DNA of 64,000 nucleotides, from positions 158,653 to 222,652 of the forward strand of contig WFMF01000294.1 in assembly GCA_011033025.1 (NCBI GenBank), in the 5' to 3' direction. The first letter of the stretch is position 1; the number at the start of each line of letters is the position of its first letter. This stretch comes from Beroe forskalii. Taxonomy: Eukaryota; Ctenophora; Nuda; Beroida; Beroidae. Shown piece by piece: positions 1 through 64,000 of the stretch. A program made the position numbers and the translations under genes. The notes under the pieces were generated by a model. The model was not told the origin of the DNA, made no database searches, and worked only from the letters and a program-made list of their open reading frames with translations.

Positions 1-565
1 TTATTAGCTGGACCATAGTTTTCAATCTGCCATACATGAAATACAAAACATAAAATCAGAACATTACGCATCGGTTTTATTTTGTGTTTAAATCTTCACA
101 AGTCCAAAAAAGGCAAAATTCGAGAAAAAATTTGCGTATCACATGCAACTTGAACTATCAATGGATCAATGAAATTATAATCTTTCATGATTTTTTGTTG
201 CTTCAAATTACGACAATATATTTAGTTTAGCAAATAATTTTTCCAACACAAGAAATTTAACCTGAAGGTGTCTTACAATCGTGGAGTTATCTACAGGGTT
301 TGTGTATCTTCGTTTGGTGGGTCCTTTCTCCACCTGAGGGGAGAGACCGGGCTTAAATCTGAACATCTGAGGTATAAAATAAAATTTGAGAAAAGTCTGA
401 GGTGATGGGATGAGGAGCTAATTGAGTGAGAGATGGGCAATTGAAAGGTTTGCAATCAAAAATAAATTGCAATTATCACAAAACTGAGTTGCACGATTCA
501 TACCAATTTATAAAATGTAAACCATTCATAGTTGAAACGCAAGGAAATAACTTTTGCCTGCTTAC

Positions 566-687
566 AATTCGTTTCTCTGCGTATTTGGCGTAAGGTACGA
601 TGTTCTCCCAGCCCACAGCACTCTGCTCCATCTCCCTGCAGTACACCAAGCTGCTCCACTCTGAAGGATCGTCCTTTTCTGACAGAT
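566..687 (-). CDS. Internal exon of an unrecognised gene
   Basis: Read on the minus strand, this 122-nt segment is preceded by a good acceptor (ATTCCGCAG) and followed by GTAAGC. It begins with two bases that complete a codon left by the exon at 971-1145, then encodes 40 residues starting LSEKDDPSEWSS and ending YAKYAEKRI. The peptide is charged and rich in Glu, Lys and aromatics, unlike the surrounding shadow frames, and the phase agrees with the neighbouring exon. I do not recognise the family. It probably belongs to a gene lying 3' of the PP2A B56 gene on the same strand and continuing off the left edge. A chance open frame is possible but less likely given the matched phase. Confidence 0.5.
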
Positions 688-970
688 CTGCGGAATAATA
701 GGTGTAAGAAAGGTGACATTTGAAGAGATGAAATTTGAGAAATGGGGCCAATTTCTGACGGAGTTTGAGTGAGACTGAGAGGTGTGAAATTGAAAGGGGT
801 GGGGGGGGGGTGAAAAGGCGTGGGAAAATAACTATAAGTTGGGAGGGGGGGGGTAAAAAAGTCGCATACTCGTTAGAGCTCAAATACAGGCCTCACGTTC
901 CCGCAAACATTTGGACCGGATTGAGAGTCAGACTTAGAGAGTCAGAGAAAGAAAATTATACAGAACCCAC

Positions 971-1145
971 CCACAAGTCTTTCCTGAAGCCTCTTATCAT
1001 GTCTCCGGGTGGTAAAGGTACAATTGGGATTCTTCTGGGGGGCCAGAGTATCCCTGATGTCATCCAAGATAAGGTCTACTTCCTGTTCATGGGCATTCTT
1101 CTTCTTCATCTTCCGACGTTTGGTGATGGTGAAAGAGAGATATGA
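971..1145 (-). CDS. Upstream exon of the same unrecognised gene
   Basis: A minus-strand 175-nt frame with no ATG needed, bounded by TATAG at its 5' side and the donor GTGG|GTGGGT at its 3' side. It encodes 58 residues: a basic stretch (TKRRKMKKKN), an acidic amphipathic stretch (EQEVDLILDDIRDTL) and a second basic stretch ending KRLQERLV. The final single base joins in frame to the exon at 566-687 to make an Asp codon. The basic run resembles a nuclear localisation signal, but no domain is recognisable. The 5' boundary is the weak point: the acceptor lies in a CCATATATGG palindrome with a poor pyrimidine tract, so the true exon could start at a nearby AG. Confidence 0.42.
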
Positions 1146-2615
1146 CTATACCATATATGGTAGTATGGGTGTGGTGGTGTGTGTTACCATGTCAACGCAT
1201 GGCACACGTGATGTGTGTCTGTCTGCAGGTCTCTTAGTGTCTTCTTGGAGTACGTGTCTTTGCAAGTGAACCTACCTCAAATTTGCAAAAGTTAGAGTTA
1301 GACTCACTATGGCAAATTGAGAAAATGCAGGAAATTGGGCAGGGTGATTAATACCAATTGTATCAATATCATATGCCACTGGATGCAAGGATTTGGAAAG
1401 TTGGAATGGAAGGAAAATGTTCATGGATGGTATTCAGTAAACCACAAAACCAGAAACAACCCAAAGAGCGCTTCCTATTTTGAAAACCTCTACATATAAT
1501 ACAAACTACCTGCTGTATAACCTCAAGTGGTTACTGCCACCAGATTTATATGAAATTCAAAACCACGTTACAGAAACTCAATAAAGTACAGAAAATGTGA
1601 GCATTATACGTCACTAAGCCACTGGCATGGGCAGAATATGGCAGTTGCAGTCTCACGAGCCAACAAATCTCATCAGTTTCCGTAATTGGATTTTGTTTAA
1701 AAACAAATGAGTGGTACGTAACATGGAGTTGCAGACCCGAGTTCGAGTGTCATGGTATTTCATAGTGCATTCGGTAAAGAGAGCTGTATTTTCCAGCAAC
1801 AAGCAAAGGTAGAAAAGAATGAAATAGCTACTTATAAAATAAACGTTTTGTCTGATCCACATAAAACCAGTCTGAACCATATGCATAATAATCCACTCTA
1901 ATCTTTTTGAAAAGCGAAACAGCATCGCTATATGATCAAACTATAAACTTCAGGTTGAAGTTTGGTTCTGAGAAATGCTGCTCAACCGATTAATCGACTG
2001 AGGAGTGATTACGTGTAAAATACCTAACCCTCGGCTTATATTTATAAAAGAGAGGCCAAAGGCGAGGAGTGATTTTATCATGTTTATGGCCCATATCTTC
2101 ATCAAAAACAGAGGCTGTAGCCGAGTACCCTCGGTCGATCCTTGATTGCAAAAGATGAAAAAGAGACTCCCCGATATATCATCATCATGACCCACACGGC
2201 AACACAGCATACAAATGTATCAACTGTTTTATAAGCAAAAAGCAAGAAGTGCAACTAAGGATAAGTTTAAGTTTACATGTTAAGAATGACAAGCAACTCA
2301 AACACGAAATACAGCCGTAGTATATCAATATATGAGAGTTGGAGTAGATGATATATAGTTATACAACTGCGCGTGCAATAACATGGACCATCGGGAATAT
2401 TGGGAGTAACAGAGATATCACGGGGTGGCACGGTTTTTAAAACCAAGATTATGTCATCTGGAGTCCAGGTGGATTGTACGGTGGAACATCCGTCTAGGCG
2501 TCTAAGACTAACTCTGTCTGTTATTTCAAAAGAAAAAAAAGCTAAAATTCGTAGCAACTGGTCTGAAGTCAATTATGCCGTACGGATCCATTACGAAATT
2601 CTGAAAAGATCACTA
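1146..2615. other. Non-coding stretch, no supported gene
   Basis: I see no convincing exon here. An 80-codon plus-strand frame at 2400-2642 runs up to the edge of the fold-back element and has mixed composition, but no recognisable family or splice context. The perfect palindrome CCATATATGG at 1151-1160 matches the CArG-box consensus but may simply be a MITE-like palindrome. Confidence 0.4.
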
Positions 2616-2622
2616 TGGTCTA

Positions 2623-5445
2623 TAGTAAGGGAATCATTTTGATATAGATAAGGTATCTGCAAAAAAATTCATAACAAAGGTTTTAGTGGTTCAATCGACT
2701 CCAATAGGTGCCTAGAGCCACCAAAAAAATTGATTCAAATTTTCGACTTCCGGAAACCTCAGGGTGGCCACGCCCTTTTTTGACCGTGGGAACTTTTATG
2801 AAAAATTGCTAATCATTGATTCAAAAGCAACTAGAGCATGATTATACTCTAACCCCATGTTTTTTGGCACGAGAAATCGTTTAGAACCAATATCTATGTC
2901 CTAAGACCAATATTTTGGCCATTATGGGCCACGCCCACTTTTTGTCATCAAAATTATGGCCGAAAATTTGAAGTTTTCCTATGGTTCCAACTAGAGTATG
3001 ATTATACTCGAATCCTAGGTATTTTGGCACGAGAAATCGTTTAGAACCAATATCTGAGTCCTAAAACCAATATTTTGGCCATTACGGGCCACGCCTACTT
3101 TTTGGCATATGAATTATGGTTGAAAATCTGAAGTTTTCATATGGTTTCAAATAGGGCATGATTATACTCGAATCATAGGTATTTTGGCACGAAAAATCGA
3201 TTAAAGCAACTTTCAAAACGCTAAAACCAATATTTTGGACATTTTGGACCACGCCCACCATTTGTCATTAAAATTATGGCCGAAAATCTAAAGTTTTAAT
3301 ATGGTTCTAACAAGGGCATGATTTTACTCTAACCCGATGTTATTTGGCACGATAAATCGTATAGAACCAATGTCTTAGTTCTAAAACCAATAACCTGGCC
3401 ATTTTGGGCCACGCCCACTTTTTGCCATCACAATAATGGCCGAAAATCTGAAGTTATATTAGGATTATATAGCTAAATTTTTCTGTAGGTTTCTATTTAT
3501 TAAGTCCTAGATGTAGCCATTTAGTGCGTTAGCTGAAAAGTCCGAACTGCGGACAATATAGCTAAATCTGACCTTACTGTTCCTCAGTATAGGTAATGCG
3601 TTCCTCGGTATGGTAATGTGCTACGCTTTGCCATAGTGGATAAAACCGTGTGTTCCATCTATAATCAGAGCACATGATCGCGTGTTGGTGTAGCCAATCG
3701 CAAGTTAACAAGATGACCACTGTGTTGTCGTGATACGCTTTATCACCTGATCAGAGTTCATCACTGTAATGTTGCGATACCATGTTTCACTGGTAACTGT
3801 ATTGTAGCAACACGATTTTACACCCTATCAGAGTCATCAATGCCATCATGACGATACGATGCTACACCTATCGGTTATCAGAGTACTTCACCGATTTGGT
3901 GTTACATCTCGTCCCATTCAGAGTGCATCATGCCATCATGTAAATAAGTAACAAAATGATATCTGCACTGTGACATATCAAACTAGAAACCATATACTGA
4001 ACAGTATGCAGTGTCGTCTTCCTCTTAGCTACGCCCCCATGGCTTCAAAATATACACGAAGAACGGTTACCGCAACAACAACACCTACTACAGAAGGAAC
4101 AGAAGACATGCGAGGCTAGGATCACCTTCATAGACGGAGCCCTCACCAGTCCCCTTTTTAAGAAAAAGGCTTCCTCCACGGACCTCACCACCAAGTGCAT
4201 CATTACTGACACTGTTGGTTCCTTCAAGATTTCGAAGCTGGTGCCAAACTGAACTGCCACATCTTTTTCCCTCTACGGGCTGGGCAGACGAGCGAGACAA
4301 GTCCAGCACTGCCCCACACCATCAAGCTCCTTGGAGACCAATGAATTGAATTGGGATGGAGGGACAGCTATGATACAGATTCAGCTAAATAGTCGGAATC
4401 GAGGACTTTACTGGAAGGGGAGGAGGGACAGCTGGGAAAATTTAACTAAATAGTCCAAACTACGAACGATCATAAAGTCACATAATATAGTTAAGATTTT
4501 TATTTTAGAGTGAAGATAATAGATTAAATCGATTTTTATTTTTAATGTCAAAAACACAGGTTTAGAGTATAATGATCCTCTTTTTAACCCTTTTTTGGTA
4601 ATTTTGGATATAAATTTTCTGCCAAACTCCAGGACAAAATTGATAATAATCCAAAATGCTAAAAATACCAATAATAATGCTTTTAGTTTACAAAATTGCT
4701 TTTATCGACTTCTTAGTCAAAAACTAAAATTCTAGTATAATCATGCCCTAGTTGAAACCATATATGAAAACTTTAGATTTTCGGCCATAATTTTAATGAC
4801 AAATGGTGGGCGTGGTCCAAAATGTCCAAAATATTGGTTTTAGCGTTTTGAAAGTTGCTTTAATCGATTTTTCGTGCCAAATTACCTATGATTCGAGTAT
4901 AATCATGCCCTATTTGAAACCATATGAAAACTTCAGATTTTCAACCATAATTCATATGCCAAAAAGTAGGCGTGGCCCGTAGTGGCCAAAATATTGGTTT
5001 AAGGACTCAGATATTGGTTCTAAACGATTTCTCGTGCCAAAATACCTAGGATTCGAGTATAATCATGCTCTAGTTGGAACCATAGGAAAACTTCAAATTT
5101 TCGGCCATAATTTTGATGACAAAAAGTGGGCGTGGCCCATAATGGCCAAAATATTGGTCTTAGGACATGGATATTGGTTCTAAACGATTTCTCGTGCCAA
5201 AAAACATGGGGTTAGAGTATAATCATGCCCTAGTTGCTTTTGAATCAATGTTTAGCAATTTTTCATAAAAGTTCCCACGGTCAAAAAAGGGCGTGGCCAC
5301 CCTGAGGTTTCCGGAAGTCGAAAATTTGAATCAATTTTTTTGGTGGCTCTAGGCACCTATTGGAGTCGATTGAACCACTAAAACCTTTGTTATGAATTTT
5401 TTTGCAGGCACTCCGAACGATTCCCTTACTACTAGGGCATTGCGG
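2623..5445. mobile_element. Fold-back (long inverted repeat) element 1
   Basis: The sequence from about 2657 to 3470 reappears in inverted orientation at about 4730-5407, with near identity over the outer 160 bases; weaker inverted similarity continues outward to about 2623 and 5445 (AGTAAGGGAATC against GATTCCCTTACT). Each arm consists of tandem subrepeats of about 160 bp with GGCCACGCCC, 'AAATTATGG' and 'GGCACGAGAAATCG' motifs, about five in the left arm and four in the right. The 1.25-kb loop is unrelated to the arms and holds an exon-like frame at 4029-4252. No transposase and no clear target-site duplication were seen. The architecture resembles fold-back elements such as FB or Galileo; assignment to a superfamily is not possible from this copy. 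Confidence 0.85.
4029..4252 (+). CDS. Exon-like terminal frame in the loop of fold-back 1
   Basis: A pyrimidine-rich acceptor (GTCTTCCTCTTAG) at 4014-4028 is followed by an open frame (starting CT ACG CCC CCA TGG) that runs to a TGA at 4250-4252, about 74 codons without an initiator ATG. The peptide includes QQQHLLQKEQKTCEARITF and ends VGSFKISKLVPN. It looks like a last coding exon, either a captured host gene fragment or a degraded transposon protein. No family is recognised. Confidence 0.35.
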
Positions 5446-5749
5446 ATCCTATGAACTTGAAGGAATGAAATTGAAAGCAGTAGATCAAATGGACAAGGAG
5501 TTAAATGACCTCAAATGGACAAAAAGGTGTGGACTAGCCCAGTGGACTGGGGATACTTTTGGTTTAAATCCAATAGACAGTGGGCCAAATCCAATATGAT
5601 AGTGAACATTGGATATATTATATACTGAACAGTGAACACATTGGAGGCAATGTAATATTCCAATGGACTCAGTGCCAAAAATCAGAATCAAAAACGATAT
5701 CATTTCAAGTGCAAAAACAATAAACTGAAATGATACTATTTTTTAGGGT

Positions 5750-6990
5750 GTCAATAAATCAGAGGGGGGCAACCCTAATAGTAATAAACCCCCAAAAATT
5801 TAACCCCCATTTGCCTTTTTCGACATCGACTTGGAGATTTAATTTTCCAAGTACCACTTCCAAAAAGAACAAAGTTTCAAACGAAATGGCTCAATTGTCT
5901 GTAACTCTTGCGATCCTCGCTTAATTTCAAAGCCAGAGAGGAAAAAATAATACAATTTCAGAAAAGGGTCGAAAATCTTCAACAAAATATGGTACCGTTT
6001 CAGAAAAAGGTCGAAAGTCCGCAACGAAAAATGGTACCATTTCAGAAAAGGGTCAAAAATCCTCAGCAAAAAATGGTACCTACCATCTCAAAAAGCGCCA
6101 AAAATTGTCAACAAAAAATGGTACCATTTCAGAAAAGGGAGAAAAATCTTCAAGAAAAATGGTACCATTTCAGATAAAGGCCAAAAATGGCGCCGTTTCA
6201 GAAAAGGATCGAAAATACGCAACAAAAAGGTGCCAGTTCAGAAAAGGGTTAAAAATCACCTACAAAAAATGGTGCCATTCCAGAAAAAGGGTCGAAAATC
6301 CTTAACAAAAATGGTACCATTTCAGAGAAGGGCCAAAAATCGTCAACAAAAAAGCCAAAAATCGTCAACAAAATCAATCACTAAACAGAGTAATTTAACT
6401 AAATATTAAATAAGGCCGCGAATCCCCATAAACCCCCAAAATTAAGCCCCCATTTGCCATTTCGATATCCACCGGGGGTTGCCCCCCTCACAAACATGTG
6501 AAAATCACAATCAAAAAGGTACCATTCCAAAAGGGCACGACAAACCAGAAACAAAAGTGGTTCCTTTTGACTTTGAGATAAGTACCAAAAATCACAAACA
6601 AAAAACGTACCATTTCAGGAAGAATTTAAAAAAATGGTAACGAATGGGGTACAATTTCCAAAGGTGTGGGTGCTTGAAAAATCAGCAACAAAAAAGTTAA
6701 AAAGATACCATTTCATTTTTTGCATCTTTTTCAAAATTTGAAATTACGATGCAAAAAATCAAAAACAAAATGGCACCGTTTCAATTAGGCACAAAAATTA
6801 AAAACGGTACCATTTTAAAAATCAGAATCAAATTCAAAAACGGTATCAATATCATTTCAAAAAGGTGTAAGAAATAAAGAACAGAAGTGGTAATGCAATG
6901 GTTGAGAAAAAATGTCCCTTAAAGTTAGTTAACTTTGGTTATGAATTAAGCCCCCTCAAACCCCCGCAATTGGCGATTCGTAACCCGTCA
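5750..6990. repeat. Degenerate GGTACC-rich tandem repeat region
   Basis: From about 5938 to 6372 a unit of roughly 40-45 bp (AAAAATGGTACCATTTCAG, then AAAAGGGTCAAAAATC) recurs about ten times with much divergence. Scattered copies of GTACCATTT continue to about 6890. A 'CCCCCAAAA...CCCCCATTTGCC' block occurs at both 5790 and 6430, and GGGGGTTGCCCCCCT at 6474 is the inverse of GGGGGGCAACCC at 5764, so the whole may be a decayed inverted-repeat element. The repeat peptide frames are by-products of the tandem unit. Confidence 0.6.
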
Positions 6991-7631
6991 AATTCGATTA
7001 TAATATAGTTCACATGAATTAATTACTAAAAATCCAATTATTATAAGCCATACTTCCGATTTCGTTCTCATGTATCCTTCCTTATCCTACCAATTACCAT
7101 AAGGGAGCCGTCTCATATTACGTCATCATTCTTCGGCCATTTTAACCCCCTCTCTCCCTTACCCTATACATATACTGACGCGACGTCCGCATTAACAAAC
7201 CTTGTCACTGTCAGTCGTTGTCTGACCCCCAGCGGGCGCGTCCGCTGAAGACAACGTCTGACAAAACAAGCCCCCTCGTTAACGATGTAAAAAGCTATGA
7301 AATTATAATTTTTTTGAGTGCATTATTTGCTGACTTCATTATCATAAAAGTCCGTACCCCTCCCTCCCCTCTGTCATCATCTGGAACCCCCCCTCCCCCT
7401 AGGCTGATGACGTAATATGTGATAGCTTCCATTATCCACTCGATGAGAAGTAAAACGCCTGGATATAAGCTGAACTACATTTACAGCCGTACTGACAATC
7501 AATACACAGTTTTAAAGCAAGAGCTAACAAGGCTTCATATATTCACAAAATCAAACATTACAACATGTAGACAACTTCGGATGTCAACTTCATCCAACCA
7601 AGTGTGCCGTGCACGAAAAATAGGAGCGGAA

Positions 7632-7702
7632 ACGTCAATTCACCATTCTAAACCATGATAATGACGTCATCAATTCACCATTCTGAATCATGACAATGAC
7701 GT
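7632..7702. repeat. CRE-bounded short dispersed repeat (two overlapping units)
   Basis: AACGTCAATTCACCATTCT, then ATGATAATGACGTCATCAATTC, then CATGACAATGACGT: two copies of a roughly 43-bp unit sharing a central TGACGTCA. The same unit recurs at about a dozen other places in the window. Confidence 0.6.
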
Positions 7703-7895
7703 AATCGCCTATTCTTCGTGCAAGTTTTAGGTAGGATTCAGTAACCAATAAATTAGTGCCCTTTCCCGAATGGCTTTTAGTAATTGGCGTGCACTGTAGT
7801 GTAAATACTCCACTTCTTCCCTACTATTGTGTTCAGTGGCTCTGTGCTGTTCAGCTTTCAATCATCGATCACCTCCGGAAACAAAAGGATTTTAA

Positions 7896-8042
7896 CGCGT
7901 CAATCGAGTGCTCGATTGACGGAGGGTTCTGTAAAGACGCGCAATTTTGCTGTACTTTTGATAGAATTCATAAAGTTGACGAACAGACGGTAAAATTGCG
8001 CGTCTTTATCGAGCCCTCCGTCAATCGAGCGATCTACACAAA
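7896..8042. mobile_element. Short palindromic MITE-like element
   Basis: Bases 7909-7950 are the near-perfect reverse complement of 7990-8032 (shared core CTCGATTGACGGAGGG and AAAGACGCGCAATTTT), with a 40-bp AT-rich loop. The left end carries an additional self-complementary GTCAATCGAGTGCTCGATTGAC hairpin core. No coding capacity is evident. Confidence 0.7.
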
Positions 8043-8410
8043 TACGCAAGAGATTGCTTGCTACTTGCTTCGGACCAGGTATTTTCAAATTTCAGCTAGA
8101 ATTATAAATTTCATCTCCAATCAAATAGCAGACAGGAACAGTGAACACTGAACTTCACAGTGAGTACCGATTGCATAGTCTCCTTTTTCCAGATACATGA
8201 CAGAATGGCAGGTATGGCATATATAATCAATAACTCTCAAATATTCAATATATTATATCCGACCAATATCGCTAGTATTCAATATGTTATTTACAATTAC
8301 AAAGTGCGACACACTAAATAATATGTGGGAGCCCGGAAACAATTCAATTTTCAAATACTTCACACGAAATATTATTCGAAAGAACTAGCAAGAGTGACGT
8401 CACGAAACTT

Positions 8411-8451
8411 CCATATATGGAAGTATTTTGTTCATTTTCCTCCATATATGG
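8411..8451. promoter_or_regulatory. Paired perfect CArG-box palindromes
   Basis: CCATATATGG occurs at 8411-8420 and again at 8442-8451. CC(A/T)6GG is the established binding consensus for SRF/MADS-box factors. No promoter is visible next to them, so function is only a possibility. Confidence 0.3.
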
Positions 8452-10199
8452 TAACTCGAGATGACACGACTATTAACTAAAACATTGAGAGTGACCTTTG
8501 ATTATATCAAATATATTTGCCATACATTTTAGCAGCTGCGTTGTAAGATATTATGATGATAAAATATCAATAGTAAATTCTAAAGAACCCCGTTTAATAA
8601 AAGAAACACCGTAATCGCGAATAAAGGACGATCAGCAGTACCTTGCGAGACATTTTCAAGTGGAGCGAAATTTGGGGCTTTTACGGTGAAAAGCAACCCC
8701 ATTTTTAAATATGAAGTCTTAATAGTAGGTAACATTGAAAATAATCTCTCTATTTTCGATCTCACAAGTTTTAATCCCCAGAATTATAATGGACACCATA
8801 TAAAGATGTCTCGTAAAGTACATCGTAGTAACGTCGCGCCCATCATTCGCGAATGGCGTAGTACATCAGTGATGCGATATATGATTTCAGGACTACGATT
8901 TCATCCAACCCTATGATTTCTAATGTATCAAATATTCTATACCGATTAAGTATCAATAAATCCCTAAAGTACCACAAATCACCCAGCGAAATAGAGATTA
9001 TTTACATCCAGTGCAAATACATGTATAGTATAGGATATTATAATACTGACAATTTATTAGACTGTAGCTGTGACATTGCTCTTCATGGAACGTTTATTGG
9101 CCAATGTTTCGGGTTGTTATGAAGGGTCAATGTTTTACTTAGGTATGTGTACATCAGCTATCACCCCTCTTACAGATACCAAAGCGATGGTGGTTGTAAC
9201 CACTCCATTATGGAGCCAAAGTGGCAATTACCATACCCCAAGAAGCGGTCTCCCTGGAACAAAAGGCAGTTTGACATGATCAGTTAGCCACTAAGCACCA
9301 TGATAATGACATCGCCGACAGATCGCAAGATATCCGCAATGCCACAGACAGTAATTCGTGAATACCATTATATAACTATTATAACTTTACATAATTAATA
9401 AAGGCCACGACGACTGAGTTCACTGGGTTGCAACATACCGTGTGTGACGTAAAAATAATGACGCTGACTGTATGATATATGAATTACTCGAAAACTATAA
9501 TCTAAGGAACAATCAATATATTATAAGTATGTCGAAAGCCAGTCACAGGCGACTATAGTGACTACACTATAGAATTTGAATCCATGATACACTCGAGTCA
9601 ATCTGAGTCGCCCATCAGTGGAGTACGATTATACATAGGAGGTACCATTACACAATCCCAAGAGAATTGGATGAAAGAGTTACTGAATGATCGACAGGAA
9701 CCAGGGTTTTCATGAATACGTAAAATTGAATACTATAATATTTAAATGATGAATAAGGAAAATTGTTGAAAAATTCAAATAGCAACTGCATCGTTTTCTT
9801 TTTTTCTTCTTTCCATTAAAATTTTCAGCACATTCAAAAAATGAAAGTAATATATAATTAGGCGCCCTAATTACATATATATCCAATCAGTACCAAAGAT
9901 ATATATTGTTAATACTACATCAACACATGAAAAGGGTATATATTATATTTAATTCAGATTTACAATCACAATTCTACTAAGGCCAAACTGCTCTGAAACA
10001 CGCTCTCTCTTTTTCTCAGTCAAGATATGATATAAATCAGGAAGGCCTTGTTCAGCTATATATAAATATATCGAACGACAGTAAAGTTTTTGGACCTAAA
10101 GTTCCATTATACGTATCGCTGGGCAAAATCATAGCATCATATGACAAATTATATATTACATAGTGCCCGCGAAACTGGTGTAAACTTTCGGTGATAAAT

Positions 10200-10420
10200 C
10201 TGCACGTGTCGCGCGTGACACAGAACATGCACGTGTGTGTGTGAGTGCGCGCAGTGTAACCATGACGACGCGTGAGATAGTCACGTGACGCGTGACGAAG
10301 TCACGTGTGATGATGACACACCACGTGATCATCATCAGAGAACACAGAGATAGGGGAGAGCACGGGGAACATTTAACACACCGTTATTTTACATAGTGCA
10401 CCACGTGCTCTCACGTGCTG
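10200..10420. other. CACGTG/TCACGTGA-rich segment
   Basis: CACGTG occurs many times here (for example within GCACGTGT, AGTCACGTGA, ACCACGTGAT and CTCACGTGCT), mixed with ACGCGTGA variants and a short TG run. CACGTG is the E-box/USF-MYC core, but the density and imprecise tandem arrangement look like a diverged simple repeat. Confidence 0.45.
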
Positions 10421-10436
10421 GGTTCCACCTGAAACG

Positions 10437-10730
10437 GACGATTGGGTTAGAAGACGAGTGGGTAAGAATACGAGTGGGTTAGAAGACGAGTGGGTTAGAA
10501 GACCGGTGGGTTAGAGTACGAGTGGGTAAGAATACGATTGGGTTAGAAGACCGGTGGGTTAGAAGACCGGTGGGTTAGAAGACGAGTGGGTTAGAAGACG
10601 AGTGGGTTAGAAGACGAGTGGGTTAGAAGACGAGTGGGTTAGAAGACGAGTGGGTTAGAATACGAGTGGGTTACAGTACGAGTGGGTTAGAGTACGAGTG
10701 GGTTAGAGTACGAGTGGGTAAGAATGATGA
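10437..10730. repeat. 16-bp minisatellite
   Basis: About 18 head-to-tail copies of a GTGGGTTAGAAGACGA unit with variants (GACCGG, AGTACGA, GGTAAGAATACGA). It lies about 140 bases from the last B56 exon found, on the 3' side of the gene. Confidence 0.9.
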
Positions 10731-10871
10731 TGGCTCAAAAGCAAAGAAATTGTCAGAATATATCGTCCTTAAACCTGAATTCAACACTATCCAAATCGGA
10801 TAGTCCTCCAAAAACTGTTTTGCATTTGAACTCCCTAAACTTAACAGTAGTAGGAGAAGTGAGGCTAGTAC

Positions 10872-11006
10872 CTTATGCTGGTGGTGTTGTAGGAGCGCTT
10901 TCCTAGTCTCGAAGTCCACGGGAAGGAAGGACTTCCTCCGGGTCAGGTCCCTTTGTACGGCAGCATCCACTGGCTCCTCGTCCTCTGCTGGCGCACCCTT
11001 GTCAGG
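10872..11006 (-). CDS. PPP2R5: B56 exon: C-terminal tail
   Basis: Acceptor CTCAG at 11007-11011, then 45 codons from [12 protein letters not shown] through [19 protein letters not shown] to QHHQHK, then a GTACTA donor. The RRKSxLP segment matches the conserved B56 C-terminal LRRKSELP motif. If the donor is not used, the frame reads on through a Leu/Ser run into the minisatellite before stopping near 10671, which looks less natural. Confidence 0.75.
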
Positions 11007-14000
11007 CTGAGGATATACCATGGTTAAACTTTAAAGGTGCGAAAAGAGGGAAGAGAATTCATCGAAATGAACAAAACGGTATATCTTTGAACTGTTGTTC
11101 CATGAAAGTTTGTCACTTTGGCATTGGTGCACCAAAAATATGAAAGGGCAAAACAAGCCATTTTTTCACTCACGAGCGCGTTGATGGTGTCAGCCAGGGT
11201 CGTTGGGTCAATCCCATCCTCCTCTTCCTCATTATCTGCGATGGGTGAGGAGAACTGGCTGTTTCCCGTGGAGGGGTGTATCAAGTCGATGGCGTTCCCT
11301 GACTTGGTCTTGTCCGCGTTCTGAATGGCAGCCTGTTCGAGGGCTACCCACGCCTCCTCACGCTCCTTGATCTTCTGCCGTTCCCGTTGCCGTTCGTCTT
11401 TGTACCGAACTGTGCACTCGTCGAAAAGACGCTGGTTCATTTCCATGAAGAGTTTCAGAGCGTTGTAGATCAAACCGTGAATCGTCTTGTAAAATAAAGA
11501 CGGTTAAACGATAATACGTGGTAAAATGAAACCTTTACAGATAAAGATCACGAAGCGTGAAGTTTTAGAATTACTATCGAGCCCACATGATTGAAGAAAA
11601 AACTAACTTGTTCCAATGGGATTTAGAGTTTTTGTAGAGGGCACCGAACATGATAGGTAGAATAACGTCGGCATTGTCGCTGATCAGGGTCATGATGTAG
11701 TCGTTGTTCCAGAAGTACAGAGCTCTCTCGGCCACCTGAACAGATTGTAGAGTGGTATGGTAGGGGGATAAATGGAGAAAAGAGAATGTAAAATGCAGAG
11801 TGGTATGGGGTGAATGGAGACGAGCAGTGTTTAATATATGGAGTAGAATGAATGAGGAATATATGGAGATTCTATAGTACAGACAGATGGATCAGTCATT
11901 AGACTGTATATATTATCATAGAACAGTCATGTGGGCATATACCGAGGGTAGTAAAGTGTGATGTGTAATAATAGGGTGGAATTAGCTCACTGTTCACACC
12001 ACGTACAAGAGTTGATGACCAGTAGGAAGAGTGGAATTAATCACGTGATATCTTTTTTTGGTGAAGAAGTTTGGCACAAACACAGAACTTCTCAATACCT
12101 GAAAGTGGGGGCTGGAGACGCATCGGGCAAGTTGCTGGAACAGCGGTCGCATGATCTTTCGGAACTCGTGTGGCTCGATAACGTCCAGAATCTCCTCCAA
12201 CTCGTTGAGAAACATGACCTGTCGGGAGGAAGGTGTTGTCAAAGGGGTGGCAACACGACAGGCTGTCAACTAATTATCTGTTTACAATGGTAATTAATTA
12301 ATTTGATTATTTTAACATTTTGGATAGCAATATCGATATTGCATTTTGTATGACTTTAGACCGTGCGCTGCTAGTACTAAAAGCGCAATATGCATTTATG
12401 TCCCACTGCGCGCGCTGTCGCTATTTTGGAAGCGGTGCATAGAAGCAGACGCCTATTAAATCCAGCTACCTCTTTCGGGCTGTGGGTCTTGGGCCAAAAC
12501 TTGAGTAGTCCCTTTATCACAACTTCAGTCAAAACAGAGTCCTTTTCCAAGAACTGTACCACACAGTATGCTAGCTGAAATATTGGTTACAATTATTAGA
12601 AAGCATCTAATTGCGAACTGTAACGCAATAGTTATATATGTATATCGACATAAATGTAGCGCTGTGTGTGAACAACAAATTAATTCGGTATCGCTGCAGT
12701 CTGAAGACTGCTAAAGAAACTTATTAAACGCACTTAACTAATTAATAACCTAAAGAGAACTGCAGTAGCATGTCTGATGTGAGAGAGATAGAAGGGAGTA
12801 CATACATACATACATACATTGGTACGTCACGTGTATACATCCGAGTATATCGGACCACCTACGGAGCGAATAAGGTAGATGTCCACAGAAAATATACTGT
12901 ACAGTTAAAAGAGCTATGCAATTAAACCATCGCTTGTATATACCGGTATTTCATAAAGAGTAGTGCTAGTGGGCACCTATATATAATATAACCTATTTCT
13001 GATTAAGTTGACACACTTCTGATTATGTTCCTTGGAAATTTGTAACAATCTATTACAAAATTCATTATATATGAAGGCTCCTCCGAGCCCAAATGATTAA
13101 ATAATGATGCCATTCCTCAATGATTTCGCTGGATTTTTAATAAAGGGTAGCCGCAACTCATATATTAAAAGAAATCTCGTCGAGAGTGCGAAACATTCAA
13201 AATAATTCTCTTCTGCCCAGGCTCTGCTTTGCAATGACATCAAATGACATCAAGCAACGCCTAAAGTGACGTTTCATTATATGCAAAAATCAAAATTTAC
13301 TGCTGCAACCAGTTGATTTTCTTTACGAACCCCTAGTGAAAGGTTCATGTAAAATACTTTCATCAAAAATAGAATAATCACAAGATATGAGATTTTGTAA
13401 TGCACTTCATTTACGAATGACGATACTCAATCAAATACGAGGCAAGGAGGGACCCGCCTTCATTGTCACATAAGATACTGCAGAGTGCAGAAGTTTACGA
13501 ATTTCTATTCTTGCTCAAAGCAAAGAAAATTAAGGTTCTCTTCAATTAATCCAAGGGTAGGAAGGATCGGTATCAAGTTTTTTAGGGATTACGAAATGTG
13601 GCGCGTCTTTACAGATTTACAGATACTGTACGAACATTTTGATGTTAAAGTACAAAAATTTAAGATCTATTCAATACTATTTATACTGTGAAATGAAAGC
13701 AGCGGCCAGCGTCAAGGATTTCTTTAAAACCAAGCAGGGTCCCACATATAGCTGATAAAAAGCCCACAGAAGAAATTCAGAGATATGAAAAACGTGAGAG
13801 ACCGAAAAGACTGGAGATGCAAGAAAACTGAGAAGAAGTAATTATAAATTAATCAGAATATCATCATCTCTAACAGATATAGAGTAAAGACCTGCTTTAT
13901 ACACCAAACTATACTAATGAGGGAAGAGTTACACTCAGATGCACTAACAACTTGAGGTTCCATTAAGTGATGGTGACCATTGGTGACGTCATTATCATGG

Positions 14001-17000
14001 TTTACAGTGGAGCATTGATATGATACTAAACCACGTCAATAAATTTGTCGTTAGACCTTTATTTAAGCTTACAGTGGAGGTAACATGGCGAGGTTTCAAT
14101 CGAGGAACAACTATACTTACACTATTGAAGTATTGACAATATCTATATTGACGGGTGTCCCAGAGACCAGGGCAATCTCAGAGATAAACTCAATTCATGA
14201 TCTACCATGTTGTTAAAATGCCTGATTTGAGCGTTATACCGAGTAAAAACACTTCTCGATAAAACGGATATTTTTGGAAGACGGTTCAGTAGATATTATA
14301 CGTGTACGGTGCTTGTTGAGGCTGAGTGAGAGTAACAAGCAGTGAGTACATAACGTGGCTATTTCCTGCTACCTCTAACACGGGATGGCATTTTGACAAA
14401 TATCACTTTATCTACTATCACTTACCAACTAACTTTAAATCACTTACCAGTTACCAGTGAAGAAGATCACTTGTCATACCGACTATCTATCACTTATAAT
14501 CACTTATCACTAACATCGGTACTTCCAGCTACCTCTAACACTGGATGGCATTATGACAACTTTCACTATATCGACTAAATTATCACTTGTTCAATGTTCA
14601 CTTCAGTCACTTGTTCACTAATATCACTTACCAGTGAAAGAAGATCACATATATCACTTATCCAGTAAGAGCTGTCACATTGATGGACCGAGGAGTGATT
14701 TCTTCACCGAAGCCGAGTCCTCATTCGATCATCACTCGGTTACCAACCAGGTGTGGCTGTAGACTGCCAAGTTTTCTGAACGAGACAACTTCTTACTTCA
14801 CATTCGGACACGTTCAGAAATAACTGCTATGACTGGCCAGTTGAAAGGCCACGATACCAAAATCACAGTAGTATCAGTTCTTGGCCCTGATAGAACTAGG
14901 CCCATATAAAGGTCGATACAAGAGCAACAACCACTTCAAAATATCCCCTCTGGAAGTATTTATAGGTGACGATAGTCGATAACATATAAATATTGTAAAT
15001 TCAATATCCTCGAATAGAATTAAATTTAAAGGGTTACATTGTAGATTATTTTGAAGGTTCCCTAATTCGGCATTGACCGTGTCGCGTTAGATTATAATTT
15101 TGACAAGCTTCAACCGTGTCAGACTGTCAGACTGACACTGTTCATCAAGTATTACTGTGCATAGAAAGACATTCATAATTTGACGAATTATATACAACAA
15201 AACATGGTTGTGTAACCTTCGTAAATATATATACAGTATATAGTACAGTACAGTATTGTATTGATTTAAATCTTAAAAGCAATGAGAGCCTATAATATAA
15301 TATGTTATTCTATGAGCTATATCAAATGATAATCATGTGTGATGGTGCCAATACGGCTTTTAACACTTCGTGTCATATGACACTTTATAAACAGGAGCAC
15401 TTGTTTGTTTGTAAGCAGCAGCGGTTTGATGCTTTGTATGAGAACGGAGGGATCTTCAAGCAGTCAAAAACCCCACAAAATCAAACCCCTATTTGTAAAA
15501 TTTGGCTTCCAAAATATATGGTGATTAACTTGTAAGTCAGTTTACCAGTATGTCAATCAACGTTGCGTATTAAATTCAATATTTGCCACTGACTGTGTCA
15601 GTGCGTGAGATGGTCTTATAGCCGGCAAGTCAGTGAGTAACTGATAATTGGGCTTTATAATAAGTATTTGATATATCTGCGAGAGTTTAACTGCCTGATA
15701 GGTGTTAAGTTTATTATAATACACTGCGATAATACCTTCTAATAAAATATATTAGCTTGTAAATATATACCCGCCTAAGGGAATTTATATACGGAGTGGC
15801 GTCATCGATTTAACATCACTCAGGTTAATAATGATGTCACTTTCAAATTTATGATTTATCAGCGACCTTAGGGATGTGGTTATATTATATACCATGAAAT
15901 AATATAATACGGTTATAAACTTAAGATTTACAGCGAGGCATGGTGGAATGGTTGCTGTGTAGATCTGTATCAAACAGAGTAATTTTATGATAACCTTATA
16001 TTGCAGTAAGTCTATCATAGTACTACAGTTCATATATAATCCAAGGCATTACCATGACATTTCTTAACTTCTAACGTTCAATCTTTACGGCATTTTGTGT
16101 CCAGCGGTCGCTTGTTCTCAGAAGCACCGAAGTCATCATAAAGGCTTTCTTTCCGACGAACACACATGAGACAGTGGGCTGGAACACCACTATTTCATGG
16201 AAGCACCATGTATGAAGAAGAAACAGTGGTGTCATGATATATAGCTCTAACTTTGACTTCAATTCTCATACATTGGAGAGTTTTGATTCTAATAATCTGA
16301 TGTTAAGTTTGACTCTAAGAGAATGATTCTCATATTATGTAGAAAGAGTTCCGATTATATGGGAACTGGAGTTGTTCAATTCTCATGATATATTCAAACA
16401 TTTTCCATTCTAATTACATCTGTTGGATTCCAATAATGTTGGGACATATCTTGCAAAGTAGACTGTTTAATTGCACACCAATTCTAGGAATCACTTGTAT
16501 CAGATACACCATTGATTTAAAACTTAAGGTTTTTGGTCAATTAGTTCATGCATCTACAGATCTACACACAGCGAGATTCTAACAGCCCTACCACACACAT
16601 GGCACCAAATATACTGCTGTGGAAGTTACTCCATGAAATCCATCCGATATTACATGGAACAATCAATCAGCAGCAGGGGGAGTCAAATATTGGCAAATTT
16701 CACAGGTACACACCAGAGCTCTCCATTCTCTCTGTAACTTGGAAATTAGAAGACTGCCAATATAATATATCATAATTATAATTGACTTTCAAGGCACACA
16801 CACATTTTGCAAATTACAAAGCTCTACAAAATCTCTAACAATATCTGAGCACATCTCGGGCGGTTAACTCCAAACGTTTTATATAAAAAACTCTGGTCTG
16901 GGGATATATATTAACTTGTAGTGTTATTCCGGTACTATTCCCAATTCATGAAGCAGTACAAGGCCTACATTTCTCCGTGTATATTAGAGCCTTGAAATAC

Positions 17001-20000
17001 ATAACATGTACAGAATGTGTTAGAGTTACGTTCATCGTTCAGCATGGAAGGGGAATGCGCATCGTATGGATGAATGGAGATGGTACAACACTTGTGCGTT
17101 TTAAAAAACTAAATATTACACAATTTACAGAAGCTGTATTTGCTTCACTCTTATGTAGGAAACCCCTCCATCCATCTACCTTGCTCGAGTAAAATATGTG
17201 AAAATCGCTAATGTCGAGAATTTATGTAGTTAATGTAATGTAATGGGGAAATGTACAGCATTTTTATTGGAAGGGAATGTAGCTGTCAAAATTAAAATTT
17301 CGTAATATTCCCATGATTCTGACATGCTACTATTATAATGCCTCGCGAACTGTCTTTTTATTGGAATGCGCCAAAAATAGCCAGTCAACCAAGTTCTATT
17401 TTCAATCGAATGATCTCGTTAAAACCTTGAAAATAATTTCGTTTTAAAACTTCAATGCTTATTAACACCCCCACCAAAACCTTCTGAATTATGTACAAGT
17501 AATCTAAGAAGTGCGTGCTCGCTTCATAACCAGATTGAAAGTCCTGACTTATACATACACTTGCATCCACACTTACATCCACACGATACTTATAAATATA
17601 TCCCTGCATACACATACATAGGTACATAGGACCCTGGTTACGGCTTCTACATAACCGGAGTAACTTGTATCAAATGTCTTGGTGTGACTGTGCTGGTTAA
17701 CTTCTAATTTCATGTTCTGGTTGTCAAGCTAAGAGTAGGCGGGTGAAATGACGTCATTATCATACGTTTAACATGATGAATTGATGGCATGGAAGCGCCT
17801 ATTTCCCACCCAGGGCATTTAACATGTGTATCAAGTGACATGACACACGTACATACAGTGCGTGTTGTCGATATATAGGGAGATAATTTAAGGGAGAGTG
17901 TGTTGTAATTATGTGGGATATGTGTGAAGCTCAAGGCAGTGTGCCCAATGTGCCGACTCTATGGGAGCAGAAACTTGAAATCTCCAAGAGCAGACTCTCT
18001 CGTCTATAAGAAAAGACTCTCAAGAACCTACTCTATTGAACCACAGTGCATCGGCTTTTGAACGTTTTTTTGTTTTTCTGGGACACCGGTTGAGATTTGA
18101 GCCATGACCAACATTTCTTGCACAGAGGACTTCTCAGTTCTCTCTGAAAGATCCGGATAATGAATAATCATCCCACTATGGTCCGAAAAAACCGGAATCG
18201 GTGTTTCAATATCCGTTAAAAATACCCAAATATGAAACCGGCGAGTTTGGGCAACGTGAGAGACTCCTTTTCTGGCAGAATGATACGATTCCGGTTTATT
18301 TTTAGAAACCAGACCGGGTTCATCCCCATTAGATAGGTAAGTCCTTCATTAATACCGTTCCGTAATCTGGAGACATGAACTGATCAAATTGCAGCAATTC
18401 TGAGCACTGTGGTTTGTGGATGAAATATGCTGCATAACTCTCTTATATTCATTCCTAAGAGCCTACTCTCGTATCCAGGCAGAGTTTAAACTGGTGTCTA
18501 CATACTGAGTGACGCTAACACACGATAAATGGTCAATAATGACGTCATTTTTATGTTCTAAACTACACAATAAGGGGCATCACACCGTCTAACATTGCCG
18601 TGCCTTTCATATTATATAATGAAGCATATTGAATGCCATGCAACTTTCAACGGGCACCATAGTATGCGAAGTGCCAGATTCATTATGAGATGCTAGTAAG
18701 GCGTCTAGTGGCGTCATCAATTTACCTTATTTGGATAAAATACACCGAAAAGTGCCCTAATATGGTCAATTTGGTCATTACATATGTTCCTTATGTTTTC
18801 TATAATAGACTTCTGTTTATGATATTCCGTTTTCTTTATTTCTGAAAAGGATGTAGCAGCGTGTACGTACACTTAAACCGGCATTTTCAGGTTGCTATAA
18901 ATAACAGTGAACAGAGTCTGTGTGGGTATTTCGGTAAAATCCAGGAAAAACGCTTTCCGGAATCGACCGCACCATATTTGGGAATATCTACAACGCTATG
19001 TGTAGTTAACTGAAAAAAACGTACCGTAATTATACTTTTTAAAAGTTAGGTAGTTCGTACATTGATAGAACGTACCGTAATTCTGCGAAATTAGTAGCGG
19101 AATCCGGCAAAGTCAGAATATATTTCAACCGTAGTACACTTCACCTTGCTATACTTTCTCATTTCAGAATTACCATCGACATTTGGGCAATGCCTTCCTG
19201 AATCCCAATATATATCTAGCCCTGAGTGAAATATCAAATATGTGTGGAGATCATGTATGATTGCATTCATCGAATAGTTGATCACAACAACCATTCCTTA
19301 CTCCTCGTTTTCTGCCATGTTTTATTCACCACTCATACACCCGAAAGATTCAATTCCATAGTCCATACAACGCACGTATGGTTCTGCTACACCGACATTT
19401 ACATAACTTGCACACTATGTCAGGTTACAAGTTAGCGATGTAATTATACCTCCAAATCATGAGATAGGGAAGTATCATACAAAGGTCGCTCATTTATGAA
19501 GTATCGGAAATTGAGAGTGACGTCATTATCAGGGCTCAGGGTAGTGAGTTGATGACGTCATACTGGCTTTTAACCAAGCACGGCAAACTATTCTCTTCTA
19601 TCATGAGTCATGAAGTGGTCGTGTAGGAGGACGGGTTTTCCTGATTTTCCCAGGGCAAGTTAAGTGTAATTATTTACATATTATTACATCGCATCTCTTC
19701 TCCATAGTCTGTGTGAGCAGTGCAACACTTATACATCGTACTATGTGTCCGGCAGGCCCGTAAACAGAGGGGGGGGGGGCTAGGGGGGCTGCAGCCCCCC
19801 TCGGAAGAAAAAGTACCATTTCAAAAAATAGTTAGAATAAAAGTTTTTTGACTGATAGTCATAATTATATACTTTGGCTTGGTTAAATAGTGGCAGTTTA
19901 CTAGTTTAATCTTATTCTGACTGTTATAGCTCGTTTATATTTGATTGTATACTTTTTCGATGCTCTAATTTTGACAAATATCGTCCTGTACATTTCCTGT

Positions 20001-23000
20001 ACATTTCTTTATTGTAAAATTCATCCTGCAGCACCCCAATTTCCCTAAAATTGTTCGGGGGCTCCGCCCCTAACCCCTTGGCAGGGGCTCGCCCCTGAAC
20101 CCCGGTGGGGGCTGCGCCCCAGACCCCTGCCGCAGCTTGCTCGATTCGCTCGCAGCGCAAGGGCCCCTCCCGGAAAAGAATCCTGGCTACGGGCCTGGTT
20201 TCCGGCTGCTAAGAGTAGCACTGTAGAGCGTTATACCCCCTCGGAGTCCCCGGCCCCAATAGATCATATTATACCTCACGAGATAAGTTTATGTGGAACG
20301 AAATTTGGAGATTTTACGAAAAAATTCCCATAAATATGTCTCGTGAGTTGCCGGGACAATTAATCAAGACTCCATATTCCATACAGCGAGTAATCGTAAC
20401 ATTTCAAAATATCTCATGATGTCAAGCCTAATAGAAAATCATTTTTGCAAATCAAAAACCCAATGGGTCATTACGAAATGAATTTAACTTTCTTTGAGTC
20501 GTTAATGATTCTTTAGAATTGCACCAAATCTTAGAGCAGCTCAGGATGCATTTAGCGCCATAATGCATTACGTAAGATACTGGTAAACACAATGCTCTAT
20601 TACTCCTGTATTATTACTTAAAGTGTTGATAACCAAACGCACAATGTCGTCTACGACAAGTAGAGTTTGTTTACGTCATCTAACCACCCATTCAAATCCA
20701 TTCTACTACCATCACTCGTAAAGTCGTAACGGTGTAAATCTGCGTTAAATTCTACACATGACGGAAGCGGTCGAGGAAATGGACATTTTCTGCATGAAAC
20801 AACGCTCATATTATGACGTCTTCTGAACTATAATAAATAAATAAAATAAAATTCATTCGACACACCAGACTGGTACTGGTAGCTTTGTTAAGGGCAATGT
20901 TGATTGTTTTTGCCCTTTGGTGTCTGTATGAAACATATAAGATTCTTGTTTCTGTTTCTGGCTATTGAAAGCTAGGAAGCTAGGAGATGACATCGGATCA
21001 GTAAAACAACAGAGACAAATAATAATTCCAAGTAGGAAGTGAGAATCTGAATCCCGCAATCGTCTTGACACTGACCGATCGGCGCGCAAGTTTACGACCA
21101 ATTCGCGTTGAATGGTCAATTTCAACTTCTGTACCCGTGGGCGTGCCAATTTACGCTGTCGTTGGTAGAATGGACTAGAGCTGTGACGCAGCCAAAGGGT
21201 TTTCAGACTTTGGTTAGAAAATATCGAATCGTAGCTGAGCACTGAGCGGTAGTATTAATTTTCCTGTCTATTGTGAAAATCTACATACAGATATATGGAA
21301 ATATATTTCGTATTTTTGCATACCCTGATCGCAAAGTGCATACCCTGGCTACAGGAGTAGCCAATGGCGGGCTGCAACGGCCACCTTTCCCCGCGCAGGG
21401 AGAGCTTTAGCCGCCGTTCTGCAGTTCAAGAAGTACACTTACAAGACTTACCATACACTAGACTTACACGTGCTACTTACACGCTAGACTTACCAAGCGT
21501 AAAAACGTGTGCGTATATAGCTAATGATATGTTTTATACACCGCACTGTTATAAGGTAAAAAACGGCAAAAAATGCCACGATCTGTGCAAAAATTATTTA
21601 CAAAGGTTTTATTGTTGGAATGTGTTCTAATAGGTCCCATGAAGGTCTCCAAAGAGTGTTAAGGTGCTACCTTGAAGGGAAAAAGTCAGGAGGCCACGCC
21701 CTTTTTTCGACCGTGGGAAATTTTGAGGGAAAATGAAAATTCAGTTTTAATATGATATATGACATGTGGGTACCCTAAACCTATGTTTTTTGGGACGGGG
21801 AATCGATTCCAAACACTTTCAAAGTCGTATCTACCTTCATTGACCCAAACCGGCCACGCCCATTTTTGCGCAAGGCATTTTTTGAGGTCTAAAAGCTATT
21901 TTTCAGATTAATGCGATATATGGCATGTAGGTACTCTAAACCCATGTTTTTTGGGACGAGAAATCGATTCCGCACATTATCAAAGTCGTATCTACCTTCT
22001 TTGCCCCAAAACCGGCCACGCCCACTTTTTGTGTATGGGATTTTTTGACCGCCACAAAGGTATTTTTCAGTGAAGTGCGATGTACGGCATGTAGGTACTC
22101 TAAACCTATGTTTTTTGGGACGAGAAATCGATTCCACGCATTATAAGAGTCGTATCTACCTTCCTTGACTCAAAATTGGCCACGCCCAATTTTGCGCAAG
22201 ACATTTTGAGGTAGAAAAGCTATTTTTCAGATTAATGCGATGTATGGCATGTAGGTACTCTAAACCCATGTTTTTTGGGACGAGAAATCGATTCCACACA
22301 TTATAAAAGTCGTCTCGACCTTCCTTGAACCAATATCAGCCAAGCCCACTTTTTGCGTATGGGATTTTTGCCCACCGGCACCATAAAGTTATTTTTCAGT
22401 TATCTATATTAATAATTTCAGAGTGTTCGTGCATCTGTCTGTCTGTCTGTGTAAAATGACTATTTAAGAAGTGCATTTGATATTTTTGATCGTTTTTTTC
22501 GGGAAAATCTGGTATGTGTCCCATATAACCCCGGCTGAGTGACGTCACAGACCTAAAGGTCAATTTTTCTGTATCCTAAACCTAACCATGACCCTAACCA
22601 TGACCCTAACCTTAATCCTGACCCTAACCCTAACAAATCCTGACCCTAATCGTGACCCTAACCCAAGTCCTTAAAGCGCTAGGTGTGCTTAACTATATTT
22701 TTCTGACTGACGTCATTATCATATATAATGAAGAGCCCAGAGTTATATGGGGCACTAGCCGAAAATCTTCTCCCAATTAAGGGGCTTATTACTATTTAAG
22801 GAAAATTTGAATTGGACCATCCGTTGATTATTTATTTGCATAATAAATATCATGCGTTGACTAATGCTAATATATGCTATGGAAAGGCAATACTATATAG
22901 GTGATCTCAAATTACAAAGTATGTTGTGCGGTGCATTTCCGCGAATATCTGTAATCCTCGGTAAGCGGTAATGGTGATCCAATTACTTAACAAATTCCAA

Positions 23001-26000
23001 GATGAGGTCATGAAGCAAGTAGCTGTTGGCTGCTAGATACAAGACGAACCAAAGGTATCAGGGGATCCTCCACGAACGGAGATAAGTGTACTTAAGAAAT
23101 ACTTATGATCGATTTTAAGAGTGCTCATAAATATTCTGTTCACGAAACGTGAGTTAAGAAGATATTTCGCACTTATATTTTTCTTCTTAGGAACTTCCTA
23201 AATATTTAAGAAGACCTTCCATAAACCCTTCTTAAGTCTGCGTTACCCTCCATATTTGATGCGTGAGTCAAACGTGAGCTTAATTGGGGTCTTCCTAACT
23301 CACTAAGTACTTAACTTTCTTCTTAACTTCACTATATTTAGGTGCATCACTAAGAGCGGTTTTATCCTTCTTAACGTCTTCTTAGCGTGATCCTAACTCA
23401 GGAATGGGATTCAATTTCAATCAAATAATTATTATATCGCCCCACATTATTGAGTTAGAACAGTTTATTGGAAATGTTTCATAGCAGCGATAGGAAATAC
23501 TACCTTAATTAGCTTATGCTTGGCGTGACACAAAATCAATTATCCTTTCTTGGCCTCTGATTGGCTTGTGCACCATGCATGTGATCTGCGTTAGCTTATT
23601 CACGTGACACATCCTACAACACTTAAGAAGGGTTTCGTGGACAAGAAAATCCATCTTAAGGACAATATTGGTTAAGAAGGAAAGTTTCATGAACAGTCAT
23701 AACTCGCGTTCCTAAATATGAAAAGTGTTCTTAACTTTATGATCACTTTTAAGAAGGAAGTTTCGTGGAGGAGCTCCAGGTTGATTGTTTCCGCGAATCT
23801 TCGCGGGCAAACGCTAGTATACGATATTTAGGATGTTGGTACCCCAACCCATGTGTTTGAACAAAGAAATAGAATCGATTCCACACATTATCAAAGTCGT
23901 ACTGAACTTCCTTGATCCGTTTGTGGCCACGGCTACTTTTTTGTGCAGAGTATTTTTGACCAGTCTAAAATATATTGCTCAGTCACATAAGATATAAGGC
24001 ATGTTGGTACTCTAAACATGTTATTATCAATTGATTATTGATTTTCTGAGTATCTGGTCAAACTAGCTGCAGTTTAGGTTAGTCATTCGAGGTATAACAC
24101 TTGTTGATGTTCTTCCCACATAAAAGTACATTGGTCTGCTATGGTCGGCCTCTACTGGTGATAGACAAAATTCTGGAAAAAAACCAGCCCCGAAATCAAG
24201 GAGGCGCGGCAGTCAACTAATGTCTAACCTATGAAAACGGGTGATGTATCCCTATTCCTCCCAGCACACTACAAGGAATGAAATTTATTGAGGTGTTTTT
24301 CTGCTCCTGCCCGACCATTTCCTTTCCGACTGCTACTGTCATAACTTTCTCCTCTTCTCTGTTTGTTGTGTGCTCTGCTAGATCGAGGCTCTGCTGTTAT
24401 TGAGGTGAAGTGTTTATCAATCCTCACTCACTGGCTTTGAATTGTTCTCTCCGTCTTTCACTGGGGTCGATAAATTCATTAAAATGTCAGACATTCGCTC
24501 CTCCTTTCCATCCTGGATAGAAAGGATAAAATATGGACATCCACTTATATGTTAATATCAATTCAATGCCCAGCTGCCCTTCAAGATTTCTATGGCAGTG
24601 TATTTGTCTGAATACTTCCTTGTCAGCTATCCCTGTAGGCATCCGCTTGATCCCCATTCTTCAATGACATGCCCAACCTTAAAACCTAACCTCTTGTTTT
24701 CTGCTCGGCCATTCTGTTAACCTGAGCACAGCGGGTTTTCTCTTGTCCTGCTTATCATTTCAGCCGTGCCCATCTCTTTAACCCGGAGCAGATTCGTTGT
24801 GTCCGAGTGTCCTGCCAATCACGAAGCCATTGCCAAACGACCTCTGGAACCCTATTTTCTCGGCGAAATATCACTTTCAATGCTTCATTGGCAAAATTCC
24901 TGTTGTAGTAGAATTTTGAAATTAATTGCGATAGCAGCCAGAAGCCCTGATCAGCCGAGAAGAGAGTTCCTCACAATTGGTCTTTTTCTGGTACCCCACA
25001 TGTACAAATCTAATTACCATCCATATCAAGATATCACAGTGATCCCGTTATGGCTTGGAAATCTTTCCATGGTAAGATGGTAGAGATTGGATGTATCTCT
25101 ACAATTTATCCTGGATTTAGAGTACATACCTAAATGGGTGACTTATCACGTTTGGTCGCTGGGAAAGGAAACATGACTTTCAAGCTTGCTTACGTTAGGT
25201 GATCAAACATTTATCTGGTAAAATCACTTTCTTGGAATAGAGCCAAATTCGGGTGGGTTCAGTGTTTGCTGGTTCTGCTGCACAACCAATACTCCTAGGC
25301 AAACTGCTCAACCTTTGGCTTTATCCCTGGAGAAGAACCCTCCACCCTTGCACACCATGTCCTGTCTATCCCATGTATGCATTATGTATGTACACCTTGG
25401 TAGGTGCTGGATGCCGTGGCAAGACCCTTCACAAGCGACTGAGGGGTGGCGACCACATCAGGGGAAAGCAAGTGCAAATCCAAAAGAGGATTATCTGCCA
25501 ATAAATACGCAAAAAGTGGGCGTGGCTGGTATTGGGTCAAGGAAGGTCGACACGACTTTGATAATGTGCGGAATCAGTTTCTCGTCCCAAAAAACATGGG
25601 TTTAGAGTACCTACATGCCATATATCGCATTAATCTGAAAAATAGCGTTTCTACCTCAAAAAATGACTTGCACAAAAATGGGCGTGGCCGGTTTTGAGTC
25701 AAGGAAGGTAGATACGACTTTATAATGCGTGGAATCGATTCTCGTCCCAGAAAACATGGGTTTAGAGTACCTACATGCCATACATCGAACTTCACTGAAA
25801 ATACCTTCTTAGTGGCGGTCAAAAAATCCCATACGCAAAAAGTGGGCGGCCGGTTTTGGGGCAAAGAAGGTAGATACGACTTTGATAATGTGCGGAATCA
25901 ATTTCTCGTCCCAAAAAACATGGGTTTAGAGTACTTATATGGCATATATCGCATTAATCTGAAAATAGCTTTTGGACCTCAAAAATGTCTTTGCGCAAAA

Positions 26001-29000
26001 TGGGCGTGGCTGGTTTTGGGTCAAGGAAAAGATAGATACGACTTTGAAAGTGTTTGAATCGATTCCCCGTCCCAAAAAAACATAGGTTTAGGGTACCCAC
26101 ATGCCATATCATATTAAAACTGAATTTTCATTTTTCTCTCATACTTCCCACGGTCGAAAAAGGGCGTGGCCTCCTGACTTTTCCCTTCAAGGTAGCACCT
26201 TAACACTCTTTGGAGACCTTCAAGGGAATCCATTTGAACACATTCCAACAATAAAACCTTTGTAAATAATTTTTGCACAGATGGTTTCATTTTTTCTCTT
26301 ATAACTGTGTTCTTTGGTCTAGTTTTCGATGGGAAGTGTGAGAGTTGAATTTGCAATATCAATATTGTAAAATATTCAAGCTCTAAAACGCGCCTCTTTA
26401 CCGCTCATACGGAGCCCTAAGTCGCCTGCAATAATACACATTTTAGCATCATCAGTTCCACACTATGACGCATGATTTTGACGTCATACTCTAACAGCCA
26501 TCACTTCAGCCTCACCCTCCGCTAGATACAACATGAAGACAACATTACCACGCACCACCTTGTCTGCTTGCAATTTATGTTAAGTACAAGTTTTTACATA
26601 CAATTGCTATACACATATACTCATATGTAGCGCGAAGCAGTCTAATATAATCTCTACAAGAAGTTTGATTAATTTTCACTAATTTTTGCGCTCAGCCATA
26701 TATAGATTTAATGACGGTCACTTTAGAAACCACGTATGTATAGGTAGCGAACAGAGCCGTCATAGCAAGGGTTTTAGAGGTGAATTAACGATGCCGTGAT
26801 ACGTTGCCATGACAACGTGTCTTAATTACCTGGGGATGGTGCCAGGTATACGTAATAATACATTGCCATGACAACATGTCTTATTTTCTTACCTGTGATA
26901 GGTTCACATAATGACACGTTGCCATGACAGCATGTCTTATTTTCTTACCTGTGGATGGTAGACGTTGCCATGACAATATGTCTTATTTTCTTACCTGTGG
27001 ATGGTTCACATAGTAATACACTGGGAAACCGTTCATTATAAACTCAAACACAAGGAAATACTTTTTATCTATAATCCACCCAATTTTTGCAAAAATTCCA
27101 GCTTACCTGGAAATTTTTTATAACAATTCATTTACTATTTCAGGGGCTAGTACTGGGTCCCAGGAGCCCAGAAAAAAAAGTTTACCAACCTACCCCATGG
27201 GGGCGGTGGTTTTTGGGCCACGCCTTTTTATATTTATACGCTATGTCGTTTTTCATAACTCGGCTTAGGAAAGTCGTAGAGACTTCATTTTGGGCGCAAA
27301 CGAATCGCAATGACCACGTTTTTATACAATTGTTGACACCAATATGCTGTAGAACCGTCAGGGAAGAAGTTATGGGCCAAAATCCATTTTCGGAGTATTC
27401 CGCGAACCATTATTTGGGCTATATTGGTATCTTGGCTCAGGAAGGTCGTAGAGGCTTTATCTTGGGCTCAAACGAATCGCAATGACCACGTTTTTATACA
27501 ATTGTTGACACCAATATGCTGTAGAACCCTCAGGGAAGAAGTTATGGGCCAAAAACCATTTTCGGAGTAGTCCGCAAACCATTATTTGGGCTATATTGGT
27601 ATCTTGGCTCAGGAGGGTCGTAGAGGCTTTATCTTGGGCGCAAAAGAATCGCAACAGCCGTGTTTTTATACAATTGTTGACTCCAATATGCCGTAGAACT
27701 TTCAGGGAAGAAGTTATGGGCCAAAAACCATTTTTGGAGTAGTCTGCGAACCATAATTTGGGCTATATTGGTATCTTGGCTCAGAAAGGTCGTAGAGGCT
27801 TTATCTTTGGCGCAAATGAATCGAAAGGACCATGTTTTTATTTGGATGTCGTCACAAATATACTCGAAAACTCTCAGAAGAGAAGTTATGGGCCAAAAAC
27901 CACTTTTCAGGGTACTTGCAACCCATTCTTTGGGCTATAGTGGAATCTTGGCGGAGGAAGCTCATAGAACTCAAGAAGCCTCATTTTGAACTGAAATGAA
28001 TCACAATGGCAATGTTTTTATTTGACTGCTGCCACAGATATGCTTGAAACCCTCAGGAAAGAAGTTATGGATCAAAACCATGATTCTAGCTACCTATGAC
28101 CCATTGCTCGGGATATATTGGTATTTCGACTCATGACCTCAGGTGGGCTCAGGTAGTTCCTAGAGACCCAAAACACATGATTTTATGGAGCTTTTGTAGT
28201 TTTGTATGTAGGTAAGTAGGTATTCACTCACTGTCCTACAGCTTTAAGTCTAGGACATTATCCTACAGCTAGGACATTATCCTACAGCTTCTGACCAATC
28301 ATGTTCTTGTTTGACATGGTAGAAATCCAGAACTTAATAATACCATGATATAAGCATCTGCACTCTTTTCCCTTCACTTCAGATTCTGTTCATTCCTCAA
28401 CAACTAACAAAGTTTTACACAAACATAAATTTTAGCATACTTACTTTAAGCTTTGGAGCTTAAATGGTTGAAATTTGTAGTCACCTTATAATCAAGACAT
28501 TTGGTGTCTCTATGAAAGAAAATAGATGCACTTGCCTGTCACTGACAAGCTGACACGTCTTGTTCATCCAGCTGCCGACACCAGCTGCTTCACAGCTGGA
28601 GTGAGCAGGCCTAGCAGCACTAGGCAAATAAGCACCAACAGAATATATGAATACTTCACATCAAGAATGGGTTGCGGGTACCCTGAAAAATGGTTTGTGG
28701 CCGCTATGAAATAAAATCGCGTTTTTTGTCTATAGGAACTGCCTGAGTTCATGAGTCGAAATACCAATTTAAAATCCCGAGCAATGGGTTATGGGTAGCC
28801 AAAAACATGGTTTTGATCCGTACCTTCTTTCTTGAGGGTTTTAAAGCATATCTGTGGCAACAGTCAAATAAAAACATTGCCAAATTTGCGAGCAACTTCA
28901 TTTTAAGATAAATCTTCCACGAGCTTCCCCAGCCAAGATACCACTATAACCCAAAGAATGGGTTGCAAGTACCCTGAAAAGTGGTTTTTGGCCCATAACT

Positions 29001-32000
29001 TCTTCCCTGAGAGTTCTACGGCATATTCAAGTCAACAATCGTATAAAAACATGGCTGTTGCGATTCTTTTGGGCCCAAAATAAAGCCTCTACGACCTTCC
29101 TGAGCCAAGATACCAATATAGCCCAAATAATGGTTCACGGACTACTCCGAAAATGGTTTTTGGCCCATAACTTCTTCCATGAGGGTTCTACAGCATATTG
29201 GTGTCAACAATTGTATAAAAACGTGGTCATTGCGATTCGTTTGCGCCCAAGATAAAGCCTCTACGACCTTCCTGAGTCAAGCTACCAATATAGCCCAAAT
29301 AATGGTTCGCGGACTACTCCGAAAATGGTTTTTGGCCCATAACTTCTTCCCTGAGGGTTCTACGGCATATTGGTGTCAAAAATTGTATAAAAACATGGCT
29401 GTTGCGATTCTTTTGGGCCCAAAATAAAGCCTCTACGACCTTCCTGAGCCAAGATACCAATATAGCCCAAATAATGGTTCGCTGACTACTCCGAAAATGG
29501 TTTTTGGCCAATAACTTCTTCCATGAGGGTTCTACAGCATATTGGTGTCAACAATTGTATACAAACGTGGTCATTGCGATTCGTTTGCGCCCAAGATAAA
29601 GCCTCTACGACCTTCCTGAGTCAAACTACCAATATAGCCCAAATAATGGTTCGCGGACTACTCCGAAAATGGTTTTTGGCCCATAACTTCTTCCCTGAGG
29701 GTTCTACGGCATATTGGTGTCAAAAATTGTATAAAAAACATGGCTGTTGCGATTCTTTTGGGCCCAAAATAAAGCCTCTACGACCTTCCTGAGCCAAGAT
29801 ACCAATATAGCCCAAATAATGGTTCGCTGACTACTCCGAAAATGGTTTTGGCCAATAACTTCTTCCATGAGGGTTCTACAGCATATTGGTGTCAACAATT
29901 GTATACAAACGTGGTCATTGCGATTCGTTTGCGCCCAAGATAAAGCCTCTACGACCTTCCTGAGTCAAACTACCAATATAGCCCAAATAATGGTTCGCGG
30001 ACTACTCCGAAAATGGTTTTTGGCCCATAACTTCTTCCCTGAGGGTTCTACGGCATATTGGTGTCGAAAATTGTATAAAAACACGGCTGTTGCGATTCGT
30101 TTGAGCCCAAAATGAAGTCTCTACGACCTTCCTGAGCCAAGATACCAATATAGCCGTAATAATGGTTTGAGGACTACTCCGAAAATGGTTTTTGGCCCAT
30201 AACTTCTTCCCTGAGGGTTCTACGGCATATTGGAGTCAACAATTGTATAAAAACACGTTGATTGCGATTCGTTTGAGCCCAAAATGAAGTCTCTACGACT
30301 TTCCTAAGCCGAGTTATGAAAAAACGACATAGCGTATAAATATAAAAAAAGGGCGTGGCCCTAAAAACCACCGCCCCCATGGGGTAGGTTGGTAAACTTT
30401 TTTTTCTGGGCTCCTGAGACCCAGTACTAGCCCCTGAAATAGTTTATGAATTGTTATAAAAAATTTCTAGGTCATTGCAAAAATCGGGTGGATTACTATT
30501 TCATGTGAGAAAAGCAACGAAATAGTGTACCGGAAAACCCAGTTGGCTTCCTTGATAATTTCGCGTTAGAAATTTTCACCGTTGTTACAACTACAATTTC
30601 CGCCGGAAGATTACGCAATCCTAATTCCACCAGGAATCAAGACCGTGTATTTTTGCTTCTAACTATAACGACATGGTGGATCATAGCACAGCACTTCTGT
30701 ACTGTGCCAGGATGACAGAGTTTTAAAACACCAGAAATCATTATACACACAGATTGTCATTACGTAGAGAGTACCAACCTGCCCAAAATCTCTAAAAGCT
30801 CTGCTATGCCGTTATGTCGTTCTGATTCGTATAACACTCTGAGAAAATAACGTTTGGGAGGGAATGCGATTACGGAGGACCAAGAGCTTCACTTTGGTGG
30901 GGGGGGGGGCGAATAAGCGCTGGGAAAGATATACAGGCTTATATGGGGGCTCATAATGGGGGTGAGAGAAAGGGGTTCGGACCGACTGAAGAATTACTTT
31001 TTGCTTGATAATTTTGAATATTTGTTCTTCAGAATTCAGATAACTTGAAAAACACTTATTAACTAGTTGATCGTTTAACTACTTGATGACTTCCGGTCTG
31101 ATCTGACTAGGTTTTGAATTTCAGAAATATCTAAGCTACCATCACACTGATTGTGGTAGATCAAATGAGTTTTGGTAGTCAGCCAATTTATAATGCGGCA
31201 CGATTACGCCAGAAATCATAAAACGCTGTTTATAATGCGAAACGCCGCGTATCAATGATTGATTTCATCAGTTGCGCGCTCAAAATTAAATAAATTAAAA
31301 TATGAAGGACGATTGAATGGCATTGAATGATTTGTCAATAAATGAAATAAAATTTCAACTTTCCAAATAGAATTCATCAAGTCGTCTCTCTGAAATGATG
31401 GGTTATTAATAATAGGAATCCTCCGATTCCATCTTCACAACGCTGTCACAAATTCCTGTAGCAAATCACTAGTGTTTCGTTCATTTCTTGGACTTCAAAG
31501 TACGATTACTCCTCTCAATTAGATTTTCCTCCAGAATTTTATGCCGTACTTGATAATCCTGATTATGATCGAAGCCCTGCCGTACCTGCCATCTTAAAGA
31601 CTAATGTGCTAGGAGGCAGCACACTTGGATTGATGACACCTGATAACAGGAATGAGGGGACAGTGAGACATAATATTATGATTTATAAGATGCCCCATAC
31701 ACACGCCACACATTTACGCGACGCTCAGTCACAGAATCACATTTTCATGGTCCCAGACACCGAATGGCAGCTGTTCAGCAATCAGTAGGCTCGGGCGTAG
31801 CCAGGGGGGAGGCGACACAGGCAGTGCCTTCCCCTTTTTGGACAAATGATACGAAAAATTTTGCTCATTTTGATAAAATAAGAGATTTGAGCCAACAAAA
31901 TAAAACATTAAACAGGTTTTGAATGTAACTCGCCGCCCCCTTTTCAGAAATCTGGCTACGCCCCTGTCAGTAGGCGTCTGACATGGTGCTTGCTGCACAT

Positions 32001-35000
32001 ATCCAAAGTTCATACATTGCATCCGCGATCTCTGAATGCACAGCTAGGCTAGATGTACAAAATGAACAGGCCACCGAGTCACACTAAGACATTCCAAACC
32101 CATGAAATATTCAAACATTTCTGTCGCTAAACGCGGCGTTCCCAGCACCAGTAATCTGCATATCGCTGATGGTTTCCGATAATAAGGAGATTGCTAGAAT
32201 TCTGTAGCCTTCTCGAGGACTTGCAAACAATAGTCTAGCTTCTGCAGAGAAGTACAAAGAGATTTTGTCTCCAAAAGAGGGGGATATATGTACGATATAA
32301 GAAGTGTGGCAATGTCAGACAAATACCAGATATATCATGTCGCTATTTCGCATAATAGTGTGTAGTGAGGCATTGACAGTATGTGTCATATACATATCAG
32401 ATAATATTATATCAGCTTGGAAATAACAGTATTGGTGACGGAGGTACAGTAATATTAGGTAAATACCAGCAGTAATTTACATGGTGGTAATTCATGAATC
32501 ATATATGAGATGGTCAATACGTTATAGAATTGACTTCCCAAGCCCTACGTAGAGCAATTGGGAGATGCCAAATATATTATTTCCTAACTCATGCATTACC
32601 TAAGTCACCTGAACTATTAAACTATTAAACATTACGATCAATAATAAGTTCTCTGCATGGGCCCTTTTAAGTATATAATTTCCAGATTGCAGGCATTTAA
32701 CCTCGCGGAGACCGGGTGAGCTAAGATCTGACACACAGACTATTACATTTAATAAATGTCTCAGTCACGTAAACTCAGTTTGACACACACACACACACGC
32801 GCGCTCTGTGGACATGTCAGATATTTCCATCACGGACTATCATTATTACACCATGTGAAAAATAGGCGTTGTGACGACATCAACGCGCCACGTTGTGTTA
32901 TGATAATGACGTCATCAGACCTGCTTAATATTCGCGCAGGGGAACTGAGTGAGCGTGCTTGGACTATTTATAGCAACACTTTGACTGTTCAGTGCCTGAC
33001 ACACTTTATACACACGTATAACTGTGCGTGACACTGGTGCACTCAGCAGCGGAACTTTGCAATTAGGGGACAAATTGGGGGAATTCGGGAGAAATTGACA
33101 TGCCAGTTGATTGATGCATTAAATTATGTATTCAATCTCTTGAGACGCTTCTTACATATTACTTCCTAGTTTTGCTGGTATTGCCTGACCCATGGCACCT
33201 ACCTACAGCATTCAGACCTACCCACCTACCTACCACAGCAGTAACGACCCACACACCTGATATAGCACCTACCTACCTGGTCTATAATCTACATTGACCT
33301 CTTTCAACATAATACATTTATATGGGGGAGGGGCTTTGGTTTGAGTGTGCCCCTGTGCACATCAACTGTATTACAACACGAGCACTGGGCAACGGAATAT
33401 AGTAGCAGTTGAGATGACGTCATTATCATAGCACAACGTAGTGAGTTGATGACGTGTTAACGTCTACTTTTAGCGGGATGTGTGTTCGTCAGACACACAT
33501 ACGTCACACAGATACGTGGGCACACACACGGACACGTCAACCCTCTTAAATCTCATTAAGCTTAAAATGAGCTGACAATTTCATTTGCAGGGGCAGCACG
33601 CGTCAAAAATAGAATAAAGTTGGTCGAGGGTGACTTCATTTTCAGGGCTGAAAAGGGTGCGTTAATTCTGTCAGAGCACCTTTTGTTTGAGAGAACTGAA
33701 TGGTGAATTCACGTCAAAAAAACACACATTATATACACGCTCTGCGACCTTTCAAATGTAACATGAATCACAGACAAGCTATCTGAGATGCGCACAAAAG
33801 AAATACAGGCGGTTAAAAAACGTCGTCATTATTACAGCTCAAAATGGTTACTTGATTACGATTTGAACCGCCTATGTTTTTCGCAAAGGTTTAATGATTT
33901 GTAGAATCCTCTGAGTGCAAGTATATATGTGTATGACAGTAGCGGACTACCAAGTGCAATTATGTAACATATGTAGCATTTTATAGATCATGCTCAACAA
34001 CACAAGCAGTGGTGGGTGACATCATTATCAGGACTTAACATGGTGAATTGATGACGTCAAGGTGTATATTCTCACCGCGCGCAGCTTTCAAATCATTTAA
34101 TATATATGTGGAGGTTTTTGAGTGTATGTTATTAAATATTCAACTGACAAAGCGCTTCCCTACAGCTCACATACTGCTATTGCTGGGAGAGCGAATCCTG
34201 GAGTGGCAGGCACGCGAAATTTTTGCCAGAAATTCGAACTATACAAAGGAAACTAAAAATTAGCAAAATATTCGACAGCAAGTATCTGCCAGGGTTTATT
34301 GAAGAATAAGGTTATTTAGGTAAAACTTGAATTCAATAGGTATAAATTACAACAATCGGGGGGGGGGCAAAATCAAAATTATATATGTGATTGTTTAGAA
34401 AATTTACATCCCTTCGTACTGAAGCTGAAATTGAAATAAGTTTTAGTGTTACGATCATCAAATCTGGACCGTTCACCTGAAATAAGAAAACCAGGAGATT
34501 ATCTGAAACGAAGAACGCAATTCATCGATAGAAAAAAGCACTAAATTTGAGGTCAAATATTGCAATATTTTGAAGTTGTTGAACTTTTGAAATTGATTCA
34601 CTCCTCCTGAACCTGTGAACCTGTTCCTGCACTCACTGGTAGAAGATGTTGTTGATCTGTTTCCTGATGTACGCCCTGAGTCCGAGGAACTTGCCGTATA
34701 TCCGGTGGAGGGTGGTCTTGAGGAGGTCCCTCTCCCGGGGGTCCTCACTGTCGAACAGCTCCAGCAGCTGAATAACGAACTGCTGGTCGATGCTCCGTTT
34801 AGCTGTGCTCGGTGTGAAATCAGGGGACTCCAGGAAACGCAGGAAGAACTCGTACACTAACTGAGGAGGGAGAGGGGTTAGAAAGCAGACGAGAGGGGGA
34901 GAGGGAGGGTTAGGGACGAGGGAAGGGGGAGAGTTAGGGTTAGAAGAGAGGGAAAGAGTTAGAGACTAACTGAGGAGGGAGGAGGGTCAGGAAGCGCAGG

Positions 35001-38000
35001 AAGAACTCTTACACTAATTGAGTACGGATGCGAGGGGTTAGACACTTAGGGGGAGAGACGGTTAAAGACGAGGGGAGGCGAGGGGTCAGACACTGAGGGG
35101 TAAAGGGGTTAGACATTAAGGGGAAGAGGTTGAGAGGGGTTAGACACAAGGGACGGTGAGGGAAGAGGAAGGGTTAGGGGAACAACTACACTTGATCATA
35201 AAATGATCAAGTAAATCCGGAGCTACCGGAGGTATCAACTACTTATTAGATGACTGCATCATGTACCGATACTTTTCCGTTTGTTTCCCAGTGCTAAAAA
35301 GCACTCTTTCAACTGCCACGTAAAGATTTAACCTGTGACACGGCGTAAAGCTAGATGCTATAACATGAATTTTGCATCACTTCACAATTAAACAATATAT
35401 GACTAATTAGAGCTTTTAGATATATAGCCCTAGTTTAAAATGAATCGAGTAAGGGATAATGGCACTTCTTATGAGTAATAACTTTAGAATATTTCACACT
35501 ACAGAGGGTGAACTCGTTCTGAAGTCTGTGAAATGTGTGTGTGTGGGGAGAGAACGGGGAAGCCTGAATTTTATATATAACACCGAAGCGGTACATAATA
35601 ATAACTCCTAAATCTGAACGGTATATATAAATACGATGCGGGGGCAATTGCACGATGTGCCGAGCTATATCAGAATCACCAAGGGTTATTAGATTATTAT
35701 ATAAGAACCTGAATATAAGAATTTATAATTAGCAGTGCATTTAAGTTTCATAAAGGTGGCAGGAAGGAAGTTAGAACTTACAGTACCAACTTATACAATT
35801 GTTCAACCATCAACTTGTACAATTTAAGTTAATGTACATACATAGAACAACAAAAGTAGAGTTGCTGCTTAATTTAACGTAGAATCTTCACAATGAAGCA
35901 ATTGAAAAGATTTGCGTGAATTTTTATCTTCTAGTTCAATTGTCTCCTCTAAATGGCGCCACATATTTATAAAAGATGTGATTGTATGCTTTAATATAAA
36001 TGAAAATAAAATACTCAAAGCAGTGAAAATTATACCATTTTTCTGTACATGTAGGGTGTCTGGGCCAGAGACCCTAGTTGCGACTCTCTGGCCTTTGTGT
36101 CTTAGAAGTGCTCTAATTATATTCACCCGTTTAATGCAAATTGTAAATCTTGATATATCAGCTCCGAGATGCTCACTCGCTCTGTGTTTATGACTATTGA
36201 CTAGTAATTCACGTGTGTAGAATGTAGATCTATACAACGGAAAGACTGCTTCGCAGTAATTTCCAGTCGAGAAAGACTGAGTTTTGTTTTTTGGAACTTG
36301 TTCCCGGTCAACAAGGCTACCACTAATGGGCTAGAGTAAGCATGCTAATGTACGATGTAAGTCGTTAGGGGAGGAACGTTTTTCCATGTAGCAATATAGT
36401 TATGTATCGTATGAGAATATGGTATTAATTGCTCCAAATTCAGAGTATGATTCAGAACATATAACTCGAATTCCTATGTTATTTGTATGCAATATGCACT
36501 CTGATAATTCAAGTGGCACACATTTAATAAAGGGTAAATCGCATTAAAATAAATAGATGTTAGTAGATCACATTTCATTCTCGTAGCCGATGTAAGTCGA
36601 ATCAGATGACATTCTGTTCAGATGACATTGGAGTCAGATGACATTCGAATGAAATGAAATTCACGTTTCAGATGACACTTCGTTCAAATGACAACTGATA
36701 CAGGTGGAGTGTTTTGTACCTGTAAGTATGCCAGATGACAGTTGTACCTGTAAGTACTGTAAGATCATGTAAGAACTGTAAGTACAGTAAGAACTGTAAG
36801 TTCTGTAAGTACCTGTAAGTGTGGCCAGGCTGCCTCCAGAGTGGAGTATTTTTTACCTGTAAGTATTGTAGGTACCTGTAAGTGTGGCCAGGCTGCCTCC
36901 AGGGTGAATTATTTTGTACCTGTAAGTACCTGTTAGTACTGAAAGTACCTGTAAGTGTGGCCAGGCTGCCTCCAGGGTGGGTTCATCCTCCTCAGGATCG
37001 TACTCTGCTCCGTGGGGGTTGGTGGGGGGAGGTAACGTTCTGAATAGGTTGCAGGCGAACTGAGGGGAGGAGGAGGGATAACAGAAACAATAAATTTGAT
37101 AAGAGAAATTTACTCATGTAGGGTTTAGATATTTCATCAAGGGTTCTAGGGGACTGGGCTATAGATTAAAAAAATATGAGTAGATCAAGGGACTGGATTA
37201 GAATTTATAAAGATACAGAATACAGATACAAATCTTTGTTTTCAGCGTCTGAAAAGGATCACATTAATAGGCAGTAGTCTCTGCACGTTCGAAACCACAG
37301 GTTGCAGGAGTGCTAGATACCAATGACTCAGCTCTTAGCCCAGACGATGAAATTTACCATCTCACTCATGGTAAAAGGTTGGCATGAGTAATGGCATAGC
37401 CATCAGGGGCGTAGCCAGGGGGGAGGCGACACAGGCGGTCGCCTCCCCCTTTTCAGATGAGTAGAAAAAATAACTAATTTTGCCCAATTTTATAAATCTG
37501 CTTTTCAATGCAGAAAATATATTTCATTCAAATTTAATTAACTACTAGGTTTTCAATTTAGTTCGTCCAATGATGAGTGAAGTTTGTTTAAATACGTGAG
37601 AGCATCAGTGCAAAACAGTTCTGTTTCTTACATTTATCTGGGGCGAAACTAGTATTGTAAAATCATATCACTGCTCGGTAGGTTAAATATTTCGGTTCCA
37701 AATCCAACTTAAAAGAGGTTGAGGTGTAACTCGTTCTGTTGTTCAGCTAAATCATAATATTATGACGATCTATCAATGTGATTTGATTCCATTTAAAGAT
37801 TGAAACATCACATTTTATTAGCTGGGATTATTAGTAAACATAGATCTATAGATGGTAAATTTGCGACTTAATCCGGTGAAATGCCCATCTCCCATATAAT
37901 GTCTCATTCGCAGTCTAATCAGTTCAAGATTCAGCAAAAGATTTATTCGGTTATCAGTTGGTTAAATATTATAAATTGGAAAAATTTTTCAACATTCACA

Positions 38001-39533
38001 AGCTATTATCTACCAAAACATAATTTTGACTACCAAGTCTGTGCATATAACTTAACAATCAAATCCTTTGTTTTGTTGCCTATTTTGCTGGAAAATGCTC
38101 TAAACACCTTCATTTTCCAAAATTTCTCGGGGCTCAATGGCTCTGCCTGGGGGTTTGAACCCCAGCCTTCGCGCCGGCACTGAAATTCTCTGCTACCATT
38201 TCACCATTCCCCTTCTGAAAAGGTTGGCATGAGGAATGATAGCCGTTGGTGAATGCTTGAAATATGCGGAATGGATCATGTTCATGCTCTACAAAAGAAC
38301 ACAATTATCACTAAAACAGCAAGAAAAAAACATATTACGTTTATATCATTGATTACAAATAATATAAATTCGATAGGAAAATCTGGCTCAGATTTATTGA
38401 AAATGAAATTTCCTAAGTATGCAGTTACTTACAGTTATACAGAATAAACCAGAGATTGTGGATGGTAATGAACCCACAAATTACTTACCATGTTAACAGC
38501 CTCAGGGTATACAGCCTCAGTGATTACACCTCTCTGGTGGGTGACAAAGTCTACTAATTCATTGAGTGCTGCTCGTTTAATTTCCTTCCATTTGAGGTCG
38601 CTTAGGGGGTCTACAGCAAAGTCAAATATAGTGCAACATTGCCGTAGTTTCTGGATGAAAAGTTCTTCCCGTTCCACTCCTGATGAGTCTGAAGAATGGA
38701 AATACCTTGTCATAAAACATAATTTAAAGGTTTGAATATGTTCATACGTAATTTGGTGAAAGTGAGATGTAGTGAAACTTCATTAAACCAACAGCTCTAA
38801 AAGTGAAATGACTACAGCAATTTATTATTTTATTATTCATTACCTTTTAATAATGGCAATTTCTGAAGTTCCCGGTCTTGACTGACTCTGAACCTTGAAG
38901 AATGATTTTTATTGTCCTTCTTTTTCCCAAGAGGAGTTATTTTGACTTTATTAAATAACGCTGCAGTAGGGGGACCAGAGTTCTTTTTCTGAAAAGTTAA
39001 ACTATTAAAGAACAAACACTGAAGTACATCCATGAAATTTAGGGTGACTTCATTACAACTTTTTATGTCTACAAACAGGATTGGATTGAAGAATATTCAT
39101 CAAAATAAACAATTTATAGATAACTAATCATGAAAATTTACTTACATCCTCACCATCTTTTTTACCACTTCCCTGGAAAATTAATGAATTGACCATTACA
39201 ATAAAATCATAGATACATAATATATAAAATGTTTGTTAAAAAAGATTAGAAGTGAAATATAAGATTCAACAACTTTTACAAGAATGCATGGTATTGATTT
39301 CTGGGTAGAAGTAATTCTGCATATTGCCCTGCTCTGCCCAGTATTCTTGCTAAACAATTTAGCAAGTACAAGGGCTAGAATTAATTAATTCAGCACAACA
39401 CCAAACACACACATAGTTCTAAGGCAGGGCTTCATCCAGGAAGGATCTTATTCTGATGGGAAAATGATCTATCCCATTTGTTCATAATAATAATAATACC
39501 AACCTTGTCCTTCTTAGAGCTGGTTTTAGGCAT
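10872..39533 (-). CDS. PPP2R5: PP2A regulatory subunit B56 (PPP2R5 family), whole gene span
   Basis: Eleven minus-strand exons joined by GT-AG introns encode a B56 (B', PR61) regulatory subunit, the HEAT-repeat scaffold partner that directs protein phosphatase 2A to substrates. Coding exons in order are 39533-39504, 39172-39146, 38988-38844, 38688-38489, 37059-36949, 34860-34637, 30838-30779, [missing exon], 12574-12470, 12218-12099, 11735-11604 or 11608, 11485-11174 and 11006-10872. Family hallmarks include [61 protein letters not shown] and [13 protein letters not shown]. The exon that should encode the I-N-G-F to H-P-Q stretch was not found between 30779 and 12574. The N-terminus is short and Lys-rich ([10 protein letters not shown]) as in B56 delta/gamma-like proteins. 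The stop codon is unresolved: the frame could splice at 10872 to an unseen exon. Identification is secure; subtype is not. Confidence 0.93.
11174..11485 (-). CDS. PPP2R5: B56 exon: [18 protein letters not shown] region and acidic linker
   Basis: 312 nt, 104 codons, acceptor TTTTACAAG and donor GTGAGT. It starts [18 protein letters not shown], the near-invariant last HEAT-repeat segment of B56, followed by [13 protein letters not shown], then a variable acidic linker ([10 protein letters not shown]) typical of the divergent C-terminal region. Confidence 0.9.
11604..11735 (-). CDS. PPP2R5: B56 exon: [15 protein letters not shown] region
   Basis: Acceptor TGTTCAG, then [20 protein letters not shown] through [19 protein letters not shown], a near-identical match to the family. 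The 3' boundary is ambiguous. The expected donor AACAA|GTTAGT (exon end 11608) leaves two bases, but the next exon begins in phase 0 and would shift frame. A weaker donor at TTA|GTTTTT (exon end 11604) keeps the frame and adds one Leu after NK. Confidence 0.85.
12099..12218 (-). CDS. PPP2R5: B56 exon: [16 protein letters not shown] region
   Basis: Exactly 40 codons between acceptor CCGACAG and donor [25 protein letters not shown] and so on to CVSSPHFQ. Phase 0 on both sides, as the neighbouring exons require. Confidence 0.95.
12470..12574 (-). CDS. PPP2R5: B56 exon: [12 protein letters not shown] region
   Basis: 35 codons, acceptor ATTTCAG and donor [19 protein letters not shown] through [13 protein letters not shown]. 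It follows directly on the HPQ-ending segment in the family, which is the part not located here. Confidence 0.95.
14360..14660. repeat. Direct duplication with degenerate TATCACTT repeats
   Basis: GCTACCTCTAACAC-GGATGGCATT at about 14369 and again at about 14529, each followed by TATCACTT-type repeats and a CACTTACCAGTGAA segment. This looks like a local tandem duplication of about 160 bp. Confidence 0.6.
19519..19561. repeat. Complete 43-bp CRE-bounded repeat
   Basis: TGACGTCATTATCAGGGC at the left and GAGTTGATGACGTCAT at the right: both ends carry TGACGTCA in an inverted arrangement. This is the clearest complete copy; 34018-34059 and 33415-33455 are similar. Confidence 0.65.
19753..20197. 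mobile_element. hAT-like non-autonomous element (445 bp)
   Basis: Termini CAGGCCCGTA...CTGGCTACGGGCCTG are imperfect inverted repeats beginning with CAGG, and the element is flanked by 8-bp direct repeats with one mismatch (GTGTCCGG at 19745-19752, GTTTCCGG at 20198-20205). An 8-bp duplication and CAGG ends are the hAT signature. The interior has a G/C-rich palindromic block (GGGGGCTCCGCCCC, GGGGGCTGCGCCCC). Confidence 0.75.
20198..21580. other. B56 intron, no feature recognised
   Basis: No supported gene. The 129-codon minus-strand frame at 20853-21242 has no family resemblance and no obvious splice context. Confidence 0.4.
22573..22665. repeat. Degenerate CCCTAA/CCCTAACCATGA tract
   Basis: About ten CCCTAA or CCTGACCCTAA units over 93 bases, inside the Helitron-like element. 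The sense resembles telomere repeats, but interspersed CATGA and TCCTG units argue for a diverged minisatellite. Confidence 0.55.
23064..23777. mobile_element. Palindromic element nested in the Helitron
   Basis: Ends GGATCCTCCACGAAC and TTTCGTGGAGGAGCTCC form an inverted repeat, and the interior has many CTTAAGAAG-type motifs in both orientations. No coding capacity. It is the third level of nesting (fold-back 2, Helitron-like, this). Confidence 0.6.
26780..27012 (-). repeat. Tandem ~60-bp units carrying CAG|GTAAGA donors
   Basis: Four units share GTTGCCATGACA-CATGTCTTATTTTCTTACCTG on the plus strand. On the minus strand three of them read CCACAG|GTAAGAAAATAAG or close to it, a strong 5' splice consensus in the B56 transcription direction. 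One copy reads GTCTACCATCCACAG|GTAAG, which would encode V-Y-H-P-Q, the expected end of the B56 exon that I could not find. The array abuts the left end of fold-back 3. Confidence 0.7.
27072..30495. mobile_element. Fold-back element 3
   Basis: TAATCCACCC at 27072 pairs with its complement ending at 30495. Arms run about 27072-28150 and 28740-30495 and contain tandem subrepeats of about 172 bp (TATTGGTATCTTGGCTCAGG, GAAGTTATGGGCCAAAAACC, ATTATTTGGGCTAT). The right arm is longer because a 344-bp dimer is repeated. The outer arm holds CCCATGGGGGCGGTGG followed by GGCCACGCC, echoing the other two fold-backs. Short frames throughout are subrepeat translations, not genes. The loop of about 0.6 kb shows nothing recognisable. 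Confidence 0.85.
30779..30838 (-). CDS. PPP2R5: B56 exon: [16 protein letters not shown]
   Basis: A 60-nt exon between acceptor TTTTCTCAG and donor GTTGGT. It contributes one base to finish the Gln codon begun at 34637, then [19 protein letters not shown], then AG of a split codon. It matches the family's [19 protein letters not shown] segment. Too short for an ORF scan but unmistakable and phase-consistent upstream. Confidence 0.92.
31790..31966. mobile_element. hAT-like MITE (177 bp)
   Basis: Inverted ends CTCGGGCGTAGCCAG...CTGGCTACGCCCCTG, flanked by a perfect 8-bp duplication TCAGTAGG (31782-31789 and 31967-31974). It belongs to the same terminal family as 19753-20197. Confidence 0.85.
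31975..34636. other. B56 intron; dispersed CRE repeats, no exon
   Basis: No coding exon recognised. Contains copies of the TGACGTCA-bounded short repeat at 32907, 33415-33455 and 34018-34059, with decayed copies near 33630 and 33826, and a CCTA-rich microsatellite around 33200-33290. Confidence 0.5.
34637..34860 (-). CDS. PPP2R5: B56 exon: [15 protein letters not shown] to INNIFY
   Basis: 224 nt, acceptor CCTCCTCAG and donor GTGAGT. Encodes [51 protein letters not shown] and IFY plus two bases: the most conserved HEAT-repeat core of B56. The acceptor side is bordered by a GA-rich array that includes copies of the exon edge. Confidence 0.96.
34862..35190. repeat. GA-rich degenerate array with exon-edge copies
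   Basis: Runs of GAGGGGTTAGA-type units. ACTAACTGAGGAGGGA at 34966 copies the real acceptor junction at 34857. AGGAAGCGCAGGAAGAACTC at 34990 copies the first coding bases of the neighbouring B56 exon with one or two changes. Confidence 0.7.
36590..36720. repeat. CAGATGACATT imperfect tandem repeat
   Basis: Five or so copies of CAGATGACA(C/T)T with 10-25 bp spacing, in the B56 intron beside the donor-duplication region. Confidence 0.5.
36811..36948 (-). repeat. Duplicated B56 exon end plus 5' splice site (decoys)
   Basis: The plus-strand string TGTAAGTGTGGCCAGGCTGC (minus strand: exon end and donor) occurs at 36814, 36877 and 36950. The last is the real exon edge at 36949; the other two lie in the intron, each with a GTACCT donor at exon-equivalent ends 36813 and 36876. 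They sit among many short CTGTAAGTAC repeats. Confidence 0.88.
36949..37059 (-). CDS. PPP2R5: B56 exon: [12 protein letters not shown] to AAWPHLQ
   Basis: 37 codons, acceptor CCCCTCAG and donor [25 protein letters not shown], then [17 protein letters not shown]: the acidic loop and helix typical of B56. Phase 0 on both sides. Its last 24 bases are duplicated twice downstream in the intron. Confidence 0.95.
37404..38216. mobile_element. Composite insertion with hAT-type left end and tRNA-like right end
   Basis: Starts CAGGGGCGTAGCCAGG, like the two hAT-like elements, but the right end does not show the complementary terminus. The segment is flanked by a roughly 29-bp imperfect direct repeat (AAAAGGTTGGCATGAG... 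at 37375 and 38217). Either a SINE-type insertion with a long target duplication or two overlapping events. Confidence 0.45.
38140..38216 (-). ncRNA. tRNA-derived Pol III promoter-like head (SINE-like)
   Basis: On the minus strand TGGTGAAATGGTAGCAG fits the A-box consensus TRGYNNANNGG, and GGGGTTCAAACCCC about 35 bases on is close to the B-box GGTTCGANTCC. No complete cloverleaf is evident, so this is more likely a SINE head than a working tRNA gene. Confidence 0.4.
38489..38688 (-). CDS. PPP2R5: B56 exon: [17 protein letters not shown]
   Basis: 200 nt from acceptor TTCTTCAG to donor GTAAGT. Two bases finish an Asp codon, then [37 protein letters not shown] and [13 protein letters not shown]. 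All family signature positions are present. Confidence 0.96.
38844..38988 (-). CDS. PPP2R5: B56 exon: [19 protein letters not shown]
   Basis: 145 nt, acceptor CTTTTCAG, donor [23 protein letters not shown], then [19 protein letters not shown], equivalent to the SSSRFNLSKNRELQKLP segment of animal B56 proteins; the Lys-rich stretch before it is variable in the family. Confidence 0.93.
39146..39172 (-). CDS. PPP2R5: B56 micro-exon GSGKKDGED
   Basis: A 27-nt in-frame exon between TTTTCCAG and GTAAGT. Encodes only GSGKKDGED, low complexity like the rest of the N-terminus. Being a multiple of three, it could be skipped without changing frame. Confidence 0.75.
39504..39533 (-). CDS. PPP2R5: B56 first coding exon ([10 protein letters not shown])
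   Basis: ATG at 39533-39531, then [10 protein letters not shown] and the donor GTTGGT; phase 0 to the next exon. An AG lies immediately upstream (TCCTAG|CATG), so a 5' leader exon is expected. The start is supported by the phase continuing correctly through three exons. Confidence 0.75.
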
Positions 39534-39606
39534 GCTAGGATTGGAGATCTTATTTATTTCTTTTCATTCCCCCTTCATCCTAGTTGAATGTTACATTTTC
39601 AAACTA

Positions 39607-39786
39607 GGGGGGGGGGGGGAATTTACATAAGCAAATTTTTGTTTTTCATAGCCCTGATTTTCACTTTTTTGCATAAACTTCCTTTCAATGTTCAAATTTA
39701 AAAAAAATCCTAGGTAGGGCCAAGGCCCCCACTAAGATTTTTCTAGGGGGGGGGGGGCCTTTTGAAAACTAGGGGGGGCGTGGTCC
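39607..39786. other. Poly-G rich segment
   Basis: Runs of 12 or more G at about 39607 and 39747, plus shorter ones, with G-rich text resembling GGCCAAGGCCCCCAC. Possible G-quadruplex or remnant of a CAGGGG-type element. Similar runs occur at 805, 850, 19772 and 30898. Confidence 0.4.
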
Positions 39787-40713
39787 CATGCTTGAAGAAA
39801 GATTTCTTTTTAATTCAAATATGTTTTAACCCTGATTTTCAGGAGAAGCATCCATCCACTGGTCCTCTACTTCTCTTCACTAAGTTTGTTGCTTAATTTC
39901 TTGATGCTTGGAGTACAAACAAAGACCAAAGAGCAAGTTTCAGTTACCTTCAGGCAGGTAGTGCTATACCCTGGTACCAGGGCCGGGGGTGACTGCTGGG
40001 AGGCCTACCTCATAAAAAAGTTCTCGCAATTTAAACTGAAGATGTCTGCACACCACTCATCTTGGTGTGACTCACTTGGATCCTACTGCTCTCCACTTTG
40101 CATTATCTAAAGGGATCATGTTGGTGTTCAAGTATGGAGTTGGAGAAAAGTCTTGCAGATTGATGTCTTGAAGAAAGATTTCCTTTTAATTGAAATGAAA
40201 ATTTGATGAGAAATTAATTTCTTTCTCTAAATTATTTTTCTCTACTTATGACAATCAAATCTGAAGATTTCAATCTCTATGGCTGGGAGCCCACTGAGAA
40301 TGTAGCTATGAAGATCACAGGGCAGCAGGGGATTGTAGTGTGCTGAGGTTAATTCATGACTTGGCATGGCAGTAGATACTCCTGGAAGAGATAAGTAGTG
40401 TGTATGCATTGGTTCATGAGAAATATTCATGGAGCATTCACCACATGGAGTGACCTATTTTTCAAAATTTGCTCTGAACATAGAATCCCCACTAGAATTG
40501 GAAACATGTAGTAGGTGGCTGGAATACTACCAACTGTCTAAGTTGAAAACACCCCCTCTGTTCCACTCAGCCATCTGGGATCCAACCTGAGTGGATTACT
40601 TAGACAAACCCTTACCTAGATGGGAAAAGATGGGAAAAGATGTGGAAAGCAGGAATAGAAGTGATTGAAGTGTAGGAAGGTTGACAAGGCTCACTGACTA
40701 TTGATCTTCTTAC

Positions 40714-40738
40714 CTGTCCTCTTGCACTTGAGGGACAT
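40714..40738 (-). CDS. Possible 5' leader exon of B56 with upstream ATG
   Basis: On the minus strand ATGTCCCTCAAGTGCAAGAG is followed by a strong donor ACAG|GTAAGA. If joined to the acceptor at 39534, this ATG would read out of frame with the B56 start, so it would be an overlapping upstream ORF within a leader rather than a B56 N-terminus. Could also belong to another transcript. Confidence 0.3.
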
Positions 40739-41004
40739 TTTTAAACTTTACAACACTACTTTATACAATCAAATTTGAGGAACCCATGTTGTGAGGATTG
40801 TTGTGGTGAACGGTTGGGGCTATACAGCGACAAAACAGACTGTTGTATAGCCTTCGCTGTCATAGCTCTCTGATCAATCTGGTGGGAGTGCATTGGGCGC
40901 CAGTGTAAGAGCAGTTTGAGTACTGCCCTCCCTTCCTCAAGTTTGCTATTTTCAGATTATATTGCGTGGGAGAGCTGCTCATTGTCAACATAGTGTAAAG
41001 CATC

Positions 41005-43143
41005 ATGGACAATGATTCATCAGAAAAATCCCTCAATCATCCTCATGTAGTAAGTGGCTCATGTCAAAGATGCTGTTTCAATGGAGATATTGTGAATGAA
41101 ATTGTATGTTGTTCTCTCTGTTATGAACCATTTCATGCTCTTTGTAGGGACAAAAGAGGTAGTTATACAACCACATCTATTTTCTCAAAGTCTTTCTTTG
41201 AACAATTCCAATCCCTGTCTGCCCATTATGGACCTAATAAGGATCGCTGGGGTCAGATAATCTTCATTTGTGACTCCTGCAATACAAAGTATTCAAATGG
41301 TACTGACCAGTACTTCCCTAAGATCAGTCTTGAAAATAGTCAAGAGGTAGTTGTGGATAGGTGTACCTCTCCTGTTAATACACTAAAAACTGCTACCCCA
41401 TCTTCAATTGAAATTAGCTCACATGGGACTCAGACTTTGGTATCTGGGAACTATGTCAATGGATTTGACTCAGATTCAGAATCCAGTAAATTATCTGAGG
41501 ATAGACTTGATGACCATTTTATTGAGGAAGGTAATTCAATTTTGAATGATGTCAAATCTTTGCTCAAAATCAATCACCAGATTCTTTCTAGCATTGAATC
41601 ATTGAAGGAACAATCAGATACAACCAAAGAAATAATCTGTGAACAAATTTCTGGCATTGAAAATACCTTGAAGGAAACATTTCAAAGTCCAACTGGAATT
41701 ATTGACTCAGAAAAGCTCACCAAATCAATCACAGATCAGCTGAACTATCCAACCATTATCAATAATATTCAGAGTAACTCTGAAAATGTCCAGCAAATCA
41801 AAAATGACTCAGGTTTCAACCCTTTGTTACAAAAATGTAAACCATACACTGCCATACATAATGAGTTTCTTGACGAATCTTTGACAAATTCTTTAAATGG
41901 TTTCTTAAGCAGATGTGAAGGATTCAAAACTGTCAAATCCAATGGCAATAAAAGCAGTAGAGATGTTCTCTATTTTGGTGAATTTTCCTATAGATATGGT
42001 GCCACAACCCATGAAGCAAAAGAAATACCTACTGAAGTCCAGGCTGTAATAACACAGATAAATGCTTTATACCCCCAAATGATGCTTAACTCTTGTTTAA
42101 TTACCCGTTACAACTCAGGGAAAAATGTATGTCCCCTCCATAGCGACAATGAGGCATTTATTGGTCCCAAATCAAGTATTTTCACCCTGTCCATTGGCTG
42201 TAAACGTGACATGAATTTCATTTCCAAAGATGGGATTAATTCATCATCTATTGAGCTAGCTAATAACAGCCTATTATCTTTCACCAGAGCTTCCCAAGAA
42301 ACCTGGCAGCATGAAATTCTACCCTGTAATAGTGAAACCACACGCTACAGCCTCACATTCAGATTGCTTGCTCCTTACTATCTCAATAGCACCATGATAG
42401 TAGGTGATTCCAACACTGATCATATCAATTTTGGTAGTGGGAGAAATAAACTTGGAGTGTGGCTTCCAGGTGAGCGACTTAAAGCAGGACGTATTGCAAA
42501 CATTCCTAATCCTTCCCAACTACATACCCCTTTCAGAAACATGGTCATTCATTGTGGAGTTAATGACCTCAGAGCCCAAAATCATCTCCCTATTCCAGTT
42601 TTAGCAAAAAACTTGAATGACAAATGTAGTGCTCTAGCAAATGCATTCCCCAAGATGAAAATCCACCTAAGTCATATTCTTCCTACTAAGAATGCAGGTC
42701 TCAATGCCATGGCCAATGAATTAAATAGATTCATCAATGGCATTGCTGAGCTATATCCTAATGTGACTGTTATTCCACATACAAATATGACAGATCATAA
42801 TGGTAGGCTTGATGTTAACTTAGGCAGACATATTGCTGATGGTACACCACTTCATCATGACCCTGTGCATTTGGGATCCAAGGGTATTGCCCTATTTTGT
42901 TTAAACATTAAGAAGAGCATCATTAATAAGAAGAAAACTTCTGGACGTATAGAAGTCCACTCTCCTCCAACTACTAACACACAACACCCTTACTGGTTCC
43001 CAAATCAGAACTACAGACCAAGCCTCAGAGCTCCAATCCCAACAAATAACCCTTGGACAGGAGACCACAGCTGGAATTTTGATGCAAGACCAACTCAACC
43101 CTTCTCTGCCCATAACTTTAATAATGATGGATATCAATCATAG
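41005..43143 (+). CDS. LINE ORF1: PHD-like finger + AlkB-type dioxygenase + SGNH hydrolase
   Basis: 712 residues. Domain 1 (about 20-92) is a C4HC3 PHD-like finger: C20-C23, C36-C39, H44-C47, C89-C92. Residues about 170-230 look like a coiled coil. Domain 2 (about 280-455) matches the AlkB 2-oxoglutarate/Fe(II) dioxygenase fold: TRYNSGKNVCPLHSDNE gives iron ligands H379 and D381, H436 is the third ligand, and R-Y-S-L-T-F-R (447-453) is the RxNxTxR 2OG-binding motif with Ser for Asn. Domain 3 (about 463-635) is an SGNH/GDSL hydrolase: GDSN with nucleophile S469, HCGVND for block III, and DPVH with D619 and H622. Known AlkB proteins repair alkylated nucleic acids; known CR1-group ORF1 esterases have uncertain roles. 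A role in RNA or cDNA repair or RNP transport is inference. All catalytic residues are present. It overlaps ORF2. Confidence 0.92.
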   Translation: MDNDSSEKSLNHPHVVSGSCQRCCFNGDIVNEIVCCSLCYEPFHALCRDKRGSYTTTSIFSKSFFEQFQSLSAHYGPNKDRWGQIIFICDSCNTKYSNGTDQYFPKISLENSQEVVVDRCTSPVNTLKTATPSSIEISSHGTQTLVSGNYVNGFDSDSESSKLSEDRLDDHFIEEGNSILNDVKSLLKINHQILSSIESLKEQSDTTKEIICEQISGIENTLKETFQSPTGIIDSEKLTKSITDQLNYPTIINNIQSNSENVQQIKNDSGFNPLLQKCKPYTAIHNEFLDESLTNSLNGFLSRCEGFKTVKSNGNKSSRDVLYFGEFSYRYGATTHEAKEIPTEVQAVITQINALYPQMMLNSCLITRYNSGKNVCPLHSDNEAFIGPKSSIFTLSIGCKRDMNFISKDGINSSSIELANNSLLSFTRASQETWQHEILPCNSETTRYSLTFRLLAPYYLNSTMIVGDSNTDHINFGSGRNKLGVWLPGERLKAGRIANIPNPSQLHTPFRNMVIHCGVNDLRAQNHLPIPVLAKNLNDKCSALANAFPKMKIHLSHILPTKNAGLNAMANELNRFINGIAELYPNVTVIPHTNMTDHNGRLDVNLGRHIADGTPLHHDPVHLGSKGIALFCLNIKKSIINKKKTSGRIEVHSPPTTNTQHPYWFPNQNYRPSLRAPIPTNNPWTGDHSWNFDARPTQPFSAHNFNNDGYQS

Positions 43144-46100
43144 AAGAGAGACTTGTCAGATATGTTCAAAACAAATATATTTTCACCATAGAGTACTGAT
43201 ATGTAATTTTTGTTCTGAAATTGTGCATAATAAATGTGGCAAACACAACTTTACATATCTTCAAATCAATGATCAGTGGTCCTGTAACAAATGTACTCAA
43301 AAAAGTAGCAACAAATATCAACCCTTTGAGTCTATATGTTATAACAAATACATATCTGAAGATCCTGAAGCACATGAAGGAATTGAGAAAATCAAAGCTT
43401 GTCTTTCTAATTGTGAAGTCATTCCCAAGAAAAAACTCAGTGAACACTGTTTTGGTTTCCAAAATACACCATTATCAATTTTCAGCAATAATATAGATGG
43501 TATGTCACAAAATTTTGATCCCTTACATGCTCAATTATCAACAATTTGCAACAAATTTGACTTCATAGCACTATCTGAAACAAACATACATGAAGAACAT
43601 AAAAGTCTTTACCAAATACCTGGATACATATCTCATTTTAGCTCAAAGTTTCTAGACAAGCATAAAGGGAGTGGGTTAGGTATTTATTACAATGAAAACT
43701 TCACAGTTGAACCTATAAATAACTTAGAAATTTGTACTTCAGACATTGAATCTTTATTTATCAAAATTTGTAATGATGATCAACCCCTTGTCTTTGGAGT
43801 TATATATAGACCACCTAGTGGGAACATAGCAAATTATTTTACCAATCTTGAACAAATCCTGAATCAAGTATCCTCTTTCCAAAATACAATTATTTGTGGC
43901 GACTTTAACATAAACTTACTGAAAAATGATTCAAAGAAGACCAAGTTTGAAAATGTTCTGTTTGGTAATTGCTTCACCCCTACTATTTCTTTACCAACTC
44001 ATGAAAAACCAGGCTGTGAGGCATCCTGTATAGATAATATTTTAGTCTCCAACATTGATAATGTCATAAGTACTGGTGTAATACATGAAATTAAAGTATC
44101 TCATCACAGCCCTAATGTTTGCTTCTATGATTTTCAGATTGATGGTGAGGATGAGCTTAAATCTTCACCTCAATTTGACTATTGTGAAAGTAACATCATT
44201 GAGTTCAATGACAAGCTCCTCAAAAAACTAACCTTAGATGAATATGCTACTGATGAAGAAGGATTTAATCAATTTGCTAAATGTGTACATAGTACAATGG
44301 ATGAATGCTTTAGAGTTGACTCGTCACTAGTACAAAAAACAAAGCGGAACAGATTAAGCAATCCTTGGATAACCAATGGTCTGATCAAATCAATCAATTT
44401 TAAAAATTTCATATATGAGAAATGGAAACGGAGTAAAAATAAGAAAAACAAACATGGTAATCAAGAAATTTATGAAAAGTACAAGAAGTACAGAAAACGG
44501 CTAACTAGTCTCATAAAAAAGGCAAAGAATAAATTTTATTCTGACAAGTTTGATATGTGTAAAGGTAATGGCAAGAAAACATGGGATTTGATTAATGAGT
44601 TAAGGGGTAAATGTAGAAACAAATCAAAATCATCCTTTATCATAAATGGTACACTAATTAAGGAAAGGAGAGTAATAGCTAATGAATTTAACAAGTACTT
44701 TACATCAGTTGCCTCTATTCTTAATGAAACAGCCTCTATAACTATGCATGGAAACATTCCAATCAACTCTTTGCCTGATTTTACTCATTACTTGGGAAGA
44801 AGAATTAGTGACTCTATGTTTTTTGAACCCTGTACAGAAGAAGAGCTAAGTAAAATTATTCAAAACCTTGAAAACAATAAAGCCAGTGATATCCCTGCCA
44901 GAGTTCTAAAAAGTTGTTCTAGTACCCTTATCCCATATCTAACTAACTTTTACAACTCCTTTATTGATTTAGGAATCTTTCCAGACTGCCTTAAAATTGG
45001 ACAGATAACACCAATCTTCAAGAAAGGTAACCCACAACTACTACAGAACTATAGACCAGTCTCTACCCTTCCATGCTTTGGAAAATTATTTGAAAAGGTC
45101 ATATACACTCGTTTATACAACTTCTGTATCTCCAAGAATATATTGTATGAAAATCAGTATGGCTTCAGGAGTTACCACTCAACATCTAATGCTATAAACT
45201 ACTCAGTTGATAAAATCATATGCAATGTAGAGAATAAAAATCATGTCTTAGGGATTTTTATAGACTTAAGTAAAGCCTTTGATACAATAAGTCATGATAA
45301 ACTACTACATAAGCTTGAGCATTATGGTATCAGGGGGAAACCAAATGCTCTTTTGGAGAGTTACATATCGAATAGACAGCAGTTAACCCAATTCAATGGA
45401 TATAAATCAAACATGGACTCTGTTAAATTTGGAGTGCCCCAAGGCTCTGTCTTGGGTCCCCTCCTATTCTTAATTTATATTAATGACATCACAAATAGTT
45501 CAAAACTTGGCCACTATGTTATGTTTGCTGATGATACAAATATATTTGTAGTAGGTAGCACAGAGAATGAAGTATATAATAAAGCTAACCGTTTGCTAAG
45601 ATCACTTAATCTTTACATGCTTAGCAATCAACTGCATATCAATAATGAAAAATGTGTCTACATGCATTTTAGGCCTCAGTTGAATAATGTCGAAAGACTC
45701 AACTGTGCACGTACTAGGATTGTTGGAAGTGAGCACCAACTCTTCTTGAATAATAGTAAGATTAGGAAAACAAATGCTGCAAGATTCCTTGGAATCATAA
45801 TTGATGACAATCTAAAATGGGATATGCATCTGGAGCACCTTGAACAAAAACTTAATAGTGCTATAATAACAATAAAGAGAATTAAGAAATTTATACCTAA
45901 TGAGCATTACATCAAGATATATCATAGCCTTTTTGCTTCTCACCTTTCTTATGGTATATCAGCATGGGGGTCTTCATCCAAATCAAAACTAGACAGGATA
46001 TTCTGTATCCAAAAAAGGTGTATTCGTCTACTCTTTGGCAACAAACTCAATTTTGATCATGCAGAATTTTACAGAACATGTGCTAGAGTAAGAACAATTG

Positions 46101-46555
46101 ATGAGCATGTAGCTCCCAAAAACTTTGAACTTGAACATACTAAACCATTGTTCAGTGAGTACAGACTTTTAACTGTTTATAATTTGCATAAAATGTTTTT
46201 ATTGAATGAAATTTACAAAATTCAAAAATTTAGGAGTCCTATCTCATTAAATAATTTTCTTCATAAAACATCAGAAATGGCTAGAATGGGTAGAAAAAAC
46301 AATCTTATCTTACCATGCTATCGCCTCAATATTGCAAGCCAATTTTTATATGCAGGTATCTGTGCATGGAACCAAATAAATAACTTTTACTTATGCAGGA
46401 ATGATTCTGGAACCACTGACAATAAATTTTTAATTGACTTATCTTTACCACATTTTAGAGCTAAAAGGAATTTCAAATCTTTCTTGCTTAACCTACAACA
46501 GTCAGGAAGCCCGTTATTATGGGAAAAACACAACTCCCTGATATTATTTCCATAA
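43124..46555 (+). CDS. LINE ORF2: zinc finger + APE-type endonuclease + reverse transcriptase
   Basis: The open frame begins at 43079, but tandem ATGs at 43124 and 43127 overlap the ORF1 stop by only 20 nt and are a likelier start. Numbering from 43079: a PHD-like finger at about 26-72 (CQIC, CNFC, HNKC, CNKC); APE-type endonuclease at about 130-350 (SNNIDG, SETN with E167, YRPPSG, GDFNINL, SHHSP); reverse transcriptase at about 585-890 (NYRPVSTLP, IDLSKAFD with D729, GVPQGSVLGPLLFLIYIND, FADD 816-819, FLGIIIDDNLKW), then a C-terminal thumb-like region. There is no RNase H. Oddities: the usual endonuclease SDH motif reads SHH, and the RT-0/1 motif KxxGxDxIP appears shortened to KASDIP. The frame is otherwise intact. 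Confidence 0.95.
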   Translation: MMDINHRRETCQICSKQIYFHHRVLICNFCSEIVHNKCGKHNFTYLQINDQWSCNKCTQKSSNKYQPFESICYNKYISEDPEAHEGIEKIKACLSNCEVIPKKKLSEHCFGFQNTPLSIFSNNIDGMSQNFDPLHAQLSTICNKFDFIALSETNIHEEHKSLYQIPGYISHFSSKFLDKHKGSGLGIYYNENFTVEPINNLEICTSDIESLFIKICNDDQPLVFGVIYRPPSGNIANYFTNLEQILNQVSSFQNTIICGDFNINLLKNDSKKTKFENVLFGNCFTPTISLPTHEKPGCEASCIDNILVSNIDNVISTGVIHEIKVSHHSPNVCFYDFQIDGEDELKSSPQFDYCESNIIEFNDKLLKKLTLDEYATDEEGFNQFAKCVHSTMDECFRVDSSLVQKTKRNRLSNPWITNGLIKSINFKNFIYEKWKRSKNKKNKHGNQEIYEKYKKYRKRLTSLIKKAKNKFYSDKFDMCKGNGKKTWDLINELRGKCRNKSKSSFIINGTLIKERRVIANEFNKYFTSVASILNETASITMHGNIPINSLPDFTHYLGRRISDSMFFEPCTEEELSKIIQNLENNKASDIPARVLKSCSSTLIPYLTNFYNSFIDLGIFPDCLKIGQITPIFKKGNPQLLQNYRPVSTLPCFGKLFEKVIYTRLYNFCISKNILYENQYGFRSYHSTSNAINYSVDKIICNVENKNHVLGIFIDLSKAFDTISHDKLLHKLEHYGIRGKPNALLESYISNRQQLTQFNGYKSNMDSVKFGVPQGSVLGPLLFLIYINDITNSSKLGHYVMFADDTNIFVVGSTENEVYNKANRLLRSLNLYMLSNQLHINNEKCVYMHFRPQLNNVERLNCARTRIVGSEHQLFLNNSKIRKTNAARFLGIIIDDNLKWDMHLEHLEQKLNSAIITIKRIKKFIPNEHYIKIYHSLFASHLSYGISAWGSSSKSKLDRIFCIQKRCIRLLFGNKLNFDHAEFYRTCARVRTIDEHVAPKNFELEHTKPLFSEYRLLTVYNLHKMFLLNEIYKIQKFRSPISLNNFLHKTSEMARMGRKNNLILPCYRLNIASQFLYAGICAWNQINNFYLCRNDSGTTDNKFLIDLSLPHFRAKRNFKSFLLNLQQSGSPLLWEKHNSLILFP

Positions 46556-48435
46556 GTTATATTAATCTGATTAAATTCTTGATAATTTACCATCCTGAAG
46601 TAAAATTACCACTTATGTGATGCCTCACATAATTATCCCCAAAAAGCCAAAAAAAGGTTCAGCCTATTTGCATCCAAATGACAAATGATAATTACCACAC
46701 TGCATTAATATTATGATACCTTATTATTAAGTTATTAGGCTATTTATTAATTTTATTAATTCTAATTTAAATTATCTGTATTTATTAATTTCAATTATAT
46801 TTATTTTTATCTGTATATGAAGTTGAGTGCTGGGTCACTTAAATGGGCCCCTTAAATGAACCTTGGGTGGATCTAAAGCTACAATCAATTCTGTTAATCC
46901 TTTCTACTGTACATATATTTAGTTGGATCAGGGGTGATTCTCAAGTCCTTCGACAGGCATCTCCTGCAGCAGCAACTCAACTTAATTTTTGATTTTGATT
47001 TAATAAGATTTATTTCTCTGGGAGTTATTCCTGGTGATTTGCCCAAGGTTCTACATTACTTTATTAACTGCTTATTCAGTGGTATTTTTATAATATTATT
47101 CACAGCTTATACTGTTGTATTTTTAAAATATGTTATGTTACTCTGTTTCAGTTTTTATCTACTACTGTTTTAAGTTAATGGTGCAATAGCACTTTCTGTT
47201 AGCGAATTTTCTATTTATTGCTTTGAATTTTTCATGACATGCAATATATTAATTTAAATTGCTTAGAAATATTATGATGTACTGATTCTTCAATTTGTAT
47301 CTGAATGAATTTATGCAAATGCATGATCGGTCGCTGCTGTAAAATATAAAATTATGTTGTTTTATTAAAGATTGTCTGTCATTACTACAGTCTTATGCAT
47401 AAACTAACTAGTAACTAGCACCATCTTGAGATTGAAAACTCTCATATGGGGGAAATATAATTCTGGAAGGTTTTTAGCTGCTATCATGATTGGGTGGTAC
47501 ACAAATGGCAAATGAAATTTCAAGAGATACCCATACTATTATCAAACCAAATATTTTAAAATAAGGTAAAATTCAAATTTCATATCCAAGAATCAAAGAT
47601 TCCACCCAAACCTTTGTTCAACCTCAATTGTTAGAAAATTTGACACTAAATATAAAAAAAGACCCAAGGCTGAATCCTCCATTACTCCAATATATTATAT
47701 TAATTACAATAAATTATTCCATTATGAAGAAGAAATACCCTTATAACCCCATGAAATTGCATCTGACATGAATCTGCTTGATTTTAAATTTTTTTTATCT
47801 GTCCTTAATAATCTGAATGATTGATTTATTTATTTCTATATTAATAAAGGAATTAAAATTTTCGTTTTACTACTAATATTTTGTTTTACTAAATTTGAAA
47901 TTTACAGTAGGTAGATTGTAAAATAACCATCACCCCATCAAGTACTTACTATTGGTTTGTACCTACTATTTTTTACATTTCTTGGTATTCTGGAACACTT
48001 TACTCAGTAATAGACATAAAAGTTATCATTTGTAGTGGATGGTAAGACCTGACAAACCAATCCCAACTCATATTGTAGTCAGAGAAGTACAAGAAGAATT
48101 TCTGTGATCCTGTGAGTATGACATGTGAGCACTTGCTCTTTGTTCTACATTACCTTTCTTTTCATGTGGTAAAAATTTGACATATGCCATATATTTACCA
48201 AAATGTGTAGAATAATAATTGAACATCAATCATCTACAATATGCTAATATGTTTGATATGATTGATCTTTGCAATAAAATAGGTAATCAATGCAAAAAAT
48301 AGGTAATAAATGCATTTTCTTCTTCTTCTTCTTCTTAAATGCATTTGTGTATTCAATATATACAATATATCATCAATACAATATATCAATACAATATATC
48401 ATCAAACAAAAAACAAATAAAAACAAAGTATTCAG
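46556..48435. other. LINE 3' UTR and AT-rich flank
   Basis: Very AT-rich. The first ~830 bases are likely LINE 3' UTR. No other genes seen up to the first FOXP exon; a (TTC)n run lies at 48318-48336. Confidence 0.5.
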
Positions 48436-48608
48436 TTGAGATGCACCCACTGTATCAGAACAGTGTGTGTCAGTGGGCAGGATGTGACACACCATGTAGA
48501 ACCACAACTGAGTTTCTAGAGCACCTTCTCCGTCACCATGGGCTGAATGATATGAGCACTGCTCAGTGCAGAGTCCAAACTCAAGCTGTAAAGCACTTGG
48601 AGACACAG
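48436..48608 (+). CDS. FOXP: FOXP exon: C2H2 zinc finger and start of leucine zipper
   Basis: Acceptor TATTCAG, donor [30 protein letters not shown], then [19 protein letters not shown] corresponds to FOXP2 CKWPGCE...[18 protein letters not shown]. The C-x4-C-x12-H-x4-H spacing is kept. An ATG lies five bases into the exon. Confidence 0.95.
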
Positions 48609-51600
48609 GTACTTCATTAGGTCTTCATTTTAGTAGATGGGTTACAAGGTATTCTTTTGATAGTGCTTGGCGTGAGAAAAGAATTTAATTGACTGACCAA
48701 TCTTTCTCTCTATTCACTATATTTTATTAAAAACTAATACAGTAAATTGCATAGATATATCAGACAACTGACAGATTATTTCACTGTAAAATATTATTAT
48801 TAACCTTGACTCTGGATATAATTGTGGATGCAGAGATAATTTATTTTCTTAATTTTCATTCCGATCACAGCTGAAAAGAGAACGGGAGAGATTATCTGCA
48901 ATGATGGCTCACCTACACACCCTTCCATCCAAATCCTTGTCTATTGATGCAATATTCTCTCTGAACCAGGTTCAATAGATTTTTTCTTGGTTTTCATCTA
49001 TTGACTTGTTATGATCATTTAAACTAGGAGTTAATAAATTCAATAGTTTACCAGATTTGAAACTTGAAGCTCTTTTCTGAGACTTTGAACTTCAGAACTT
49101 CACCAGACGTCACATCTTTATACATATTGTGTTACTTTGATCTGTTACAATTAGGTTTTACTAATGGAATGAAATATTTTTCAAATTCTTGAGTTTTTAT
49201 CACATGATGTTTATTATGAAGTTATGAGGTATCTAAGTATGTATTTTCATCGTCCCAACACATAGAAAGATTTCATTTTAGTTCTGAGCCAAGAATACTA
49301 AAAAATGTAGCCGCCTTTTTAATTTATATAAGATGTAGGTGAGTATTCTATTCTTACATTGTTCACATACACGCAAAAAGAACAGTATCATAGTACACAT
49401 CCCTTGACAGTTTGAAGTACTATTCAAGAGTATAGGTATGAATGTATGAATGTTCCGGAATGTCTTGTAAATCAATTTCTCTTACAGTAGGCGCCTACCT
49501 TTTTAATGAGGGAATAATAACGTCTTTTCCAAAATTTGCAGGTAAGTATCTAATATCTATGTACGTTTTCAAGTTGAACTTCTATTGGACTGTAGTTTGC
49601 CATTTGTTAGGCACTTGTTTTTTATGATAATTAGTTTTGTAAATAATAATTACATCATGGAATAGCAGTACTCAGCTGCTTGAGTACTGTTTCAAGTCGA
49701 GCAAAAAGCACAGGAGTGGATAAATTTGAAAGTCTGAAGAGGCTTTGAGTCCAGAGGAATATTCATCTTATAGTGATATCTACTTATCTAGAATTTGAAG
49801 GTATTGTGCTTGCCATTTTCGACGAAAATAATTTATATCGCTATTGTTTACAACGCCACAAAAAATCGCTGCGCATCTTTATTGGAGTAAATTTGCCTCT
49901 AAATAACATGCAACCACTTTAAACACATCGATATGCTATTTTGTATGGATAGATATTATTTTTATTTTTTGTGGCTAGCACTAATATCAATGGTAAACGA
50001 AACATGTGACTCAATACATGTTCTATTGAAGTTGTGTTTTAAATATTTATCGGAAGTTTATAGTTTTAAAGTCCTGCATTTCAAATTGTTATCCGATCTG
50101 CTTGATTTCCATAGATTTTGTTGTGCAGTGCATCACATAAAGACGATCTACTCCTTTACATTCGGAATACTTTCGTGGACAATAAACTGATCACGTAATA
50201 ATACGGGAATCATAGAACAGTAGAGACCCATGTTTATTGCATTAGTAAATACCGTGTCACATGTACTGATAAATGACCGGTGGCCACCCAGAGTCCCTAC
50301 ATCAAAATCATGATGTTATATTGGAATTCTATTAAACCCATAAGCTTCGTATTCCCAACTACTATATTACTCACAATATTATACAAGTCTCTTATTTACG
50401 TAAGTACGTACAAGTTACGTACAAGTTAATGTGAGGCATGTTCAGTATCTAAACTGCTCCAAATGATGACAATGTTAAATAGATACAAGCTAAATAGACA
50501 TGCGGCTGGTAGAGGATTGTACAATATGTACTATGTAGCCCTATATCACAGCTGAAAAAGGTATTTAGGATGGTTTCAAAATCTTCCTAATACGTAAGTA
50601 ATAAGTAAATACTAAATATTAACTCAATAAATTAGATTTTCTGGTCAGTTTTAACGTGGTCTAAGCTGCTGCTAGTGCCTATTTTAAATATTTTAATTCA
50701 GTAAAATATACCAGGCGACCGTTTGATATCGTATTTTGATATTCTATCAAATTAAACAACCAATTAATAATCATATCCGTTAAACTGTATCAATTGAAAA
50801 CACACCTTTCCACAACATGCATCATTTATCGGTAAGGAAAGTTTTAAGTTTTTTGAATGCGCTTTTATTCGCAGTCACAGACGGACCAGCAAGTTCAGGT
50901 ATTATAACCACTATTGATAGGTAAACTCACAAACTTAAGTATATCTCTCGTACAGTGAAAAACCACATTATTCACGATTTTGACATGCTGTTTTCACATT
51001 TATTCAATAATAACTTTCGGAGGTGGCATACTGATAAAAACGGATTAAAAATCTGTTTTGGTTGGTTTTAGGAGTGTGGATGGAAAGCATTTTGCTTGAT
51101 TTCAGTAATGAGCCCTCTCAGATCATGATCGTCATAGTCGTGGCACCAATAAGACACTCTACAGACTTGGCCTCGTGTCGGCATCAAAATGGTGTTGATT
51201 GAGAATTCGCAAATGCCAATATAAGGAACATGGCAACAAACTAAAAACAACTCGCTCTCACTGATAAGTTATCACTCAACTCTACCCTGCATTTCTAGTC
51301 ACGCATTCTTATATATTTGCCAATTCGTTCCATGCCAGTATCCATTTAAACTTTTTCCTCAGGATTTCCCCGAAAGTCCGCCGTCGCCTCCCAGACTGGA
51401 CTGTTCTCCGCCACAGAACGACTCAGTTGTCATGGCAACCAAAGTGTCACGTGACGTAACACTGTCACGTGACACGTCACGTGACTCGACATTCTCACGT
51501 GACTTCCTACACCGCAGCATCAGTCTCCCCACCACCATGTCTTCCAAGAACATGCCGGAGGGTCAGATATTCGACAGAAACCACCTTCCAGTGACTTCGG

Positions 51601-54600
51601 TACGGGTTGGATACGCACATCGAACATAACATCGTGTTTTTAAACATCTATGGCTCTTGTTTGTAGTTTTTTGGGCCATGTTTTTGTTTTTTAGTTTTTA
51701 ACAGTTAACTGTTAAAATTGACAGCAACCCTACAAACATATTGTTTGTACATAACTTAGTCTAGTAGTAGTTGTAAGTTGTTAGTCATAACAACGCTCAA
51801 CTTTATAGCACTAAACAATACGATTTTTAATAAAACAGATTAGGTACTATCATTTTATTTTTACTGCAAGACCAAGGTAAACATGTTGGACAATATCTAA
51901 GAAGTAATGAAATAGAAACAGTATACATGGCATACACTGTACCCCACTAAGGACGATCGTCTGCTGTTATTTGGAGAAGTGGTACCAAGCATTAATACTT
52001 TAATATCATTATTAAAACTACCCACCCTCTCTAACATCTCACTATCTCAGGGACTATGCCTCACCTCTCCAGTCCTCCCCACTCTACCCACCCTCTCTAA
52101 CATCTCACTATCTCAGGGACTATCCCTCACCTCTCCAGTCCTCCCTGCTCTACCCACCCTCTCTAACATCTCACTATCTCAGGGACTATCCCTCACCTCT
52201 CCAGTCCTCCCTGCTCTACCCACCCTCTCTAACATCTCACTATCTCAGGGACTATCCCTCACCTCTCCAGTCCTCCCCACTCTACCCACCCTCTCCATCC
52301 CCTATCTCTATGCCCTCACCAGTCCTCCCCCCTACCCTCTCTAACATCTCACTATCTCAGGGACTCTACCCACCCTCTCTAACATCCTATCTCAGGGACT
52401 ATCCCTCACCTCTCCAGTCCTCCCTGCTCTACCCACCCTCTCTAACATCTCACTATCTCAGGGACTATCCCTCACCTCTCCAGTCCTCCCTGCTCTACCC
52501 ACCCTCTCTAACATCTCACTATCTCAGGGACTATCCCTCACCTCTCCAGTCCTCCCCACTCTACCCACCCTCTCTAACATCTCACTATCTCAGGGACTAT
52601 CCCTCACCTCTCCAGTCCTCCCTGCTCTACCCACCCTCTCTAACATCTCACCTCAGGGGACTATCCCTCACCTCTCAGTCCTCTCTCTACCACCTCTCTA
52701 ACATCTCACTATCTCAGGGGACTATCCCTCCCACCTCTCCAGTCCTCTGCTCTACCCACCCTCTCTAACATCTCACTATCTCAGGGACTATCCCTCACCT
52801 CTCCAGTCCTCCCTGCCTACCCACCCTCTCTAACATCTCACTATCTCAGGACTATCCATCTCACTATCTCAGGACTATCCCTCCAGTCCTCCTCTCTCTG
52901 CTCTACCCACCCTCACTAACATCTCACTATCTCAGGGACTATCCCTCACCTCTCCAGTCCTCTCTGCTCTACCCACCCTCTCTAACATCTCACTATCTCA
53001 GGGACTATCCCTCACCTCTCCAGTCCTCCCTGCTCTACCCAACCTCTCTAACATCTCACTATCTCAGTGACTATCCTCACCTCCAGTATCCTCCACCTCT
53101 CTAACATCCCATCTCCTCCCTAACATCTCACTAGGGACTATCCCTCACCTCTCCAGTCCTCCCCACTCTACCCACCCTCTCTAACATCTCACTATCTCAG
53201 GGACTATCCCTCACCTCTCCAGTCCTCCCCACTCTACCCACCTCAGGGACTCCCTCAACATCTCACTAACATCTCACTATCTAACATCTCTCACTATCTC
53301 AGGGACTATCCCTCACCTCTCCAGTCCTCCCCACTCTACCCACCCTCTCTAACATCTCACTATCTCAGGGACTATCCCTCAGGACTATCCCTCACCTCTC
53401 CAGTCCCTCCCCACTCTCACCCACCCTCTCTAACATCTCACTATCTCAGGGACTATCCCTCACCTTTCCAGTCCTCCTGTCCTCCCCTACCCCACCCTCT
53501 CTAACATCTCACTATCTCAGGGACTATCCTCACCTCTCAGTCCTCCCACCCTCTCTAACATCTCACTATCCAGGGACTCTACCCCACTACCCTCTCTAAC
53601 AACATCTCACTATCTCAGGGACTATCCCTCTACCTCTCCTATCTCAGGGTCCTCCCCACTCTACCCACCCTCCTAACATCTCACTATCTCAGGGACTATC
53701 CCTCACCTCTCCAGTCCTCCCTGCTCTACCCACCCTCTCTAACATCTACCTATCTCAGGGACTATCCCTACCTCCAGTCCCCCACCTCTCTCTAACATCT
53801 CACTATCTCAGGGACTATGCCTCACCCCCTCTCCAGTCCTCCTACCCACCTCTCTAACATCTCACTATCTACGAGACGATGCTCCCGTGTCTGCCGCGGG
53901 TGTCGTGCCCCTCTCCGCCCCCCTTCTCCCTGGCGAGTGTGTCGGCCAGCACGGCTGACAGTGAGACGGCGGAGTGCCGACTGAAGAGCAGCAGTGCCCC
54001 CGCACCCGGCAGTAAGTTTTCAGTGCCATGTGGTATTTTAATTTACAAACCACAGTACAGAAGTGCTGTGATTTGACCCGATCATTGGGAAACGACCGGT
54101 TAACCAAACCGAAACTTAAATACCGGTTAAATGTGTGTTACTGTTGTCAGCAAACCAAAACCGAAACCGTGATCAGAGTTAAATTGAGAAATGGTAATCG
54201 GTCGTTTGCTACCGATCATATCTCTGAATTATAATGTTTTACTAATGAACGGCGTTACTAAAAAGGAAGAGTGGTATTACTAACTTACTAATGAATGGCT
54301 TTACTATTTACTAAAACGAAGAAATGGTATTACTAATGACTTTGTCATTGTTTGTGTGGCCGTGGGGAGTTGTTGATTCCTGAGTGGGTGTTTACTTTCG
54401 TGTGTGGTGTACTCAGGCCAATAGAAGATTTAATATTTTCAACAATCCAAAAATCAAAATCTGAATATTATTTGCACACCAATTCCAGCATTCAACTCAA
54501 CCACTGCAATGAGAGCGAGGAATCCTTCAGTATTTATGCCGCTAATAAAATAATATTTTCTAAATGTTATAGCCTACGTTTGCTTTCATTATCAACAATT

Positions 54601-57600
54601 TAATGAGAAGGATTAATGACAGTTAAACCCAGCTCATTTTGTTGTTACTATGTTTCTAATTTCCGTGCTTTGCCCTTGATCACTCTGAAAATTACGTTGG
54701 TATCAGTTCGTGCCAGGTGCGTTTCTTCTCGAGCTAAACAAATTAGGAGAATCCGTGGCTTTACGGTCAAGTATAAACTGCGCTGTAATGGCATTGCCAT
54801 GGTATAAACGGGTTATTCCCTGTCACTAAATCACGGGAGCTTCCACCGTAAACCCTTGCTCAAACAATTGACCGTGTCTAATTAATTGAGTCATGTTCAA
54901 ATAAAGTCCAAGGATGGAAGTGGTTTGGTTGGTACTTCCCCTGACAGCCATGTGGCACCGGTCCATGTGGGGCTACTAATTAGATTCGCTGAAGGGTGGT
55001 GGTGCGGCTTGGGCACACCTCAAAGGGAATACGGTGAAACTTGCCCCTATATTCAAAATTAAACGCACAAGACGATATAGTGTTCAATGGTAAATTTAGA
55101 AAGCTAAAAGAAATGCCATAATCAAATAATTTAAATGCCATAATTCAACGCTGGTTTAGCAATTCACAATGATGTGAATGTTTTATATTATTAAATAATT
55201 AACAAACATACAGCTACTTCAGAAGCTTTGAATGCTTGAAGGTGGCCTCGTGTGCTCATGGTTTTGTGAAATGCAGATCCAAAGTACTTCACCACCTTTA
55301 TTTCTTAATGAAACGTATAACTTTATCATCATTAACTTTACAATTGCTCAATTGTTGAGCTGAAACGTAGAGACTCTTCACTTCATTTTACTCCGACATT
55401 CTTTGAAGCGCTCACTTTTTCATGAAGACAGGAGAATATAATATTCCATGTTACCGGTAGAGTGTGGGAGCTACGCTTTGTTTGTTAGAAACACGTAATT
55501 GAATATTGCCCTGACAATGGCACCACATTCACTCTTTATCAATAGGTCCTCCTTTTACCATCACTACTTGTCACATCTGGTGGTCGGACCGGAAAAACAG
55601 CAAACTGAAACAAATAAATAGATGTACTGTTATTTGTTCTGCTCAATGGTCATGTCATTCCTAGATCATGTGATCTTCTACTCAATGGTCATGTGATCTA
55701 ACGGTCATGTGATCTGTAATGGTCATGTTATCTGTATTTCAGGTATTCTAGCGAATGCTGCCCTGTATCAGAATCCTACCGTTAAACCGCCCTTCACCTA
55801 CGCTTCCCTCATAAGAGAGGTGAGGATCACCCAATTTCAAAATGTAGTCATTAAAACACACTCATTCTACCACACGAAATATGATTGTTCCCTGGATCTG
55901 CCACGTCACACTTTTAATAGTAATCAAAGTACTAAGGCGAAAATTTTACAATTCATACCAGCTCTCCTCTTCCCTTATTCCCACGATATCGAGCCAATAG
56001 TTTATTAATAGGATTCAGCTCGCTAGTGTTGCACAGCGAGGATTGATAATAACGAAATATTATTTTGATATTATGTTTCAGGCGATCATGAGTTCGCCCC
56101 ACAAACGCTTGACCCTCAATGAAATCTACACTTGGTTTGGGCATCACTTCACCTTCTTCCGCTACAACACTTCGCAGGTATTTCTAACTTTCAAATGTAG
56201 CTCAGGTGTCGCACAGGTAATACCTCACAGATACTTCCGAAAACATAAATACCAGAATAATAAAGTAAGAATGGCACTGGCTTACTTATTGTCCATGTGG
56301 AGATTTGTGATCTTTTTATCTTATAATGTGGGCTAAACATTGTAGTTAAGTCCTAATATAAGCCCTATCCGCATCTCAGTGGAAGAACGCAGTGCGGCAC
56401 AACCTGTCTCTCCACAAGTGTTTCCAGCGGGTAGAGAGTCCCACTGGAAGCGGCTGGACTGTCAACGAGAACGAATTCCAGTTGCGGAGAGCTAACCGAC
56501 TCACTGCCACTAGGTGAGTAGAGCTAACCGACTCACTGCCACTAGGTGAGTAGAGCTAACCGACTCACTGCCACTAGTTGAGTAGAGCTAACCGACTCAC
56601 TGCCACTAGGTGAGTACAGCTAACCGACTCACTGCCACTAGGTGAGTAGAGCTAACCGACTCACTGCCACTAGGTGAGTAGAGCTAACCGACTCACTGCC
56701 ACTAGGTGAGTAGAGCTAACCGACTCACTGCCACTAGGTGAGTAGAGCTAACCGCCTCACTGCCACTAGGTGAGTAGAGCTTAAGGACTCACTGCCACTA
56801 GGTGAGTAGAGCTAACCGACTCACTGCCACTAGGTGAGTAGAGCTAACCGACTCACTGCCACTAGGTGAGTAGAGCTAACCGACTCACTGCCACTAGGTG
56901 AGTACCTTCAAAAGCGGTACCGACTCACTGCCACTAGGTGATTTTAGAAGCTACTGGGAAACTCACTGAAAACTGAGGTTTTCGAACATTTTGACTCAGT
57001 GCCAAAGGTGAGTAGAGCGGTAACCGACTCACTGCCACTAGGTGGCAACGAATCTTCCCACTTCCCACTGCCACTACTTGAGTAGAACGAAACCGACCCA
57101 CTTGCCACTAGGTGAGTAGAGCTAATCTTCCTCACTGCCACAGGTGAGTAGCGAATCTCTCACTGCTCACTAGGTGGCAACGAATCTTCCCACTTGCCGG
57201 TAGGTAGGGAATCTTCCTACTTCCCAGTGATACTGCCTGATCTTCCTGACTCACTGCCACTAGGTCTTCCTACTTCCCGGTGGCAACGCCACTTCCCACT
57301 TCCCAGTAGTAAGCTAACCGACTCACTGCCACTAGGTGGTGAGCTATCTTCTCACTGCCACTAGTGGCAGAGCGAATCTTCCACTTCCCGGTAGTGGAAC
57401 TAGGTGACTAGAGTGATAACGAATCACTGCCACTCCCGGTGAGTAGAGGAATCTTCACTGCCACTAGGTGAGTAGAGGAAACTTCTCACTGCCACTAGGT
57501 GAGTAGAGCTAACCGACTCACTGCCACTTTTCAGTAAGAAGGAACCGACTCACTGCCCAGGTGATAAGAGAACCGACCCACTGCCACAGGTGAGTAGAGC

Positions 57601-60600
57601 TAACCGACCCACTGCCACAATGGTGACGAATCTTCAACCGACTCACTGCCATAAGGTGAGGTAGAGCTAACCGACTCACTGCCAATAGGTGAGTAAAGCT
57701 AAAGACTCACTGCCACTAGGTGAGTGAAAGCTAACCGACTCACTGCCACTAGGTGGTAGAGCTAACCGACTCACTGCCACTAGGTGCTTTAGTAGAACTA
57801 ATACTGTTGGACTTGAATTTATATCAGAGCATCTGCCACTTTTCATTTTGAATAGGTGAGAAAATATAACCTACTCAACTGACATTAGGTGAGCGAAGAG
57901 CTAAACAAAAGCATACTAATTTGATTTGGTGGGAAAAAAATCACTAGTGAGTAGGTGAGAAGAAAACCGACTTTGAATGAGCTAACCGACTCACTGCCAC
58001 TAGGTGAGTAGAGCTAACCGACTCACTGCCACTAGGTGAGTAGAGCTAACCAACTCACTGCCACTAGGTGAGTAGAGCTAACCGACTCACTGCCACTAGG
58101 TGAGTAGAGCTAACCGACTCACTGCCACTAGGTGAGTAGAGCTAACTGACTCACTGCCACTAGGTGAGTAGAGCTAACCAACTCACTGCCACTAGGTGAG
58201 TAGAGCTAACCGACTCACTGCCACTAGGTGAGTAGAGCTAACCGACTCACTGCCACTAGGTTAGTAGAGCTAACCGACTCACTGCCACTAGGTGAGTAGA
58301 GCTAACCGATTTACTGCCACTAGGTGAGTAGAGCAAACCGACTCACTGCCACTAGGTGAGTAGAGCTAACCGACTCACTGCCACTAGGTGAGTAGAGCTA
58401 ACCGACTCACTGCCACTAGGTGAGTAGAGCTAACCAACTCACTGCCACTAGGTGAGTAGAGCAAACCGACTCACTGCCACTAGGTGAGTAGAGCTAACCG
58501 ACCAGTGCTTAGGTAACATACCTATGGTTCATATCGCTGTATGTAGGTATACCAACTGTATATTAGAAGACGAGAGTTTAAGCCATAATATTTTCAAGTT
58601 TTCATTTAGTGATTTTCAATGCAATTTTCATGACCATTAGCTTTTTTGAATAATGTTACAATTTTGTGGTCTATGACCATATTCGCCCTAAACTGCAACT
58701 ATCGCATCCACAATGTGTTGCATACACAACATGGCCTTTTAATTGCAGTTGTTATATTACCACATAGAAAGATATATATTTTATATTTTATATTTAATTG
58801 CTTGTGCTCAATACCATGTACCTGCGAAATGTTTACTGAAATAGGTTATGTACCTATCTGAGACTGCACTTAATAAAAGAATAATAATAATATTGTATAC
58901 TGAACCCTATAATATACTAGTTTAGGTTGGATTTACACCCCATGGAGGGAACTACTAATTTATTAGCGAAAGGATGTGACTAATGGGGCAGTACAAGAGA
59001 GTCTCACTACTTTGATATTAGTCCCACTTCACAGGCTGTGGTCAGGCTGTACTCTGCAATGGGTATAAGCGCCATGATTTCACATCATGGCGCTCCTACT
59101 AATGATATTGTATCGTGTACACGCAATGATAATGCCCTATTCGAAGTATTGCCGAATTGTCCAGTATGAAATTAAGGTGCCCGAAATTATTAATGCGCAG
59201 ACAAAATGATATTATGCGAACGATCTACTGCGAATCCCAATAAACACTACCCTGTATGATATGTTGATAAATACACTTTCAGAATTATTGTGCCAGAACA
59301 CACTTATTAAGGTATCAAACCTGAAATTTCACTTCGATTGCAGCTCAAGTTAATGATTGACTTTCTAGGTTATAAGTTTATGTAGGCAGTGGCCCATTAC
59401 TCTATTTTATTTAACGTGCTGTAGCTGTAGGAAAGTAAGGCTAGAAGAGTAACACAGCACCGTTCTTAGATTGTGAATGTTATTATTATGACTAGCGTTA
59501 GATTCTTGGCCGTTAGTTTAACGTAGGATCTTAGTCTGTGCTATGAGGTGAAAGGCTTTGTCAGGATTTTCCTATTGTCATGAACCAGCCACTTGAAGAT
59601 TTACTATGATGATTGTTTCCCTTGGTCTATTCTCAATGTGAAGTGGTAACCCTGATGTCCCTCCTCCCTCACCCTTATCCCTGATCCTGACCCCCCACCC
59701 CTGTACCAACACGGCTGGACTGCGCGTTGCGTACATTTATAACAAAAATGGGGAAATAAAGGGGTACAAAGGAGAACACCCCATAATCAAGGCTTTTTCC
59801 CAACCATACCCAAAAGATAATGAATCTGTAGGAGTAAAATTCGTTAGCATAAGCTCATTAAGACATTTGAAACATTTAAAATGCCATCTTGTACGAGATA
59901 GATGTATCATATGAGAAACGTCATCAGACCATTGCTGTCTTCAGGTATAAATAGAATTTAAATATAATTGTCAAAATTGACTCGTCAAAATTCAGCATTG
60001 TAAGTTTATTCAGCATTGCAACATTCTATCCAATTTCTACGGTAAGAAAAGTTTAAAATTTTCATCCTCTTGGCCCGTGTAATGGCCGCATTTTTATTAG
60101 AAAGTTGTGTTGAAAAGTTTAGTGGGTCGTGTAATATATAGTTTGTAGGTTGAGGTAAAGTTAGAGATCGCATACATTGTAAGGTGCCTCAATGTATAGG
60201 CATTGGGGCCACTAGACATGTAGTGGCCCCTACAATTATTGAGAACTAGGCAATAGGCAGCCACGTTTTACAGCTTTTTTTAAATAATTTTACCTACATG
60301 TTAAGAGATTTGGACAGATGACAAGCCCCTTTGGCCTCAACTGTACTTCGTTAAGTGCGGCTTTAACACACATTGTAAACATGCTTCAAAACTGTACAGA
60401 GTGTAATGCTTTGGCCTTTGCAGAATGTAGACTCTGTAAGGGACTGTCTTAGCCATGTAAACTCAATTTACAGGGAAACATCGCCGCTCTTTTAATGACA
60501 AAGCAACTTTAGAAAATCTTGATGCTGGATTAAGACTTATTTTTTTCTTTTTTATGAGCAGGTTTTAAGACTTTCCAAACCTCCTTTTATCGAAGTGAGG

Positions 60601-63554
60601 AAGCTTTTTAATCTTACTTTTTGTACTTTCAATAATATTTTTTGGTGTGGTGTACTTATTATTATTACCCTGCAGTGTAATTACTTTTCGAATTTTTGAG
60701 CAATATTAATCATGTAATATCACCGTACCCAGCAGTTGAATTACTGTCAAGTGTGTAATTACTATACCTCAACTGTTGAATTACTATTCAAGTGTTGAAT
60801 TACTATTCCCAACTGTTGAATTACTACTGTTGAATTACTACAAATTTTCTGAAACAGCCATTCGTATCGATTCAAACCTATTTACTATCTCTGGGAGGAT
60901 GTAAATAGGAGCATAATAAGTTCTATGATATCTGTTATCGCACTTTTAATATAAAAACGATTCGATATAATTTATTCTTAACCAGTTAACCGTATACATA
61001 AAGCTGTGAAACAAGATAAAATAGCGATAAGGAGCGCAATATGTTCGGTACGATATATGTTATATTTTTAATGGTACATTCGGTAGCACAAGATTAAGTA
61101 AATTAGGAGCACAATGTATAAAAATACGATATATCTAAAAAAGATATTATAGGGCAACACAAGATTAAAGATAAAATAGATAAATGGAACACTATCGTAT
61201 ATACCTAAATGGCGCCACCCAGACGCGCTTGATAACTCCATCCTTGTCTCAATGTTTATTTATCTAGTGTTAGAGATAAAACGCAGACTTGTGGCGCCGT
61301 ATGTATGGTGTATTGCTCCGTTTTATCAATTTCAATTTCATTATTTCTGTGCGCCGTCATTTCTATCTGTCAGTGTTCGTTTCTTAATTATGGCACAAAA
61401 CTGATTGTTCAATTGAGGAGTGAATACATACATTTTGAGGAGTGAATACATACATTCTAAAGATTTAGCGGACTATATTCACATACGAGATTGTAGCTCT
61501 AGAGTCAGTTGTTAATGGTTATGATGTGAATTGTTTTGTTTTCGATTGAGTGCGTAACTTTAATGATTCATGTTTTATGGCAATGAAAGATCATGCCAAA
61601 ATCTTTGTGAAGTACATAATATCCATACACTACATTATACACTAACAGTATGCATCAATGCTGGGCGCTGGTTCTATCACTCGGACTTTTGGATACATTC
61701 GCTGAATTGACCCCGAAACGATGATGATTTATCACTGGCAAATTTGTCCAAAATTTTTGCCTGTTTCAATTATGAAATAGTGTACCTATTCTTCATTAAA
61801 CATTGAGTTCAAATACAAACACGTTCGTTCACATTAAAATGTTTCTTAGTTTCAAACCGTTTCCTTTGATTGCTGCATATATGGCAGGGTAATAATACAG
61901 TAAATACACACTTGGGTGTTAAAATTACCATCGTAATTGCACTCGCAAGCTCGTGCAATTACTCCAATAAATGCACTCGCAAGCTCGTGCATTTATTGCA
62001 TGAATTCCACTCGCAAGCTCGTGGAATTAATGTGGTAATTACTCACCCAAGTGTGTATTTACCGTATATAATTTTTCACCCATCTGCCCGCGCAACCTCG
62101 TCACAACCACGTGGTAGCCATGTGATGCTCACATGACATACCTTGTGTGAGCTGATTCGCACGTGACTGGTGTCACGTGCTTATAAGCAGGCCCGTCACG
62201 GCACTTAACCCATAGATTGATAAAAAATAACATGCGGTTAGACGTCACCAACTCACTGTCTATGATAGCATACCGACGCCACTCTAACTGCCAACAAATA
62301 AGATAACGATGCAAACTGCTCTCAACATACTACAACTGTATCCTACAGTATGCTCAGCTCAACTTGTGGTTGAACGCTGCGCTAGAGAAACAGCATCATC
62401 AACTCGCTACATTGAGTTATGATAATGACGTCATCCTACTTGCCTAATTCTCGTCCGTGTAATCAACTTTTCACTATAAGGTAATAAAGATAACATACTG
62501 GGCACCGGCGTCATTCCAACCGGCGATTGATGAGAAAACATATGTGATAATGATACCTACGCCCAGGTAATTTTAAAACCTAGAGAGTTACAAATTGTAA
62601 TATCCAGCATAGCTTCGGGTATGTGGTCTAAATCGTGCCGCTCACATAATTTCATCAAAATCTTTGTGTGAAAAAAAGGCACATTGGATTCCTCGACTGG
62701 AAGTGGAACGCATTATGATTTATGCTATAAGAAACTAATAAAAACATCATCACAACGGCATTGCTTATCGAAACATGTAAAATCTTCATTGGTTGGAATT
62801 AAAAATAGAAACTATGCCAGAAAACGCAGCGAATTCTTTGATTTGATTATAGACTCAAATTTGATCATGAAGGAGGAAGCAAGCTTGGAGTTTAAAAGTT
62901 TTGGAATTCAGGATAGGTATCAATGAGCTACAAATTTGTACTACGGACGAGAGGAAATGATTCAACTTCCCTCAACTGTAATTCAATGCTCTTTCTAGTA
63001 GACCGTTAAATTATTTAGTAATAACAACGATAGAGCGTGCTATTATGAAACGTCGATCCGTTATTTAACGGCATCTTTACGTGACCTCGTCACGTGGCGT
63101 AGGGATCAGTATGAGTGTCACGGGGAGTATCATAATAACCAATAGCGCTTAGGCATTTCAGTCACGTTGTACCGCGTAAGAGCCATAGGACACAGTCATG
63201 CGGGGCTGATAGCGTGCTGCTATTGGCTCCGAGAGTCACGTGGGTGGAAGTGCACGAAATTGCATGCCTGTGTCAAATTTTTTGACGCCATTCGATACGT
63301 ATTTTAATTTCAGTGAAAATTAGAGCGTAATTGTTGATTGACAGGCCCAGCCTTCGGCGCTCGATTTTGTCAATCAACCAATTACTACTCTTATTAATTA
63401 TAAGCTATCAAAAAGTCACAGGAATATGAATTTATGATCTCAGGTCCCTGGAGGAAGGGATGACAGCAGTAGGACCCCTGAACAATGTCCCGTTACCGGA
63501 CTACATGAGGAACTTAATGGAGCAAGTCAACGTCATCAACAACACGTTGGAAAG
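48436..63554 (+). CDS. FOXP: FOXP-type forkhead transcription factor, gene span
   Basis: Eight plus-strand exons in matching phases: 48436-48608, 48871-48969, 51363-51599, 53876-54011, 55743-55819, 56082-56177, 56380-56513 and 63444-63554, continuing off the right edge. The product is a nuclear DNA-binding factor of the FOXP subfamily, known to dimerise by its leucine zipper. Domains are a C2H2 finger (C10, C15, H28, H33 counting from the ATG at 48441), a zipper ending LKREREROLS-like ([17 protein letters not shown]), a variable linker, and a forkhead at about 228-312 containing [20 protein letters not shown] and [15 protein letters not shown]. The position that is Ala in FOXP2 (Pro in most FOX proteins) at the domain-swap hinge is Thr here (HFTFFRYN). 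Upstream Gln-rich exons were not identified; the ATG at 48441 may or may not be the true start. Confidence 0.93.
48871..48969 (+). CDS. FOXP: FOXP exon: end of leucine zipper
   Basis: 33 codons after GATCACAG, before [26 protein letters not shown] then [12 protein letters not shown]. Equivalent to the LSKERERLQAMMTHLH stretch of FOXP1/2/4. Phase 0 on both sides. Confidence 0.93.
51363..51599 (+). CDS. FOXP: FOXP exon: linker with SRD repeats
   Basis: 79 codons after TTTTTCCTCAG, before [26 protein letters not shown] is a Pro/Ser linker as in other FOXP proteins, followed by four or five S-R-D units encoded by repeated TCACGTGAC. It ends [17 protein letters not shown]. Phase 0 on both sides fits the neighbours. 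Confidence 0.82.
51979..53875. repeat. 66-bp minisatellite carrying CTCAG acceptor-like sites
   Basis: About 28 copies, increasingly scrambled to the right, of a pyrimidine-rich unit containing CTAACATCTCACTATCTCAG, GGACTATCCCTCACC and TCTCCAGTCCTCCC. Each intact copy has a branch-point-like CTAAC, a pyrimidine tract and CAG|G, a plausible 3' splice site. Because 66 is a multiple of three, the array gives long repeat-peptide frames (51979-52344, 52310-52768); these are not genes. The last unit, ending CTATCTACGAG, supplies the acceptor of the exon at 53876. Confidence 0.95.
53876..54011 (+). CDS. FOXP: FOXP exon: Ser/Pro-rich linker
   Basis: 136 nt starting right after the minisatellite. The frame [17 protein letters not shown], then [19 protein letters not shown], ends with one base that joins the next exon to make Ser. 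The other two frames hit stops, and the donor AGTAAGT is strong. GC-rich relative to its surroundings, as expected of coding sequence. The exact 5' edge (CTACGAG|ACG) is the weakest point. Confidence 0.75.
55640..55735. repeat. AATGGTCATGTGATCT tandem repeat before a FOXP acceptor
   Basis: Four or five imperfect copies of TCAATGGTCATGTGATCT end about 10 bases before the acceptor of the exon at 55743. Unlike the other arrays it does not copy exon sequence. Confidence 0.75.
55743..55819 (+). CDS. FOXP: FOXP exon: start of forkhead domain
   Basis: Two bases complete a Ser codon, then [20 protein letters not shown] and SLIRE, before GTGAGG. Matches NADVRPPFTYATLIRQ of FOXP2: helix 1 of the winged helix. 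Confidence 0.95.
56082..56177 (+). CDS. FOXP: FOXP exon: forkhead helices 1-2 and hinge
   Basis: 32 codons between TATGTTTCAG and [25 protein letters not shown], then [13 protein letters not shown]. The hinge residue equivalent to FOXP2 Ala539 is Thr. Confidence 0.96.
56380..56513 (+). CDS. FOXP: FOXP exon: forkhead recognition helix and wings
   Basis: Acceptor GCATCTCAG, donor [28 protein letters not shown] is recognition helix 3 (with the Arg equivalent to FOXP2 R553), then [20 protein letters not shown] and TAT plus two bases. The final ~24 coding bases and donor are the seed of the 2-kb array that follows. Confidence 0.96.
56514..58506 (+). repeat. 32-bp minisatellite of the FOXP exon end plus 5' splice site
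   Basis: The unit (GAGCTAACCGACTCACTGCC then ACTAG|GTGAGTA) is a copy of the end of the exon at 56380-56513 and its donor. About 12 near-perfect copies run to 56940 and about 16 from 57975 to 58506; the middle is scrambled with GAATCTTCC insertions. Most copies keep a perfect AG|GTGAGT. Reading from the exon, the codon after ACT AGG is TGA, so use of any downstream donor would end the protein just after the forkhead. Confidence 0.97.
58507..61890. other. FOXP intron; no gene recognised
   Basis: AT-rich. The only structured part is a GTTGAATTACTA tandem stretch at about 60730-60840. No exon, RNA gene or transposon protein seen. Confidence 0.5.
61897..62066. mobile_element. Three-hairpin palindromic element
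   Basis: Outer arms AGTAAATACACACTTGGGTG and CACCCAAGTGTGTATTTACC enclose three consecutive hairpins that share the loop region CTCGCAAGCTCGTG: AATTGCA...TGCAATT, AATGCA...TGCATT and GAATTCCA...TGGAATT. Each stem is self-complementary but differs from the others. No coding capacity; MITE-like. Confidence 0.85.
62427..62435. repeat. CRE-bounded short repeat copy
   Basis: GTTATGATAATGACGTCATC, with ATCATCAACTCGCTACATTG just before, another copy of the dispersed 43-bp unit. Confidence 0.55.
63327..63386. repeat. Hairpin just upstream of a FOXP exon
   Basis: GTAATTGTTGATTGACA at 63327 pairs with TGTCAATCAACCAATTAC at 63369, around a GC-rich loop. About 60 bases upstream of the next exon. Could be a tiny MITE or intronic RNA structure. 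Confidence 0.6.
63444..63554 (+). CDS. FOXP: FOXP exon downstream of the forkhead
   Basis: One base completes Arg from the forkhead exon (AG|G), then 36 codons [36 protein letters not shown] and two further bases before GTGCGA. Acceptor GATCTCAG. No strong similarity to known FOXP C-termini, which are variable; assigned by phase, position and coding quality. Confidence 0.8.
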
Positions 63555-64000
63555 GTGCGACAGCTTCCTTAGTCCCGTAATTCATATCATGCCATAATCA
63601 AAACCTTGCCGGCCTGACATTTTTCGCAGAATTTAAATCCCTTATTATGTGCAGTAAATAATGAATATTCATCGATGCCATATTGAGCATAAATTTGAAG
63701 TTTGTACGTGGTTAGGATGTATGATAATGATAGTTGGAGTATCGCCGTAACATGATATATCCAATATTATTGGCATGTTATTGATCGATTGATTTAAATT
63801 CTCGGCCGTCGGCCATAATAAATTTGTTTGTTTATTACACTCTGTTTGTTTACTCCAAAACAATCCACACAATATAATTGTTTATGAGTTTATAAAATAT
63901 TTTTGATATGTTTTACACTCATTCAAGGTTTCTACATTCTACATTCTCCATACTGTATTGTATATTGTTATTGAACAAAACACAATAACTCTCAAACAAT

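Follow-up and report, generated by a model that had tools for sequence, protein, structure and literature searches.

The closest described relatives of the element reported here are the Type IV LINE ORF1s, exemplified by zebrafish ZfL2-1, in which a coiled or linker region leads into an SGNH esterase and an ORF2 with APE and RT comes downstream, and the PHD-bearing ORF1s of the CR1/L2 group, which our element resembles in having PHD-like fingers at the start of both ORF1 and ORF2. For L2 subgroup 5, the available portion of a LINE ORF1 survey reports a PHD, probably at the ORF2 start (PMC4120745). A retrotransposon that encodes an AlkB-family protein is likewise on record: in the orchid Ty3/Gypsy elements, which are plant LTR elements, the AlkB occupies an additional ORF and is reported to be close to m6A RNA demethylases (PMC9289625, available text). 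AlkB domains also occur in other RNA-based parasites, the plant RNA viruses of the Alphaflexiviridae, Betaflexiviridae and Closteroviridae, for which an RNA repair function has been postulated (as cited in the same text of PMC9289625), and an SGNH hydrolase has been captured by another kind of mobile element, a platyfish Helitron (PMC4021074, available text). An AlkB-bearing Gypsy element of orchids and LINEs with an esterase or a PHD were already on record.

We analyzed a 64,000-nt stretch of the genome of the ctenophore Beroe forskalii (contig WFMF01000294.1; hereafter the window), which holds a LINE whose ORF1 combines these parts differently. Unlike the Type IV and ZfL2-1 ORF1s, it has an AlkB domain between the coiled or linker region and the esterase, plus an N-terminal finger; unlike the PHD-bearing CR1/L2 ORF1s, it joins its finger to two enzymes in one ORF1; and unlike the orchid Ty3/Gypsy protein, its AlkB is assigned to the ALKBH2/3 class and sits inside a LINE ORF1. 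The plant RNA viruses differ in lacking reverse transcription, and the platyfish Helitron in not being a LINE, with no occurrence of "AlkB" in the available text of PMC4021074. The original prediction could not assign an AlkB demethylase in a retrotransposon ORF1 to a described family. Among the papers listed by full-text searches and judged by title or abstract beginning, a coverage that leaves out most subscription papers and Repbase Reports, none describes AlkB in a LINE or this architecture, and the survey of ORF1s nowhere uses the word "oxygenase" in its main text (PMC4120745).

Architecture and ends of the element

The features of the element, all on the forward strand, are given below; other loci of the genome carry L numbers and contigs carry C numbers.

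40739..40779, +: spliced-leader-like 41-mer at the element 5' end, TTTTAAACTTTACAACACTACTTTATACAATCAAATTTGAG
40780..41004, +: 5' UTR, 93% identical to L036 (191 bp) and 91% to L031 (199 bp)
41005..43143, +: ORF1, an open frame of 712 aa with PHD-like finger, coiled or linker region, AlkB, SGNH and tail
41062..41280 (aa 20-92), +: C4HC3 PHD-like finger, by residue pattern, with weak Pfam matches in relatives and none in the window
41530..41910 (aa 176-302), +: coiled or linker region, conserved, with a profile of its own
41935..42381 (aa 311-459), +: AlkB 2OG-Fe(II) dioxygenase, by PF13532 and by profile to ALKBH3/ALKBH2
42388..42924 (aa 462-640), +: SGNH esterase, by profile to 4c1b, with S469, G518, N520, D619 and H622
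43079..46555, +: ORF2 of up to 1158 aa with PHD-like finger, APE and RT, overlapping the end of ORF1
46556..47370, +: 3' UTR, ending where homology to L062 and L063 stops

The prediction of a single ORF1 fusing a PHD-like finger, an AlkB and an SGNH hydrolase was confirmed in the identity of the domains, in their residues and in the fusion itself. Its reading of the element as a LINE was also right, since ORF2 carries both APE and RT (Pfam RVT_1, 4.2e-36; Exo_endo_phos, 1.7e-6); a second PHD at the ORF2 start scored 0.0019 and 18.6 bits, under the cut-off of 24. The finger of ORF1 stands as a residue pattern, C20-C23-C36-C39-H44-C47-C89-C92, present in 11/11 close ORF1s including that of the window. 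Pfam support for it is weak in the relatives (best 0.0069 in a scan at E 10 of three of them) and absent in the window, where the ORF1 finger has no match at E 1; NCBIfam gave no match to ORF1 at E 0.01. A target-site duplication was looked for at the element ends (3' end near 47370), and none was found. Rfam returned nothing at gathering score over the entire window, and a sub-threshold SNORD33 match on the element (E 0.034) was rejected. Window positions 40770-40968 are 91-93% identical to L031 and L036, while protein identity over the AlkB segment is only 58% (L031) and 52% (L036); either exchange of the UTR or strong constraint on it would account for the high 5' likeness.

The 41-mer at the 5' end recurs at 536 genomic places with up to two mismatches, against 0 for a reversed-pattern control. 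An exact 40-mer of the leader followed by GTA occurs at 61 places, often clustered in the manner of SL RNA genes. Five such places (L050-L053 and L058) have approximately 80-100 nt in common, with a GTAAGA donor, hairpins and what we take, from its motif, to be an Sm-like site; one leader-gene-like place folded with a z of -3.3. Upstream of the window leader there is no homology to close elements. In the literature searched, the complete leader sequences matched no paper, and matches were confined to pieces of 10 and 11 letters. The leader is whole in the window and in L034, has two mismatches in L035 and is partial in L032 and L038, and L036 retains 5 nt of it, possibly by chance. Elsewhere it lies 0.1 kb upstream of ORF1 (L016), 1.3-1.7 kb upstream (L023 and L013) or on the strand opposite to ORF1 (L014). 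We infer from this pattern that the 41-mer is a spliced leader that LINE transcripts acquire by trans-splicing, it seems before they retrotranspose, and that is copied along with them when they insert. Retrogenes bearing a leader have been described in dinoflagellates (PMC12014239, available text). Head-to-head leader palindromes were also seen, at L056, L057 and L059 and at C234:96710-96792; at the first three the inversion extends to the inner or outer flanks, and such palindromes perhaps arise by snap-back reverse transcription.

The AlkB and esterase domains and their possible role

PF13532 (2OG-FeII_Oxy_2) matches ORF1 aa 327-453 with E 4.5e-18 and 66.6 bits, over a cut-off of 31.2, and the AlkB profile search that the original prediction proposed as a check was therefore positive. 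The predicted residues H379, D381, H436, R447 and R453 proved correctly placed and are invariant in 27/27 aligned ORF1s; more broadly, HxD, H and both Arg (RxxxxxR) are kept in 35/35 AlkB domains examined, 29 of them from LINEs. Loss of HxD/H/R from most copies, named beforehand as counterevidence, was not seen in these 29 LINE copies, which were chosen by AlkB score.

The neighboring hydrolase is below the Pfam cut-off as a single sequence (GDSL lipase, aa 508-627, 17.2 bits versus 32.9). A 23-row SGNH profile finds as its best solved structure 4c1b (E 7.4e-10), which is the esterase of zebrafish ZfL2-1 ORF1p (PMC3905857, available text). S469, G518 and N520 are invariant in 27/27 ORF1s; of the 23 rows extending into the last block, all 23 have the His and 22 have the Asp. 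These results bear out the SGNH hydrolase claim, and the predicted SGNH fold with its Ser, oxyanion Gly/Asn and Asp-x-x-His characterizes the ORF1 as Type IV (esterase).

To what class the AlkB belongs is indicated by a 27-row profile compared with solved structures, which matches ALKBH3 (5.6e-25) and ALKBH2 (6.5e-25) about equally, followed by E. coli AlkB (2.2e-10), ALKBH8 (1.5e-9) and ALKBH5 (0.0012). By profile, the LINE AlkB is of the ALKBH2/ALKBH3 class, that of m1A/m3C repair, and far from ALKBH5. Because of this class, repair of alkylated RNA or cDNA fits, and the explanation we favor, to which we give about an even chance, is that of a LINE ORF1p with an ALKBH2/ALKBH3-class demethylase placed between the coiled or linker region and the esterase, where it would clear m1A and m3C that block target-primed reverse transcription (TPRT). 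ORF1p would coat the element RNA, and perhaps also the first cDNA strand, and the AlkB would strip N1-methyladenine and N3-methylcytosine from that RNA or cDNA. These marks prevent base pairing and would thereby block TPRT, and their removal would let ORF2p read through; the esterase and the PHD-like fingers would have the roles proposed in other LINEs (membrane attachment and chromatin contact). The substrates of ALKBH3 include m1A and m3C in both ssDNA and RNA, as well as m6A in tRNA (PMC5304225, available text). According to the available text of PMC12140624, the R2 RT used in OTTR is impeded by modifications, and AlkB treatment removes m1A/m3C and improves the capture of 3' tRNA halves; the capture of intact tRNA is changed only modestly by the treatment, which counts against the explanation we favor.

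The m6A activity of ALKBH3 bears on another reading, in which the AlkB would serve as an epitranscriptomic eraser that takes m6A or other regulatory marks off element RNA and so evades silencing by host readers. The AlkB protein encoded by the orchid Gypsy element, with m6A demethylase activity in vitro (PMC9289625, available text), is a further point in its favor; nevertheless, the profile is much closer to ALKBH2/3 (~6e-25) than to ALKBH5 (0.001), and we consider this reading unlikely. Somewhat less likely again is action on target DNA or new cDNA, in which ORF1p, tethered to chromatin by its PHD-like fingers, would repair or demethylate the TPRT strands; that ALKBH2 scores as high as ALKBH3 and that PHD-like fingers are present in both ORF1 and ORF2 are consistent with it.

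The LINE AlkBs depart from the family at the Asn of the N-x-Y motif, which is Thr in 28/29 of them and Ser in the remaining one (L022); L030 additionally has Phe in place of the Tyr. The Asn is kept in 6/6 non-LINE AlkBs (four without SGNH and two Helitron-type), and the substitution is a derived trait common to LINE AlkBs. This Asn is presumably a 2OG contact in AlkB. Since Thr/Ser stands at that position, the activity of the LINE AlkB is not to be taken for granted and could be lowered or changed; the Asn is not strictly family-defining, the other 2OG residues being kept, and its loss weakens the claim of activity rather than that of homology. The same substitution, in 29/29 LINE copies, argues for an AlkB that has been retained as a module for binding nucleic acid or for structure and that works poorly or differently as an enzyme. 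The esterase kind next to it, that of ZfL2-1 ORF1p, is itself a slow enzyme (PMC3905857, available text). However, every copy examined has the full iron triad and both Arg, which binding alone would not demand, and we rate such a module slightly below even the action on DNA.

AlkB copies across the genome

Demethylation of the element's own template, as favored above, concerns a domain that is widespread in this genome. The 216-Mb assembly was searched with PF13532 and the best 150 of 189 candidates were scored; all 150 were over the Pfam cut-off, giving at least 150 genomic AlkB matches, host genes and Helitron-type copies included. A stop lies inside the match in 10/150 of the scored copies, and 140/150 have none. 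We examined 20 longer loci and 10 close ORF1s, picked by AlkB score, a choice that favors intact copies. ORF1s with the order finger, coil, AlkB and SGNH are found in the window, in L026 and L029-L038 and, further removed, in L022 and L023, where the alignment reveals the fingers and Pfam also matches that of L023. Finger-less AlkB-SGNH ORF1s occur at L009, L010, L012, L013, L015-L018, L020, L021, L024 and L025, and L014, L027 and L028 have AlkB, linker and SGNH before an ORF2 with paired fingers. Pieces of APE and/or RT accompany 17/19 longer LINE loci, that of the window included, and are absent at L013 and L016. Far from belonging to one odd element, the ORF1 AlkB occurs genome-wide in several LINE lineages.

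The genome has at least 147 RT matches among the matches listed (146 of 2601 first-look candidates were scored), and at least 16 of the 33 with a long ORF2 (≥800 aa) have a same-strand AlkB at the expected upstream distance, again among the matches listed, a proportion that counts against the favored explanation. Eight of the 17 long-ORF2 matches without a listed AlkB were inspected (L039, L040 with L045, L041-L044, L047 and L049): the AlkB is broken or truncated at L045 and L047, an SGNH ORF without AlkB is present in the stretch examined at L044 and L049, and neither AlkB nor SGNH was matched at L039, L041, L042 and L043. No AlkB-less sister LINE with an intact ORF1 was proved among these eight loci. 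A tree of 35 AlkB domains separates the LINE and Helitron-type copies from L001-L004, the four AlkB ORFs that lack SGNH; support for this split is moderate (87/78), and the branches are long. A chance motif, an assembly join or a one-off capture of a host gene has a negligible probability in our estimate and was rejected on the number of AlkB matches; the similar distance of AlkB from RT in the long-ORF2 copies and the separate grouping of the LINE AlkBs further argue against it.

Several other ORFs came up in these searches. L003 is a host ALKBH2 (E 2e-64 to ALKBH2). L001, L002 and L004 are AlkB ORFs without SGNH and possibly a host ALKBH3-like expansion; L001 and L004, the two of them that were compared, score best to ALKBH3. 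L048 (C1:1716700-1719000) is an ORF of 406 aa that has SGNH but lacks AlkB, and SGNH in frames of 396-406 aa on C314, C287, C394, C132 and C1091 may belong to the same family. In non-animal collections, tblastn against viral contigs and genome contigs found no relatives, and the phage search gave a single weak AlkB match, covering 23% of the query at 28.8% identity.

Both enzymes also occur together outside the LINEs. At C847:365676-374500 (L019 and L046), a 2026-aa frame comprises SGNH, AlkB, a Pro-rich part, DUF6570 and Helitron_like_N, and is followed by a PIF1 helicase ORF; from its domains this element is a Helitron with the two enzymes of the LINE ORF1 in reverse order. The 1169-aa frame of L011 (C225:189000-197500) also puts SGNH ahead of AlkB and has a long tail rich in Pro. 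Its AlkB groups with that of the Helitron in the 35-domain tree, and Helitron_like_N had no match on contig C225 among the matches listed.

Selection, inheritance and implications

Conserved catalytic residues had been taken to suggest selection, and dN/dS over the AlkB segment had been proposed as the measure. By the Nei-Gojobori method, with pairs that are not independent, the window's family gave 0.052 (L032/L033, dS 0.34) and 0.079 (L026/L029, dS 0.59); these values, at dS below 1, support purifying selection. Ratios of 0.069 (window/L026), 0.074 (window/L029) and 0.095 (L034/L035) come from pairs near saturation (dS 1.1-1.3), and the remaining six pairs computed for the family are saturated. 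Outside it, L017/L021 gave 0.13, and six pairs of L016, L018, L024 and L025 gave looser values of 0.067-0.371, with few changes counted, which also weighs against the favored explanation. The linker has a higher dN than either AlkB or SGNH in 11/11 pairs.

Compared with the finger-less lineage (L009, L012, L015, L020 and L024), the window element shows identities of 33-37% in RT, 33-37% in AlkB and 24-31% in SGNH. RT and APE trees, built from this genome's own elements, split the finger-less from the window lineages at 100/100; the AlkB tree has the same main groups, with their order unresolved there. An AlkB inherited along with the RT since the common ancestor of these lineages would fit such a pattern, the alternative being exchange of whole ORF1s, which has been reported for such elements (PMC4120745, available text).

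If the AlkB does act on the element's own template, LINEs would encode their own template-repair enzyme, and in one host at least, base alkylation or RNA methylation would truly hinder retrotransposition. Such elements would serve as a natural experiment for studying how far RNA methylation restricts reverse transcription, and would pair AlkB with RT in nature, as RNA-sequencing protocols do artificially. We tentatively propose, at rather less than even confidence, that LINEs captured an ALKBH2/3-type enzyme a single time, at a point preceding the divergence of RT lineages whose identity today is only 33-37%, and have since retained it within the machinery of their own replication, as selfish elements that would repair their template before copying it. 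Since a Helitron in this genome carries both AlkB and SGNH, mobile elements in general may use the pair as a toolkit.
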